From an uncultured Lachnospiraceae bacterium (lineage in GTDB: Bacteria; Bacillota; Clostridia; Lachnospirales; Lachnospiraceae): DNA of 64,000 nt. Position 1 is the stretch's first letter, and the number at the start of each line of letters is the position of its first letter. The translations under genes were made by a program, and so were the position numbers. The stretch spans positions 78,508 to 142,507 of the forward strand of contig CATLHM010000008.1 of the NCBI GenBank assembly GCA_949949005.1. The letters are read 5' to 3'. Positions 1-64,000 of this stretch are shown here, in pieces. A model generated the notes under the pieces. It did no database searches. It had not been told where the DNA came from and saw nothing but the letters and a program-made list of their open reading frames with translations.

Positions 1-277
1 AATTCCAGAACAACACAAAAAACTGGGGTGTCTCGAACAGCAGCTTTCCATACCCTGCAAAAGACGGGTAATCTGGCAATAGCTTCCAGCTTACAAATCC
101 GCCTCCGTCCGTGAATGCGGGACTGATGTATTTCCCCAGCTCCCAGGTATCCATGAGGGAGCCGGACAAAAGCAGCAGGATAGGTAAAATTACCAGCATG
201 GCAGGTAAAAGCAGTATCAGGGACAAAAGGGCCTTCTTTGCCCTGCTGCCAATCTTTTTCAATCTCTGCAAGTCCAT
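1..277 (-). CDS. Carbohydrate ABC transporter permease (MalG/UgpE-like), truncated by window start
   Basis: Reverse frame from ATG at 275-277 reads MDLQRLKKIGSRAKKALLSLILLLPAMLVILPILLLLSGSLMDTWELG...; follows a MalF-like permease in the same orientation. Confidence 0.75.
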   Translation of the reverse strand, partial: MDLQRLKKIGSRAKKALLSLILLLPAMLVILPILLLLSGSLMDTWELGKYISPAFTDGGGFVSWKLLPDYPSFAGYGKLLFETPQFFVLFWN

Positions 278-280
278 CCC

Positions 281-1228
281 TTACTCATCCTCCCAAAGTC
301 TTTGCAGGGCCAGAATCGCAACCATCAAAATTCCCCCCGTACACACTGCTGCCGCCGCCATCTTGTCAAGCTCCAGATTTACAAACCAGTTGTTGAATAG
401 ATGCTGCAAAAGATATATGCTCTGATCCGGATAGGCCCCGGCGGTCAGATAGGCCTCCCGGTAAATCTTAAAAGAATTTAAAAAGGATAAAATCACAATG
501 GTGTAAAGGCTTCCCTTAAGATTCGGCAGCATGATCCTCCAAAAGCGCTGCCAGCCCCCTGCCCCGTCCACCTTAGCAGCCTCCAGCATTTCCCCGGAAA
601 TACCTGCAAGCCCTGCCAGCCAGAGAATCACCGTATATCCCATATTTTTCCAAACATAGCTTCCCACCAGTACCCAAAAGGCTGCCGCCGTACCCAGATA
701 ATCTCTGCGCACCTCCCCCCAGAGCCCGGTCAAAAGGCCTATGCGGGTGAGAAAGAGATTGAAAAACCCCTGCTTATAAAATGTCAGCTTCCATACCATC
801 ACCACCGTAGCGGTGGGCATGGCAAGAGGGAAGAGATAGGCAGATTTGATCAGGCTCTTTTCCTTAAGGCAGTTTAGCGCAAGCGCTACGGCAAGTCCCA
901 GGGTTACCAGAATGGGGATGCACACCAGAGTAAACCTCACCGTGTTTTTCACCGCGAGTAAAAAAGCCTGATTCTGAAAAATGGCCTGATAATTTTTTCC
1001 TGCGCTAAACTCCCCTGTCACCGCCGTGGTGAAAGAACGCTTCACCACGTCCAGGAACGGGAGAAGGACGAAAATCATAATCCCCAAAAATCCCGGAAGC
1101 ACAAACAGATAAAAAAATCTTCTTTTCTTTTTTCCCATTTTCCCTCTTGCTGTCATTCCTTGCTGGCTCCTTTCCCTGTCGGTCAGACGTATGCGTTCCA
1201 TGGATACATCTGAGCCAGGCTCCGCCAC
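281..1228 (-). CDS. Carbohydrate ABC transporter permease (MalF/UgpA-like)
   Basis: Six-TM permease with EAA-like loop (EAAKVDGAGGWQRFWRIMLPNLKG). Confidence 0.88.
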   Translation of the reverse strand: MAEPGSDVSMERIRLTDRERSQQGMTARGKMGKKKRRFFYLFVLPGFLGIMIFVLLPFLDVVKRSFTTAVTGEFSAGKNYQAIFQNQAFLLAVKNTVRFTLVCIPILVTLGLAVALALNCLKEKSLIKSAYLFPLAMPTATVVMVWKLTFYKQGFFNLFLTRIGLLTGLWGEVRRDYLGTAAAFWVLVGSYVWKNMGYTVILWLAGLAGISGEMLEAAKVDGAGGWQRFWRIMLPNLKGSLYTIVILSFLNSFKIYREAYLTAGAYPDQSIYLLQHLFNNWFVNLELDKMAAAAVCTGGILMVAILALQRLWEDE

Positions 1229-1256
1229 GCCTCATAAATCAGTCCAGAAACGCAAA

Positions 1257-1311
1257 TGACTATTATGATAGTCTATGTTATTAGACTATCATAATAGTCA
1301 TTTAGTGTCAA
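1257..1311 (-). promoter_or_regulatory. Promoter with duplicated BlaI-like operator upstream of the ABC permease operon
   Basis: Perfect 18-bp inverted repeat TGACTATTATGATAGTCT(1257-1274)/AGACTATCATAATAGTCA(1283-1300). Each arm is itself GACTAT-N4-ATAGTC. Reverse-strand TTGACA at 1306-1311. Confidence 0.75.
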
Positions 1312-1360
1312 ATACTTTTTGTAAAACCAGGCCCACCTATAATTCCCTTAGCAGGACGCC

Positions 1361-2980
1361 CTACCTCCATCTTCTCGTATAAGCCTCAGATTCCTCCTCC
1401 GAAAGGTGCCTCAGAGCGCTGATCTTTCCCTCCCCGTCATATTGGGTAACCACCCCTGTTTTTCCGTTCTTTTCGCTTGCCTCGCGCAAAAACAGCCTTC
1501 CGGAAAAGCCCTCTTCCTCCGGCACCGTACTGTCCGCAAAAAAGTAAATCGGCTCATCCTCATAATAAAGCTGATAGTCATCTTCCATAACCTGAACGCT
1601 AAGCCCAAACTGCCGGTATTCATCAATGACCGCTTCCATGCTTCTGTCCTCTCTTACCCCAGAGTCCACAGCCTCCGCTGCCCCGACAGTTTCCTCCACG
1701 GTATACGTCCTTTCCTCCACAGTCTCCGCTCCTTCCTCAACGCTCGCTACCCTTCCCTCTACAGCCTCCGCCGTACCCGGCTGCACGCCCTCTGCCCTGT
1801 CCTGTGTCTGTGTCACATCATAAGCATAGGAGCTTGTGTACCCAAAAATCAGCGGATTTTCATTTACTGCCATACCCTCAATTGCATCCGCCTCCATCGT
1901 CACGGTATATTCCCCTGTCTTAACCGCATCATAATACTCCGTCCGGCCTTTGCCGTCTGCGGCATAAGATACGTAATGGGAGCCGAAAACCGTAAGCGAA
2001 ACCAAAACCGCCAGCACAGCGCCCACAATCCCCTTTGTGGTCATCCCCTTAAATTTCATTACCGCCGTAATTCTTTCCGTCACCGCATTTTTTCCAAAGC
2101 CAAGCCCGGTCTGGAAACCTATGCTTTTCTGCTGAGCCATGGAAAGCAGGGCAAGGGCGTAATCCTTGCGGCTCTCCTGTCTCCTGCGCACCACGGTTTC
2201 ATCACACAAAAGCTCCATATCCCGGTTAAACAAAAGATACATCAGCCACACCAGCGGGTTAAACCAGTGAAGGCACAAAACGCCGTGGGCAACCACCTTT
2301 TTCAGATTATCGCGATGCCTGATATGTACCAGCTCATGCCGAAGCCAAAAAGTAATTTCTTTTTCCGTACTTCCATAAAGCCCCTTTGGAAAGACGATGG
2401 CCTGGCCAAACACACCGCAGGTCACCGGAGATGCCGTCCGGTCAGATACACGGAATTTCACCTTTTCCAGACGCTTTCGGTCTTTTTCCTCAAGCCCAAG
2501 AAGAAGGAGCTGTTTTTCTCTCTCCGGCATGGGAAGCCCTTCCCGGAAGAACTGGCTGTCCCGAAAATAAAAGTACAGAGAGCCGGCCGCCATAGCCAAT
2601 GCCACCAGGCCATAGATTCCCCACAAGAGATAGCTTTCCTTCACGGTGACCACTCTGGTGGATATCTCCACCACGTCCGCGCTCTCCAGGCTGGCTGTAC
2701 CTGCCCCCTGGGCCGTCATCCGCCCCAGAATTTCCGGAGCCATATCGCCCACTGTCAGGCTGACCGCCTCCATCCTGTCCGAATCCATGGTAATTGCCCC
2801 CAGATCCCCAAGCCCGGGAAAGGGCATCGGGACAGCAAACGGAAGCACCAGACGCAAAATTGCAATCTCCCACAGCAAAACCATAACCTTTTTGGGAACA
2901 CGATGGATGAACAGCGCCCGAAACGCCGTGATACCAATGATTAAAATCCCTGCCGTGATACTCATCTGCACCAGATTCAT
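1361..2980 (-). CDS. BlaR1/MecR1-type M56 family membrane metallopeptidase
   Basis: Four-TM N-terminus, HELVHIRHRDN zinc-protease motif, ELLCDETVVRR; adjacent to a BlaI-type regulator. Confidence 0.88.
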   Translation of the reverse strand: MNLVQMSITAGILIIGITAFRALFIHRVPKKVMVLLWEIAILRLVLPFAVPMPFPGLGDLGAITMDSDRMEAVSLTVGDMAPEILGRMTAQGAGTASLESADVVEISTRVVTVKESYLLWGIYGLVALAMAAGSLYFYFRDSQFFREGLPMPEREKQLLLLGLEEKDRKRLEKVKFRVSDRTASPVTCGVFGQAIVFPKGLYGSTEKEITFWLRHELVHIRHRDNLKKVVAHGVLCLHWFNPLVWLMYLLFNRDMELLCDETVVRRRQESRKDYALALLSMAQQKSIGFQTGLGFGKNAVTERITAVMKFKGMTTKGIVGAVLAVLVSLTVFGSHYVSYAADGKGRTEYYDAVKTGEYTVTMEADAIEGMAVNENPLIFGYTSSYAYDVTQTQDRAEGVQPGTAEAVEGRVASVEEGAETVEERTYTVEETVGAAEAVDSGVREDRSMEAVIDEYRQFGLSVQVMEDDYQLYYEDEPIYFFADSTVPEEEGFSGRLFLREASEKNGKTGVVTQYDGEGKISALRHLSEEESEAYTRRWR

Positions 2981-3009
2981 TTTTCGTCCACCTTTCTGCC
3001 ACGTCAATT

Positions 3010-3369
3010 TTACTCTTCCAAATCGTCGATCATCCTTTTGAGCTGCCCCACTTCCTGTTTGGAGAGCTTTTTGCCATCCAGAAAGGCCGCAAAGAACTTA
3101 GCTTTAGAGCCGTCAAACATCCTGTCGATCAGCTCCTCCGTCTCATAGTCCTGCACCTCCTGCCGGGAGATCAGAGGGCAGCACATAAACCCAGGCTCCT
3201 GTCTTTTGATGGCGCCTTTGTCCACACATTTTTTGATCACCGTGTAGGTGGTGTTCCTGTTCCACCCGATCTCTTCTTTCAAAATCTTTACAATCTGCCC
3301 TGCGGGGAGCTCCCCTTCCCGCCACAGCACTTCCATAACCTTCCGTTCCGAATCAAATAATTTTATCAT
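3010..3369 (-). CDS. BlaI/MecI/CopY family transcriptional repressor
   Basis: MIKLFDSERKVMEVLWREGELPAGQIVKILKEEIGWNRNTTYTVIKKCVDKGAI. Confidence 0.9.
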   Translation of the reverse strand: MIKLFDSERKVMEVLWREGELPAGQIVKILKEEIGWNRNTTYTVIKKCVDKGAIKRQEPGFMCCPLISRQEVQDYETEELIDRMFDGSKAKFFAAFLDGKKLSKQEVGQLKRMIDDLEE

Positions 3370-3460
3370 TTTGGTTTGATTCCCCCTCTCCTGGCCGCTC
3401 CTTTTGCAAACAGGTTTATGCGCAGACGCCGTCCCGCTTTGCAGACGGATTTGCCGCAAA

Positions 3461-3512
3461 AGACTATCACAATAGTTGTCTAAATACTACCATGGCAGTC
3501 AATTTGTGTCAA
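3461..3512 (-). promoter_or_regulatory. Promoter and BlaI-like operator of the blaI-blaR1 operon
   Basis: Reverse strand TTGACA-17 nt-TAGTAT followed by AGACAACTATTGTGATAGTCT, matching the GACTAT-N4-ATAGTC half-site pair at 1257-1300. Confidence 0.7.
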
Positions 3513-3647
3513 TAAAGAATAGAGAATAAGAAATCAGACTTTACAGCACAGTATCAAGCCCTGGGCTGTATAGTTACCAAACTTCAACATTTTTTTTGCA
3601 AAAACTGTTGACACGAGCCAAAAACAATGCTATAGTATCAATGGTTC

Positions 3648-3731
3648 GCAGGAATGGCGGAATTGGCAGACGCGCACGGTTCAGGTCCGTGTGGTAGCAA
3701 TACCATGAGAGTTCAAGTCTCTTTTCCTGCA
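3648..3731 (+). tRNA. tRNA-Leu (anticodon CAG)
   Basis: GCAGGAA...TTCCTGC acceptor stem, loop TTCAGGT between CACGG and CCGTG, long variable arm, GTTCAAGTC T-arm. Confidence 0.93.
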
Positions 3732-3735
3732 TAAA

Positions 3736-3765
3736 AGAAGCCTTGGAGATAAGGCTTCTTTTTTT
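3736..3765 (+). terminator. Rho-independent terminator after tRNA-Leu
   Basis: AGAAGCCTT-GGAGAT-AAGGCTTCT followed by a T run. Confidence 0.85.
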
Positions 3766-3862
3766 ATGCACAGATCCGCATAAGGGAACCTGCTGCTGAC
3801 GCAGCATGCGCTCCGCGCGGCGAGTAGGGGGAAACCTTCCCTACTCGACTTGCTCAGGAGGC

Positions 3863-4963
3863 TTATCCCCTATTCCCTCCCTGCTTCATATTTTCCAGCA
3901 AAATCTCAAACAGCGAGCGCAGCATCCTCTGTATGGTTTTTCGGGTGGTATCATCCACCTCCCGTGCCGCCCTTAACACATGCTGCAGGCAGCGCTTCCA
4001 GTCCGCCCCGAACTCAAATACATTGGAGGCCTCCGAGGCGGAAACCACCTCATAGAGGGTGTCCACAAAGGCATGGATCTCCTCCTCGGGCAGGGATAAA
4101 ATCCACTCGTTCAAAGACGCATCCCGAAGGATCTTGGCTCCGGTCATATTTTTGGCCCGGACAAAGGAGCCATCCTCGATCTTCCAGGTATAGGTGTTGT
4201 GCTGGAGCATACCGATGGCCTTGCTTTCCACAATCTCATATTTGCTGTGGTCTTCCAGGATCATTCCCACCAGGGAAGAACGGGGAATAAATTTTGACAC
4301 CCGATCCTCAATCTCCCCGAAATGCCCCTGCTCGCGAATCTCCGGCCGAAAGCCCGGGCCGTCATTACTGAATACCTTAAGGATCCTTGCCCTTGTCCTC
4401 TCGCTGCAATTCATGGCCGCATAGACTGCCAGGTTGCCGCCCTTGGAATGCCCTCCCGCATAAAAATCTCCGGAAATATAAGAAGCCGCCCTTTCCATGT
4501 AGGCCACCGCCAACTGCTGGCTGCGCAGGGGTTTTGAAAAGGCCATGTTTAAATCCTCCTTCCAGCCCACAATTGTGGCATCCGTCCCCCTGAAAGCCAT
4601 ATAAACGCTCTTGTCTCCCAGAATATAGGTCATAGCAGAAAACTGCATCTCTTCGTCCTCATCAATGAGATTCACATAAAAATCCATTTTCAGGGAGCCA
4701 AAGCGCCGGGACAGTGCCGCCAGCTCAAACAATTCCTTATTGTTTTCCCGGTACCAGTAATCCTTCAGAATCCGGTCCCTGTCAGGATCCTCATAAATAC
4801 TTCGGATACTTACCGGCACGCTCCTACGCTGGAGATCCGGCACAAATCCCTCATAATGCAGATACACCAACTGGCACAGTACCAGATTATCCGCCTCGTT
4901 TAGCGGCTTTTCCAAAAAACTGTATTTTCCCCATTCCTTTAGATAATCTATAATATTTGCCAT
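3863..4963 (-). CDS. DUF2974/Mbeg1-like alpha/beta hydrolase
   Basis: GGHSKGGNLAVYAAM lipase-type nucleophile elbow; MANIIDYLKEWGKYSFLEKPLNEADNLVLCQL N-terminus. Confidence 0.85.
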   Translation of the reverse strand: MANIIDYLKEWGKYSFLEKPLNEADNLVLCQLVYLHYEGFVPDLQRRSVPVSIRSIYEDPDRDRILKDYWYRENNKELFELAALSRRFGSLKMDFYVNLIDEDEEMQFSAMTYILGDKSVYMAFRGTDATIVGWKEDLNMAFSKPLRSQQLAVAYMERAASYISGDFYAGGHSKGGNLAVYAAMNCSERTRARILKVFSNDGPGFRPEIREQGHFGEIEDRVSKFIPRSSLVGMILEDHSKYEIVESKAIGMLQHNTYTWKIEDGSFVRAKNMTGAKILRDASLNEWILSLPEEEIHAFVDTLYEVVSASEASNVFEFGADWKRCLQHVLRAAREVDDTTRKTIQRMLRSLFEILLENMKQGGNRG

Positions 4964-5048
4964 TAGCTTAATCCTCCCTTGGCCACGCTGTTCCTAATCC
5001 TGCCGCGCTGGTATGCGCCTGAAAATCCAATCTCTTTAAAAATTATTA

Positions 5049-6260
5049 TCAATACAGCACTCCGTCATAATATTGCAAAAGAAGCTTTACCACCCGGCTG
5101 TAGCTCACCGTTCCGTCCGCCACGCCGTTTAGGGTAAGGTTGGTGTCCAAAAAAGCATCCGCCGCCTTCTTTACCGTCTCCGTGCTGATCACCGCCTTGT
5201 CTTCCACCTGCTCCCAGGCTTCCTGGGTGAGGAATTGCTTGTCCTCCCACACCCGTGGGTCAATCTGGGGATGGGAAAGGTATTCTTCCTCGTCCCGTCC
5301 TATGGCCTTCCAGAAATCCCGGTCCAGATAACCGATCACGCTCAAATAAGCGCTGTACTGGAAAAGCTCCTCCGGGGCGTCCACGCAGGCCAGATAACCG
5401 ATGAAGTTGGCTTCATCCTCCAGAAGAAACCCCTTTAAGTGGGACAGCTCATGGCACATGGTTACCGGCATATTGGTGACATACATCTGCCTGTTATAAT
5501 TGGCTTCCATGGAAAAGGGGAAATAATAGCCCATAATATACTGCTGGCTGTAAAATCCGGAAACCGCAAGGCCTTTCGGCCTGGGGTAATAGCCGGAGAG
5601 CTCCTTATACTCCTCTCCCAGAAGGCTCATCTGTCCCCTGGCCATCTCCTTCATATCCCTGACCAGCCTTTCATCACAAAGGATATAGCCCTTCTCATCC
5701 CTCTCAAATAACGGAAAAAGAGCATTGGCCTTCTCCACCACATAATCCCGAAGGGTCCCAATCTCCTCTGCCCCATATTCCTTATCCAGGGCGCCTCCCA
5801 AACCATATCTCTCAGGAAAAGGGGAGACCTGATACAAAAGAAAACAGTTCAGCACCATAACCAGGGAAAAAATCCCGGTAACCCAATAGCAGAAGAAAGC
5901 ATATCCCCGGTACAGCCTTTCAAACCTTTCCCCCAAAAGAGGCAGCCCCAACGAATCAGGTTCTGACAAACGCCGCTCCAACAGGCAGCGTTTCCTGCCA
6001 TATATTTTAACCACTCGCAGGACGCCGTAAACAATCCCGCCTGCCACCAGCAAGATCACCAGCAAAACCGCAAGATACAGCATCCACTCCCCTACGGAAA
6101 AGGGAAAAATCCCGGTAACCCTTCCATAAGTCTCCACCCACAAAGGGAAGATATGCCTCACATAAAAATCACTGAACCCCTCCCACACCCTGCCGACGAT
6201 ATTCAGTATGGCCGCGGACAGCATCATTGCCCCTGGCGTCCAAATTTTCCATCTCTTCAA
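5049..6260 (-). CDS. DUF3810-like membrane protein with HELSH metallopeptidase-like motif
   Basis: Two N-terminal TM segments; CHELSHLKGFLLEDEANFIGYLAC. Confidence 0.8.
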   Translation of the reverse strand: MKRWKIWTPGAMMLSAAILNIVGRVWEGFSDFYVRHIFPLWVETYGRVTGIFPFSVGEWMLYLAVLLVILLVAGGIVYGVLRVVKIYGRKRCLLERRLSEPDSLGLPLLGERFERLYRGYAFFCYWVTGIFSLVMVLNCFLLYQVSPFPERYGLGGALDKEYGAEEIGTLRDYVVEKANALFPLFERDEKGYILCDERLVRDMKEMARGQMSLLGEEYKELSGYYPRPKGLAVSGFYSQQYIMGYYFPFSMEANYNRQMYVTNMPVTMCHELSHLKGFLLEDEANFIGYLACVDAPEELFQYSAYLSVIGYLDRDFWKAIGRDEEEYLSHPQIDPRVWEDKQFLTQEAWEQVEDKAVISTETVKKAADAFLDTNLTLNGVADGTVSYSRVVKLLLQYYDGVLY

Positions 6261-6372
6261 CCCTTTACCCCAAATCTTTCCCAGCTTCCTTCAAAAACAC
6301 TCATAACCTCTTCCCCACTCTACTATATTAATAGTAAATATCCTCTCTCTTTTAAGGACAGTCGGCAAGCCT

Positions 6373-7692
6373 ATGCAATCTGTTTTTCCCTACCTTCAAT
6401 CCATCAACCAGTTTTTGTGGAGCGGGCCCCTTTTATTCCTGCTGATGGGTACACACCTTTATTTTACCATGAAACTTCACTTTCCGCAGAAAAATATTTT
6501 AAAAGCCATCCGTCTTTCCGTAACCCCCTCGGGCAAAAAGGACGGCAGCAATCTCTCGGTCTTTGCCACTCTCTCCACCACCCTGGCTGCCACTTTGGGA
6601 ACCGGGAATATTATCGGGGTTTCCACAGCCGTGGCTCTTGGCGGCCCCGGGGCTATTTTCTGGTGCTGGGTCACCGGGATTCTGGGAATGGCCACTGCCT
6701 ACGCGGAGTGTTTTCTGAGCGTTCGCTTCCGCAGCCGCAATGAGGACGGCGTTTTTCAGGGAGGCCCCATGTATGTATGGCAAAACGGGCTGCATAAGCC
6801 TTCCGTGGGAAAATTTTACGGCCTCCTGACCCTGATCGCGGCCTTCGGCGTGGGCTGTACCACTCAGGCCAACTCTATCACCCAGACCACCTCCTTAAGC
6901 TTTGGCTTAAATCCCCAGATTGCAGGCTTCGCTGCCGCCATTCTAGCCGGTCTTGTGATTGTGGGCGGCATCCGTTCCATCGGCAACGTGTGTGTGAAGA
7001 TCGTGCCCTTTCTCGGTATCCTCTACACCGCAAGCTGTGTGCTGCTCCTTGTCATCAACCGGGAAGCCCTGGTGCCTGCCATCCAGCTGATTCTGACAAG
7101 CGCCCTCGCTCCCCGGGCAGCCCTCGGCGGTGCGGCCGGCTCCTCTCTGATGCTCACCGCCCGCTACGGTATTGCCCGGGGGCTCTTCACCAACGAGGCC
7201 GGAATCGGTACCGCTGCCATTGCTGCCGCCGCGTCGCAAACAGACAATCCCGCCCATCAGGCCTATGTCTCCATGACTGCCGTTTTCTGGGATACCGTGG
7301 TCATGTGCCTGCTCAGCGGCCTGGTGATCGTCAGCAACCTGCTTCTGCACCCGGAAAGCGCCCAGGGTGTCAACGAAGCGGGGCTCACCGAAGCAGCCTT
7401 CTCCTATCTGCCTCTTTTGGGAAATGTATTTTTATCCCTGTGCCTGGTGGCTTTTGCCATCACCACCCTCATCGGCTGGTCTTATCTCGGAGAGCAAGCC
7501 TACCGCTATCTGACAAGAAACAGAGGAATCTTTGCCTTCAAGGTGGCGTATATCGTGATGATCTATGTGGGCGCCGTCCTGCCCCTGAATCTGGTGTGGG
7601 AATGCACCGACCTGATCAATGCCCTGATGGTGGTTCCCAATGTGGCGGCCCTGTTTTTGCTGCAGAGATTTTTGAGATATGATTTGAAATAG
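6373..7692 (+). CDS. Sodium:alanine/glycine symporter (AGCS family)
   Basis: LGTGNIIGVSTAVALGGPGAIFWCWVTGILGMATAYAE and FTNEAGIGTAAIAAAAS signatures. Confidence 0.92.
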   Translation: MQSVFPYLQSINQFLWSGPLLFLLMGTHLYFTMKLHFPQKNILKAIRLSVTPSGKKDGSNLSVFATLSTTLAATLGTGNIIGVSTAVALGGPGAIFWCWVTGILGMATAYAECFLSVRFRSRNEDGVFQGGPMYVWQNGLHKPSVGKFYGLLTLIAAFGVGCTTQANSITQTTSLSFGLNPQIAGFAAAILAGLVIVGGIRSIGNVCVKIVPFLGILYTASCVLLLVINREALVPAIQLILTSALAPRAALGGAAGSSLMLTARYGIARGLFTNEAGIGTAAIAAAASQTDNPAHQAYVSMTAVFWDTVVMCLLSGLVIVSNLLLHPESAQGVNEAGLTEAAFSYLPLLGNVFLSLCLVAFAITTLIGWSYLGEQAYRYLTRNRGIFAFKVAYIVMIYVGAVLPLNLVWECTDLINALMVVPNVAALFLLQRFLRYDLK

Positions 7693-8095
7693 AAAGACTG
7701 GCTCCTTGCAGCCGAGTACAAGGCACCGTGAATAATAAATGCGCCCAGACATTTTCTTGCCTGATTATTAAAATTCAGTTTATGGTTGCATCCAAAAACA
7801 GAATATGCTAAAATAGGATCAGTGAAAACAAATCAAGGATTTCTGTGAAATGCCGCAAGGAATATTCTATCTCCGGATGGCGGATTCCTTACGGCTCGGG
7901 TACACATCAGTGTGCTTCATTCTATCTTCACGGACGAATATGCCGTGTCAGCCAGGCTCTGTCCTGCTTCCCGGGACAGCCTGCCAAATGCAGAGCAATC
8001 TCTGCGGAAACTCCTTGCTTACAACCAAATAACCGCAGGGAGGAATGGAGCACGGGAATTTCCTCTCTGTCACACCATGAAAAGGAGAGGAACAT

Positions 8096-9211
8096 TTGCA
8101 AAAAAAGACGATTACAGACAAAACAGGCCACACCCAAAAAGGGCAGCCGCAAACAAACACTCACAATGGGAATTCGATACTTCCTCCGGACTACCAGCTA
8201 AATTTAAGCGACTTTGCACTATTTCTGTCAGTCATGAAAGTCAAAGAAGCATACCAGAATGTTCTCAGCATCATCCTGGATGAACCGAATCTGACACTCA
8301 AAGAGGTCAAGGTCGAACAGGTGGTTTTAAACAAATCGGGCAAACGTGCCATACGCCTGGATGCATGGGCACAGGATACCAAAAACCGCCAATTTGACAT
8401 GGAGATGCAAAACGATGCAGGCGCAGACAATCTCCGCCGGCGTTCCAGGTTTTACCAGAGCCTGATCGATGCTCCGATTTTGAAATCAGGAAAGAAAACC
8501 CGTTACAGGCATCTGCCCTCAACGGTTATTATCTTTATCACCCAGGAAGACCTTTTTGGAAAAGATCTGGCAATGTATACCTTCCGCGAATGGTGTCAGG
8601 AAGTGCCAAAGCTGCCCTTGAATGATGGCACCTGCAAAATTTTTCTGAATATGACCAGCAAACGGGGGCGGGCAGAACTGGTCAGCCTGCTGCAATATAT
8701 GAAAAATTCCAACCTGAACAATGCGGAAATCTCCGTGAAAGACCAAAGAATTCTGGATTTGGACAAAGTTGTAAGAGAAGTTAAGGAATCGGAAGAATGG
8801 GAGGACGTGAAAATGAATATTCTTGAAATCGGCCTGGAGCGCGGGAAAGAATTGGGACTGGAACTGGGCATATCGCAAGGCCTCTCGCAGGGATTAGAAC
8901 AAGGAATCCTACAGGGGATAGAACAGGGGATTTCACAAGGATTAGAGCAGGGCTTGGAACAGGGATTAGAACAGGGACGCGTACAGGGCCTGGAACAGGG
9001 ATTAGAGCAGGGACGCGTACAGGGCCTGGAACAGGGATTAGAGCAGGGACGCGTACAAGGTCTGGAACAGGGACGGCTCAAAACTCTGGTTCAAAATGTA
9101 GAGTCTGCCATGAAAAACTTTAATGTGACCCTGCCCCAGGCCTGCGCCGGACTCGAGATCTCCGTAGCAGAATACAAAAAGGCCAAAGAGCTGATTTCTT
9201 CGTGGGAATAA
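8096..9211 (+). CDS. Rpn family recombination-promoting nuclease / PD-(D/E)XK transposase-like protein with QGLEQG repeat tail
   Basis: TTG start after AGGAGAGG; DFALFLSVMKVKEAYQNVLSIIL...LDAWAQDTKNRQFDMEMQN (PD-(D/E)XK-like core). Confidence 0.87.
   Translation: MQKKTITDKTGHTQKGQPQTNTHNGNSILPPDYQLNLSDFALFLSVMKVKEAYQNVLSIILDEPNLTLKEVKVEQVVLNKSGKRAIRLDAWAQDTKNRQFDMEMQNDAGADNLRRRSRFYQSLIDAPILKSGKKTRYRHLPSTVIIFITQEDLFGKDLAMYTFREWCQEVPKLPLNDGTCKIFLNMTSKRGRAELVSLLQYMKNSNLNNAEISVKDQRILDLDKVVREVKESEEWEDVKMNILEIGLERGKELGLELGISQGLSQGLEQGILQGIEQGISQGLEQGLEQGLEQGRVQGLEQGLEQGRVQGLEQGLEQGRVQGLEQGRLKTLVQNVESAMKNFNVTLPQACAGLEISVAEYKKAKELISSWE
8875..9075 (+). repeat. Intragenic minisatellite (36-bp unit encoding GLEQGLEQGRVQ)
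   Basis: GGACGCGTACAGGGCCTGGAACAGGGATTAGAGCAG phased at 8975, 9011 and 9047, embedded in shorter 12/18-bp QGLEQG repeats. Confidence 0.93.
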
Positions 9212-9217
9212 AAGCCC

Positions 9218-9835
9218 TTATCTGACAAAGTTCGTTCTCTGGAAAGGCTCTTTCTCAGGCAGCCCAAACTTCTCTTTTCCAAGGGCAATACTCTTCATGA
9301 GGAAGGACATATTCACCGCAAGAGTACGCATGATCTGCAGCCCTTCCGCATCCTGCACAGCTTCCCCCGGCGCCGCCCCGTGGATACTGTTCCAGTACTG
9401 GCTGGAAGCCACCGGCATTCCGGCAATGGTAAAGAACTTGTTCAATTCATCAAAGGTCGCAGACAATCCCCCTCTGCGGGCTACCACAACACTTGCCCCC
9501 ACCTTCATTGTCTTGTCAAAAGATGTACTGTAAAACAGCCGTGTCAGAAACGCCACCAGCGTCGCATTGGCCGACGCATAGTAGACGGGGCTTCCAACCA
9601 CCAATCCATCACAGGCTTCAAATTTGGGCGCCACTTCATTTACCAGATCATCAAAAACACATTTTCCTTTCTGCTTACAGCTAAGACAGGCAATACATCC
9701 TCTGATGTCCTTATTTCCAAGATGAATCGTCTCTGTCTCTATCCCCTCCCGCACAAAGATTTTTTCCATCTCCCCAAGGGCAATCGACGTATTTCCGTTT
9801 CTGCGCGGGCTTCCGTTTAACATTAAAACCTTCAA
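9218..9835 (-). CDS. Flavodoxin family / NADPH-dependent FMN reductase-like protein
   Basis: MKVLMLNGSPRRNGNTSIAL, CIACLSCKQKGKC, VVGSPVYYASAN. Confidence 0.88.
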   Translation of the reverse strand: MKVLMLNGSPRRNGNTSIALGEMEKIFVREGIETETIHLGNKDIRGCIACLSCKQKGKCVFDDLVNEVAPKFEACDGLVVGSPVYYASANATLVAFLTRLFYSTSFDKTMKVGASVVVARRGGLSATFDELNKFFTIAGMPVASSQYWNSIHGAAPGEAVQDAEGLQIMRTLAVNMSFLMKSIALGKEKFGLPEKEPFQRTNFVR

Positions 9836-10080
9836 TTTTCTCTCCTCCTGTTTTTTGTTTTCTCTATCTGCCTCTTTTCCATTATAGCATGCTTTCAGGC
9901 TTATGAGAACAATCCGAAAAGGAAGATATGTTTTACGGTTGCGTCCTCAAAAAGAATATGCTATACTTTGTCGGCAAACCTGCCGGACTCATACCAGTTT
10001 CTCAGGTCAATCCGAAAATCGCAGGAAAAGATCGAACGCTCATGGGAAAAGAAAGCGAATCAAAAGAAGAGGAAAAGACA

Positions 10081-10575
10081 ATGGACGGGAAATTACGGAA
10101 TATGACTTCCATTTATCTTTCAAATGGAAACCAAATGCTTCTGCTCTTCCGCCAGGGCGGACGGGTTGTGAATAACCTGTGGACCGGCTCAGCAGGAGGA
10201 CACTTTGAAGAGTTTGAGCTTAATGACGCAAAAGCCTGCGTGTTGCGGGAATTAAAAGAGGAACTGGGCATAAACGAAACTGCCCTTGAAAATCTGGCTC
10301 TGCGCTATATCACACTGCGCAGAACCAGAGGAGAAATCCGGCAGAACTACTACTTCTTTGCCAAGCTGGCAAAAGATGCCGACAAACCGATTACCTCCAG
10401 GGAAGGAATCTGCAAATGGTTTGAATATTCTGAGCTACCTGCATTGGAGATGCCCTATACTGCCAAATTTGTCATAGCACACTATCTGGAAACCGGGCAG
10501 AGGACAGATGCTCTCTATGTTGGCGTTGCAGACGGAGGGACAGTTATCTTTACTGAGCTTCCCGAATTTGAATGA
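10081..10575 (+). CDS. NUDIX-like hydrolase
   Basis: NDAKACVLRELKEELGI Nudix-box-like motif; ORF extended upstream in the track, most likely start at MDGKLRNMTSIYL. Confidence 0.78.
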   Translation: MDGKLRNMTSIYLSNGNQMLLLFRQGGRVVNNLWTGSAGGHFEEFELNDAKACVLRELKEELGINETALENLALRYITLRRTRGEIRQNYYFFAKLAKDADKPITSREGICKWFEYSELPALEMPYTAKFVIAHYLETGQRTDALYVGVADGGTVIFTELPEFE

Positions 10576-10625
10576 TTTCCTGTCAGGCTGCCATTCCCAC
10601 ACCATGCTCTCCTACCGGCTGTCCG

Positions 10626-11429
10626 TTATCTGATATGCAGACAACAATCCGGCACTGTGTCCGCATCAAAGCCCTTTGCTTCCAAAACCAGGCCATCCTT
10701 CCTGATAATCTCTCGCAGGATCCTAAGCTCCAGTCTCCGTCTTCTCTCAAAGTGTGCTATCACATCTTCCATATCCTGATAGCCGTGGGCTTTTCCATAG
10801 GGAGACTCCTTCAGGAAATTCAGCATCAGGGGAAACCACATTTCATTTCCGTTTTCATCGCTGCGCTCCCTCTTAATATGAAGCAGATTTTCGCGAATCC
10901 TATGGGAATCCAGATAGATCAGCTTAAAGCCCTTCTCCCTCAAAATCCCGTATGCTTCCTCGTAAAAGGCAAGGATGTCATCCTCCCCCATCTCATAAAA
11001 CAGCATCATACTCTCGATGGAATTCTGGAAAAAGGAACACTCAAAAAGATTTCCCCGCCCGCAGAGGCCCCGGTACCTTCTCATAATGATCTCCTGAAAG
11101 GTCTTAAAATCTACTCTTCCATTATAAATCTCATGCTGCTCCATATCCTGATAAAAAGCCCTATCCTCCGCCAGAATCCGGGTATAAGCCACAATATACC
11201 GCCCGTCCTCCACCTGCGTCTTTTCCCGGATTTCCTCCTGGATTGTGGGGTATTTGCGCAGCATCTCCTCCCAGTCTTCCCCGGTCAGATAGCTGCACCA
11301 GGCAAGCTCTACAGGGGATAAATCCCCCTCCCTGTAAACCCGGTATTCCGGCCATGTACGGGCCAGCCGGTTCAGCAGCGTGCTTTTCCCATAGCCGGGC
11401 AGGCCCTCAATAAAAATATTACTGCTCAT
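10626..11429 (-). CDS. P-loop (deoxy)nucleotide kinase-like ATP-binding protein
   Basis: MSSNIFIEGLPGYGKSTLLNRLA Walker A at the N-terminus; SD GGAGG just upstream. Confidence 0.7.
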   Translation of the reverse strand: MSSNIFIEGLPGYGKSTLLNRLARTWPEYRVYREGDLSPVELAWCSYLTGEDWEEMLRKYPTIQEEIREKTQVEDGRYIVAYTRILAEDRAFYQDMEQHEIYNGRVDFKTFQEIIMRRYRGLCGRGNLFECSFFQNSIESMMLFYEMGEDDILAFYEEAYGILREKGFKLIYLDSHRIRENLLHIKRERSDENGNEMWFPLMLNFLKESPYGKAHGYQDMEDVIAHFERRRRLELRILREIIRKDGLVLEAKGFDADTVPDCCLHIR

Positions 11430-11432
11430 AAT

Positions 11433-11530
11433 CCTCCTTACCAGCGGTGAAGTGATAAGGAATCCTCCCACTTCGTGGGCCCCTCCTTACCAGCGGTGAA
11501 GTGATAAGGAATCCTCCCACTTCGTGGGCC
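11433..11530 (-). repeat. 49-bp tandem repeat (two full copies, partial third) containing a Shine-Dalgarno
   Basis: Unit CCTCCTTACCAGCGGTGAAGTGATAAGGAATCCTCCCACTTCGTGGGCC at 11433 and 11482; partial CCTCCTTACC at 11531. Confidence 0.95.
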
Positions 11531-11544
11531 CCTCCTTACCACAA

Positions 11545-12696
11545 TCAATACCAATAAGGCTCCCAGTCTTTCATTAGCCGGGTCAGCGCTTCCATATAGA
11601 AGTAGTCTCCCCAGGCCACGCACTCGTCTACACCGTTATCCTTGCAGGTGTTATAGGGAGAGCCCTTTGCATAGGTTCCATGTAAAAGAAGGCCGTTGGA
11701 AACCGCAGGGTCTGTCACCGCGCATTCCCTGATCAGCGCTTCCGTCAGTTCCTCTGCCTTTTGGGTGTAATACTGCGCTTTTTCCTCGGGCAGATATTTG
11801 CTCATCTCCAGCATGCCGCAGACCGCAATGGCCGCCGCGGAAGAATCCCTGGGCTCGTCGCTTCCGTCAGTAAAATCAAAATCCCAATAGGGAATCTTGT
11901 TTTCCGGCAGATGCTCCAGGAAATAATCGGTAAGCCTGCAAAAAATATCCACATATTCCTCATCCCGCAGGAATTTGTATGCCAGCGCGGAGCCGTAAAC
12001 GCCCCAGGCCTGGCCTCTTGCCCAGGCGGAGCCGTCCCGGTACCCCTGATGGGTCACGCCGCGAAGGGGCTCTCCTGTGTTTTTGTCAAAGAAATAGGTG
12101 TGATAGGTAGAATTGTCCTCCCTGATAATGCATTTCATGGCCGTCTTGATATGAGCCTGGGCCTTCTCGGCATACTTGGGATCTCCCGTCACCTCGCCTG
12201 CCCAGAAAAGCAGGGGCATATTCAGCAGGCAGTCGATGATCAGACGGTAATTGTCCTCCGCTCCCAACTCTCCCCAGGCCTGTACAAACTGTCCCTTTTC
12301 CTGGAATCTGCCAAGCAGGTTATCCGCCGCCATCAAAGCCGCCTCCTTGCCGGTTTCGTTTCCGGTGAGCTTATAGGCCGCCACGCAGGAAGGGCTGAAG
12401 AGGAATCCCATGTCATGATGATCCACCACGATTCTGTCCTTAATTCTGCGCTTAAAGTTCTCAACCTCTGTCTCCGCCGTCTTTTTCAGCTTTTCATTTC
12501 CGGTTTTCTCATAGGCAAGCCAAACCTCTCCTGTCCAGAAGCCTTCGGTCCAGTCCGTCATTTTCACTGGCTGATAAAAATTATTGACACTGGCTGAACC
12601 GGGAAACATCTCCGTAAATTCATCCGTCGCCTTCAGAATCAGCTCCGCCGCCGTGTCGTATGCTTTCTCAAAACATTCTCTTTGTCTGTTATCCAT
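11545..12696 (-). CDS. Glycoside hydrolase family 88 / unsaturated glucuronyl hydrolase-like protein
   Basis: DWTEGFWTGEVWLAYE, HHDMGFLFSPS, YRDGSAWARGQAWGVYG. Confidence 0.88.
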   Translation of the reverse strand: MDNRQRECFEKAYDTAAELILKATDEFTEMFPGSASVNNFYQPVKMTDWTEGFWTGEVWLAYEKTGNEKLKKTAETEVENFKRRIKDRIVVDHHDMGFLFSPSCVAAYKLTGNETGKEAALMAADNLLGRFQEKGQFVQAWGELGAEDNYRLIIDCLLNMPLLFWAGEVTGDPKYAEKAQAHIKTAMKCIIREDNSTYHTYFFDKNTGEPLRGVTHQGYRDGSAWARGQAWGVYGSALAYKFLRDEEYVDIFCRLTDYFLEHLPENKIPYWDFDFTDGSDEPRDSSAAAIAVCGMLEMSKYLPEEKAQYYTQKAEELTEALIRECAVTDPAVSNGLLLHGTYAKGSPYNTCKDNGVDECVAWGDYFYMEALTRLMKDWEPYWY

Positions 12697-12856
12697 GGTC
12701 TTTCTTCCTCGCTCCTTTTCATTCATTGATAAGTTAAATCTATTTTAACAAATCAAACCTGGAAAGTATATCTGCAAAAGGGCGTTTTCATATACAAAAA
12801 GTAAACAATATGATAGAATGGTGGCATTATACGATTCACAATAGGAGTTTTTGAAA

Positions 12857-14200
12857 ATGAAAAAGAATTATCTGAAATATATCCTGCCTTCCATGCTTTC
12901 CTTTTTGCTCACAGGAATTTATTCCATTGTGGACGGGATTTTTGTGGGACGGGCCATGGGGGATCCGGGGCTTGCCGCCATCAACATTGCATGGCCTCTG
13001 GTTGCCCTGATCATCTCCCTGGGAACCGGTATCGGTATGGGGGCGGCTGTGATTGTGTCCTTAAGCAGAGGGGCCGGAAATGAAAAAAAGGCCCTGCTGG
13101 CAGAGGGGAACGCTTTCTTTCTGCTTCTTGTCAGCTCCCTTTTATTGGTTCTGCTTCTGGCTCTGGCCGGGCGCCCCCTGCTTATGCTGCTGGGGGCAGA
13201 GGGAGAGCTTCTTACTCTGGCGGAAATCTACCTGAAATTTATCCTGCTGGGCGGCATCATCCAGGTCTTTGCCACCGGCATGGTGCCCCTTATGCGCAAT
13301 CACGGCGCTTCCTTTTATTCCATGTGTGCCATGGGGCTGGGCTGTATTTTTAATATCATACTGGATTATTACTTTGTGATCATCCTCCGGCTGGGTATGA
13401 TGGGGGCGGCTCTGGCCACTGCCCTGGGGCAGATCATGACGCTGGTTTTTTGTGTTGCTTTTTATATAAGGAAGAAAAACCGCATCCCCCTCTCCGCCAT
13501 GAGGCCGGACAAAACGCTCATCCTTTCCATCCTGCGGGTAGCGGCCTCCCCCTTTGGCCTCACCTATCTGCCCTCGGTCACCATTATTTTCATGAATCTG
13601 CAGGCTCTTGCCTGGGGCGGGGAGGAAGCCGTCAGCGCCTATGCGGTGCTGGCCTACATTATCTCTTTTATGGAGCTTCTGGTTCAGGGCATCGGGGACG
13701 GAAGCCAGCCCCTGCTCTCCTTAAGCGAGGGAAAAAACGATACCAAAGCCCTGAAAACCTATTCCCGCTGGACCTTTTCCCTGGGCATCGGTTTCGGCAT
13801 TCTGGGCGCAGTCCTTTTCTTTCTGGCCCGGAACCTGCTGCCCGCCTTTTATGGCACCTCCCCAGAGGCAGCGGCCTATATTGTTTACGCCGCCCCTGCT
13901 TTCGCCCTGGTAATGGCGCTTTATGGCCTCACAAAGCCTGCGGTTTCCTATCTGTACGCCACCCACCGGGTAGGAAAATCCAGCATCCTTGTCTATGGGG
14001 AAATCCTTCTGACCTTGCTTTTTATTTACCTGCTGCCCGCCTTTCTTGGCCTGGACGGGGTCTGGTATACCATTCCGGCCGTGCAGGTGGTGCTGGCCGG
14101 GCTGTGCATCCTCTTCCTGTCAAAGACACATGCCCGCCGGGCACAAAACAACGGATGTCAGTCGGAGCCTGACATGCGTATGTTTCCAAAAAAGAGATAA
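12857..14200 (+). CDS. MATE family efflux transporter
   Basis: 12-TM; VDGIFVGRAMGDPGLAAINIAWPL, GIGMGAAVIVSLSRGAG. Confidence 0.9.
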   Translation: MKKNYLKYILPSMLSFLLTGIYSIVDGIFVGRAMGDPGLAAINIAWPLVALIISLGTGIGMGAAVIVSLSRGAGNEKKALLAEGNAFFLLLVSSLLLVLLLALAGRPLLMLLGAEGELLTLAEIYLKFILLGGIIQVFATGMVPLMRNHGASFYSMCAMGLGCIFNIILDYYFVIILRLGMMGAALATALGQIMTLVFCVAFYIRKKNRIPLSAMRPDKTLILSILRVAASPFGLTYLPSVTIIFMNLQALAWGGEEAVSAYAVLAYIISFMELLVQGIGDGSQPLLSLSEGKNDTKALKTYSRWTFSLGIGFGILGAVLFFLARNLLPAFYGTSPEAAAYIVYAAPAFALVMALYGLTKPAVSYLYATHRVGKSSILVYGEILLTLLFIYLLPAFLGLDGVWYTIPAVQVVLAGLCILFLSKTHARRAQNNGCQSEPDMRMFPKKR

Positions 14201-14252
14201 GGATGCCGGGCAGGGCCTGACATCCTTATAGCTGCAAAAATGAGTCCGTTTT

Positions 14253-16091
14253 TTACTTTCTCACACACCACCGATACTGGTACGCCCCCAGATGCACCTG
14301 TTGTAGATCCACGGGCTCGCCCGTAAAGATATCCTCATACTCCCCGAAAAGGGTGGGCAGACAGCTCCTCTGCTCCCACTCGGAGAAATTGGCCAGGCAC
14401 ACAAGCTCCTGGTCTCCCAGGGTGCGGCGGATAGCAAATACCGGCATGCATCCCGTATCCCAGGTGGTCACATAGGCCTTGCTGCCAAAGCAGGGATTTT
14501 CCCTGCGCAGCTTCTCCAATCTCTTAAGGCCTTCCCAGACTCCGTACTGTACCGTTCCCTCCTCGGTTCTCCTCTCTGCGTTTTTCCAGTTAAAGACGCT
14601 TCTGTGAAGGTAACGGCTGTCCGCTGCAAGATCCGGATTTTCTTTGTAGCTGTAATCGTTCACCTGCCCGATCTCGTCTCCGGAGGAAAGCATCAAAAAG
14701 CCCTCCAGGCTCATACAGGCAGCGTGCATCAGAAGAACCCTCTGGATCCCCATGGCTACCTGGGCCCTGTCGCCCTCAAAGCCGCCTTTTTCCACCCCGC
14801 AGAGGCTGGCGGTAGTGCCGCAGCTTCTGGCATCCTTCGATACCGGGTCGTAATTATAAAGCTCTCCCCTTGCAAAGCTCCCCGGGTATACCCCTTCAAA
14901 GAAATGATACAGATATTCCTTGTGGGAAAGCGGATCGATCATCAGCGCTCTCTCATAGTCCTCATCCAGCCCCCAGCCAATATCGTCATGGCAGCGCAGG
15001 TAATTGACAAAATAACAGTTTTCCGGCAGGGAGTGAATCTCATCCATCAGATGCTTAAGCAGCCGTGTGTCCCTTGTGGCAAGAGCTCCCCAGAGATTTA
15101 CCATAGTGGAAGCGCCGTAGAGCATGTGGCATTCCGGCTTCTCGGGAGTGCCGAAGTAAGGCGGCAGCTCTCTGGGAGCCATAACCACCTCTCCCTTCAG
15201 AATCACTGCCGGGCACACCACCTCCAGGATCATACGCACCATACGCACAATGGTATGGACCTGGGGCAGGTTGCGGCAGGTGGTTCCCAGCTCTTTCCAA
15301 ATGTAGGGCACCGCGTCGATGCGCAGCACCTCCACGCCCAGGTTTGCCAGAAACAGCATATTGGCCGCCATCTCATTAAAGACCACCGGATTTCTGTAGT
15401 TCAAATCCCACTGATAGGGGTAAAAGGTGCTCAGCACATGCTTTTTCATTTCCTCGCACCAGATAAAATTGCCGGGCGCCGTGGCCGGAAATACCTGGGG
15501 CATGGTCTTCTCAAATTCCGCCGGAATATCGTAGGTATCATAGCACTGATACCGGTCTATGTACTCCTGCTCCCCGGCCTTGGCCCGCATGGCCCACTCG
15601 TGGGTGTCCGCCGTATGGTTCATGACCATGTCCAGGCACAGGCTGATGCCTCTTTCCCTGAGAGCCTTGGTGAGGGCCTGCAAATCCCGGTTTGTCCCTA
15701 TCTGGGGATCCACCATGCGGAAATCCTCCACCGCGTAACCGCCGTCATTGAAGGGATGGGGCATCTTTAAGAGAGGCATCAGATGCAGATAAGTGATTCC
15801 CTGCTCCGAAAGATAGTCCAGATGGGAGATCAGCCCCTTAAGCCCGCCCGCGAAGAGTCTGGTATACATGGTCATGCCCAGCATGTGGCTGCCCTTAAAC
15901 CAGTCAGGATCCGCCTCCCGTTTGTCGTCCAGGGCTTTCAGTTCCTTGGAACGCTTTTCATAAAAATTCTTCATGGATGAGAGAAGCTCCTCATAGCTTT
16001 TCTCGTCATGGTACAACTCCATATATTTCTCTTTTAATTCCTGCTCATGGCCGGAAAGCCGCTGAGCAAATTTGCCTGTCTGCGCTGCCAT
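14253..16091 (-). CDS. GH13 alpha-amylase family protein, amylosucrase-like
   Basis: GITYLHLMPLLKMP, CLDMVMNHTADTHEWA, VEVLRIDAVPYIWKELGT, RCHDDIGW. Confidence 0.87.
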   Translation of the reverse strand: MAAQTGKFAQRLSGHEQELKEKYMELYHDEKSYEELLSSMKNFYEKRSKELKALDDKREADPDWFKGSHMLGMTMYTRLFAGGLKGLISHLDYLSEQGITYLHLMPLLKMPHPFNDGGYAVEDFRMVDPQIGTNRDLQALTKALRERGISLCLDMVMNHTADTHEWAMRAKAGEQEYIDRYQCYDTYDIPAEFEKTMPQVFPATAPGNFIWCEEMKKHVLSTFYPYQWDLNYRNPVVFNEMAANMLFLANLGVEVLRIDAVPYIWKELGTTCRNLPQVHTIVRMVRMILEVVCPAVILKGEVVMAPRELPPYFGTPEKPECHMLYGASTMVNLWGALATRDTRLLKHLMDEIHSLPENCYFVNYLRCHDDIGWGLDEDYERALMIDPLSHKEYLYHFFEGVYPGSFARGELYNYDPVSKDARSCGTTASLCGVEKGGFEGDRAQVAMGIQRVLLMHAACMSLEGFLMLSSGDEIGQVNDYSYKENPDLAADSRYLHRSVFNWKNAERRTEEGTVQYGVWEGLKRLEKLRRENPCFGSKAYVTTWDTGCMPVFAIRRTLGDQELVCLANFSEWEQRSCLPTLFGEYEDIFTGEPVDLQQVHLGAYQYRWCVRK

Positions 16092-16130
16092 TTTTTCCTC
16101 CTGTTTTCGTTTATTTTCGGCTATTACTTT

Positions 16131-18320
16131 TCAGATTGCTTCCCACTCGATCAAAACGCTCTCATACTCGCCCGGTATCTCGCTTAAGGTAAGGCCGCCG
16201 TTCATCCATGTCCTGCCGCTGTGGACATGGCCGTTATACAGGCAGCGGTAATTTTTATCCGGATCAAGTCCCTTCACCTTGGTGTGTACGGGAAGGGGAT
16301 TTCCCTCCGCCGAGGTCATAACCAGGGTCTGCAAAGCGTGGTCTTTCTCCTCGTCCACAAACTGCCATGCGAAGAAGCGTTCCCTTGGCGTGGTCAGCCG
16401 GTAGTAGGTTCCCTCATGGGTAAGGGAATAGTATTTGTGAAACTCTGCGATCTGCTCTTTTACCAGCTCCTTCTCTTCCTCTGTCATCTTATTTAAATCC
16501 AGCTCATAGCCAAAGCTGCCGGAGAGTGCCACGTGGCCCCTTGTCCGGAAAGGCGTTATCCTGCCGGTCTGGTGGTTGGGCACTGCGGACACATGGGCCC
16601 CCATGCTGCTCACCGGATAGAAGAAGGAGGTTCCGTACTGAATGCTCAGACGGTTCACCGCATCCGTGTTGTCGCTGCACCAGATCTGAGGGGAATAATA
16701 CAGCATGGCCGCATCAAACCGCCCGCCGCCTCCGCTGCAGCCCTCGATCAGAAGATCCGGGAATCTTTCCAGAAGCTTTTCCAGAAGCTCGTACACTCCC
16801 AGGATAAAGCGGTGATATACCTCCCCGTTTCTGCTTCCTGTGTACACATGGCTGTAAATATCGCAAAGGCTCCTGTTCACATCCCACTTTACATAGTCTA
16901 TGGGGGCATGTTCCAAAATATCCGTAATATTTTTCAGCAGATATTCCCGCACGTCCTCCCGGGCCATATCCAGTACAAGCTGGTTTCTCCCCCGGTTAGG
17001 CTGCCTGCCCGGTATCGCCATGGCCCAATCCGGATGGGCCCGGTAAAGGTCGCTGTCCTCGGAGACCATCTCCGGCTCAAACCACAGGCCGAACTTCATG
17101 CCCAGGCGGTGAATCTCTTCCCCCAGCTCCTTAAGGCTTCCTCCCAGCTTTTTCTCATTGACAAACCAGTCCCCAAGGCCGCTGTTGTCATCGTCTCGCT
17201 TGCCGAACCACCCGTCGTCCAGCACCAGCATTTCGATTCCCAGCTCCGCCGCCTGCCTGGCAAGGGCATTGAGTTTTTGCTGGTTGAAGTCAAAATAAGT
17301 GGCTTCCCAGTTGTTAATCAGCACCGGACGTTTCGCAAACTGATATTTTCCCCGGCACATATGCTCCCTTAATATTTTGTGATACTGATGGGAGAGCTTG
17401 GAAAAGCCTGCGTCAGAATAGCTCAAAATCACCTGGGGCGCTTCAAAGGTCTCTCCCTTTTTCAGGCAGAAAGAAAAATGCTCCGGCGAAATTCCCATCA
17501 GGGCTCTCGTCTGGCCCCTCTGGTCTGTCTGGGCGCAGGCGGTAAAATTGCTGCTGTAGACCAGGCACATCCCGTAGCAGTCCCCAAAATCCTCTGTAGT
17601 CTGGGGCTCGCACAAAATCACGGAAGGGTTATACTGATGGCTGGAGGTTCCCCGCCTGGATCCGATCTCCAGCTTCATACGGCGCACTCTGGTTCGCTCT
17701 AACTCCCGCTCCATGGCATGTCTGCCCGCAAAGGCGATCATATCGTATTCTCCGAACTGAAAATCCAGGCAGCAGGACAGGCATTTTTCCAGCCGGATCT
17801 CATCCTCTCCCTGATTTTCCACCACAAGGGCCCTGGTAATCACATTTTCCTTTTCAAACACTCCGTAAAACAGGCGCACCGCTATCCGGGAGGCCTTCTC
17901 CCGCATGGTGATCACCAGAGTTTCCCCTTTTTCCTGCTCCGTATCATAAAGGGCTGGCATCCCCTTAACCCTATAAGAGCCGGGAAGAATCTCGTAGCTC
18001 TCAAACCGAAAATCCGCCGCCATACTTCCGTCCCCATGCACCAGCGCGATACAGCTCTCCCGATAATCCCCCACTCCGTCCGAGGGCAGCTCCTGGGGCA
18101 GGCAGTCCAGGGAATATTTCCGATCTCCCCCCGCCTCCGGCGGATTGCCCGAAAATCCCACGTCCGCTTGGAAAATTAGATCCTCCAAATTTTCTCCGTC
18201 AATTTTCTTTCCATAATATGTGTGAAGCAGCACGCTATGCTCATCCGCAACCATTTGATAGGTGCTGTCCTTGGTGTGCAGATGAAACAGCCGTCCCTTC
18301 ATTCCAACTTCAATTGCCAT
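16131..18320 (-). CDS. Alpha-galactosidase (GH36)
   Basis: VLDDGWFGKRDDDNSGLGDW, DYVKWDVNRSLCD, EGCSGGGGRFDAAMLYYSPQIWCSDNTDA. Confidence 0.94.
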   Translation of the reverse strand: MAIEVGMKGRLFHLHTKDSTYQMVADEHSVLLHTYYGKKIDGENLEDLIFQADVGFSGNPPEAGGDRKYSLDCLPQELPSDGVGDYRESCIALVHGDGSMAADFRFESYEILPGSYRVKGMPALYDTEQEKGETLVITMREKASRIAVRLFYGVFEKENVITRALVVENQGEDEIRLEKCLSCCLDFQFGEYDMIAFAGRHAMERELERTRVRRMKLEIGSRRGTSSHQYNPSVILCEPQTTEDFGDCYGMCLVYSSNFTACAQTDQRGQTRALMGISPEHFSFCLKKGETFEAPQVILSYSDAGFSKLSHQYHKILREHMCRGKYQFAKRPVLINNWEATYFDFNQQKLNALARQAAELGIEMLVLDDGWFGKRDDDNSGLGDWFVNEKKLGGSLKELGEEIHRLGMKFGLWFEPEMVSEDSDLYRAHPDWAMAIPGRQPNRGRNQLVLDMAREDVREYLLKNITDILEHAPIDYVKWDVNRSLCDIYSHVYTGSRNGEVYHRFILGVYELLEKLLERFPDLLIEGCSGGGGRFDAAMLYYSPQIWCSDNTDAVNRLSIQYGTSFFYPVSSMGAHVSAVPNHQTGRITPFRTRGHVALSGSFGYELDLNKMTEEEKELVKEQIAEFHKYYSLTHEGTYYRLTTPRERFFAWQFVDEEKDHALQTLVMTSAEGNPLPVHTKVKGLDPDKNYRCLYNGHVHSGRTWMNGGLTLSEIPGEYESVLIEWEAI

Positions 18321-18599
18321 GTACTGTTTTCTCCTTCATTCTCTTTATGATGTTTTGTGAAAAAGCCCTGCAAATTCTTCCTTAATTATACCTTATCCGA
18401 CCTTTAATTTCTATATTTTATCTGACGCTTTATTGGGATTAGTTTGCATCAAAATGCCATGCTTTCTTTTGGTCTGACTGCCGTGAAGAGAATAAAACTG
18501 AACAAACCCTACAAAATATCCCGTGACTTTATTGGCAGCCTGTGATAGAATGATAGCGTTTCGCGGTGAATACCAAAGAATACCCAGGGGAGAACTGTT

Positions 18600-19961
18600 A
18601 TGATAAGAAAATGGAAAAACGATGAATTTTTTTCTCAGATTTTTAAGCTTCTGCTGCCTATTGTGCTGCAGAACCTGCTCAGCGCGGCGGTGAGCTCCGC
18701 GGATGTGGTCATGCTCAATTATGTAGGCCAGTCCTCCATCTCCGCCGTTTCCCTGGCCTCCCAGTACGCCAGCGTCCTGTTTATGGTCTACTATGGCCTG
18801 GGTACAGGGGCTACTATCCTTTGCGCACAATACTTCGGCAAGAAGGATATGCGGGCCATTGAGATCGTGGAGGGAATCGCCCTGCGCTTTTCCATGCTGA
18901 TCTCTGTGGCTTTTGCGGCTTTCGCCCTCCTTGCCCCGGAGCTGATGATGAAGCTTTTCACCAACGATCCCGAGCTGGTCACCATCGGCAGCTCTTACCT
19001 GCGCCTTGTGAGCGTCAGCTATCTGTGCTGGGGCATCACCGAGGTTTATCTTGCCGTGCTGCGCAGCGTGGGAAGAGTGGTGATCAGCACGGCGTTAAAC
19101 ACCCTGGCCTTTACCCTGAATATCCTTCTGAATGCGGTATTCATTTTCGGCCTTTTCGGCGCACCCAAAATGGGGGCTCCGGGCGTGGCGCTTGCCACCT
19201 CCATCTCCCGGGTAATCGAGCTGGCCTGCTGCTTTGCGGTATCTGCCCTCAGTAAGGATGTGAAGCTTCGGCTGTCCATGCTTTTTTACAGAAATAAAGT
19301 CCTCTTTACGGATTTCCTCAAGCTCTCCCTCCCGGCTCTCGGCAACGACGTAGCCTGGGGCGTGGCCTTTTCCATGTACTCCGTGATCATCGGCCATCTG
19401 GGCTCCGACGCCGTGGCCGCCAATTCCTTTGTGGTGGTAGCCCGCAACTTCGGCACCGTCTTAGCCTTCGGCCTTGCCAGCGCAGGCGGGATTCTGCTTG
19501 GAAATATCATGGGGGAGAACAGGCTGGAGGACGCAAGAAAAGGGGCCAGAAAACTCCTTCGGCTCACCGTGGTCAGCGGCGCCATCGGAGGGCTGATCAT
19601 CCTGGCCGCAACTCCCCTTATCCTGAAATACGCGGCTCTCACCGAGACTGCCATGCACTATCTGAAATATATGCTTCTGATCAACACCTATTATGTCATG
19701 GGCGCTGCGGTCAACACCACCCTCATCGCCGGTGTGTTCCGGGCGGGAGGGGATACCCGCTTCGGCTTTATCTGCGACGTCATCGACATGTGGGTCTACG
19801 CCGTGCCATTAGGCTTTTTGACCGCTTTCGTGCTGCGGCTTCCCGTCATGTGGGTGTATTTCCTTCTGTGTACCGACGAGTTTGTGAAATGGCCCTGGGT
19901 CATCGGCCGATACCGGAGCGGAAAGTGGTTACATAATATTACCAGGGATAACATTGAATAA
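18600..19961 (+). CDS. MATE family efflux transporter
   Basis: LLPIVLQNLLSAAVSSADVVMLNYVGQSSISAVSLASQ. Confidence 0.9.
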   Translation: MIRKWKNDEFFSQIFKLLLPIVLQNLLSAAVSSADVVMLNYVGQSSISAVSLASQYASVLFMVYYGLGTGATILCAQYFGKKDMRAIEIVEGIALRFSMLISVAFAAFALLAPELMMKLFTNDPELVTIGSSYLRLVSVSYLCWGITEVYLAVLRSVGRVVISTALNTLAFTLNILLNAVFIFGLFGAPKMGAPGVALATSISRVIELACCFAVSALSKDVKLRLSMLFYRNKVLFTDFLKLSLPALGNDVAWGVAFSMYSVIIGHLGSDAVAANSFVVVARNFGTVLAFGLASAGGILLGNIMGENRLEDARKGARKLLRLTVVSGAIGGLIILAATPLILKYAALTETAMHYLKYMLLINTYYVMGAAVNTTLIAGVFRAGGDTRFGFICDVIDMWVYAVPLGFLTAFVLRLPVMWVYFLLCTDEFVKWPWVIGRYRSGKWLHNITRDNIE

Positions 19962-19990
19962 AAACGAGCGCCCGCCGGGTGCGCTGAAAA

Positions 19991-20027
19991 GAAGGATGTC
20001 TGCAGGCTGCAGCATCCTTTTCTTACG
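19991..20027 (+). terminator. Putative terminator between MATE and birA (convergent)
   Basis: AAGGATG-TCTGCAGGCTGCAG-CATCCTTTT. Confidence 0.6.
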
Positions 20028-20046
20028 TAATTTCTATTCTGTAGTT

Positions 20047-21078
20047 TTACTCCGGCCTGATGCTGATCTCCCCGCTGGAAAGATACTCCACGGTGCCGTC
20101 GTCATACTGTACCTTCAAATGGCAGTCGTCGTCAATCCCCAACACAAGGGCGTACTCCCGCTCCGGCCCCGGCTCCTTACTCCGGCTTTGGGAGTCCGTT
20201 TGGTCTTGCCTGCCGCCAGGAATCAGGATGCGGACGCGCTTTCCGATCACAAAGCAGCGCCTGCGGTATTCCTCCAGATAATCGCGGGAGGGAAAGGTTC
20301 TGTAATATTCCATGAAATTTTTGAGAAATTCCGCCGCTAAACGGTTGCGCATATTTTCTTTTGGCGCAGGGCTGGCAAAAACCGCTCCCGCCACGTCCTT
20401 TACTTCCTCCGGGAATCCTCCCTCGGGCTCATAGACATTGATTCCGATTCCCACTACCACATATTCCAGCCTTCCTTCCTCCAAAGAGGAGGAACCTTCC
20501 GTCAAAATGCCCGAAATCTTTTTGCCCCGCATCCGGACGTCGTTCACCCATTTGATCTCCGACTCCTCCCCCGATACCGCCTCCACGGCCCTGGCCGCAG
20601 CCGCGGCAGTCAGGGTGGTCAGCATGGCCGCCTCCTGGGGCGCCGCGTCCGGGTGAAGGAGAAGGCTCATATAAATCCCCGTCCCCTCCGGGGAGTAAAA
20701 GCTGCGGCCCCTGCGCCCTCTTCCGGCGCTCTGTTCCTCCGCAAGCAGCACCATATCCCGTCTCTCGCCGTCGGCGGCATATTGTTTGAGTACATTGTTG
20801 GTGGAGTCCACCTGCTTTTCCACCTGGATATGCAGGGAGATCCCGTACTTTGTAAGCTCCTGTCCGATAAAAGCCGCCGAGAGCACGTCAGGCGCTTTTC
20901 GCAGCACATAGCCTCTGTTATTCACTGCCTCTATGGCATACCCTTCCTTTTGGAGCGTCTTTACCGCCTTCCACACCCCTGCCCGGGACACGGAAAGCAT
21001 TCCCGCAATTTCCTCCCCGGAAAAGAATTCTTCCCGGTGGTTTTCCAGTAATAACAATACCTGTTCTTTGATGGTCAT
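20047..21078 (-). CDS. birA: Biotin--[acetyl-CoA-carboxylase] ligase / biotin operon repressor
   Basis: N-terminal HTH (MLSVSRAGVWKAVKTLQKEGYAIEA), QSAGRGRRGRSFYSPEGTGIYMS, IKWVNDVRMRGKKISGILTE. Confidence 0.93.
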   Translation of the reverse strand: MTIKEQVLLLLENHREEFFSGEEIAGMLSVSRAGVWKAVKTLQKEGYAIEAVNNRGYVLRKAPDVLSAAFIGQELTKYGISLHIQVEKQVDSTNNVLKQYAADGERRDMVLLAEEQSAGRGRRGRSFYSPEGTGIYMSLLLHPDAAPQEAAMLTTLTAAAAARAVEAVSGEESEIKWVNDVRMRGKKISGILTEGSSSLEEGRLEYVVVGIGINVYEPEGGFPEEVKDVAGAVFASPAPKENMRNRLAAEFLKNFMEYYRTFPSRDYLEEYRRRCFVIGKRVRILIPGGRQDQTDSQSRSKEPGPEREYALVLGIDDDCHLKVQYDDGTVEYLSSGEISIRPE

Positions 21079-21138
21079 ACTCTTTCTTTCCTGTAAGCTG
21101 AAAAGAAATGCCTCCCTGTCACAGAAGCATTTCCCCAA

Positions 21139-21582
21139 TTACAAAAGCTTTTCCTCAATAATCCTCGAGGCCTCCGCTACCAGCCTGCTGCAAGGCCTGG
21201 AAGCATAGTACTCCTTGGTTCTCGCAGAGGGCTTGGCGCTCTCCTCTCTTCCTTCAATTCCAAGCAGCTCCCGGCAGATAATGGAATTGTTTTTCTCCTT
21301 AAACTGATCCGCCATCTCTCTCACAAGAAGATAAATTCTCTCCTTGCCTTCCTCATTTTCAGGATCCGTATTTCCTTCCTTTAAGCCCGCCAAAAGCGCC
21401 ATGGCGGACACCACGCCGCATATTTCCCGCATCCTGCCTACGCCGCCGCCCATAGGGCTTGCCAGCTTCAGAGCAGTCTGCCTGTCCATACCAAACAAAT
21501 CCGCATAAGTGGCAAACACCGACTGGGCGCAGGTATAGCCTGACTCAAAGGTGGCAACGGCCTGTTCTACCCGGCTCTCCAT
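21139..21582 (-). CDS. C_GCAxxG_C_C family protein (putative redox protein)
   Basis: GYTCAQSVFATYADLFG...SPMGGGVGRMREICGVVSAM; TGATG overlap with the upstream SEC-C gene. Confidence 0.83.
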   Translation of the reverse strand: MESRVEQAVATFESGYTCAQSVFATYADLFGMDRQTALKLASPMGGGVGRMREICGVVSAMALLAGLKEGNTDPENEEGKERIYLLVREMADQFKEKNNSIICRELLGIEGREESAKPSARTKEYYASRPCSRLVAEASRIIEEKLL

Positions 21583-22088
21583 CAGCCCTTCTTTCCACAG
21601 CACTTTTTGTATTTCTTACCGCTTCCGCAGGGACAGGGATCGTTGGGATATACCTTGTCCGGTTTCACGATGGTGGTGGAGGATTTCTGCTCCCTGTAGA
21701 GCGCCTTGCGCTTGTCCTCGTCAAATATAGGCTCCCACTCTGGCAGCTCATAAAGCCAGTCCGCCCCGGCCGCCACCATATTTTTGTACAGAAGCTCCTT
21801 TTCAAAGGCAAGACTTACCTGGGTCTCCTCCTCCATCTCCTCAATGGGGTTGGCTTCCTTTAAGCTGTCATTGATGCCGTCCAGAAAGCCTGTCATGGTC
21901 ATAATATCCACACCGTATTTTTCTGCCAGCTCTCTGACCGTACCCTTCACCTCTTCATCCGGATTCGTCAAAAGCTGTGCGTAAATTTCTTTTTCCTTTT
22001 GGAAATAATCGTCCCAGAGCCTTTGCAGATCTCCTTTATTGGCTGTCTGTGAATAGGCCGTTTCACGCCATTTTTTTAGCAGTTCCAT
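21582..22088 (-). CDS. SEC-C metal-binding domain protein
   Basis: C-terminal [22 protein letters not shown]. Confidence 0.92.
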
Positions 22089-22490
22089 TTGTCTTTCCTC
22101 CCTGTCGTTCCAGATATTGTATCACAGCCTCTCTCCCGCTCCGCTCTCCGGCATTCATTTTCAGGTATCCGATACCCGGTATTTTCGGGGAGGCGGCTGT
22201 AAACCCTGTCCTCAGTATACCTTATATTGAAAAAAAAGTAAAATTTTTTTATCCGGAATGTATAACAGAAATTTGACGGGTAATAATACTAATAGTCAAT
22301 GGAACCCCCTCCTTTGATCAGGCGGTTCCCGGCAGGGAACCGCTGGTACCTATGATAAAAGAAATACTTATCCTCCCCTAAAAAAGCCCTCAGAACTGGC
22401 AAAGCGCGGTTTTGGGGGTTTTTGCTGTGTTTACAGGATTTAAAACGGGATTTTTTTGTGCCAGGTGTTGATTTCATTAATATTTCTACA

Positions 22491-22529
22491 AAAAAACACA
22501 CCTAAAAACTGTATTTAAGTGTGTTTTTT
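22491..22529. terminator. Bidirectional-looking terminator
   Basis: AAAAAACACACctaaaaactgtatttaaGTGTGTTTTTT. Confidence 0.65.
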
Positions 22530-22536
22530 AATCCTC

Positions 22537-22722
22537 TTATACTTTCATGAGCTTCCGTTTTTTCATGATCTCCAGAAGGTCTGCAGCCCCGGCTCTCGTG
22601 TCTGCCACAATCTCAGCCGGTGTCATATGCTCGTACCTTGCCGCATTATATGCGCGTATCTTCCTTATATCCTCCAGGTCAAAGCGTTCACTGATCTCCG
22701 GTTCCTTTATCATCACTGTCAT
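22537..22722 (-). CDS. Small protein, putative antitoxin partner of the PIN protein
   Basis: 61 aa, overlaps the 3' end of the PIN gene in another frame; charged, helical-looking. Confidence 0.6.
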   Translation of the reverse strand: MTVMIKEPEISERFDLEDIRKIRAYNAARYEHMTPAEIVADTRAGAADLLEIMKKRKLMKV

Positions 22723-23203
22723 AGTCCTCGTCCTCCTCTCCCAATAACGCAGATGGCGGGTATATCATCAAGTCCTTATATCCCTCATATGTGGTGATGG
22801 CCTTTATCCCACGGATAGTCTTTACATTCACGATATGCTTAAAATTCCATGAGATAATGAAATCGCATCCTGCAAGGATTGCCGCCGCTATATGGCGGCA
22901 GTCATCATAGCTTTTCCTCTTTAAAAATCCAAAGTCGATGAATTTCTCAGCCAACTCCACCGTTCCTTCGTCTGTCTCAATTATATTATACTCTATCCGG
23001 TCTAAATAATCCAACAGAGTTTTCCGTTTCTCCCCGCTGCATTTGTTGATCTCATAGACCACAACATCAGAAATGTATATCTCATACAGGTCTTTTTTTA
23101 AAAGCTCCCATACCTCCTGCGTCTCCTTCATCTGCTCCGGCGCATCCTTCTGGTCAAGGTAGCTGATCACGGATGTATCCAGATATATTTTTATCTTATT
23201 CAT
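22688..23203 (-). CDS. PIN domain protein (VapC-like putative toxin)
   Basis: MNKIKIYLDTSVISYLD...KSYDDCRHIAAAILAGCDFIISWNFKHI (conserved acidic PIN residues). Confidence 0.85.
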   Translation of the reverse strand: MNKIKIYLDTSVISYLDQKDAPEQMKETQEVWELLKKDLYEIYISDVVVYEINKCSGEKRKTLLDYLDRIEYNIIETDEGTVELAEKFIDFGFLKRKSYDDCRHIAAAILAGCDFIISWNFKHIVNVKTIRGIKAITTYEGYKDLMIYPPSALLGEEDEDYDSDDKGTGDQ

Positions 23204-23566
23204 AAGGATTTCCTCCTTTCCCCTTTCGTATACCCTGTTATAAGCATAGCATATTTTCTCTCATATTTCTATAGCAAAATATCGGTTTATCGTTTCATCT
23301 TTATTATGCTTTCCAGCCGGTTTTTTTCACTTTTTCCGCATCTGCTTCCGTTCTGAATCTATCTCATAAAAAGCAGTCTGCATAGGTGGATACGTCAATG
23401 CTGTTATATCCCGAAATGAATTGATGCGTCTTGCTCTGTGCTATGCCTCAGTCCATTTTGAGTTTATCCCGGAAGTCGAAAAACAGGAAACCCGGCTTCT
23501 TTTTCATGTACGGCAAAAAGAAAGCCCTTCCCCCATAAAGAGAGAAAGGCATTACGGGGATCGGGT

Positions 23567-23913
23567 TTACCGCTCCCCTTTCCCCTCCTCCTCTTTTTTC
23601 CGTTTCACTGCCAGTGCGCCTGCTACGCCCGCAGCTATAATGATAACGATAATAGCTATGGCAGGCAGCAATGTGCCGGAGCCTTTCCTTTCCCCGGCAG
23701 TTTCCGGCCCCGGCGGTTCATATCCACGTTGATGGTGTTTCCTTCCTGCGCCTTTTCTTCCTCGGCACGTATTACGTCCCAGCCGATCTGCCGGCCCTGC
23801 CATTTCTGTGTATATAAAATAATAACGGGTAAAAAGGGCGTACCTATGCTGCTTACTAACAGATTGTACGCTTTACCCATCTTTTTGCAACCCCTTTTTC
23901 GTAATTTTTTCAT
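23567..23913 (-). pseudogene. Frameshifted C-terminal remnant of a membrane-anchored protein, possibly from a mobile element
   Basis: ...EEEKAQEGNTINVDMNRR in one frame continues as ETAGERKGSGTLLPAIAIIVIIIAAGVAGALAVKRKKEEE in another. Confidence 0.45.
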
Positions 23914-24040
23914 ACTGCGGATCCGCTGTGCATCCGTAGTTATGCCCTATTTTACGTCATTTCTTCCGTCAAGTCCACTCTCCAAGCGGATAGTCTGGGG
24001 TATTTTTTCGTTTTTTTACATTGTGCCTCATACAAAAGAA

Positions 24041-24064
24041 GGAGCGTGATAAAAGCCACGCTCC
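24041..24064 (-). terminator. Putative terminator hairpin
   Basis: GGAGCGTGATAAAAGCCACGCTCC with poly-A/T flanks. Confidence 0.5.
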
Positions 24065-24294
24065 TCTAAAAAAAATAATTCATTCTACTCTTCGATCTTG
24101 TCCAGCTCTGCAAGATTAACGCCTGCCGTTGATAAAATAACTTTTAATTCGATATACCGCTTATACATTAATTCGTATGTTTCATGATCCTTATTTTTTT
24201 CGCTGACATCATCCAGTCTTGCAATCTTGAAAAATCAACTACAGAATCTCTTATAATATCTGACATACCTGGCATGAAAATCACCTCCTATGAT

Positions 24295-24683
24295 TCAATA
24301 TTCTTCGGTGAATAATGCCTGTTGTGCGTCTTCGCAAGGTTCATTTGCAGTACCCCCTCATCGTTCGTCGCCTCTGATACCGCTTTCAAAGATTCCCTGA
24401 TAACATCCACTTTTTCCCCTACGCCCAGCATTGCAATTTCTGTCAAGAGGCCCCTTTTCTTTCACTATCCGCTCAAGTTTGCACAAAAAGGCTTCCGTTG
24501 CAAATCCAAGCGTGGAGTCGTTTTTTCCAAAATAAGCGAAAATGAATCTTCCATGTTTAATACCTGATGTATCTTTGCAGCCAGTTCTTCCGTCCAGCAA
24601 CCGTTTTCCTGTCCGTTATAATAGGAAACGTATAAGGGTAAAACAGTTTTGATATCCGAAGCTGTCATTTCTCGATTTTTCAT
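24295..24683 (-). pseudogene. GNAT-like acetyltransferase remnant with multiple frameshifts
   Basis: Three reverse frames join: MKNREMTASDIKTVLPLYVSYYNGQENGCWTEELAAKIHQVLNMEDSFSLILEK / NDSTLGFATEAFLCKLERIVKEKG / LLTEIAMLGVGEKVDVIRESLKAVSEATNDEGVLQMNLAKTHNRHYSPKNIES*. Confidence 0.6.
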
Positions 24684-24856
24684 TTCTTCACTTAAAAATG
24701 TGAAAACAAATACGGCAAATCATCCAATCTGTTTGAGCCCCTGTCACCGCTTTCACCATCTGCCATGCAATGCTCTCATCCCGAAGCAGACGGGAGCATC
24801 CTCAAGTTTCACCCACCGGACAGCGTAAAATTCATACTCCTTAAACAATACTCACA

Positions 24857-25618
24857 TCATCCTACAACATACCTCGCCAGCTCTAACGCAATGTCAAAAT
24901 GGCCCGCATCGTGCTGGGTGCCTTTGGTCTGCCCTTCTTTCCGCCTTGCATCCCACCTGGGGGCATCAAGCAGATCGCCGCTTGTAAAAAACGCGTACAG
25001 GTTCAGTCCTCTGAAATCACACATTGCCTGCAAAGCGGCGCATTCCATTTCTACTGAAATGCAGCCGTCCGCTTTATGCTTCTCAAAGTTATTGACGGTT
25101 TCCCTATAGAAAGAATCGGTGGTCCATGTTTTTCCTTTCACGTAAGGAATCCCGTTTTCCTCCATAAAAGCGGCGACAATGTCCGCATTCCTGACAGTAA
25201 CATAGTCCGATGCGGGCGCATAATGATAGGAAGTGCCCTCATCCCGGTAAGCTTCTGTCGGCACCATAACTTTCCCGCGTGCAATTTCCTTATTCAGACA
25301 GCCTGCAGCGCCAAATACGACATATTTGCCCGTCTCTATTTCTGCCAGCGTGTCCTCCACCGTACCCACACAGGCAGGCGCCCCTACATAAGTTTTGTAA
25401 AACGCAAATTTCTTTCCCTTATATTCAATACAATATACCGGCGTATTGCCCGTTGCAAACCAGAAAGATGCAATCTGCTTGCAGTCGTAATTTTCCAGGA
25501 CAAACTTTTCAATCACATGGGAAAAGGTCAGAATACACGCATCCACCTGGGGCGCATCCTCCTTGATCTGTGGATTGATGATTGCCGGGGACTGATTGTC
25601 AAAAGCTTCTGTGATCAT
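24857..25618 (-). CDS. Nucleoside phosphorylase family protein (copy 1)
   Basis: MITEAFDNQSPAIINPQ...GAPACVGTVEDTLAEI...DGCISVEMECAALQAMCDFRG (PNP/UDP phosphorylase SVEMEC motif). Confidence 0.87.
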   Translation of the reverse strand: MITEAFDNQSPAIINPQIKEDAPQVDACILTFSHVIEKFVLENYDCKQIASFWFATGNTPVYCIEYKGKKFAFYKTYVGAPACVGTVEDTLAEIETGKYVVFGAAGCLNKEIARGKVMVPTEAYRDEGTSYHYAPASDYVTVRNADIVAAFMEENGIPYVKGKTWTTDSFYRETVNNFEKHKADGCISVEMECAALQAMCDFRGLNLYAFFTSGDLLDAPRWDARRKEGQTKGTQHDAGHFDIALELARYVVG

Positions 25619-25635
25619 ACTTCTTTCTCCTCTCA

Positions 25636-25980
25636 TTCCAGTTGTAATGCCTTTTCAATTATGGTCTTATTTTCCGGATGTGGTCTATCCATATCCGATA
25701 AAATACTGAGTATCATTTCTAACTGTGGAATGACAGCTAAATATTGTCCTCCGAAACCACTTGCAAAAAATACGGGATTTCTAAATCTTTTCCAATCCAC
25801 CAGCCTAAGCCATACGGAGTACACTCCGGAAAACCACCGCAAGAATACTCGCAAATACTTTGCTCATAATATTCCTCAGAGAACAGACGCTTTCCGTTAA
25901 TCACTCCCTTATTTAACAATAGCTGTCCTTATCCTGACGCACGGTACGCTGAGCAATGATTTCAGCAGCAGTATCCTTGT
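25636..25980 (-). pseudogene. Decayed serine hydrolase (beta-lactamase-like class C family) C-terminal remnant
   Basis: MLNKGVINGKRLFSEEYYEQSI...YGLGWWIGKDLEIPYF in one frame, ASGFGGQYLAVIPQLEMILSIL in the next. Confidence 0.6.
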
Positions 25981-26012
25981 TTCAATATAACATAACCGAA
26001 TAATAAAGTCTA

Positions 26013-27263
26013 TCAATTTTCTGACACTTCATGAAGTTCTGCGGGCTTAATCTCGCCATTTAACCTGATACACTCCTGCTCCAGCTTCACATCATGTTCC
26101 AGCATATAACCGATCAGTTCCTTAAACTCCTCTCTCTCCCGCATGCCCTGCAGCCGTTTCCGGTCATTTTCCGTCAGCCGCCTGCCATAGCTCTCATAGG
26201 TTTTCAGCGTTTCCAAATCCATCTGATAGGGCTGAAATGGAATTCCCGTCTTTTCCCGCAAATCACGGTAAATTTCAAAACCGCCCGCGTCAATGTCGCC
26301 GAAATGATAGTAATCGGCGTCCGGGCATCTCAAATAGATTTCCTTAAGCAGGGCGCGGCGGATCCCATTGTGGTAACCGCCCAGATAAAGCAGCAGGGCG
26401 TTTTCCTCCTGCCAGCGAAAATAAGTGGTAAGATTCTCCACGGTAATCACCTTTTTCACCCCTGCCACGCTGTAAAACCCTATCCCGGCAATGTCCTCCC
26501 CGGAAAGTCCCATTCCTTGCTTTAATACTGACAAGTCTATCTTTTCTTCTCCCAGAAAAAGCGTTATGTTTCCCTTTAAATAGACATAATTGGGCGTATG
26601 ATAAATCCCGTATTCTGCCAGAATTTCGTCCCACTCCGTTCCCTCACAGTTTTCCTTAAACTGTCTGAATACGTGCGCAACCCTGCCTGAAATCTTTTCA
26701 AATGCCTTGGAGTCCTGGAAACAGCGAATGGAAAACTCCCTGAGATACAACTGTTCTTGATTCTCCTCAACTGCCTGTATGGCAGAGAGCAATTGTTTTG
26801 TGGAGGCTATATCATTCAAATCCACAAATTCCTTCACGGATTTATGTTCCCCCAGCCGCCCCAGCAGATACATGGCAAAGGCCCGGCAGACAGGAGCCTG
26901 ATTTTGCCTGATATATTCTTCCAAAAGCTGTCTGTGTCCGGCAGCCATATCATTTTGGGGTGTGCGGCTTACATAAGCATATGCCTCCTTTAGCCTGTCC
27001 ATATTCAGCCGTACCTTCGTGATGATATGCCCTTTGCGCTGGTCCTTCCAGCAGATCCGGAGCAATTGCTTCTCTTCGAGATCTTCCATGAGTAAGTGAA
27101 TCTTTTCATACTCCCCGGAGCTCTCGTCAAAGTACGCCGGTACCCCTTTCTTCGTAAACCGGAATTCTATGTGAATATTTCTTCTGTTTTCTCCCGTGGA
27201 AAGCAGGCTGGACTCATAGGTGTCCAAAAGCTTTCCGATCACATACCTGTCATACTGCGCCAT
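26013..27263 (-). CDS. jetD: Wadjet system protein JetD (DUF3322/DUF2220-type, Toprim-like nuclease subunit)
   Basis: Last gene of the JetABCD order; YYHFGDIDAGGFEIYRDLREKTGIPFQPYQMDLETLKTYESYGRRLTENDRKRL typical of the DUF2220 C-terminal domain. Confidence 0.87.
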   Translation of the reverse strand: MAQYDRYVIGKLLDTYESSLLSTGENRRNIHIEFRFTKKGVPAYFDESSGEYEKIHLLMEDLEEKQLLRICWKDQRKGHIITKVRLNMDRLKEAYAYVSRTPQNDMAAGHRQLLEEYIRQNQAPVCRAFAMYLLGRLGEHKSVKEFVDLNDIASTKQLLSAIQAVEENQEQLYLREFSIRCFQDSKAFEKISGRVAHVFRQFKENCEGTEWDEILAEYGIYHTPNYVYLKGNITLFLGEEKIDLSVLKQGMGLSGEDIAGIGFYSVAGVKKVITVENLTTYFRWQEENALLLYLGGYHNGIRRALLKEIYLRCPDADYYHFGDIDAGGFEIYRDLREKTGIPFQPYQMDLETLKTYESYGRRLTENDRKRLQGMREREEFKELIGYMLEHDVKLEQECIRLNGEIKPAELHEVSEN

Positions 27264-30200
27264 TGTAATATCTCTCCGCAAAGCTCACTTTTTCATCCGT
27301 CATAATCAAAAGCGTTTCTTCCACAAAAGGGCTGATGTACTGGATCTTATCCGGCGGCGCGGCGATCAGTATCTGAAGGGGAAGCCTTCGCAAAAATTCC
27401 AGTACTCCGCCGATTCTCTCATCATCCATGTTGTTAAAAGCCTCGTCAAACATGACCAGGCCTACGGCTTCGCCGCCGATGCCGTTTCGGTACAGTTGGA
27501 CAAAAGAAGCGGCAACCGTCACATAGAAAGGCGTCTGAGTCTCCCCGCCGCTCTTTTCCTCGCACACCTTGGAATACAGGGAATAGCTGTCGTCGCTGTG
27601 AAGGATGCGGATGTCATAGTCCATATAGGTTCTGTAATCCGTAAATTCATCCAGGGCTCTGGCGCTGTTTTCATTGTCCAGTGCCAGACGTTCAAAGAGC
27701 TCGTCGATCACTTCCCTGTGGCTTTCATGGAACAAGCCACTGAAAATAGACTCTCCCTGTATGGCGTTAAAATCATCCATAATCATCTCATAATAGTGGC
27801 GGTATCTTTTGCTGGGCATAAAAAGAAATTCATATTTTTCATTGCTGAAATGAATGTCTTTAAGGGCCCTGTTCAGCTCCTTAAATTCGGTCTGGGCGTT
27901 TTTCATATTCTCCTGGAGCTTGGCAAGGAACTGCTCCCTGAACTCTTCCTCAGCGGAGAGCCTCGCGTTTTCTACCTTTTCCTCATAGCTGAGCAGCTCC
28001 GAGTTTTTCAGCTTGCTGTATTCCGCCTCGAAATCCCCATAGCCCTCCAGCGTAGCCGCCCCACCGAAATCATGGGCTGTTTTGTATTCCACCATGCTAT
28101 TTGTCATGGACTCCGTACACTTGGCGATGGTGGTCTGATTCGCTTTTCTTCTGCGCACAAAGTTATCCTTAAACTGTTCGCAGCTCTTATCCTTTAACTG
28201 CTTCTCATAATCATGATTCCAGAGGACAATATCGTTTTCATATCTGACGCTGTCCTCTGTGCATAAAGCCTGCTGCTCCACCAGGGCGGCCTGTTTCTGT
28301 GCAAGGATTCCTTTCGTATTCTCTATCTTCTGCTGTGTCTGCCCCACCCTGCGGTTACAACCGGAAATCTGTCCCTCTATTTCCTTTATAATCTTTTCCA
28401 GCTCCGAGAGCTGAATCTTTTTGAGAATCATTCCGGAATTCTTTTCCAGGGTTGCGATATTGTCCCTGCAGTTCTTGATCTCCTGCAATACATTCTTCCA
28501 TTCCGTCAGCACATCCACACGATATTTGATGTCTGTATCCGTTTCCGTTGAAAGAGGGCCCAGCAGTTCTTCCAGATTCTCCAAAATCCTCTTTTTTTCC
28601 TTTAACTGGTCTTCAATTTCCCTGCTCTTAATTTTCGCCTGCTCGAGCTGTACCCGGACGGCGTTCTTTCCTATATAAGGGATCTCGAAAACAGAGGGCC
28701 TGATGGCGCTTGCCACATGATTCTGATAGCGCATACATTCTTTGGTGATTGCGGTCTTATACTTCTTTAAATGGCTGTAATGGTCGCACATCATGACCTT
28801 TCCCAGAACCATATTGATATAACGTTTTGCGTATTTGTTTCCGGAAGTGACCACCTGTGCCAGAGACCCTTCGGGCGGCGTGTCATATTTTTCCAGATTC
28901 TGCGTATTGATCAGCCCCACGCCGTAGGTCCTTTTTTCCTTCCGCAATCTGTCATAGGTTCCCAGCGCAATATCGAAATTGTCCGGCTCCACCAGAATAT
29001 AAAATCTCTGTGTATTTAAATAGCCCTCCACCGCATTCCGCCATGTCTCGTCCGTAATTTCCAGCGTCTCGCAAAGAATCCTGGGCTCCGGCGTCCGGCC
29101 AATCCGGACAAATTCTTCCCGTATGGCCTGGGCCGTGCGTGTAACCTCCTCCGGGTAAGAGAGCTTCTTTTTCATCAGATTCTCTATCTTTAAATCCCAT
29201 TCCTTCTTTTGGCCGGATAAATCTCTGATCATCACGTCCAGTTCTGCGCATCTTTTATAAACCCTGTCGCTCATTTGATTTTTGTAGGCAATGACCTTCT
29301 GCAGGGTATCTTTAAATCCGCCCAAATCCGCTGCCTTTTTTAATTCCTCCAACTGCCCGCAGTAGGCTTTGATACACGGATCCGCATCCGGCACCTTCAA
29401 AAGCCGGTTGACCTGAACCTTCGCCTGATCAACGCTCTCCATCAGCCGCAGCTGTTCCTGCCGCAGGCCTTCCTGTTTGTCCTCCAGCATCCGTAATCTT
29501 TTTTCCTGCTCGTCCCTTGCAATAAAATCCTTATCGCTGGCAAGCTCCGCAAAGAGGTTGTCCCTGATGGCCTGACGCTGTTCTTTCTCCTTTGCGGCAG
29601 CCCCGATTTCCTTGTTCCAGTTTTCCAGCCTGTGGCGGTCATGGACAATCTCATCCTCCAGCTGCCTGATTTCCTCTGTCAGAATATCCGCCTCGATCCG
29701 GTCAAGGAAATACTCATACATCCTGTCCTTGTGGATACCGTCCTCCACCTGCCTGTGGAATCCTTCGATCTTTTCCAGCCTGCCCATCCGCAGCTTAATC
29801 TTATCCAGGGTGTGCTGCAGCTCCTGGTAGGTTCTTACGTTTTCCCGCAAAATATCCACATTGACTTCCTTTTCGTCCAGCACATAAGAATACACAAAAT
29901 CCTTGATGTCGTCGATTGGGCGGAATGCCATAGCCTTGGGAATCAGCTTAAAAAATTTATCCTCCAGCCTTCCGAAACGGTTCTTGATCATTTGCCTGGC
30001 GTCTTTCTCCGTGGTACACCAGGTCTTGATTTTCTTTCCATTGCCTGTCCGAAATTGGGAAATGGATTTCGGGATCTTTCCCTGAAAAAACATCTCCTCC
30101 TGAAGTCGCTCTCCATCCATCAGATACCGGACTGTCTTCTCCTGCCCCTCCGAGGCGGAATCGACTACCGCCCCCACAATAAAATATTTCTGCCGTTTCT

Positions 30201-30492
30201 CCTCGTAAAACTCCAGGGCCACATGGGCGCTGATCTCCCCGGTCCTCTCATAGGGCCTGTTTTCCCGCCCGGTCTTACAGCGAATATATCCCGTCAGCTT
30301 CCGCTTACCGTTCTCATGGGCCGCTTTATTGAAATAGTTGGTGGAGCAGGTTACCACGAACTGTATCGCATCCAGCAGCGTAGATTTACCCGCACCGTTT
30401 TCCCCCGAAATCAGAACGGAATTTTCAAGGTCTATCATCGCATTGGTAAACCTGTGCCAGTTAATCAGCTTCACTCTCGTCAATTTCTTCAT
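27250..30492 (-). CDS. jetC: Wadjet system protein JetC (SMC/MukB-like ATPase)
   Basis: ISGENGAGKSTLLDAIQFVVTCS Walker A, long coiled coils, KSGGETQTPFYVTVAASF signature, GLVMFDEAFNNMDDERI Walker B. Confidence 0.92.
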   Translation of the reverse strand: MKKLTRVKLINWHRFTNAMIDLENSVLISGENGAGKSTLLDAIQFVVTCSTNYFNKAAHENGKRKLTGYIRCKTGRENRPYERTGEISAHVALEFYEEKRQKYFIVGAVVDSASEGQEKTVRYLMDGERLQEEMFFQGKIPKSISQFRTGNGKKIKTWCTTEKDARQMIKNRFGRLEDKFFKLIPKAMAFRPIDDIKDFVYSYVLDEKEVNVDILRENVRTYQELQHTLDKIKLRMGRLEKIEGFHRQVEDGIHKDRMYEYFLDRIEADILTEEIRQLEDEIVHDRHRLENWNKEIGAAAKEKEQRQAIRDNLFAELASDKDFIARDEQEKRLRMLEDKQEGLRQEQLRLMESVDQAKVQVNRLLKVPDADPCIKAYCGQLEELKKAADLGGFKDTLQKVIAYKNQMSDRVYKRCAELDVMIRDLSGQKKEWDLKIENLMKKKLSYPEEVTRTAQAIREEFVRIGRTPEPRILCETLEITDETWRNAVEGYLNTQRFYILVEPDNFDIALGTYDRLRKEKRTYGVGLINTQNLEKYDTPPEGSLAQVVTSGNKYAKRYINMVLGKVMMCDHYSHLKKYKTAITKECMRYQNHVASAIRPSVFEIPYIGKNAVRVQLEQAKIKSREIEDQLKEKKRILENLEELLGPLSTETDTDIKYRVDVLTEWKNVLQEIKNCRDNIATLEKNSGMILKKIQLSELEKIIKEIEGQISGCNRRVGQTQQKIENTKGILAQKQAALVEQQALCTEDSVRYENDIVLWNHDYEKQLKDKSCEQFKDNFVRRRKANQTTIAKCTESMTNSMVEYKTAHDFGGAATLEGYGDFEAEYSKLKNSELLSYEEKVENARLSAEEEFREQFLAKLQENMKNAQTEFKELNRALKDIHFSNEKYEFLFMPSKRYRHYYEMIMDDFNAIQGESIFSGLFHESHREVIDELFERLALDNENSARALDEFTDYRTYMDYDIRILHSDDSYSLYSKVCEEKSGGETQTPFYVTVAASFVQLYRNGIGGEAVGLVMFDEAFNNMDDERIGGVLEFLRRLPLQILIAAPPDKIQYISPFVEETLLIMTDEKVSFAERYYNGAV

Positions 30493-31075
30493 TTATTTTT
30501 CCGCCCTTTTTGTAATTTTCCAGCTTTTCATATACCTGCCTGATGTCCTCCACCCGCACTGCCATCAGTATGGAGTCGTAGATAATCAGCCGGGAATCCT
30601 GGTTTGACAGCTCTTTGTCCAAAACCTCCACCAGTTGGAACCTGCGCATGGTGCTGATGGCATTCCTTAAAGTCGTCTTATCCATCATTTTATCCCGTAT
30701 TTTCAGGCTTAAAAATTTTTCATGAATGTCACCCATATTGATGATGACTTCATCGCTGACTGACAGTTCCCGCTTTTTCTCATCATACAAAATCCGCAGA
30801 ATCAACAGAATGATGGATTCAAAAAGCTTCATATTGTAGCGGTTATAATTCTGGGGATTGGTAAGCTGCACCACGCCATACTCTTCATTGATTTCCAGCC
30901 GGTAGCCGAGCACTGACAGGTACTGTGAAAACTTTTCCCTGTGCTGGGTAATGAAATAATAATCCCGTCTGGACGTCTCATTGCGTTTACATACGAAACA
31001 GCTTCCAAGGAGCCTGTTGCAGATCCGCACAAACTCGTCCTTATCCTTTTGCAGCATTCCCTCTAAAAAATCCAT
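30461..31075 (-). CDS. jetB: Wadjet system protein JetB (MukE/ScpB-like kleisin partner)
   Basis: Located between JetA and JetC; winged-helix-like small acidic protein; SD GGAGG 5 nt upstream of ATG at 31075. Confidence 0.82.
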   Translation of the reverse strand: MDFLEGMLQKDKDEFVRICNRLLGSCFVCKRNETSRRDYYFITQHREKFSQYLSVLGYRLEINEEYGVVQLTNPQNYNRYNMKLFESIILLILRILYDEKKRELSVSDEVIINMGDIHEKFLSLKIRDKMMDKTTLRNAISTMRRFQLVEVLDKELSNQDSRLIIYDSILMAVRVEDIRQVYEKLENYKKGGKINEEIDESEAD

Positions 31076-31078
31076 TTT

Positions 31079-31250
31079 AACCTCCATGCTGCCGTCAGGC
31101 AGCTCTTAAATCAGGTGGGAACTTTGTGCGGCAGCACAAATTCCCGGTTGAAAAAAGGCCGCAGGCCTTTTTTCAACCTAACCTCCATGTCGTGTTTTTG
31201 CGGCAATGTAATGCGAACTTTGCCGTCAGGCGGTTTTCAAATCAGCCTAA
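31079..31250 (-). other. Structured intergenic element between jetA and jetB (hairpins plus two ATGGAGGTTA boxes)
   Basis: 15-bp perfect stem GGTTGAAAAAAGGCC/GGCCTTTTTTCAACC at 31146-31178; ATGGAGGTTA at about 31179-31188 and 31079-31088; homologous to 43317-43452. Confidence 0.85.
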
Positions 31251-32629
31251 TGTCCATTCTTACAGATCGCATAATCCCGGAACCGGTATCCGTTTACCAC
31301 AACATCCTTACCTGCCTCTACCACATACTTCATGTTTTTTCGCTGACCATACAGCCGGATGTAAATCAGATAAACAAAGTCCTCCGTGGTCGCAAGCGGT
31401 AATTCCGACGCCATCATCCGTCCTCTGCCCTGCAGGCAGTCCAGCACATAGAGATTTATCTTTTCCGGATTCAGCACCCGCTCCATCTTTTCCATCATCT
31501 TCTTTAATTTTTTCTGCCGCAATTTTGCATCCGGCAGCTCATTTTGAAGTTCCACAGGCTTAAATTCTTTTTTCCCTTCGATAGGCACAAACAGGGATTT
31601 TTCGTCCAATACGCCCGAACTGTATATTCGGATCATTTCATCCAGAAAGGAAATGCGGTAAATGCCGCCTAACTCCATGCCCTCCGCATTGATCTTTTCG
31701 TTTACCTCCGACAGGATCTCTTTCAGTTGTCCTCTCACATCCTCGCCGCCAATCAGATAAAACTTCGCCCGGTTGATTGCCGCTTTCTGATACTGTGTAT
31801 TTTTCCGGTTGATTTCCGCCAGAATATCGTCCATGTTTTGGAAAGCATTGATAATATCATGAATGTACTGATACACCAGCTCCTGCGCCTGCTCCTTCGA
31901 AACCTCGCGGATTGCGGCAAGCTCCGCACTGGCCTTCTCAATATAGGCTTTGTTGCGGCTCTTGCTCTCCAGACGTTCCACAATCTCCGGCCGGAATTTG
32001 GACACGTTATCGGAGGTCAGAAGACGATGATAGGCTTTGTCCACGATATTCTCGATATAATCATTAAACAGCACATCCATGATTTCTGCCGGCGTCCTGT
32101 ACTTCGTGAGCTCATCTATGTAATGCTTGATACCGGAATTTAAGTTTTTCAGTCCTGTAATCAGCATATCCGTATTTTCAAGAATGGATAACAGCACAAT
32201 TCCCGGATTATCCGTATTGCTGCGCACCAGGCTGTAGATGGTGTAAATGTACCCCTGATATTCGATCTGTTTCCCCTCCTCAATTTCCAGAAGGGTCTTG
32301 ATCATTTTTACGGCGTATTCCTGAAAGCCCGCCCGCTGTACATAGCTTTTATCCGTTTCAATCTCGATCCACCCGTAATATTCCAGCCTTCGCAGCATCC
32401 AGTTAGCCTTGTCACGGCTGTTCTTACCGTCAAATTCCTCTTCTTCTATGGCAAGCGCCTGTTCCTGGTCAAAGTAATACTGCAATTCCTGCACCAGAAT
32501 ATCTCTTTCCACACCAAAAGAAAGCTGATGGTTCATAACCGAAAACAGCTTGATCAGGCACTCCCAATAGATCGCTTTATTGGGAGAAGCCAGCGGTACA
32601 AAAAAATTTTCCGGGATAACCTGAAACAT
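31247..32629 (-). CDS. jetA: Wadjet system protein JetA family (DUF5716-like kleisin)
   Basis: MFQVIPENFFVPLASPNKAIYWECLIKLFSVMNHQLSFGVERDILVQELQYYF; first gene of the jetABCD operon. Confidence 0.87.
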   Translation of the reverse strand: MFQVIPENFFVPLASPNKAIYWECLIKLFSVMNHQLSFGVERDILVQELQYYFDQEQALAIEEEEFDGKNSRDKANWMLRRLEYYGWIEIETDKSYVQRAGFQEYAVKMIKTLLEIEEGKQIEYQGYIYTIYSLVRSNTDNPGIVLLSILENTDMLITGLKNLNSGIKHYIDELTKYRTPAEIMDVLFNDYIENIVDKAYHRLLTSDNVSKFRPEIVERLESKSRNKAYIEKASAELAAIREVSKEQAQELVYQYIHDIINAFQNMDDILAEINRKNTQYQKAAINRAKFYLIGGEDVRGQLKEILSEVNEKINAEGMELGGIYRISFLDEMIRIYSSGVLDEKSLFVPIEGKKEFKPVELQNELPDAKLRQKKLKKMMEKMERVLNPEKINLYVLDCLQGRGRMMASELPLATTEDFVYLIYIRLYGQRKNMKYVVEAGKDVVVNGYRFRDYAICKNGH

Positions 32630-32715
32630 GTGTGCCTCCATAGCATGGAACTGCCCTTTTCCGGCAGCCCTCAAATATATTGTGAACGATGGATTATTTT
32701 ATTTCCAGATCTTTG

Positions 32716-33078
32716 TTATCTGTTTCCCATTTCCAGCGGAACAACTGCCAATGTCTTTCCTAATGGCACTAATACCTTTAAGATCGTGTCTAACTGTGGG
32801 CTGGTGCTGCCTTTTTCCATTCTTGCAATAACGGGCTGTTTTACGCCGCTTAATTCTTCCAGCTTTTTTTGGCTGATTCCTTTTTCCTGTCTTGCTTTTA
32901 TAAGTTCCCCAATAATAGACACTCGCAGCTCACTCTCCGCTATTTCATCCGGCGTAAGAACGCTTTCCATAAATTCCAGAACATTCCCACCTACAGCGTC
33001 TGTCCCCCGCTCGTTCAAATCGTCCAGATTATCTTTCGCCTGTGTTATGGCTTGTGAATATTCTTTATTTGTCCTCAT
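32716..33078 (-). CDS. HigA-like XRE family antitoxin
   Basis: HTH KARQEKGISQKKLEELSGVKQPVIARMEKGSTSPQLDTILKVLVPLG. Confidence 0.9.
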   Translation of the reverse strand: MRTNKEYSQAITQAKDNLDDLNERGTDAVGGNVLEFMESVLTPDEIAESELRVSIIGELIKARQEKGISQKKLEELSGVKQPVIARMEKGSTSPQLDTILKVLVPLGKTLAVVPLEMGNR

Positions 33079-33434
33079 TATGTTTCCTCCTCTGATAATC
33101 GTTTAAATTCCATTTTGCTCTCTATTTCCCTCTGTGGCGTTTTTTGTGTCCGTTTCATGAATACGTGTAACAGAACGAAACCTCTGCCGTTCCATGCGGC
33201 AAAAAAGATTCTGTCCCTCAATGGCCGCAGTTCCCCTATATCTCCATCGATATGTTTTATATACGGCTCTCCTGCCCGCGTTCCATATTCACTGAGGATT
33301 TTTACATAATCCATTATTTTATTCAACTTGACCCGGCTATCCTTATTTTTCTTCGCTGACAGCCCTGCAATATACTCTTTTACCGGCTCTTTGCCATTCT
33401 TATCTCTATAAAAACAAATCTCGTACAAACTCAT
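33078..33434 (-). CDS. HigB/Gp49-like (RelE superfamily) toxin
   Basis: [10 protein letters not shown]...[39 protein letters not shown]. Confidence 0.9.
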
Positions 33435-33454
33435 TATCCTCCTGCTATAGTTTG

Positions 33455-33494
33455 ATTATACTTTAAAGTTATTGAAAAGGCAATAATTTTAAAG
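33455..33494 (-). promoter_or_regulatory. Promoter and inverted-repeat operator of the HigBA-like operon
   Basis: Reverse strand TTGCCT-17 nt-TATAAT; inverted repeat CTTTAAAGTTATTG(33461-33474)/CAATAATTTTAAAG(33481-33494), one mismatch, overlapping the promoter spacer. Confidence 0.78.
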
Positions 33495-33675
33495 TTATTA
33501 CCAGGAAGATTTCTTTTCCGCCTCCCCAAAAGCCCCCAAAACCGCGGCCAGCACGGTTTCAGGGGCTGATTTTTCATTATTTGTAATTATAATCAATCTA
33601 ACCACCACTCTACCGCCCGCAGACGGCTTTCAGATCAAAGGAAGTCTATTGCTTTCCTTCCTGTAAAGCAATGTC

Positions 33676-33948
33676 TTACACCTCGAGTTGTATATTATAA
33701 AAACAGAACCATATATGCAATTGCAGAAAAAGATAATTAATGTCTGAAATATTGTCAAACAGGTTCCGTGTTTCTTTGGATGCCTGGGAAAAATCAATCA
33801 AGATGTAACTTTCATATTCCTTTCGTGCGAACTCTTCTGCTACGGTTGATTTCCCGACACGGCGTGCCCCTTCTATCAAAAGAGCGGTTTTCCCATTCGT
33901 ATCTCTTTTCCATTCAAGCATCTTATCGTATATTTTTCGTTTAAACAT
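33676..33948 (-). pseudogene. Truncated AAA family ATPase (N-terminal fragment of a DUF4143-type ATPase)
   Basis: MFKRKIYDKMLEWKRDTNGKTALLIEGARRVGKSTVAEEFARKEY... stops shortly after Walker A. Confidence 0.7.
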
Positions 33949-34032
33949 GCCGCCTCCGATCAAGTCGCATTTTTTATTAGGGTGTTTTTCCACAGAATCG
34001 CACTTTTTATAATACCTTTTTGAGACTATCTC

Positions 34033-34962
34033 TCATGGTATGAGAACCGGCAGCTCAAAATCCAGTCTGCCAAATTTCCTCAATATGTCCAGATCCCGTA
34101 TGATAAAACTGCTGCCCCAATAATAATTTCCAATGGTCTGTTCGGCCACGCACCAGCGCTTCCCCTCCGGGTGGGGATTGCTCTGTTCAAATGCGTCAAG
34201 CTCCCCGGCAGAAGAAAGCCGAATCTCCTTTGTGCCAAGCAGCGAGTCAACGATTGTGTCCAGATTCCTGTCCACAGTGCGTCTGCACTCAGGATAAAAG
34301 CTGCTTTGGGGCGAACCCACAAAATACACCGGAAGAGGCAGCCAGGACGGATATGTGGCAGGGTCAAATTCCTGAATATTCAGCGCAGTCGGATCGTAAT
34401 CAGGATAGCCATGGAGAAGAACCTGCCCGCATTGTCTGTACCGTTCTTTCAGCCCTTTGGCCCTGCGGCAGAGATTACTGCCTCTGTCTGCATATTTGAG
34501 GATGAAATCCGCAAGGCGCTTCGTCACTCCAATATCGGCTTTGGCGGCCTTTTCGGAATCGAAATGGAACCATGGCATATGGGCATAGTCATTATTGCCG
34601 GGGATTCCCTGCATCCCCACCCACCCCTCATCCAGCAGATAGGCTCCGGAGTCCAGGTACTGGAGGATACCTGCAATAATTTTGCTTTTTAGACCGCTTT
34701 TATGCTCACCTGCCGTATCCAGATAGTCCAGCGCAATACATACGGTATAAGGGGAAGAGCCCGGATTCCAGTTGTTGCACTCCAGGTTGTACCCAAAGCC
34801 TCCGTCCTCATTCTGGTAGCCGGACAGAACCGACAGGAAGTCTTCACAGCTTCCCTTTTCAAAAAGGAATTTCCATTTCGTATAATCCAAGGGTCTTGCA
34901 CATCGGTACACCAGCTTCCTCAATCTCAAAAATTCATCAAGGGATATTTTTTTCAATGTCAT
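34033..34962 (-). CDS. Prenyltransferase/terpene-cyclase-fold-like protein A, unknown function
   Basis: YQNEDGGFGYNLECNNWNPGSSPYTVCIALDYL; ATGA overlap with the upstream phosphorylase. Confidence 0.65.
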   Translation of the reverse strand: MTLKKISLDEFLRLRKLVYRCARPLDYTKWKFLFEKGSCEDFLSVLSGYQNEDGGFGYNLECNNWNPGSSPYTVCIALDYLDTAGEHKSGLKSKIIAGILQYLDSGAYLLDEGWVGMQGIPGNNDYAHMPWFHFDSEKAAKADIGVTKRLADFILKYADRGSNLCRRAKGLKERYRQCGQVLLHGYPDYDPTALNIQEFDPATYPSWLPLPVYFVGSPQSSFYPECRRTVDRNLDTIVDSLLGTKEIRLSSAGELDAFEQSNPHPEGKRWCVAEQTIGNYYWGSSFIIRDLDILRKFGRLDFELPVLIP

Positions 34963-35727
34963 TTCCCCTCCGCCACATACCGTGCCAATTCCAGTGCAAT
35001 GTCAAAATGTCCCGCATCGTGTTGGGTGCCTTTCGTCTGACCTTCCTTTTGCCTCGTATCCCATTTGGGAGCATCAAGCAAATCGCCGCTTGTAAAAAAT
35101 GTATACAAATTCAGTCCTCTGAAATCACACATTGCCTGCAAAGCGGCACATTCCATTTCTACGGAAATGCAACCGTCCGCTTTACGCTTTTCAAAGTTAT
35201 GAACGGTTTCCCTGTAAAAAGAATCAGTGGTCCACGTTTTTCCTTTCACATAGGGAATCCCGTTTTCCTCCATAAAAGCGGCAACAATATCCGCGTTTCT
35301 CACCTCTATATAATCCGACGCAGGCGCATAATGATAGGAAGTGCCTTCATCCCGCCAGGCTTGCGTGGGTATCATGACTTTTCCGTGTGCAATTTCCTTA
35401 TTCAGACAACCCGCACCGCCAAATACGATATATTTATCCGTCTTTATTTCCGCAAGCGTATCCTCCACCGTACCGACACACGCAGGAGCTCCTACATAAG
35501 TTTTGTAAAATGCGAATTTCTTTCCTTTATAATCCATACCATAAATCGGCGTATTGCCCGTTGCAAACCAAAATGACGCAATCTGTCTGCAATCGTAATT
35601 TTCCAGAACAAATTTTTCAATCACATGGGAAAAAGTCAGTATACACCCATCGAACTGTGGTACATTTTCCTTAATTTGCGGATTGATGATTGCCGGGGAC
35701 TGATTGTCAAAAGCCTCTGTTATCATG
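34959..35727 (-). CDS. Nucleoside phosphorylase family protein (copy 2)
   Basis: Roughly 90% identical by eye to the protein at 24857-25618; GCISVEMECAALQAM motif. Confidence 0.87.
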
Positions 35728-35805
35728 TCTTTACTCTCCTTTCTTTTTGCTATCTTTTCAAAATATCCATATCTATTTTCTCCAAAGGATAAAGGCCCCT
35801 GTAAA

Positions 35806-36918
35806 TTACAGGTCAATATTCCGGAATTTTCTTAAGATATATAATGCCCTGTCCAGATCCTGATCGCCAGGGCTGACGATCTCCGCCCGGTTTGAAAGCC
35901 CACAGATACGCCTTGGCTCGCTGCCAAAATAAACCCTCCGGTTATTCGGGCATTTGCATAATCTCTCGGGAAACTGTTTTTCAAACCAATGAAATAAATC
36001 CTGATCTTCCTCGTACAAAGTCTTTGCAAACTCATTAATATTCTGAAAATGGTTGAAATAAATACACAGCATGAAGTACTCCCGATCCGCATAAAAGCCG
36101 CATATGTTTTTCCCCTTGTATGCATACTCAACCTTCCATTTAAAGTCTGAAACAATTCCCCTCAGCGGCTTTATCCTGACCCTGACCTTCATCCCCGACA
36201 GATGATCTTCTAACTTCTTCACCATTTCAGCACTCTCGGCGGACAGCGTTTTGCATATATCGCTTACTGCCACAACCGGCGAACAGGCATTTTTGAAATC
36301 AAGGCGGAGAAAATTCATCCATTTGTATTTGCTCTCAGGAGCTTTGCATAAATAGACTATCCCTCTCATCATTTGAGGATACTGCCCGTGAGCAATAAAA
36401 ACAATGTCTTTCTCTTCATAGACCCGGATACCAAGTTTTAATAATTTTTCGTACCGCATGGTATTATATTCCGATTCATGGATACGGTTCATTTGCTCCC
36501 TGACATCAGCATAGTCTTCTTTTTGTATCACTAATGCGCCTGTCCCTGCGTCAATACCACTGCTCTTAACGCCTGCGCGGTAAAGGTACAGGGCGTAAAA
36601 CTGTATCGCCTGCTGAAAGGTGTTTCTCAGGGTGCTTTCCCGGGAATTTGCCGTGTGCTCCTTCTCTTTTTTCTCCTGTGCCTTCTGTCCTTTCAATTTT
36701 GCCATGTACTCTTCATAAGGCTTCGGAAACACCAAATATTCTTCCGGCCTTTCATACATTCCACGATAAAGTGAAACCATAAATTGATAAAATTGTAATA
36801 ACCCGCCTTCTTCCTGCTCACCCGGCATCTCAAAGGGGGCAATCATATCTATGCAATGTCTGACTGAACGCTGCGCATATGTTTCCATTCTTCTGTTCCA
36901 CCTGCCCTGTTTCGCCAT
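35806..36918 (-). CDS. Hypothetical protein of unknown family
   Basis: 370-aa uninterrupted ORF, co-directional with tightly spaced neighbours. Confidence 0.75.
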   Translation of the reverse strand: MAKQGRWNRRMETYAQRSVRHCIDMIAPFEMPGEQEEGGLLQFYQFMVSLYRGMYERPEEYLVFPKPYEEYMAKLKGQKAQEKKEKEHTANSRESTLRNTFQQAIQFYALYLYRAGVKSSGIDAGTGALVIQKEDYADVREQMNRIHESEYNTMRYEKLLKLGIRVYEEKDIVFIAHGQYPQMMRGIVYLCKAPESKYKWMNFLRLDFKNACSPVVAVSDICKTLSAESAEMVKKLEDHLSGMKVRVRIKPLRGIVSDFKWKVEYAYKGKNICGFYADREYFMLCIYFNHFQNINEFAKTLYEEDQDLFHWFEKQFPERLCKCPNNRRVYFGSEPRRICGLSNRAEIVSPGDQDLDRALYILRKFRNIDL

Positions 36919-36949
36919 AATTCCGCTGCAATTTTTCTACGGCTTTGTT

Positions 36950-37867
36950 TTATAGGTTGCCGAAACCTTTCAAATACAGTAGATTTTCAATAATTCCCTG
37001 GCCCTTCCACCAGTTTTTACTGACTGCCCAGGCATCCGGGAAAGCCTCCCATCCCCAGGAGATCTCCCAGGAGCCGTCCGCAAGCTGTGTATCCACTATA
37101 TGTCCGCACTCATATTCGGCAATCTCCTTATTTGCAGGATAAAACTCACTGTCCCTGGAATTCATAAACCGGGAAGGCTTGCAGACATATCCTCCCCATT
37201 TTGACGTGTCTTTGGTAATCATGCCATTAACCGATGTATGCAGCCGCTCCTTTAACGTTTTGCAGGAAATCTCCTGCTGCGCTCCCGCCTTTATAATATC
37301 TTCCAGCATGTGTACATAACAGGCGCACGTATGCATATCCGTACTCTCCGATGAGACCAAAGCCTCCGCCGCCTCATTGGCAATACGCACGCCAAGCCGA
37401 TACGGCTCGCTTCCCGCCTCCCCATAGCGGATCAAAAAGCCCGCGATCTGTGCCGTGCCATTATAATCCGTATGGCAGGAGCTTTTGCTTTCCGTATGCC
37501 ACCAGGGCGCATGAGGATAGTCGTTATTGCTTTTCACCACAATATCCCAGGACTTCCCGTTGAAGCAGGCCCCGCTCATATACCACTTAAGCAGCCCCTG
37601 AATCACAGGGTGCCCGGCATTTTCATAATTAATTTCACTGATAATGCTTCCCGCCGCGTTGCTGTGCAGCGGTATGGAATTCGGATTCCAGCAGTCCGCT
37701 TCCACGGCATGTCCGAAACCTCCGTCCTCATTCTGATAACAGGACAAGACCTGCATTACCGCTTCCTTACTTCCCTCTTCAAAATGATACTGAAACCGCG
37801 CCATATCAAGCGGTCTTGCATTGCGGTACATAAATGTCCTTGCCCGCTCAAATATCTGATTGCTCAT
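36950..37867 (-). CDS. Prenyltransferase/terpene-cyclase-fold-like protein B, unknown function
   Basis: YRNARPLDMARFQYHFEEGSKEAVMQVLSCYQNEDGGFGHAVEADCWNPNSIP; paralogous to protein A at 34033-34962. Confidence 0.68.
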   Translation of the reverse strand: MSNQIFERARTFMYRNARPLDMARFQYHFEEGSKEAVMQVLSCYQNEDGGFGHAVEADCWNPNSIPLHSNAAGSIISEINYENAGHPVIQGLLKWYMSGACFNGKSWDIVVKSNNDYPHAPWWHTESKSSCHTDYNGTAQIAGFLIRYGEAGSEPYRLGVRIANEAAEALVSSESTDMHTCACYVHMLEDIIKAGAQQEISCKTLKERLHTSVNGMITKDTSKWGGYVCKPSRFMNSRDSEFYPANKEIAEYECGHIVDTQLADGSWEISWGWEAFPDAWAVSKNWWKGQGIIENLLYLKGFGNL

Positions 37868-37971
37868 ACTCTCTCCTTTCTCCGTTTCCCCCCTGTCGGG
37901 GGCAATCTCAAGGAAATTTTACAAAATCTGTCACCGGATGTATTGTATATTTTCGACACAAATAGATTCTC

Positions 37972-38868
37972 TCAGACTTTCCACTCCAACGCCTGCTTTG
38001 CCCTGACCATGGCATGTCTACGATTATCCTGTATTTCTGATCGCAAAGCCATCTCCCTTGCCGCACGGATCCCCATGGAATGATAACGCTTAAACTCCCG
38101 CATCAAATGTGATGCATCTGTATATCCGTATTTATAAACGGCGTCCGTAATGTTAAAATTGCCCTGGCCTATAATATCTCTCCATAAACATTGGTAGCGC
38201 ACCAGATTACTCAATTTCTTGGGTGTAATTCCGACGTATTCATAAAAAAGCCGCTCCATCTGCCTGCTGCTTACAAAATTTTCTTTCGACAACTGACCAA
38301 CCGTAAACGCCCCCTGATGCCGGAGAATATCGCTCACGACACTGTCTAAGACCATATTCTTCCTTGCAGTTTCAAATTTTTTCAAAAGCAGCATTTCCGC
38401 CATCCCTGTCCACTCTGTCAAGCTGCCAGGCTCTGGTAACCGTCTGCGCAGTTCCCGATCAAGCCAGCCAAATCTTTCCCTGACATCATACCGTCCATTT
38501 ACCGTTCCGGTCAATGAATCCTCGGAAAAAAGGTAAGCGCTCCATGCATAAAAACGAATGGCAAATACAGATAGCTTATGTAAGGATTTTTTATCGCTGC
38601 AAGTGAAAAAACTCCTGTCATTTATTCCAATGAAATCAGAAGTAATGATATAACCCTCATCATCTATACGATAAATAATATCTACACAAGTGTCAGGAAT
38701 CACTATTTCCGAAGATTCTTCCGTTTCCGTGTCAGGACAGCAAGACTCTCCACCCCAAAAGCATCTCACATAAGGCCGCAAGACCGGGCACGGGCTTATT
38801 TCCTGATAGACAGAACTGCATTTGAAAGGAGTCGCCGTCAATGGCAGGTATCGTATTTTAGTCTTCAT
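37972..38868 (-). CDS. AraC family transcriptional regulator
   Basis: C-terminal double HTH: TVGQLSKENFVSSRQMERLFYEYVGITPKKLSNLVRYQ...ITDAVYKYGYTDASHLMREFKRYHSMG. Confidence 0.9.
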   Translation of the reverse strand: MKTKIRYLPLTATPFKCSSVYQEISPCPVLRPYVRCFWGGESCCPDTETEESSEIVIPDTCVDIIYRIDDEGYIITSDFIGINDRSFFTCSDKKSLHKLSVFAIRFYAWSAYLFSEDSLTGTVNGRYDVRERFGWLDRELRRRLPEPGSLTEWTGMAEMLLLKKFETARKNMVLDSVVSDILRHQGAFTVGQLSKENFVSSRQMERLFYEYVGITPKKLSNLVRYQCLWRDIIGQGNFNITDAVYKYGYTDASHLMREFKRYHSMGIRAAREMALRSEIQDNRRHAMVRAKQALEWKV

Positions 38869-38881
38869 TTATTTTCGGCCT

Positions 38882-39553
38882 CTAATTCTCTCCGCCGGCC
38901 TCCCATGTTCCCTTTCCCTGTGTGAAGGTTTCGTCCACCATATCGCTGATCCCCGCCAACAGCATAATTACACCTTGCACTTTGTGGGGTTGGATCGCAT
39001 AAACCCCTTTCCGTTGTTCGTCTTCCACAATTATATCGGCGGCCAGCAACGGTTTCATGTGATGATAAACCTGTCCTGTAGATCCGAAACCACATTTCTC
39101 TACCAGTTCCGCCACGGTCTTAGGTTCCCGAAGTATCTCCAATAACATCATAAGGCGGTTTGAATTCCCGATACAGGCTAACACCTTACTTGCGACACCA
39201 CTCTCGATGAGAGAGAGCAGTTCATCGGTGGGGATGCCATTTCGTATCCAGTTAGATTGCCGTCCACCGGAATTGTATACCCCGAGGTAGGTCACAAGTC
39301 CGCTCACCCCTTTTTCCTCCGTTTTGTAGCACAGTTCCTCCATTTGTTCACTGAGGCGGCTATCCGGATGCATTCCATGCATAACATGAACCCTTTTTAA
39401 CAGCTCCGCTGATGGCTTCTTTGTCGGCTGCTTATCAGAAAGCAATTCCATCACCATAGCCCGCATCTCATCAAGTTGAGGAAATATCATATTTTGAAGG
39501 TTTCCTATCTGCTCTCTGAGAGCGTCAATCTCTTTATCATAATCTCGATCCAT
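38882..39553 (-). CDS. ArsR-like winged-helix regulator
   Basis: CIGNSNRLMMLLEILREPKTVAELVEKCGFGSTGQVYHHMKPLLAADII. Confidence 0.8.
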   Translation of the reverse strand: MDRDYDKEIDALREQIGNLQNMIFPQLDEMRAMVMELLSDKQPTKKPSAELLKRVHVMHGMHPDSRLSEQMEELCYKTEEKGVSGLVTYLGVYNSGGRQSNWIRNGIPTDELLSLIESGVASKVLACIGNSNRLMMLLEILREPKTVAELVEKCGFGSTGQVYHHMKPLLAADIIVEDEQRKGVYAIQPHKVQGVIMLLAGISDMVDETFTQGKGTWEAGGEN

Positions 39554-39872
39554 AGCCCTATTACTGCTCCTTTCAAAAAGTGTTGAATTCCGCAATTACG
39601 TATTTGCATAATACTATGGGATAACACTAATGTCAATAAGTTTGAGAAAATATTTTTTGTATCTCCGGTGGTACTGGCAGCAGAGAAATGTACCTCGACT
39701 AAGTAGGTCGTTTTATCGATCTTCTTTTGCAAACGGGCGTTAATCTCCCTGTGATGTTGGTCCGAAAGTTGTCACCCATTGTCCCTCCTTAATGGCAAAA
39801 TAGAGCATATAGAATTCAGTTACTATATGCTCTAACGTTGTTACTATATTTGATTCTGATTGATACGATTGA

Positions 39873-40711
39873 TTACGCTAACTGTATAACCTCAGCTTCA
39901 ATTTCTTTTAATTCATCAAGTGACAATAAAGGAACGCAATCCGCAATTTCATCAAGTGTCATTTTACCTTTTTTAATCATTTTTTTTGCTGTTTCCCGTG
40001 CGATTTCCTGTGCCGCTTCATATCTCTCACTTCTTATAAACGACTTCATAATCTCTTCCTCATCAAATAAACTCATCATAATAGTCACAACCTCCTTTTC
40101 TCTCTGCGCCAAATATTCCTTTAAGACATTCCTGTCCTTGCATATGCGGATCGTTTCCGTAACTGCCTTCCTCGTCATTCCATGCTGCCCGGTCTGCTCG
40201 TTAAAAACTTTGCAGAAAATGATGTACTGGTTGATAATGTCATCTGTATCGCTTTCATAGATAACCTTTGCTTTTACCTCAATATCTGTATCTGCGCCCT
40301 CGAAAAATTCTTTAGACAGAGATATTTTGTCGGGTTTCCGTCCTTTGTTTCCCGTAAAAACCACATAAAGTTCAGGCTTTGGCATTTTCACCTTCTTGCT
40401 TTTGTGATAGTCTTGGCAGGTACGCTGAAAATATTCGTGATAGCTTTGTGCCAGATACAGCAAAACTCTTACTAAAATATTCACTGACCATGTAGACTGT
40501 GCTTCCACAAGTATCATCAGCTTATTATTAGCAATAAAACCCAAATCATTATACAGATTATCCGTCAATACATTTGTAATTGTCACATCTGTAAGGGAAT
40601 CCTCTGTCGCTGTGGTGTCCTCTGGGTGGAACGTTTTATATAGTTCTAGCAGATACCTCTTGTTTTGAAAAGATCAAGGAATACGCTGTTTTTTGCGGTA
40701 CGCTTTGCCAT
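39873..40711 (-). pseudogene. Rpn family nuclease, interrupted by a single frameshift near the N-terminus
   Basis: ATG at 40711 reads MAKRTAKNSVFLDLFKTRGIC*; the +/-1 frame gives NKRYLLELYKTFHPEDTTATEDSLTDVTITNVLTDNLYNDLGF... Confidence 0.75.
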
Positions 40712-40929
40712 GTGACGTGTCACATTTATCTCCTCTATCTGTTTTGTATCAGAGAACTTTAGTTCTCTTTGCACATTTAACACCTCGATTTCTAAAAATC
40801 TGTGACATAAAATACGATATATCCTGTTCCTTCCACACTTTAATTATACAAAAAAGTGCCTGTCTTTACAATAAAATTCACATTAATTTTCAAGCCGTTT
40901 ATCCAAACCATAAAGGATAGCATACATGC

Positions 40930-41352
40930 TCAAACCCGCTTTACTAAATGAATCTCATCATCCCTGCAATAGCCCAAATTTTTGTATACGGCCTGGGCAA
41001 CGGTATTTTCTGATCCGGTAAGCAACCCAAATTCATGCAGTGGATAATGCTTTTTGCAGTATTCCTCTGCATAGGAAATCATAGCCCGCGCAACCCCGCA
41101 CCGCCTGTATTGCGTTTTCACATATACCTCGGTGATCTCCGGCATATAGTCCTCATAGCAAAAGGATCTTTTCAACTGAACGCACACAAAGCCAGCCAGT
41201 TCTCCATTTGCTTCATCCACAACAACAATCTCCTGCCTGTTGTCAGCAAGGGATGATCTTATATGATCAAGTGTTGTCTCGCCCTCTCCATTAAACTCGT
41301 TGTTCAGAGCCTCTAATTGCTCGGCATCCTTTTCTGTGGCAATGCGTACCAT
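40930..41352 (-). CDS. GNAT family N-acetyltransferase
   Basis: VKTQYRRCGVARAMISYAEEYCKKHYPLHEFGLLTGSENTVAQAVYKNLGY. Confidence 0.88.
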   Translation of the reverse strand: MVRIATEKDAEQLEALNNEFNGEGETTLDHIRSSLADNRQEIVVVDEANGELAGFVCVQLKRSFCYEDYMPEITEVYVKTQYRRCGVARAMISYAEEYCKKHYPLHEFGLLTGSENTVAQAVYKNLGYCRDDEIHLVKRV

Positions 41353-41844
41353 TCATCCCACCTCCAATTCGTATAATGCCATAGACCGGCCGTTAGGATA
41401 ATCAATAATATCCACAATTCTATAACCCGCGTTCAGATAAATCTTTCTGACTGCCTTTTCATCCAGTCCGGTATCCAGCCGAATATACCGAATGCCGCGC
41501 CCACGGCACTCTGACCGGATTGCTTCTGTGACAAGTCCTGTCATACCCATTCCGGCGAACTTACGGCGCACACAGAATTTATGCAGATAGGCGGCTTCGT
41601 ACTCAGGGGCATCAGGCCAATAGCTCGCATCTGTCCATTGCAGAATAAAAGCACAGGCAATTTCACCGTCAATCAACCCAACGCAGAAATTCTCCGGCCC
41701 GGCATCGGGTGTAATCAATGCCTCCTCCGTCAGCCATTCATCAGGCCAGACGCGGTATCCCTGCTCCCGCCCCCATGAAGCAACCTCCCTCAGCACAGCA
41801 ATTGCTGCATCCATTCTGTTAAACTGAATCTCTATATTTTTCAT
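41353..41844 (-). CDS. GNAT family N-acetyltransferase
   Basis: LHKFCVRRKFAGMGMTGLVTEAIRSECRGRGIRYIRLDTGLDEKAVRKIYLNAGYR. Confidence 0.88.
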   Translation of the reverse strand: MKNIEIQFNRMDAAIAVLREVASWGREQGYRVWPDEWLTEEALITPDAGPENFCVGLIDGEIACAFILQWTDASYWPDAPEYEAAYLHKFCVRRKFAGMGMTGLVTEAIRSECRGRGIRYIRLDTGLDEKAVRKIYLNAGYRIVDIIDYPNGRSMALYELEVG

Positions 41845-42599
41845 TGGTTCATATAGCCTCCTTTAGCCGGTAGAACCCTCTCATTAATAACCCGATACAA
41901 TTCGTCATGCCATTTCGTATATTCCCGGCAAATATCATCATTCCATTCACAGCTTTCCCCGTGTAAGGTTTTTGTGATAAAATCAAAAACTTCCCTATCG
42001 ACCACAGGCGGTTCATGTTTCAAATATAAATCGATAACCTTGAATTTGTTAAATTCTACAATATCATATTTCAGCAGCAGATAACGTTTCAACGCAATCA
42101 AAGTGGAATTGACAAAACTCGCCCTGCTGTGTTGAAACGGCGGCTGAGAATCCATCCATTCCTGAAAAGCGAGAATATCATTTTTAATGGATTGCTTATC
42201 CGGCATGGGAATGTCTTCCGTATCAAAATTTCCATACACGAGTCTGCTCTGACTCTTCAGACGGAGGATTTCCTGTACCAGCTCCTCCTCTTTCATATAG
42301 GGAGGGTATAGCTGTTCCTTTGCAAATACAACAGCCCCAAATCCTTTCGGCACGTTATATCTTTTATGATAATTCTCCGCAATTTTTTCTATTTTTTCAG
42401 TGACATCAACTATTTCATGACGGGAAAAGGACGTAATTACCGCAGTATCTATATCGCTCTGCCCCGGTCTGTAATAATCGCTTCCTAAAGAGCCGATCAC
42501 AAAAACAGCCTCAATTTTCCCCGGGAAACTACCGGAGATTTCTTTTGCAAATTCTGTTGCCGTTGCAATGGCCGCCTCATAAGAAATATAGTCCCGCAT
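41841..42599 (-). CDS. Nucleotidyltransferase domain protein
   Basis: VIGSLGSDYYRPGQSDIDTAVI (GSxx...DxD nucleotidyltransferase motif); SD AAGGAGGGG upstream. Confidence 0.83.
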   Translation of the reverse strand: MRDYISYEAAIATATEFAKEISGSFPGKIEAVFVIGSLGSDYYRPGQSDIDTAVITSFSRHEIVDVTEKIEKIAENYHKRYNVPKGFGAVVFAKEQLYPPYMKEEELVQEILRLKSQSRLVYGNFDTEDIPMPDKQSIKNDILAFQEWMDSQPPFQHSRASFVNSTLIALKRYLLLKYDIVEFNKFKVIDLYLKHEPPVVDREVFDFITKTLHGESCEWNDDICREYTKWHDELYRVINERVLPAKGGYMNQ

Positions 42600-42722
42600 C
42601 CCGCATCCCCTCCTTTTCTGCTTCCCCGCCGCACCTCCGTCCAGGGCAGCCTCCCGCCCCGGATGTTTCGTAGCCGCAAATATCATTTAACTTGTATGAT
42701 AACACAAAGTGACGTATAATTA

Positions 42723-42754
42723 TAGTAAACGCCAAAATAATTTGTCGTTCACTA
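42723..42754. repeat. 32-bp palindromic element, copy 1
   Basis: TAGTAAACGCCAAAATAATTTGTCGTTCACTA; near-identical to 57213-57244 and 60833-60863. Confidence 0.8.
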
Positions 42755-42793
42755 CACATCAGCAAAGCAGAAATTCAGAAAGGGGATTTGTAT

Positions 42794-42861
42794 ATGAAAC
42801 GATATGTTATGTCTGCATAGCACTGGCTATTGCAAAAAACAGTTGTTATAGCCAATGCTAT
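42794..42861 (+). promoter_or_regulatory. Candidate leader-peptide attenuator upstream of the CD3324-like gene
   Basis: SD AAAGGGG, ORF ATGAAACGATATGTTATGTCTGCATAG (MKRYVMSA), stop codon inside inverted repeat TAGCACTGGCTAT/ATAGCCAATGCTA. Confidence 0.5.
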
Positions 42862-42891
42862 TCCTGAAAACGAAAATTTAGGGAGGCAGAC

Positions 42892-43164
42892 ATGGGCTAT
42901 ATGAAAGCAGAAGAAATTCTGCCCATTGAGATAATAGAATTGATACAACAGTATGTGGACGGAGAAAGCATTTATATTCCCCGCAAACTATCACATAGAA
43001 AGGCATGGGGAACAGGCACACAAATTAAACAGGAGCTTTCAAGGCGTGACCAACAGATTTATGAGGATTATCTTGCGGGAAGCAGGACAGAGGAATTGGC
43101 GTGTAAATACTGTCTGTCAGGCAAAAGCATACAGCGTATCCTGAGAAAACAAAAAGATTCCTGA
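42892..43164 (+). CDS. CD3324 family small protein
   Basis: MGYMKAEEILPIEIIELIQQYVDGESIYIPRK...RDQQIYEDYLAGSRTEELACKYCLSGKSIQRIL. Confidence 0.85.
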   Translation: MGYMKAEEILPIEIIELIQQYVDGESIYIPRKLSHRKAWGTGTQIKQELSRRDQQIYEDYLAGSRTEELACKYCLSGKSIQRILRKQKDS

Positions 43165-43316
43165 AGATGAAAGGATAAAACTATGAGCTGATACTTTGTA
43201 TTGGCTCATGTTTTATTTCAAAAATATGTGAGGTGGAAGATGGCATTAGAATATGTTACGCTACACCACAAAGAGAGCAGCCGTATGATTACGGCTAAGT
43301 TTTAAGGAGAATCATA

Positions 43317-43452
43317 GGTTGAAAATAAGCCTGATGGCTTATTTTCAACCAGCAATGTGTGCCGCAAGCGGCCCGCATTGAATCGCAGATGCGAAACCGC
43401 CTACGCGGCTTTCGCATCGCGTTGCCGCAAAAAACGCGTCATGGAGGTTAAT
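43317..43452 (+). other. Structured intergenic element upstream of the methyltransferase (three hairpins plus ATGGAGGTTA)
   Basis: Perfect 15-bp stem GGTTGAAAATAAGCC/GGCTTATTTTCAACC, then two further hairpins, then TTGCCGCAAAAAACGCGTCATGGAGGTTAATATG. Confidence 0.85.
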
Positions 43453-44151
43453 ATGCAATCGTCTGAAGAATACATGCAGAATTTACGACAATGGCTTCAG
43501 GATACAGCAGATTCCCCGCTGGAGGAAATGTCTGACTTTTTTACCAAGCGGCTGTACGGTTATGAAGAACATATGTCAATCTGGGAGGAATCTTATCGGA
43601 TATTTGCCGAAATCTTACCTTTGGATTGTCAAAAAATTTTAGACTTAGGTTGCGGAACCGGGTTAGAATTAGACAGGATATGGCAGAAAAATCCAGGCCT
43701 TCAGGTAACCGGCGTAGACTTATGCGAACCTATGCTGGACAAACTGCTTGAAAAACATCACGATAAGCCCCTTACCACAGTAGTCCAGGATTATTTCCAA
43801 TACGATTTGGGATGTTGCAAATGGGATGCCGTTATTTCCTTCGAAAGCCTGCATCACTTCCTGCCCCGGCGCAAAAAGGAATTGTACCGGAAAATCTACT
43901 GCAGCCTGAAGGGAAAGGGCGTTTTTATATTGGGAGACTATATTGCCTGCTGTGACGAAGAAGAGCAGCTTCTGCGTAATATATACCTGCAAAAAAGAAA
44001 GCAGTCAGCAATACCGGATCCTTGTTATGTACATTTTGATATTCCCCTGACTCTGGATCATGAAATAGAATTATTGCGAAACGCAGGATTCATAATAGAA
44101 AAAATATTGAATGGCAGCGCCACAATTATTTTAGCCAGAAAAGGAGCCTGA
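43453..44151 (+). CDS. Class I SAM-dependent methyltransferase
   Basis: KILDLGCGTGLELDRIWQKNPGLQVTGVDLCEPML. Confidence 0.9.
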   Translation: MQSSEEYMQNLRQWLQDTADSPLEEMSDFFTKRLYGYEEHMSIWEESYRIFAEILPLDCQKILDLGCGTGLELDRIWQKNPGLQVTGVDLCEPMLDKLLEKHHDKPLTTVVQDYFQYDLGCCKWDAVISFESLHHFLPRRKKELYRKIYCSLKGKGVFILGDYIACCDEEEQLLRNIYLQKRKQSAIPDPCYVHFDIPLTLDHEIELLRNAGFIIEKILNGSATIILARKGA

Positions 44152-44267
44152 GCCAATTCCTACCAATTCTATATAGATCAGCCATAATTTCCGTAATGAC
44201 AACCGTTGGAATATCTGCTATAATCTTTGCGCAGCCCAAAAATAAGGATACGAAAGAGAGGTTTGAA

Positions 44268-44720
44268 ATGAAGAAATTTTTGGAAGAATTTAAGACATTT
44301 GCGTTGAAAGGAAATATGATCGATCTGGCCGTAGGTATGATAATAGGAAGCGCCTTTACCGGCATCGTAGGTTCCCTTGTAAACGACATTTTTATGCCGC
44401 TGCTGAGCATATTTACCGGTAAAATTAATTTTGACGATCTGATGATCGTACTTGGAAGCGGCGATAATGCCGCCACCATCAATTATGGTACGTTTTTGAC
44501 CCAGCTTGTCAACTTTCTTGTAGTCAGCTTTGTAATTTTCCTTCTGGTTCGTCAGCTCAATAAGCTCCAGCGTTCCCACGCAAAGGAAGAAATAAAGGAA
44601 GAAACGGAAAAAGAGTGCCCTTTCTGCAAAACCAAAATATCCATTCACGCCCTCCGGTGCCCCCATTGCACATCTGTTCTGGAGGAAGACGAAATCGCTT
44701 TGCCACATACAAAGAAATAA
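44268..44720 (+). CDS. mscL: Large-conductance mechanosensitive channel with C-terminal CxxC...CxxC zinc-ribbon-like tail
   Basis: MKKFLEEFKTFALKGNMIDLAVGMIIGSAFTGIVGSLVNDIFMPLLS; tail CPFCKTKISIHALRCPHCTS. Confidence 0.94.
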   Translation: MKKFLEEFKTFALKGNMIDLAVGMIIGSAFTGIVGSLVNDIFMPLLSIFTGKINFDDLMIVLGSGDNAATINYGTFLTQLVNFLVVSFVIFLLVRQLNKLQRSHAKEEIKEETEKECPFCKTKISIHALRCPHCTSVLEEDEIALPHTKK

Positions 44721-44743
44721 CCGAATGGTCCTGCACAAAAGAA

Positions 44744-44768
44744 CAGGGGCTGTTTCTGACAGCCCCTG
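44744..44768 (+). terminator. Terminator after mscL
   Basis: CAGGGGCTGTTTCTGACAGCCCCTG. Confidence 0.75.
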
Positions 44769-44799
44769 AAAACTTTTATGTCTGGTTTCCTAAATACAA

Positions 44800-46005
44800 T
44801 TACATGAAATCTGCGTAACGGGAACTTCCCTGCACATTGTATGTTCCGTCCGCCGTATAGCCCTTGGCCGCATCCGCCTGAGTCGTCATATAAAAGTCTA
44901 CAAGAGATGCATTGGTGGCAATGGAAGAACCGTAATCCCTGAAGAAGTCTTGCACCTTGGACATATCTGATTTCTTGAATGTATCCTCGTCAATCTTCAT
45001 CCTGCCCTTATTGTCCACACTGATTCCAAACTGCTTCAGAGCACTCTCATTGCGCGCCGTCTTTTCCCTGATGTAGGACAAATTCGAAAGTACGCCGGAA
45101 TTCGTACTGGATTCGGCAGTATCGAACATTTTGTTGTAATTGCTGACAAAGCTCTTTGCCTTGGCAAAAATCTTGTCAACATCATACTTCTCGTTGCCGT
45201 CCTTATCCTTCACCATCTCATACAAGGCATCAGATGCCAGCGCTTTGCTGTCTGCCTTGAGAGAAGCCGCCGCTGAACCTGCCGTGTTACTCGTGTCTGT
45301 ACTATCTGTGGCAGTGTTGCTGGACGATACCCCCGCAAACTGAACACGGGATGCAATCATAGAACCATAGCTCATGATATCTTCCGTGGAAAACAAATCC
45401 TTTACCTTGGAGATGCCTGCTTCCTTCAGCTTAGCCTCATCGAGCTGAAGGGTTCCGTTTCCGTTGATGGTGACGCCGATTTCCGCAAGCTTATCCGCAT
45501 TCTTCGCCGTGCTGTTCATCATATTCGCTACATATGCGGTCTTGTTGGCAAGAGTAGAGTTCTTGGCCGCGCTCACCACATTATTATAATCCGACACATA
45601 AGCCTTCACTGCTGAAACTACCTTGTCGGCCGCACTCTTCCCGTTTGCAGTGTCTGTATAAGTACCGTCTTTCTGTAATGCTGCAACAGAAGACTTCAGG
45701 CTCGAAAGCCCCGTCGTCAGATTGGCGTTTGCCTCCTGGGCCTCTTTGGAGACCTTCGGATTCTTCTTCTCCTCCAGAATTCTCTCAAGAACATTTCCTG
45801 AGCTGCTTCTCTTGCTGGACGCTGAGGCAGACGAATTTTGCGCTGCGCCGTAATACGTCTTCAGAAGCTTGCCATAGCTGCCATTCTTAATACTGGCATA
45901 ATCTGAGAGGAAATTCAAATTCCCCATCCCCCCGCTGCCGGATGAAAGACTCTGGAACAGATATGAATAATCCTGATTCTTACCTACATTAATATTGATA
46001 CCCAT
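44800..46005 (-). CDS. FliD-like repeat protein of unknown function
   Basis: Two internally repeated blocks resembling flagellar hook-associated protein 2 C-terminal modules (KAYVSDYNNV...IGVTINGNGTLQLDEAKLKEAGISKVKDLF and KSFVSNYNKM...FGISVDNKGRMKIDEDTFKKSDMSKVQDFF). Confidence 0.65.
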   Translation of the reverse strand: MGININVGKNQDYSYLFQSLSSGSGGMGNLNFLSDYASIKNGSYGKLLKTYYGAAQNSSASASSKRSSSGNVLERILEEKKNPKVSKEAQEANANLTTGLSSLKSSVAALQKDGTYTDTANGKSAADKVVSAVKAYVSDYNNVVSAAKNSTLANKTAYVANMMNSTAKNADKLAEIGVTINGNGTLQLDEAKLKEAGISKVKDLFSTEDIMSYGSMIASRVQFAGVSSSNTATDSTDTSNTAGSAAASLKADSKALASDALYEMVKDKDGNEKYDVDKIFAKAKSFVSNYNKMFDTAESSTNSGVLSNLSYIREKTARNESALKQFGISVDNKGRMKIDEDTFKKSDMSKVQDFFRDYGSSIATNASLVDFYMTTQADAAKGYTADGTYNVQGSSRYADFM

Positions 46006-46319
46006 TCTCATCACTCCTAACAATAAACATTAATCATCTACTATAACTATTTTATACTTATATCTTCCAAAAGGCAACCCTTTTTCCTTACTTATTTCGG
46101 CTATTATATTACATTTCATTATACTTATTTTTCATTATATATAATAATTATTGCGGTAGACAAAATCGAAATTATCTTTTATAATCATATCCATAAACTA
46201 ATATACCAAACCGCAAGGTGATAATTTTTACTGCCGGGACGGGCGTGTATGCTTCTTTGGATTGCGCTTAGAAACGGGCCAGTGATTATTATTGCCTATG
46301 GGGATTCAGGAGGACTCAA

Positions 46320-48062
46320 ATGAAAAACTTAAAAATTGGATTGAAGCTGCTAATCACCTTTATGCTCATTATCCTTCTCTTCTGTGCAACCGTATTCACG
46401 GCAATCACAGGCCTTACGCAAAATGCGGCAAAGTATTCGGAATTCTACAATGTGGAATACCAGATTACAAATAAGATTATGAGCATGCGCCGGGGTCTTC
46501 AAATTATTGTGAAAGACCTGTGCTACATAACCATTGAGGATGAAAAAGAAAAAAGCGACTCTTACTTAAGCGACCTGCAAAAAGAGTTAAATCTGCTGGA
46601 AGAAAACGCACGTTGGCTGTTCGAAAACTTTACGGACGATCCTGAGCTTTTGAACTCCTTTTCCACGTACATTACCGAAGCCGTGGAATTGCAGGAGGAG
46701 GTTATCACCCTGGCCCAGACAGATAAGGTCAGTGCCCAGAATAAGCTGCTTAACGAATATCAGCCCCTGGTGGAAGAAGCGGTAAACAACCTGATCCAAA
46801 TCAGCACGATCGCCGAAACAAACGCGGAGACGAACTATCAGACTACCACCAGTATGCAGTCCAAACTGGTCTATCTCCAATTTGGCATGGCGGGAATCGC
46901 TCTTGTTATTACCCTGCTGCTCTCCACCTATCTGACCAACGCCATCACCAGGCCTTTAAAAGAACTGGAAACCGCTGCCGGCAAAATTGTAAAAGGAGAG
47001 CTGGATATTGCCATTACTTACCAATCTAAGGATGAGTTGGGACGTCTTGCCAATGCATTCCGTGACATGACAGTGATGCTGAATTCCGTGATCTCCGATG
47101 CTTCCCGGCTCCTGAGAGAAATGGCCGACGGCAACTTTGACGTGCGGACCAAAGCGGAAGAGCACTATGTAGGCAGCTTCCATGGCCTTTTGCTTTCTAT
47201 CCGCAAGCTCAACCGTGACTTAAGCGCCACATTAGGTCAGATCAACTTAAGCGCTGACCAGGTGTCATCCGGCGCAGGCCAGGTATCCGGCGGTGCCCAG
47301 GCTCTTTCCCAGGGCGCTACGCAACAGGCGGCGGCGGTAGAACAGCTTGCAGCCACCATTGCCAACATTTCCAACCAGGTCAGCGAAACCGCCGCAAACG
47401 CTTTAGAGGCCAGAACCCAATCCAATACTGCTGGCGATGAGATGGAGCTGTGCAACAAGCAGATGCAGGATATGATGTCGGCTATGGAAGAGATTTCCCG
47501 TACTTCCAGTGAAATCAGCAAAATTATCAAGACCATTGAAGATATCGCTTTCCAGACCAATATTCTGGCGCTCAACGCTTCCGTTGAGGCGGCAAGGGCA
47601 GGCGAGGCAGGCAAAGGCTTTGCCGTAGTGGCGAATGAAGTCCGCTCCCTGGCCGGTAAGAGCTCCGTAGCTTCCAAAGATACCGCAAGCCTGATTGAAC
47701 GCTCCATCGAAGCAGTAGAACGCGGCACCCAGCTTGCAAGCTCAACGGCAGAAGCCTTAGGGCTTGTGGTCAAAGATGTCCGGGCCACTTCCGAGAAGGT
47801 AGATAATATAGCCAACGCTTCCAAGGAACAGGCCAGCGCTGTCGAGCAGGTAACCCTTGGTGTAGACCAGATTTCCACCGTGGTCCAGAGCAACTCCGGC
47901 ACTGCCGTAGAGAGTGCATCTGCCAGCCAGGAGCTCTCGAGCCAGGCAGATACTTTGAAGGAGCTTGTGGCTAAGTTCACTCTGAGGGAAGAATATATTC
48001 CCAAAGAAAGCAACACTGTTAAAAACAGCGAGTGGAATGACAGTAAGCAAATCAAACTGTAA
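46320..48062 (+). CDS. Methyl-accepting chemotaxis protein
   Basis: TM-sensor-TM-HAMP and [42 protein letters not shown] hairpin tip. Confidence 0.96.
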
Positions 48063-48092
48063 ATATCAACTAAATCTTAATTACTTTAATTT

Positions 48093-48129
48093 AAGAAAGG
48101 ATAGTGCGCATCCCGCACTATCCTTTCTT
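48093..48129. terminator. Bidirectional terminator between convergent MCP and GH2 genes
   Basis: AAGAAAGGATAGTGCGCATCCCGCACTATCCTTTCTT. Confidence 0.85.
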
Positions 48130-48149
48130 TACATGAGTAAAAGCTTTGA

Positions 48150-50873
48150 CTATTGCTTTGTCCGATTTACCAGATTTTGCAATACCTCCCACTCGATTTC
48201 CTGCCGGGGCACAAATTCCGCCGATATAAGATACCGATAGATGGAGGAAAGTAATGCCCTTGCCTCCGGATACTTCTGCAGTTTTTGCAGCCCCATACTG
48301 GAAAAAAGAAGCCTCCCGCCTTTGCAGCGGCATTCAAGCAATTGTGTCATAGGCCGCAGATAGGCATAACTGTCCATTTCCGTAATAATTGACTCATAGT
48401 TCTTTGGCAAAACAATAGCCCGCTGGCGGGCCATGGGCCACCACTGCCAGTTGGTATGAGATTCCGTGGGAAAATCCCGGAAAAGAGGGTGCGCATTGTC
48501 AATCAACTGCCCCATGGCCCCCTCCTGCTGGGAAAAGGTTCCCACAGACCAGAAATCCGTGGTGAACTGCGCCTGTATGGAACTTGGCAATGCCTCGCTG
48601 GTGGAGGGCGGCGTCAGATAAACCGTTCCTCCCCCTTCTAAAACCTCCTTTGCCCTTCCGTCCAGCCAGGCGGTTTCATATACTCCCTCTGGGCATACCG
48701 GTTTTACAGGCGGATAAACCCAAACCGGATAGCTGGCAAAGCCCTGATCCTCATTCGTAACAAAAACCTTCAACTCTAATTTTATCGGAGCCCTGACTTC
48801 TGCCAGTGAAAACTCCAGCATCCCCACATCCGTCAGCCCGCCCATCTGGCAGCATACCCACCCGGCTCTCTTTTCCGCACAAAAATTCTTGCCTTCCAGC
48901 CGATAGCAAAGCTCTCCCTCCACCGTCTTTTTCCCATAATTTGCAATTTTAACTTCCGCTTTCAGGCTTTCTGTACTTTCATAAGTATATTTAGGCAAAA
49001 GTACCAATGGACGCCAGGCGGCAAAAAAGGCCCGAAAGGCTTCCGGTTCGGCAAAATTAAAGGGCTTGGGCTTTAAGTGGGAGTTCAGCATTCCTACAAG
49101 AGCAGTTCCCTGTCCCGGAAAATCCTGAAGCCCTAAAAGGGAAATACCGGACATCTGCCGGGTGCGCATGGCAGCCTCAATCTCCTCCCGATACCCGATC
49201 TTTGAAAGCTCTCCGGTAGCCTCCACATATTTTTTCCAGACAGGAAGAAGGCCCTTCTCCTCCACCCGCTTTTTGATCCATCTGAGGTTTGCCGGATCCG
49301 ATATTCCCTGGAAATCCCTGAGCTCATCAAAGTCCGGTAAGACCTCAAACTGCCCCACCTCAAAGCTAAATACCGGCTTGGAAAAGCTCTTCCTGAGAGA
49401 AGTCATAGACTCATCAAAATTTGTCATGGCATTTGGGTAGCTATGATTAATATACCCCTTCGTCCCGGCAAAGGTTCCCCGCAGCTCTTTCTCAAAATAA
49501 TTGGAAGAAGTGTAAAAGTCGCTTTCCTCATCACAGCCTATGTTTCCATAATGGACATTGGAGCCGTTGGCATAGAGCCGTGTATTATCCCATTTGCGCG
49601 CCTTTTTTAGCAGCTCATTCATCCTCTCATGTCCTTTTTTAAGGGCATGGAGCTCATTCCCAAAGGTCAGCATCACAAAGGAAGGGTGATTTGCCAGCAT
49701 TCCCAGGATTTCCTTCAATTCCCTTTCATAATAGGCAAAGCTCTCATCAGACTCAAAAGCGTCCGTTGGATTCCAGTGTGACAACTCCGGCTGCATCAGC
49801 ATTCCTAGCCGGTCTGCCGCTGTAAAAGCGGCCTCCGGCGGGCAATGGGAATGGAAACGTACACAGTTGATCCCGTAGGATTTATAGGTCTCCAGGATAC
49901 CCGTCCATTCTTCCACACCCATGGGCGAATATCCCTTTTCCGGGAATTCTCCGCAGTTGGCCTCGCACCTCAAGAACACAGTACGTCTGTTTAAGGCCAG
50001 TCTCCCTCTGCCGTCATCCCCAAAATCCCGGATCCCAAAGGTAATGGTTTTCTCTGCCACAAAACTGCCCTCACCCTCCTTTTCCTCTGTGAGGTTAGCT
50101 GTCATTTCATACAGATTACCCTCATACTCATCCCACCGTGCCACGTCCCCGGCCATTGCCAGTTCTTTTAGCCAAACCGCTGTCCGCCCCTTCTTTACAG
50201 TAACCAAGGACTGAGCCGGCTCCTTCAGGGCCTGGGAACAGATGCAAATCCTGCCTTTCCACAGACTCTCTGCACACAAAACCACACATACATCTATCAC
50301 ATCCCCCCGAGGATAAGCGCTCACCGACTCCAAAAATACCGGTTCCTCCACCCTTAGCCCCAGATATCCCAATACTCCGTTCCAATTGGTCTGGGTCTCA
50401 TCTGTGGCGGCAGAGGAATAGACGATATTGTCATGGGGAAGCCCCGGATAACTGTTATCCGACAGGAGTGTAATCTCGTGGTCTCCCTTCCAGTACTGTG
50501 TCAGCTCAAATACATGGGGCGTGCTGATGGATGGTTCCCTGAAATCCGGTATTTCCCTGCCGTCCAGAAGAAGCCTTAAGCACCTTGCCCGCTCCGCTTC
50601 CAAAAAAAGCCTTTTCCCCTGCGGCACATCAAAAGTCACCCGGCGTCTCAGCCTGGCTTCCCCCTCAAAAGTATATTTTCTGGTAAGCCGGGTGAGAATC
50701 ACCCCGCCACCTTTCAGATCTTCATTAAAAAGCGCGCTGTCCGGATGCCACTGATTACTTCCCACATCCTTTTTTCCTATCCGATTTTCATCCAATGTTC
50801 CTGGCAAATTCATCGTGTACGTCTCTCCGTCTCCAATATCTGCCTGCCATTCCCCTTCCAGTGAATAAAACAT
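48150..50873 (-). CDS. Glycoside hydrolase family 2 protein
   Basis: GINCVRFHSHCPPEAAFTAADRLGMLMQPELSHW, HPSFVMLTFGNELHA. Confidence 0.88.
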   Translation of the reverse strand: MFYSLEGEWQADIGDGETYTMNLPGTLDENRIGKKDVGSNQWHPDSALFNEDLKGGGVILTRLTRKYTFEGEARLRRRVTFDVPQGKRLFLEAERARCLRLLLDGREIPDFREPSISTPHVFELTQYWKGDHEITLLSDNSYPGLPHDNIVYSSAATDETQTNWNGVLGYLGLRVEEPVFLESVSAYPRGDVIDVCVVLCAESLWKGRICICSQALKEPAQSLVTVKKGRTAVWLKELAMAGDVARWDEYEGNLYEMTANLTEEKEGEGSFVAEKTITFGIRDFGDDGRGRLALNRRTVFLRCEANCGEFPEKGYSPMGVEEWTGILETYKSYGINCVRFHSHCPPEAAFTAADRLGMLMQPELSHWNPTDAFESDESFAYYERELKEILGMLANHPSFVMLTFGNELHALKKGHERMNELLKKARKWDNTRLYANGSNVHYGNIGCDEESDFYTSSNYFEKELRGTFAGTKGYINHSYPNAMTNFDESMTSLRKSFSKPVFSFEVGQFEVLPDFDELRDFQGISDPANLRWIKKRVEEKGLLPVWKKYVEATGELSKIGYREEIEAAMRTRQMSGISLLGLQDFPGQGTALVGMLNSHLKPKPFNFAEPEAFRAFFAAWRPLVLLPKYTYESTESLKAEVKIANYGKKTVEGELCYRLEGKNFCAEKRAGWVCCQMGGLTDVGMLEFSLAEVRAPIKLELKVFVTNEDQGFASYPVWVYPPVKPVCPEGVYETAWLDGRAKEVLEGGGTVYLTPPSTSEALPSSIQAQFTTDFWSVGTFSQQEGAMGQLIDNAHPLFRDFPTESHTNWQWWPMARQRAIVLPKNYESIITEMDSYAYLRPMTQLLECRCKGGRLLFSSMGLQKLQKYPEARALLSSIYRYLISAEFVPRQEIEWEVLQNLVNRTKQ

Positions 50874-50896
50874 ACCTGCCCTCCTTTCTGTGTGGT

Positions 50897-50930
50897 AAAT
50901 AAGCCGGTACTCTCCCGTACCGGCTTATTT
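50897..50930 (-). terminator. Terminator-like hairpin between HAAS-like gene and GH2
   Basis: AAATAAGCCGGTACTCTCCCGTACCGGCTTATTT. Confidence 0.55.
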
Positions 50931-51108
50931 CTATCTTCCTGATTCCTTAATCCTAAAGAGGCCACACGTCCTTTTGTCATAAATCCAGTATAAACCATCG
51001 AATCGTCAGATGCAACTGTCAAATAATCCTCATCCCCGGACTGTACCGGCCTTGTTGCTATTCACGGTGCCGTAAACTGTTACCCGGCCTTAAAGGGCGG
51101 TTCTGCCC

Positions 51109-52149
51109 CTAAGCCTTACCCGTCTTCTCCCCATATCTCAGGGTTTTATAAACCGCTACCCCCGTTTCCAGCAGGCAGCCCAGCAAAATAAAGAGAAATA
51201 GCAGATTGTTAAACCTTCCTGTATTCCAAAAAGACAAAATATCGCCCTCAGAAAATCTCTCTATGCCGGCCACCCTCTTGATCTGCTGCGCAAAATCGGG
51301 GTTCCACAGGGGGAGCCCATAAAACAAAAGGGCTGCTCCTGCCACCTGGATACAGTTGCAGAGAATCGTACTGTACATAACCGCCTTACAGTAGCATCCC
51401 GTCACCAGACGGATGATCTCTCCGATCAGTCCCGTTCCAAGGCAAAGCAAGAAAACCGGTAAAATCCTATCCCATTTTTCAATGTTGAAAACACAGGCAA
51501 TGCTCTCAAATCTGCCCTCCTCATAGCGGAAAGCTCCAAAAAGCTCCGGCCCAAACAAGAGTAGCGCCGCAAATATACTGACAAAGATGATGGAAACCAC
51601 ACTGTCCCCCCGATTGATCACGGCCCGCTTATCCGGAACTGAGGGAAGCAAAAAGGGCGTCCAGTCTTTTTCCGGTTTCACCTTTACCCTGACCTTCCTC
51701 CATTCCAGGAGGGCAAAAACAACCGTAACCACTCCCACTGCGCCAAGAGCGCCACTTATGGCACTTCCCAACAGCTCTTCAAAAAAATGGACAAACAGAT
51801 TAACCCATTGGGACACCTGAGGGCCCTCCATCCCCAAAATACCATTTACAAGAGCGGATACAACGGCAGAAATACCGATACCAATCAGCACGATTTTCAA
51901 AACCCAGACATAATCGTCGTAGTACTGCGGCCCGATCAAATAGTTGTTACGCTCCCCATAGCGCCCGGCAAAAACCGCCGGGTCGCCCAGCTTTTCCAGC
52001 ACCTCCGAAGCGGAAAGGCCCTCTCCGTTTCGCATATCCTCAATAAGCCCGCCTAGCTCCATCCGGATTTCCTCCCTCGCCTCCTGGGGTACTCTCCTGG
52101 TCACCTCATAAATATAACTTTCGATCATTTCCTGCTCACTCATTTCCAT
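51109..52149 (-). CDS. HAAS/DUF1700-like membrane protein, PadR-associated
   Basis: N-terminal ESYIYEVTRRVPQEAREEIRMELGGLIEDM...LGDPAVFAGRYGERNNYLIG then several TM segments; overlaps PadR 3' end. Confidence 0.72.
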   Translation of the reverse strand: MEMSEQEMIESYIYEVTRRVPQEAREEIRMELGGLIEDMRNGEGLSASEVLEKLGDPAVFAGRYGERNNYLIGPQYYDDYVWVLKIVLIGIGISAVVSALVNGILGMEGPQVSQWVNLFVHFFEELLGSAISGALGAVGVVTVVFALLEWRKVRVKVKPEKDWTPFLLPSVPDKRAVINRGDSVVSIIFVSIFAALLLFGPELFGAFRYEEGRFESIACVFNIEKWDRILPVFLLCLGTGLIGEIIRLVTGCYCKAVMYSTILCNCIQVAGAALLFYGLPLWNPDFAQQIKRVAGIERFSEGDILSFWNTGRFNNLLFLFILLGCLLETGVAVYKTLRYGEKTGKA

Positions 52150-52477
52150 TCCCTCCCAGTAATTCACTCATTCCCAAAGATAACGTGTTCCATTGCTTCA
52201 CAAGTTCTTCAAATATCCTGTCTCCATAAAGAGTCCTCTTATAGTATTTGCGGGGCTTCGCCTCCTGGGTATTCCACTCGCTGCATAAAAGTCCCTGTTT
52301 TTCAAGTCTGCGCAAAAGCGGGTACAGCGTATTGACATCAATGGGAACCCCCTTTTCCTCCAGAGTCTGAACCAGCGCATATCCATAGCGCGATTCGCCA
52401 AGCTGGCTTAGGACGCACAGGATCAAGGTTCCCCGCCGAAGCTCGGACAACAGGCTTTCCAATAAATCCTTTTCCAT
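52136..52477 (-). CDS. PadR family transcriptional regulator
   Basis: LCVLSQLGESRYGYALVQTLEEKGVPIDVNTLYPLLRRLEKQGLL. Confidence 0.92.
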   Translation of the reverse strand: MEKDLLESLLSELRRGTLILCVLSQLGESRYGYALVQTLEEKGVPIDVNTLYPLLRRLEKQGLLCSEWNTQEAKPRKYYKRTLYGDRIFEELVKQWNTLSLGMSELLGGNGNE

Positions 52478-52565
52478 CAGTTGCCTCCTTCTATTATTGT
52501 ATGATTTATTATACTGTGTGATATACACTATTGTCAAGTATATATTATTTTTCTTTCTCTGTAGC

Positions 52566-52619
52566 TTGACATAAGTATGAAATCATACTATACTGCTTAT
52601 AGTACGATTTCATACTTAT
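52566..52619 (+). promoter_or_regulatory. Promoter/operator of marR-MATE operon
   Basis: TTGACA-17 nt-TATACT with a 21-bp-arm inverted repeat ATAAGTATGAAATCATACTAT/ATAGTACGATTTCATACTTAT (one mismatch, 7-bp spacer). Confidence 0.85.
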
Positions 52620-52634
52620 TGTGGAGGAAATATC

Positions 52635-53072
52635 ATGAATTCTTATTCATCCAAAGATCTCAGACGTTTTAATAACCTTATAACCGAAATTGACGGGGTC
52701 TACCATGAAATGGCCCTGAAGCTGGGGCTCTCCGACAGCGCAATGCAAATCCTCTATACGATTTGTAATTACGGAGATAACTGCCTGTTGCAGGAAATCT
52801 GCCGACAGTCCGGGTTAAGCAAACAGACCATCAATTCCGCTCTCCGCAAGCTGGAAGCAGAGGACATTGTTTATCTGGAAGCGGCCGGTTCCAGGAACAA
52901 AAAGGTCATTCTTACCGAAGCCGGAAAAACTCTGTCCCAAAGGACTGCCCTCAAAGTCATCAAGGCTGAAAATGAAATTTTTGCTTCCTGGTCCCGGGAG
53001 GATATGGATAAATATCTCGAACTGACAGAAGATTTTTTGATTGCGATGAGAGAAAAAGTTAAACAACTATAA
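52635..53072 (+). CDS. MarR family transcriptional regulator
   Basis: CRQSGLSKQTINSALRKLEAEDIVYLEAAGSRNKKVILTEAGK. Confidence 0.9.
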   Translation: MNSYSSKDLRRFNNLITEIDGVYHEMALKLGLSDSAMQILYTICNYGDNCLLQEICRQSGLSKQTINSALRKLEAEDIVYLEAAGSRNKKVILTEAGKTLSQRTALKVIKAENEIFASWSREDMDKYLELTEDFLIAMREKVKQL

Positions 53073-53089
53073 ATACAAGGAGTTTCAAA

Positions 53090-54430
53090 ATGATACGTTT
53101 ATCCGATCACTTTACTTACGGCCGCCTTTTGCGGTATACCTTTCCATCTGTTATTATGCTTGTTTTTACATCCATCTATGGTGTGGTGGATGGATTTTTT
53201 GTCTCCAATTTTGTTGGCAAGACCCCTTTTGCCGCCGTCAATTTTATCATGCCCTTTTTGCTGATCCTGGGCTGTATCGGTTTTATGTTCGGTACCGGTG
53301 GCAGCGCTTTGATCTCACTGACGCTGGGACAGGGACAGGCTAAAAAGGCCAATGAAATTTTCTCGTTGATCATCTATACTTCCATACTTTTGGGAGTAAT
53401 TTTGGCTGCTCTTGGCTTTTTCCTGATCGGGCCTGTCGCCTCTCTTATGGGTGCAAAAGGGCAGCTTCTTACGGACAGCATCCTCTATGGAAGAATTATC
53501 CTGCTGGCCCTGCCTTTTTATGTACTGCAATATGAATTTCAGTGTCTGTTTGCCACTGCTGAAAAGCCAAAGCTGGGCCTGTTTGTTACCGTAGCAGCCG
53601 GTATTGCCAACATGGTATTGGACGCCCTGTTCGTAGCGGTATTTTCCTGGGGCTTGCCTGGCGCTGCGGCCGCTACGGCCCTGAGCCAGTTGACTGGCGG
53701 CATATTCCCCCTGGTCTACTTTGCCCGCCGAAACGACAGCCTCCTCAAGCTTGTAAAGTGCCGGCCCATAGACCGCCAATTTTATGGGAGTGCGCTTCTG
53801 AAGACCTGCAGCAACGGTTCTTCTGAGCTGATGAGCAATATTTCCATGTCTATCGTAAGTATGCTCTATAATGTCCAGCTCATGAAATACGCAGGTGAAA
53901 ACGGCATTGCCGCTTACGGTGTCCTGATGTATATCAGCATGATATTCCAGGCCATCTTTTTAGGCTATTGTGTGGGATGCGCACCTGTGGTTGGATATCA
54001 CCATGGCGCCCACAATCTCGACGAGTTAAAGGGCCTTCGGAAAAAAAGCCTTATCCTGATCGGAATCTTTTCCGTCCTGATGTTTGCCGCAGGCGAATTA
54101 TCCGGCAGGCCCTTATCCACTCTTTTTGTTGGATATGATGCTGAGCTGTTAGAGATCACAGCTCATGCTTTTGCTGTCTTTTCTTTTTCCTTTTTGTTTT
54201 CAGGATTTGCCATTTTCGGCTCTTCCTTTTTTACCGCATTAAGCGACGGCCTGACCTCTGCGCTGATCTCTTTTCTCAGAACCTTTGTTTTCCAGATCTC
54301 AGCCGTGCTGATCTTCCCTGTTTTCTGGGGGATCGACGGAATTTGGCTGTCGATTGTGTTGGCAGAGGTCATGGCTATGGCTATCACCGTTTTATTTCTT
54401 GCGGTAAAGCAGAAAAAATATCACTACTAA
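53090..54430 (+). CDS. MATE family efflux transporter
   Basis: GVVDGFFVSNFVGKTPFAAVNFIMPFLLILGCIGFMFGTGGSALISLTLGQG. Confidence 0.92.
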   Translation: MIRLSDHFTYGRLLRYTFPSVIMLVFTSIYGVVDGFFVSNFVGKTPFAAVNFIMPFLLILGCIGFMFGTGGSALISLTLGQGQAKKANEIFSLIIYTSILLGVILAALGFFLIGPVASLMGAKGQLLTDSILYGRIILLALPFYVLQYEFQCLFATAEKPKLGLFVTVAAGIANMVLDALFVAVFSWGLPGAAAATALSQLTGGIFPLVYFARRNDSLLKLVKCRPIDRQFYGSALLKTCSNGSSELMSNISMSIVSMLYNVQLMKYAGENGIAAYGVLMYISMIFQAIFLGYCVGCAPVVGYHHGAHNLDELKGLRKKSLILIGIFSVLMFAAGELSGRPLSTLFVGYDAELLEITAHAFAVFSFSFLFSGFAIFGSSFFTALSDGLTSALISFLRTFVFQISAVLIFPVFWGIDGIWLSIVLAEVMAMAITVLFLAVKQKKYHY

Positions 54431-54440
54431 AGAATGATAT

Positions 54441-56633
54441 CTATGACAGAATAGATGCCGTCCTTTCGTCCGCGATCACACCGTCAAAATTAAGCCCAAA
54501 CCCAAATCCGTAGGCATTTCCCTGACTGTCAACATAGGCCTCATAGTCAAAGGGCAGATCCTCGCAGTGAGTTTCGATGGTCTGCATATCCTTTGGCATG
54601 ATGGCCGGCAAAAGGCCGGTAGGCGCATAATTTCCTGTCAGGATATCAAACGGCGCCCTGGCGCTTACCCCAAAGTTGACCAGAATCGCGTCCGCAAAAG
54701 GCTCCATCTCGGAAAACACCACAGGATTTTTCACGGTCATACAGACAATCACCGGCTTTTCGCCCATCTTCTCTCTGGTTTCCATCACCATATCCAGATC
54801 CCCTTCATTGGCACAGCTCCCCGTCCTGCCCCGGTAGCTTTTTCCTCCGCTGATTGCTTCCTCCCTTGCGAAAACCGCCTGGTACGGGCGGTACTGTAAG
54901 CTGATGGGCTGATACCCGTTTTCATAGCCGATGCTGATGGGAGACGCCACAAAGCACAGGGCGGCATCCGCCTCCCCGGGCTCATCCACCACCTGGAAGT
55001 ATTCTGCCGCTGCCGCCTTGTTAGCAGGAGGCGCTATCGTTTCCTGTGTAAAATTGCCAAAGAATGTCCTGTAAGGCTTTACATGCCGATCCGGGATAAA
55101 AACCTTTATTTTCTTTGCCAATGGCAGCACATGGTCTTTATTTTTCAGCAATACCATGGACTTTAACTGGGAAAGATAGCCTTTTTCCACATAAGCATCC
55201 TTTCCCACCTCCGCCAAAGAGCGCTCCAGGTCAAGGTAGGGATTCTCAAACAGTCCCACCTGGAAAATATTGGTGAGAAGACGCACTGCGGAACGCTCAA
55301 ATCTTGCCCTTGCCTGTTCCTCTCCATACTTTTCAGAGAACATCTGGTATGCCGCAAGAACCGGCCCTGCCTCGTTGTTTCCGCCAAACTGGTCTACCCC
55401 TGCCTCCAATGCCTTGAAATGCCGCTCCGCCACGGAAAGCTTTTCCACTCCCCAGCACTTGCCGCCCAGGGCAGAATTCATATCCGGCCCTTCGTCTGCT
55501 GTGATCGCCCAGTCCGTACAGACCACGCCCTCATAGCCAAGCTGCTCCCGCAGGACATCGCCGATCAGGTAACGGCTGTAGGAATTACCCACATTCTCTT
55601 TGTTCTTTATATCCTGTCCATAGGAAATGGAATAATAAGGCATCACGGCGCTGGCCTTACCGGTAGGGCCCTCCAGCTTAAAGGCTGCCTCCGAAAATAC
55701 TTTCTTATGTTCCTCAAAATTCTCTCCGGGATATACGGAATACTTGCCATAGATATAGTGGGCATCCCTTCCGCACTCCGCAGGGCCTCCTCCGGGGAAG
55801 TGCTTGACCATGGCATTTACGCTTTCCTCCCCCCAGCCTTCTTCCCCTCCCTTGGTGGTCTGGAAGCCGTCGCAGTAAGCCTTTGCCATATCGCATGCCA
55901 GCCTAAGGCTGGGGCCGAAGGTGTCCGCCCACCGCATCCATCTGGGCTCTGTCCCCAGATCAATCTGGGGGGAAAGCGCCGTTGTGATGCCCAAAGCCCG
56001 GTATTCCTTAGAGGCAATCTCCCCGAATTCCCTTACCAGCTCCTTGTCAAAAGAAGCGGCAAGGCCCACGCCGTTGGCCCATTTACTGATCGGCTCCCCG
56101 GTCAGCGCCTTATATTCCGTATCCGCGTCCACACTGTGCCTGGGATCCGAGCTGTTGTTCACTGGAATTCCAAACCCTACGTTTTCCGCAAAGGCCTGCA
56201 GCCGATTGTTCCACCTGACCGCCACCTCCGTGCTGGCAAAGCCGGTCACCAGCACGTGACGCACCCCGTCCTTTTCCACGAACTGCTTTTGCTGGTCTGT
56301 CAGTTCCCAGGGCTTGGCGCCGCTTTCCTTCAGGGATTTTCCCTGGTAAGTCCCGGAGAAAGCCCCTTCCGCCGCCGGAACCATCTGATGGCTGCTATAG
56401 AGCATAAGCCCCGCAATCTCCTCTATTGACAGTCTGCCTGCCAGATCCCGGGCCCTCTCCTTTGGGCTGAGCCGCCAGTCCGCATAGGGCAGCAGCTCCC
56501 CGTCCCCCGTAAAATCTTTAAAGTAAAGCCCGTCCTTTTCCAGGATCTTTACCCGGGAATGCTCTGCAATCCCCAGAGTTTTGCCGTTCTTGTTTTCATA
56601 GAGCCTGTAGCCGTCCTTTAAAATACTTTCCAT
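54441..56633 (-). CDS. Glycoside hydrolase family 3 protein (beta-glucosidase-like)
   Basis: NAMVKHFPGGGPAECGRDAHYIYGKY, GYEGVVCTDWAI. Confidence 0.9.
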   Translation of the reverse strand: MESILKDGYRLYENKNGKTLGIAEHSRVKILEKDGLYFKDFTGDGELLPYADWRLSPKERARDLAGRLSIEEIAGLMLYSSHQMVPAAEGAFSGTYQGKSLKESGAKPWELTDQQKQFVEKDGVRHVLVTGFASTEVAVRWNNRLQAFAENVGFGIPVNNSSDPRHSVDADTEYKALTGEPISKWANGVGLAASFDKELVREFGEIASKEYRALGITTALSPQIDLGTEPRWMRWADTFGPSLRLACDMAKAYCDGFQTTKGGEEGWGEESVNAMVKHFPGGGPAECGRDAHYIYGKYSVYPGENFEEHKKVFSEAAFKLEGPTGKASAVMPYYSISYGQDIKNKENVGNSYSRYLIGDVLREQLGYEGVVCTDWAITADEGPDMNSALGGKCWGVEKLSVAERHFKALEAGVDQFGGNNEAGPVLAAYQMFSEKYGEEQARARFERSAVRLLTNIFQVGLFENPYLDLERSLAEVGKDAYVEKGYLSQLKSMVLLKNKDHVLPLAKKIKVFIPDRHVKPYRTFFGNFTQETIAPPANKAAAAEYFQVVDEPGEADAALCFVASPISIGYENGYQPISLQYRPYQAVFAREEAISGGKSYRGRTGSCANEGDLDMVMETREKMGEKPVIVCMTVKNPVVFSEMEPFADAILVNFGVSARAPFDILTGNYAPTGLLPAIMPKDMQTIETHCEDLPFDYEAYVDSQGNAYGFGFGLNFDGVIADERTASILS

Positions 56634-56706
56634 GAATACCTTCCTTTCTCTTATCGCCTTTTTTATCACTTTTCTTTTATCGCGCTTTCCTTTTGTCGCC
56701 TTCCTT

Positions 56707-56955
56707 TTATGCTCTTTCCTTTGTTCCTGTCATCAGCGTTTCCCTGAGCCTCCATGCCTTTTCCGGTTCTATGACATCCGGCGCTGCCTTCAGATAATCA
56801 CAGCTTTCCATCCGGTCACAGGAAGCGCAAACGCCATTACAGGCCATGCGCACCTTCCTGTAAGCCCCCTCCTGTACCTCTTCATACAAAACCGGCTGCA
56901 GGCTGGTGTAATGGGTCTTTTGACAAAATCCCTGTAGATACAGATATTTTTCCAT
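56707..56955 (-). CDS. Small cysteine-containing protein of unknown function
   Basis: 83 aa; CNGVCASCDRMESC motif; ORF clear of other genes. Confidence 0.5.
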   Translation of the reverse strand: MEKYLYLQGFCQKTHYTSLQPVLYEEVQEGAYRKVRMACNGVCASCDRMESCDYLKAAPDVIEPEKAWRLRETLMTGTKERA

Positions 56956-57055
56956 AGTTCCCCCTTTCAACCCGTTGTCAGATCTTCCCTTTTATTATAA
57001 ACGCCGCCCGGCCTCACTGTCAAAAAATATTCCTTTGCAATGCTGCAGCCCAAAA

Positions 57056-57167
57056 CAACGGATGTCCAGCTTCGCCAGACTTCCTTATGTTTCAACAACG
57101 GATGTCCGGCTTTGCCAGACTTTCTTATGTTTCAACAACGGATGCCAGACTTCTCCAAACATCCTTA
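57056..57167. repeat. 40-bp tandem hairpin-containing repeat (two full copies, one diverged partial)
   Basis: GATGTCCAGCTTCGCCAGACTTCCTTATGTTTCAACAACG at 57061, 57101 and diverged at 57141; each contains GTCYGGC/GCCAGAC stem. Confidence 0.9.
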
Positions 57168-57212
57168 GAAAAACAGGCAGCCCGCTTACGCGAACTGCCC
57201 GCTCTTATCATA

Positions 57213-57244
57213 TAGTAAACGACAAAATATTTTGCCGTTCACTA
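57213..57244. repeat. 32-bp palindromic element, copy 2
   Basis: TAGTAAACGACAAAATATTTTGCCGTTCACTA. Confidence 0.8.
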
Positions 57245-57260
57245 TGCAAACAACTTTATC

Positions 57261-58409
57261 TCAGATCAGCGACTCATAAAGCTTCGTGATGTCCTCCACG
57301 CTGGTTTCTTTCGGATTGCCCGGCCTGCAGACATCGTCATAGGCCGACTGGGCAAGGAAAGGAATATCCTCCCTCTTTACGATTTCCTTCAAATCTCCTG
57401 GAATCCCCACATCCTCTGAGAGCTTCTTAACCGCGTCCACCGCAGCCTTTCTGTATTCTTCTTGACTCATAGAGTCAACTCCCGCAACGCCCATAGCCCT
57501 TGCGATCTCGCGGTATTTTTCCCCGGTGGCCTCCGCATTATACTCCATCACCGTGGGAAGGATGATGGCATTGGCAATACCGTGAGGGGTATCGTAGAGT
57601 GCGCCCAGAGGATGGGCCATAGAGTGGACAATGCCAAGGCCTACGTTGGAAAAGCCCATTCCTGCCACATACTGTCCAAGGGCCATATCCTCTCTCCCCT
57701 CCGGAGTGTTATCCACTGCGCCCCGCAGAGAACGGGAAATAATCTCAATCGCTTTCAGATGGAACATATCGGACAGCTCCCAGGCTCCCGCCGTGATATA
57801 GCCCTCAATGGCATGGGTCAGGGCATCCATACCCGTTGCCGCCGTGAGCCCCTTGGGCATGGTAGACATCATCTCCGGATCCACAAAGGCCACTACCGGA
57901 ATATCCTTGGGGTCAACACAAACCATCTTCCGGTTCTTGGCCGCGTCCGTAATCACGTAATTGATGGTCACCTCCGCAGCGGTTCCCGCCGTGGTGGGCA
58001 CGGCAAAGATGGGCACCGACTTATTCTTTGTAGGCGCTACGCCCTCTAAGCTTACCACATCCTCAAAGTCCGGATTTTTGATGATAATGCCGATGGCCTT
58101 TGCGGTATCCATGGAGGAACCGCCGCCGATTGCCACCAGATAATCCGCCCCTGATTTCTTAAAGGCCTCCACTCCGGTCTGCACGTTCTCGATGGTGGGA
58201 TTGGGCTTGATGTTGGAATACACCTCATAGGCAAGCCCTGCCCCGTCCAACACATCCAACACCTTCTTCGTAACCCCGAATTTGATCAGGTCAGGGTCGG
58301 AGCACACAAAAGCCTTCTGAAAGCCTCTGCCCTTTGCCTCCCCGGCAATTTCCTGAACGGCTCCCGCACCGTGATAGGATGTCTCGTTTAACACAAATCT
58401 GTTTGCCAT
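57261..58409 (-). CDS. fucO: Iron-containing alcohol dehydrogenase, lactaldehyde reductase (FucO-like)
   Basis: VAIGGGSSMDTAKAIGII; GIVHSMAHPLGALYDTPHGIANAIILP; clustered with rhamnose genes. Confidence 0.92.
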   Translation of the reverse strand: MANRFVLNETSYHGAGAVQEIAGEAKGRGFQKAFVCSDPDLIKFGVTKKVLDVLDGAGLAYEVYSNIKPNPTIENVQTGVEAFKKSGADYLVAIGGGSSMDTAKAIGIIIKNPDFEDVVSLEGVAPTKNKSVPIFAVPTTAGTAAEVTINYVITDAAKNRKMVCVDPKDIPVVAFVDPEMMSTMPKGLTAATGMDALTHAIEGYITAGAWELSDMFHLKAIEIISRSLRGAVDNTPEGREDMALGQYVAGMGFSNVGLGIVHSMAHPLGALYDTPHGIANAIILPTVMEYNAEATGEKYREIARAMGVAGVDSMSQEEYRKAAVDAVKKLSEDVGIPGDLKEIVKREDIPFLAQSAYDDVCRPGNPKETSVEDITKLYESLI

Positions 58410-58530
58410 AATAGAAATACCTCCATTTTCTTTTTTATTGCAGCAACCCGGCTCTCAGGCCGGATTGTTACTTTTTTATAAGTGGACACCGTTACCTTTT
58501 GGTAAGAGTACCCGGAATACGCGCTCTCTA

Positions 58531-59367
58531 TTATTTCTTTTCGTATAAAAATTTCTCAGGCAGCGTAACCTTGAAGTCCCTGGCCAGATTTCTGAAATCC
58601 TCCGGCTCTATGGTCTGCAGCTTATCGGGGCGCATGGACAACATCTTGACTAAAATTTCCGCCGCCTTCTCCACCGTGTGCATCAGCCCGAAGGTCAGGT
58701 CAAAATCCTCTCCCGCCGCAAACATCCCGTGATGAGCCCAGATTGCCACATCATAGGACTGCATCAGCTTGCTGGTCTCCACCGCAATCTCTCTTCCGCC
58801 GGGCACCATCCAGGGCACCACGCCGATTCCGTCTGGGAACACCACCGGGCACTCCGTGGCCATCTCCCACAGCTCTCTGGTAAAAACCTCATCCTTTAAG
58901 GGCAGCACAAAGGTCAGTGCAATCACATTGGCCGGATGGGCATGGTAGATCACACGGTACCTGCCCTGTGTCAGCTCCTTTTTCACCTCATGGTTCATCA
59001 GATGGGAGGGAAGCTCTGAGGTGGGCTTTCCTCCGTTTACTAGCCCCCAGACAATACGGTAGTTTTCCCCCTTCTCATCCAGCTCGATCATACAAAGAGA
59101 GTCCTCCGGTTTGAGGATCACATTGCGGAAATACTTGCCGCTTCCCGTTACCAAAAAATATTCTCCGGCCAGCTTCGGAACGCTGGTTCCAATCTCCCTC
59201 CACTCTCCGGCTTCAAAGTTCTCTTTTACGCTCTCTGCCTCCTCCGGTCTTACCCGGTAGGAAAGGTTTCCTCCGTTTCGCTCATGCCAGCCCTGCTCCC
59301 ATCCGTCGTTGGCCATCCGGATAAAGCCCTGTACAAATTCTGCGTCTAAAAACTGCATTTCGTTCAT
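58531..59367 (-). CDS. rhaD: Rhamnulose-1-phosphate aldolase
   Basis: RNGGNLSYR, YHAHPANVIALTF, VAIWAHHGMFAAGEDFDLTFGLMHTVEKAAEI class II aldolase features. Confidence 0.92.
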   Translation of the reverse strand: MNEMQFLDAEFVQGFIRMANDGWEQGWHERNGGNLSYRVRPEEAESVKENFEAGEWREIGTSVPKLAGEYFLVTGSGKYFRNVILKPEDSLCMIELDEKGENYRIVWGLVNGGKPTSELPSHLMNHEVKKELTQGRYRVIYHAHPANVIALTFVLPLKDEVFTRELWEMATECPVVFPDGIGVVPWMVPGGREIAVETSKLMQSYDVAIWAHHGMFAAGEDFDLTFGLMHTVEKAAEILVKMLSMRPDKLQTIEPEDFRNLARDFKVTLPEKFLYEKK

Positions 59368-59492
59368 CCTCCTTCTGTCATTTTCAAAGCTTTTGCCCGC
59401 GCATCTGCAAGAAAGGCCCAAAGCAGTCTGCCGTTTCCTGTAACGCCTTTCATTGGTATAACGCCTTTCTTTTTTTACACCGTCTGCAGCGC

Positions 59493-60749
59493 CTACCTCT
59501 TTAACAAAACCTCTTCCTCATACTTCTCAATGGTTTCAAACCACTGCCTTCCCTCTGCCGCCACGCCGCACTGCCTGCAATATTCCTCCCACACATCGCC
59601 GAAGGGGGCAAGCTTTACATCCTCCTGGAACATCATCAGCTCGGTCATGCGGTTTTCATCCTGAAGTTTTTTCAGCTCCTCATTGGGCGTACAGAGCGCA
59701 TTCAAAAGCGCTTTCTGCCAGCTCCGAAAGCCCACCGTCCAGGCCGCCACCCGGTTAATCCCGGCGTCAAAATAATCAAGGGCCATATAGACTCTTTCAA
59801 GGGCGTTGCAGCGGATGATCTCCTTTGCCATTTCCCTTGTCTCGTCATCAAACAGTACCACATGGTCGCTGTCCCAGCGCACAGGCCTTGTAATATGGAG
59901 CGCAATCTCCGGATAAAAACAGAGCAGCGCCGGAATCTTGTCGGAAACCATCTCCGTGGGATGATAATGTCCGTTGTCCATCAAAGGCAGACAGCCATGG
60001 GTGGCCGCAAAGCTCAAGGCAAACTCCGCCGACCCCGCCGTATAGGATTCCACGCCGATTCCAAACACCTTGGACTCCACACAGGGCTTTACCAGTGACT
60101 TGTCATAGGGCTCTGACAAAATCTGCTCAATCGAATCTTTATAGCGCATACGGGGCCCCATTCTGTCCGCCGGAATGTCCTTATACCCGTCCCCGATCCA
60201 GATATTCATCACGCAGGGCATCCCTGTCTCTCTGGCAAAATATTCGGAAATGCGGATGCAGGCCTTTCCATGGTCGATCCAGAACTTCCTTGTCTCCTCG
60301 TCAGGGCTTGTAAGGGTCAGCCCGTCCTTTACCCTGTCATGGGAAAAAAAGGTGGGGTTAAAGTCAATTCCCATATTCCTTTCTTTGGCAAAGGCCACCC
60401 ACTTTGCAAAATGCTCCGGCCCGATTTTATCTCTGTCCACAAACTTCCCTTCCTCAAAAACGGCGTAGCTGGCGTGGAGATTCAGCTTCTTTTTGCCAGG
60501 CATCAGCCGAAGCGCCTGATCCATGTCCTGCATCAGTTCTTCGGGGGTTCTTGCTTTCCCGGGATAATTGCCTGTGGTCTGGATGCCGCCGGTCAGGGGC
60601 CCGTCATGGTCAAAGCCAATCACATCATCCCCCTGCCAGCAGTGGAGAGAAACCGGGATCTCCTTTAACCTGGCAATGGCCTGATCCGTATCCACTCCTA
60701 TTTCTGCATACCTTTCCTTTGCGGATTCATATCTTTCTTTTTGATTCAT
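59493..60749 (-). CDS. rhaA: L-rhamnose isomerase
   Basis: LHCWQGDDVIGFDHDGPLTGGIQTTGNYPGKARTPEEL; IWIGDGYKDIPADRMGPRMRYKDSI. Confidence 0.97.
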   Translation of the reverse strand: MNQKERYESAKERYAEIGVDTDQAIARLKEIPVSLHCWQGDDVIGFDHDGPLTGGIQTTGNYPGKARTPEELMQDMDQALRLMPGKKKLNLHASYAVFEEGKFVDRDKIGPEHFAKWVAFAKERNMGIDFNPTFFSHDRVKDGLTLTSPDEETRKFWIDHGKACIRISEYFARETGMPCVMNIWIGDGYKDIPADRMGPRMRYKDSIEQILSEPYDKSLVKPCVESKVFGIGVESYTAGSAEFALSFAATHGCLPLMDNGHYHPTEMVSDKIPALLCFYPEIALHITRPVRWDSDHVVLFDDETREMAKEIIRCNALERVYMALDYFDAGINRVAAWTVGFRSWQKALLNALCTPNEELKKLQDENRMTELMMFQEDVKLAPFGDVWEEYCRQCGVAAEGRQWFETIEKYEEEVLLKR

Positions 60750-60832
60750 CCTTTTCCTCTGCTCCTTTCCGATTTTGGAAACCTTCTGTCATACGAAAAA
60801 TTTCTTTTTCTGAAAAATCCACCTTCTATACC

Positions 60833-60863
60833 TATAAACGACAAATCATTTTGTCGCTTCCTA
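60833..60863. repeat. 32-bp palindromic element, copy 3 (diverged)
   Basis: TATAAACGACAAATCATTTTGTCGCTTCCTA between rhaB and rhaA. Confidence 0.7.
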
Positions 60864-62279
60864 TTACGGTTCGTCAACACATGACTCATATACCATGATC
60901 GGGAAAGACTGATAAATACAGCTTCTTGCCTCCTGTAAATCCTTAAGTTCCCCTTCCGCGATCATCTGGGCGGCAATATTACCGATGGCCGTGGCCTCCA
61001 CCGGCCCTGCCAGCACCTTCCGGCCTGTAGCTTTCGCCGTAAGCCGGTTTAAGTACTCCGCATTGGAGCCCCCGCCCATAATATGGATGCTCTCATAATG
61101 ACAGCCTGTCATAGCTTCGATTTCTGCCACGGTAGCGGCATAGCACTCTGCAAGACTGTTGTAAATCACTGCCGCCACCTCTCCGATTCCCTCCGGCACC
61201 TGCTGTCCCGATTCCTCACAGGCCCTGCGCACCTCCTCCGTCATGTTTTTCGGCGCAAGGAAACTGTCGTCGTTGCAGTCTACCAAAGAGCGGATCTCAC
61301 ACTTGGAAGCCCTATCGCAGATTTCCCCAAAGCTTAAGTCTGCGCCGATTTCTTTCTTTACCGACTGAATCATCCAGAGCCCCATAATGTTTTTCAGATA
61401 ACGGAAACGGCAGTCATAGCCTCCCTCGTTGGAAAGGTTTCGCTTTTTGCTCTCCGGGGAGCAATCGGCTTCCAAAAGCTCTGTTCCCATCAGCGACCAG
61501 GTGCCCGAGCTGATGTAAAGAGTATTCTCCTCATTGCCCGGAATGGCCATTACTGCCGATCCGGTATCATGGGCCGCAACCATCACCACCTTAGCGTCAA
61601 ACCCGATCTCTTCCCTGATTTCCTTTTTCAGGCTCCCTAATTGGCTGCCCGGCATACGGATTTCCTCAAAAATCTCCTCCGGATACCCCAGCCTTTTGAT
61701 CAGTTCCTTATCCCAGGTTTTCGTCACAGGACTTAAAAGCTGGGTGGTAGATGCAATTGTGTATTCCTCCGCCGCCTTTCCCGTCAGAAGATAATTGAAA
61801 TAGTCCGGCGTCAAAAGCAGCTTTCTGGCCGCCTTTAGCATCTGCGGCTTTTTCTGCTTAAGGGCCATAAGCTGGTAGATGGTGTTAAAGCTCTGCTTCT
61901 GGATTCCGGTCAGGGCATACAGCTCATCCTCATCCACAAGCTCATAAACCTTCTCATCCATTCCTTTCGTCCGGCTGTCGCGGTACGCAACCGCATTTCC
62001 AATCCGCTCCCCCTCTTCGTCCAAAAGAACAAAGTCAACTCCCCAGGTGTCGATTCCCAGGCTCACAGGAATCTTCCCAAGCTCCCTGCATTTCTTCATG
62101 CCGTTTTTGATCTCTTCAAACAGGCGCTCCGACTCCCAGACCAGTTCGCCGTCTTTTTCCACCATTCCGTTGGGAAACCGGTAGACCTCCTCCAGCACCA
62201 TTTTGCCGTCTTCCTTGTGGGCCAGTATATGCCGCCCGCTGGAAGCTCCTATGTCAATGGCAAGATAATACTTCTCCAT
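60864..62279 (-). CDS. rhaB: Rhamnulokinase
   Basis: MEKYYLAIDIGASSGRHILAH FGGY kinase N-terminus; HDTGSAVMAIPGNEENTLYISSGTWSLMG. Confidence 0.96.
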   Translation of the reverse strand: MEKYYLAIDIGASSGRHILAHKEDGKMVLEEVYRFPNGMVEKDGELVWESERLFEEIKNGMKKCRELGKIPVSLGIDTWGVDFVLLDEEGERIGNAVAYRDSRTKGMDEKVYELVDEDELYALTGIQKQSFNTIYQLMALKQKKPQMLKAARKLLLTPDYFNYLLTGKAAEEYTIASTTQLLSPVTKTWDKELIKRLGYPEEIFEEIRMPGSQLGSLKKEIREEIGFDAKVVMVAAHDTGSAVMAIPGNEENTLYISSGTWSLMGTELLEADCSPESKKRNLSNEGGYDCRFRYLKNIMGLWMIQSVKKEIGADLSFGEICDRASKCEIRSLVDCNDDSFLAPKNMTEEVRRACEESGQQVPEGIGEVAAVIYNSLAECYAATVAEIEAMTGCHYESIHIMGGGSNAEYLNRLTAKATGRKVLAGPVEATAIGNIAAQMIAEGELKDLQEARSCIYQSFPIMVYESCVDEP

Positions 62280-62387
62280 ACCTTCTCCTTTCCGCTTCTT
62301 TTATCTGTGGCTGCCTGCCAACTGCGCAGACTCCTCCGACTTTCTTTTCATGGTTTCTATTTTATCGGAAAAACAGGGTAAAAAAAA

Positions 62388-62412
62388 GACACCTTTTGTT
62401 TAGAAAAGTGTC
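62388..62412 (-). terminator. Terminator downstream of the integrase gene
   Basis: Reverse strand GACACTTTTCTAAACAAAAGGTGTC followed by TTTTTTT. Confidence 0.75.
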
Positions 62413-62595
62413 CTTATTTGCAGTGGGTGTTTTTAGGGTCTGAAAGTGCTGATTTTATGCGTTTTTTGTGGAATGTGCAAAAATTCATTGTATATTTTTT
62501 GTGCATTATCACATGATAACTTGGTATAACTTTGCATAATTTGGAATAACTTTTCCTGCAATTGGTGTAAAATTGGTGTACGAATTTTATTCTTA

Positions 62596-63867
62596 TCACA
62601 TTAACATATATTCGTATTCCTGTGAATCCACTTTTTCAAATTCCTTCTTAATCCGGCTTAAATCCACGTGATTATATATGTTCATTGTAATGTCAGCCCG
62701 TTTGTGTCCCATGACTGTCTGCAACACTTTTATATCTACACCGGCCTCAGCCATCCTCGTACATGCCGTGTGTCTCAAAATATGTGGTGTGATCTTTGGC
62801 AATAGTTCCGGCTCCCGCTTCTCTTGCTCCGCAGATTTTTCCTCTTGCTTATTGTACTTCTCACTGGCAGCTATCATCGCATCACCAAATTGTCTTGGAA
62901 CGATCACATTATTTTTTCGGCTATTCAGGAATATAAATTTATTATATCCGTCAATCTCAATGCCCGAATTAATACTGGTAAAATAATCATTCCTTTTTAC
63001 ATTCTGCAAAATTGTAAGCACCTCTTTACTTAGCGGTATAACTCTGTTCGCAAAATCTGTTTTGAGGCTTCCGGCCTTAAAACAATACTTACCATTTACG
63101 CTGTAATAATGCAATTGATGGTCAATTCTTAAAACCCCGCTTTTAAAATCCACATTATCCCAGGTTAATCCTAATGCTTCCCCCCTTCTAAGTGCTGTTT
63201 CTAAAATCAAAGATACGATAGGAAGATATTTTACATACACTTTGTCTTTGCTCAGGAAATCAATAAATTTATTTTGTTCGTTTAAAGTCAACGCCTCTCT
63301 TTTATTTAAAGGATCATATGGATATTCTTTCAGGCAATCCTTTGCAGGATTTTTTCGCAGCCAATTATTATCAACTGCCAATTGCAAAACGGGAAACAGA
63401 ATATTATTGTGCATGATATGAATGCTGCCATTGGATAATCCTGATTCTGACATTGTATCATATACGTTTAGAATGTCCATTTTACGGATAGCTTTTATCT
63501 GCATATTTCCTACGTAATCAGCTCTGATATGTTTATTATACATAAGCAGATAATTCTCTTTTACATTCTGTTTTAACCGTTTCTTCGTCCTGATATATCT
63601 TTCAAACAACTCATTTAAAGTGATAGAACTGCCATTTGTGTCTATACGATCCAATAAATCCTTTTGAATTTGCGCTTCCTTTTCCCTCAAAGACAAATCT
63701 TTCTTTTTGCCTGCCGGGTATGCATCAGTTTCTACCAACCGCCAGCTATATATAGTCTGTCTTTCACCAGCAGCATCACAATACCGGTACATATATCTCC
63801 CGTCATCCCGTTGCATCTCACCGTCTTTTAAAATTCGTCCTTTATTATCTTTTCTCTTTTTAGACAT
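62596..63867 (-). CDS. Tyrosine recombinase / site-specific integrase (Tn916-Int-like)
   Basis: N-terminal arm-binding region, ALRRGEALGLTWDNVDF, HILRHTACTRMAEAGVDIKVLQTVMGHKRADITMNIYNHV catalytic R-H-R-H-Y. Confidence 0.95.
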   Translation of the reverse strand: MSKKRKDNKGRILKDGEMQRDDGRYMYRYCDAAGERQTIYSWRLVETDAYPAGKKKDLSLREKEAQIQKDLLDRIDTNGSSITLNELFERYIRTKKRLKQNVKENYLLMYNKHIRADYVGNMQIKAIRKMDILNVYDTMSESGLSNGSIHIMHNNILFPVLQLAVDNNWLRKNPAKDCLKEYPYDPLNKREALTLNEQNKFIDFLSKDKVYVKYLPIVSLILETALRRGEALGLTWDNVDFKSGVLRIDHQLHYYSVNGKYCFKAGSLKTDFANRVIPLSKEVLTILQNVKRNDYFTSINSGIEIDGYNKFIFLNSRKNNVIVPRQFGDAMIAASEKYNKQEEKSAEQEKREPELLPKITPHILRHTACTRMAEAGVDIKVLQTVMGHKRADITMNIYNHVDLSRIKKEFEKVDSQEYEYMLM

Positions 63868-64000
63868 AAACTCTCCTCCCTATTTAGTCAAGTCTTTTTT
63901 CCTTATTTTTCAAGGAATTATTAGTTACATATCTCAGATGAATGAGCCAAGATGATGGACATTTCTCTGTATCTGGTACGAAAATAGAGGTGTTTGGGTA

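Follow-up and report, generated by a model that had tools for sequence, protein, structure and literature searches.

The window, a stretch of 64,000 nucleotides from an uncultured Lachnospiraceae bacterium, carries on its minus strand the jet genes of a genuine type I Wadjet system, with jetA at 31247-32674 and jetB at 30461-31075. The intergenic stretch that runs from the jetA stop (31247) to the jetB ATG (31075-31073) is built from two repeat units and has an MFE z-score of -5.4. Directly 3' of the jetA stop lies a 5'-truncated, degraded older copy of a repeat that we refer to as a cassette (31179-31246, minus strand), which retains the hairpin III region, the tail and the Shine-Dalgarno (SD) sequence ATGGAGGTTA; when aligned to the common cassette type of this genome, it matches the hairpin III and tail portion, GATGCGAAACCGCC..CGCATCGCGTTGCCGCAAAAAACGCGGCATGGAGGTTA, of full copies. 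Immediately behind the SD of this remnant stands a complete 101-nt cassette of the jetB type (31078-31178, minus strand), to which two loci (L142 and L139b) in the genome G021 are closely related. Its order is hairpin I, hairpin II, tail and ATGGAGGTTA, followed by the AA-ATG of jetB. Hairpin I, at the 5' end (31146-31178), has a perfect 15-bp stem, hairpin II (31117-31145) folds as GGGAATTTGTGC-TGCC-GCACAAAGTTCCC, and the GGAGG that serves as the SD of jetB (31081-31085) belongs to the cassette. The sequence-only reading had described a structured element between jetA and jetB that supplies the jetB SD, and its quoted sequences and perfect hairpin were confirmed; what it had taken for two units bracketing two hairpins is instead a truncated older copy (31246-31179) and a separate complete cassette (31178-31078).

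Here, as in most cassette tails, the arrangement ATGGAGG-N5-ATG places an in-frame ATG (31085-31087) within the SD, 12 nt before the true start, so that ORF calling puts the start of jetB at 31087, where a longer in-frame ORF begins within the tail, and not at 31075. Similar miscalls are likely in many other Lachnospirales genes.

The window holds a further complete cassette, of 134 nt, on the plus strand at 43317-43450, with hairpins I, II and III, the tail and the SD ATGGAGGTTA (MFE z-score of -6.5 for 43310-43460). It precedes a methyltransferase-domain gene (43453-44151, plus strand) that would be read from the cassette-borne SD, and the native SD of that gene, AAGGAGAATCATA, has been left behind on the far side of the insertion (43304-43316). 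Hairpin III of this copy (43388-43418) has no counterpart in the jetB cassette, and the two are thus different variants. A homologous element before an unrelated gene had indeed been proposed for this position, together with stem substitutions compensated on both arms (AAGGCC/GGCCTT versus TAAGCC/GGCTTA); these substitutions are real, although the comparison was made between different variants. Other repeats of the window are a 300-nt direct repeat of 87% identity (24867-25166 and 34975-35274), an interspersed repeat in paired copies (ACAACGGATGTC..GCCTGACAT/GCCAGACTT..; 14141-14239 and 57048-57138) and a 49-nt unit perfectly duplicated in tandem (11433-11530).

A repeat family at translation starts

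In the 3.0-Mb draft genome we counted 26 occurrences of the motif CATGGAGGTTA and 2 of a reversed control. The pattern of hairpin I is found at 7 loci and its control at none, so these repeats are not due to chance. A covariance model built from ten own-genome copies (mean column identity 94%) gave 22 matches in the same draft genome at E<2e-7, 12 of them above 118 bits. The same model detected the cassette in 15 of 36 congeners and, outside the genus, in one genome from another family of the order (G043) and in none of the other 23. With a second model, based on 36 diverse copies, it was found in 14 of 295 Lachnospirales genomes, counting our own, and in none of 299 genomes drawn from the phylum apart from our own; the filters in both of these scans were strict, and the counts are lower bounds. 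Since we estimated that a 16-mer from the tail would match 264 Gb of sequence about 120 times by chance, we kept only matches with a start codon behind them, and among the matches listed the named records were mostly Lachnospiraceae (Eisenbergiella, Parablautia, Roseburia, Acetatifactor and others). Neither the plasmid nor the phage collections contained a cassette match, the window and 16 related loci matched none of the 4227 Rfam families, and the open literature that we searched, a coverage that leaves out most subscription journals, holds no description of such a family. The cassettes, ∼90-140 nt long, form a repeat family that, within our sampling, is limited to the Lachnospirales. At one locus of the own genome (L003) a cousin with the head GTGTAAAAAATTTATTTTTCACAC.. 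lies directly 3' of a cassette tail, and at L384 in G155 a head GTGTGAAAAATCC.. is likewise found directly behind one.

The members of the family share a position. In 124 of 144 distinct copies, compared with 11% of random windows, an ATG lies within 16 nt 3' of the cassette and begins an ORF that spans 50 codons or more, or that continues to the end of the fetched stretch, and several of the remaining 20 have GTG or TTG starts or another cassette next to them. On the other side, the left flank has an SD match of at least 5 nt in 54 of 104 copies (6 of 104 at a control distance). The left junction has the form ...SD...A|G with a native SD-to-junction distance that varies between 1 and 8 nt (mode 3). 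The distance from the cassette SD to the ATG is by contrast nearly fixed, at 5-6 nt in 72 of 85 copies versus 34 of 59 for the native spacing (p = 0.0005), which could partly reflect selection on SD spacing. Copies collected with the hairpin II motif alone, a search over genus matches and loci already fetched that avoids selecting by the tail, showed tail, SD and start codon in 49 of 50 distinct matches. Nearly all mapped copies are in the sense orientation at initiation regions, and the genes downstream are unrelated to each other: they include adk, aroQ, glycosidases, regulators, ABC transporters and a recombinase.

Both cassette ends resemble parts of an initiation region. The 3' end, ATGGAGGNNA, is an SD, and the 5' end, G-N-NTG-AA at the foot of a hairpin, resembles a start codon; 97 of 111 copies have an NTG near the first bases of the head. 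We rejected the idea that this NTG opens a conserved leader peptide, as the frame is not kept (e.g. MKNQLE* in G383); initiation of a short peptide there from the native SD may nevertheless persist.

Empty sites, decay and tandem copies

The adk gene provides the clearest comparison of occupied and empty alleles. In G004 the site reads ATGAGAGGGAAATCA, the 134-nt cassette, then GG-ATGAAAATAATT, and in G009 and G014, which are ∼91-92% identical over the surrounding 464 nt, the empty sites read ATGAGAGGGAAATCAGG-ATG and ATGAGAGGGAAATCATA-ATG, respectively. The junction is therefore AGAGGGAAATCA|GG-ATG (or TA-ATG) without the cassette and AGAGGGAAATCA, 134 nt, GG-ATG with it, and, a 1-nt ambiguity aside, the insertion neither duplicated nor removed any bases. 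The recombinase gene in G158 gives the same picture at lower identity. The jetA-jetB junction is a third orthologous site at which occupied and empty alleles coexist, as expected of a mobile repeat: in nine loci the own copy has its cassette, G004 has a different variant after ...AAGAAGGAGCA, and seven have none. The presence of two different variants at a single junction indicates separate insertion events, and from the seven loci without a cassette it is clear that the element does not belong to the Wadjet system. In the G004 copy (L447), the cassette head GTGTGA provides the jetA stop codon (..AAG GAG CAA GTG TGA).

It had been suggested that the element might set JetA:JetB:JetC stoichiometry as a riboregulator. 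With most related Wadjet loci lacking the cassette, one sister carrying a different variant and the family standing before unrelated host genes, a JetA:JetB regulator is not what these data describe. The other suggestion of the sequence-only reading, a mobile intergenic cassette targeting SD sites, is strongly supported by the many copies, the clean empty sites, the native SD to the left, the start codon to the right and the independent insertions. That reading had also named outcomes that would speak against it, namely no further copies with covarying stems, no bias to start codons or an origin as debris of a known transposon, and none of these occurred; the covariance-model search that it proposed returned additional copies whose stems covary.

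When loci selected by their tails are aligned, their 5' ends fall at many positions. We examined the left flanks of 94 such loci with a start codon behind. Full copies have a left SD match of at least 4 nt in 24 of 25 cases, compared with 10-12 of 25 in controls, and in three classes of truncated copies the left SD match is the same as in controls. Hence truncation follows insertion and takes the native SD with it, and the retention of the tail SD while the body erodes is the pattern expected from selection on the tail SD alone. Retrotransposition with 5' truncation of the LINE kind was rejected on the same grounds, as the truncated copies are without the left SD, and no 5'-truncated new insertion at an intact target site was found.

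Some cassettes are arranged in tandem. At five loci (L094, L095, L113, L130 and L410) rare variants of the SD-tail are common to both sides of the inner copy, while the bodies differ, which simple cut-and-paste does not account for and which suggests conversion between neighboring tails or copying of the target SD. A target-site duplication was considered and discarded: the excess agreement of left with right tails over permuted pairs comes mainly from the tandem copies.

Hairpins and a pseudoknot

Over 36 copies, 96.5% of 1579 cells in the hairpin stems are paired, and both sides have changed in 22 of 44 pairs, with 137 such cells compared with 33 in shuffled and at most 16 in slid controls. 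All three hairpins covary. In addition, the loop of hairpin II pairs with bases just upstream of the new SD to form a pseudoknot that had gone unnoticed. Its helix is CCGAAGCG/CGCUUCGG in the main type and CCGGAGCG/CGCUCCGG, UGCCGAGC/GCUCGGCA or GACGAGC/GCUCGUC in other variants, and ends 0-5 nt before the (A)TGGAGG. Summed over 15 variants, the helix length is 95, compared with 59.4 when partners are permuted (highest value 77 in 5000 permutations); because these variants were hand-picked and are related, we regard this as strong support and not as a formal p-value. In the jetB cassette the helix is UGCUGCCG/CGGCAGCA, the 5' strand being the apex of hairpin II, TGCTGCCG (31136-31129), and the 3' strand (31087-31094, minus strand) abutting the SD. 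The latter strand can alternatively form a local hairpin with 31103-31098, and a two-state switch between pseudoknot and hairpin is possible on the predicted folds.

A structure kept as RNA should tolerate G.U pairs far more than A.C mismatches. In hairpins I-III of 101 copies we counted 52 G.U and 56 A.C cells, and such paired substitutions are symmetric, as for palindromes that are kept or corrected in DNA. This points to upkeep of the hairpins at the DNA level, e.g. by ssDNA or cruciform recognition or by template-switch correction of imperfect palindromes. Only the pseudoknot helix, with 41 G.U and 9 A.C cells (cells being non-independent events), looks RNA-like. The earlier proposal of selection on RNA or ssDNA structure can therefore be retained in part, reasonable as an RNA inference for the pseudoknot and insecure as one for the hairpins.

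Probable mobilization and possible consequences for host genes

With the repeat family, its position, the empty sites, the structure and the asymmetric decay established, we consider that the cassettes are probably non-autonomous mobile DNA elements aimed at translation-start regions. A cassette would insert between the native SD of a gene and its start codon, typically 2-3 nt 5' of the latter, with no duplication or loss at the target. The joined cassette ends, seen as GGAGGNNA-GNNTGAA in tandem copies, would mimic a translation-initiation region, such that an SD and a start remain on both sides after insertion. A recombinase or transposase acting in trans may recognize the hairpin palindromes, perhaps in single-stranded DNA. 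Translation of the host gene would then pass to the tail SD, from which the pseudoknot would keep the structured body clear, and the 5' part would erode later since selection acts on the SD only. As insertions stand before unrelated host genes including adk and aroQ, the cassette presumably must permit translation; that host-gene translation is maintained is likewise suggested by the conserved SDs and by insertions before essential-type genes such as adk.

Several known systems share some of these properties. ERIC and Correia-type elements are also mobile hairpin elements of about 100-150 nt that end up in transcripts, although we know of no SD delivery or start-codon targeting by them. Cis-regulatory RNAs of Rfam resemble the cassette in their leader location and in having a conserved structure and pseudoknot beside the SD; unlike them, the cassette is mobile, has no consistent gene function downstream and matches no family. 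Like MITEs and the BOX, RUP and SPRITE elements (PMC3049150), the cassettes, which are close to the pneumococcal repeats in size, are short, mostly non-coding, structured and interspersed, insert into one another, spread parasitically over unrelated genes and are thought to be mobilized in trans. BOX and RUP of Streptococcus pneumoniae end in inverted repeats, duplicate their target and show an excess between convergent genes (PMC3049150), whereas the cassette has neither inverted termini nor a duplication, sits between SD and start and brings its own SD. A cassette shares with MITEs of the DDE type its shortness, non-autonomy and multiple copies; however, its 5' GGTTGAA.. and 3' ..GGAGGTTA are not mutually inverted, and the empty adk and recombinase sites have only the 1-nt ambiguity in place of a target-site duplication.

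The IS200/IS605-derived PATEs and the REP/REPIN elements come closer, with terminal hairpins, no target duplication and a target-like right end, but they differ in their Y1 gene association and GT[AG]G foot, which the cassette lacks, and the cassette lies at translation starts and has an internal pseudoknot. A non-autonomous derivative of an IS200/IS605 (HUH Y1) element, with single-stranded DNA hairpins at its ends and a right end equal to the target, would explain the terminal hairpin, the duplication-free junction and the likeness of the left-flank motif (SD..A) to the right end. The end architecture of IS200/IS605 is described in PMC6006769; in the cassette we see a hairpin at the 5' end, an SD-like target and right end and a clean junction, and no guide-tetranucleotide pairing was identified. 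However, no Y1_Tnp is found in G121 (100% complete, at least 11 copies) or G155 (99% complete, at least 11 copies, ∼95% identical on average), it is likewise missing from G021, G008 and G002, and none of 30 Y1 genes has a cassette in its fetched flanks. No mobilizing protein was found, and Y1 genes do not track the cassette; a Y1 transposase is an unlikely mobilizer, the derivative as a whole is improbable, and IS200/IS605-type ends serve as the nearest mechanistic analogy, one for which the enzyme test failed.

Two further explanations place the function or the movement in RNA. A cis-acting riboregulator, in which leader hairpins and pseudoknot sense a signal or tune access to the new SD and copies are kept for regulation, would suit the conservation of the pseudoknot in 15 variants so close to the SD region, its tolerance of wobble pairs and the competing local hairpin in the jetB cassette. 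We nevertheless think it unlikely, given the unrelated downstream genes, the few copies common to different species, the absence of an RNA-type wobble preference in hairpins I-III, the loss of the body while the SD persists, and the lack of an Rfam match. Movement as RNA, by insertion into an mRNA near the start codon followed by reverse transcription and recombination, would account for the sense orientation of nearly all mapped copies at initiation regions, the restriction to leaders, the duplication-free junctions and the RNA-like pseudoknot. Selection alone can explain the orientation, however, the hairpin substitutions are symmetric and DNA-like, truncated copies without the left SD give no sign of 5'-truncated insertions, and no reverse transcriptase has so far been linked to the cassette, leaving this route unlikely. 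That the cassettes are ordinary debris of a known transposon end, as their short, repeated and intergenic nature might suggest, is very improbable, given that both ends are defined, that the comparison with empty sites shows clean insertion of the full-length cassette and that none of 98 heads is separated from its tail by a gene. The same 98 heads contain no autonomous long version with such a gene.

The reading of the cassettes as mobile DNA elements can be taken further, if tentatively. They may represent a new class of element that uses the translation-initiation region as its attachment site, with a DNA- or RNA-based recombination machinery swapping the cassette with any SD-start junction and so rewriting leaders genome-wide with no gene inactivated; we hold this as a possibility that falls somewhat short of an even chance.

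Small bacterial repeats are mostly tolerated where the harm they do is slight. This family targets a highly sensitive spot of the gene and persists by providing an SD. Genes, even essential ones, would on this evidence be able to gain a new 5' leader yet keep a start signal, and the family amounts to a natural collection of many genes whose SD has been replaced, as well as a source of misannotated start codons. It adds a structured family missing from Rfam, and the enzyme that mobilizes it is possibly new. Judging by the eroded tails, some of the SDs of the Lachnospirales appear to derive from mobile DNA.
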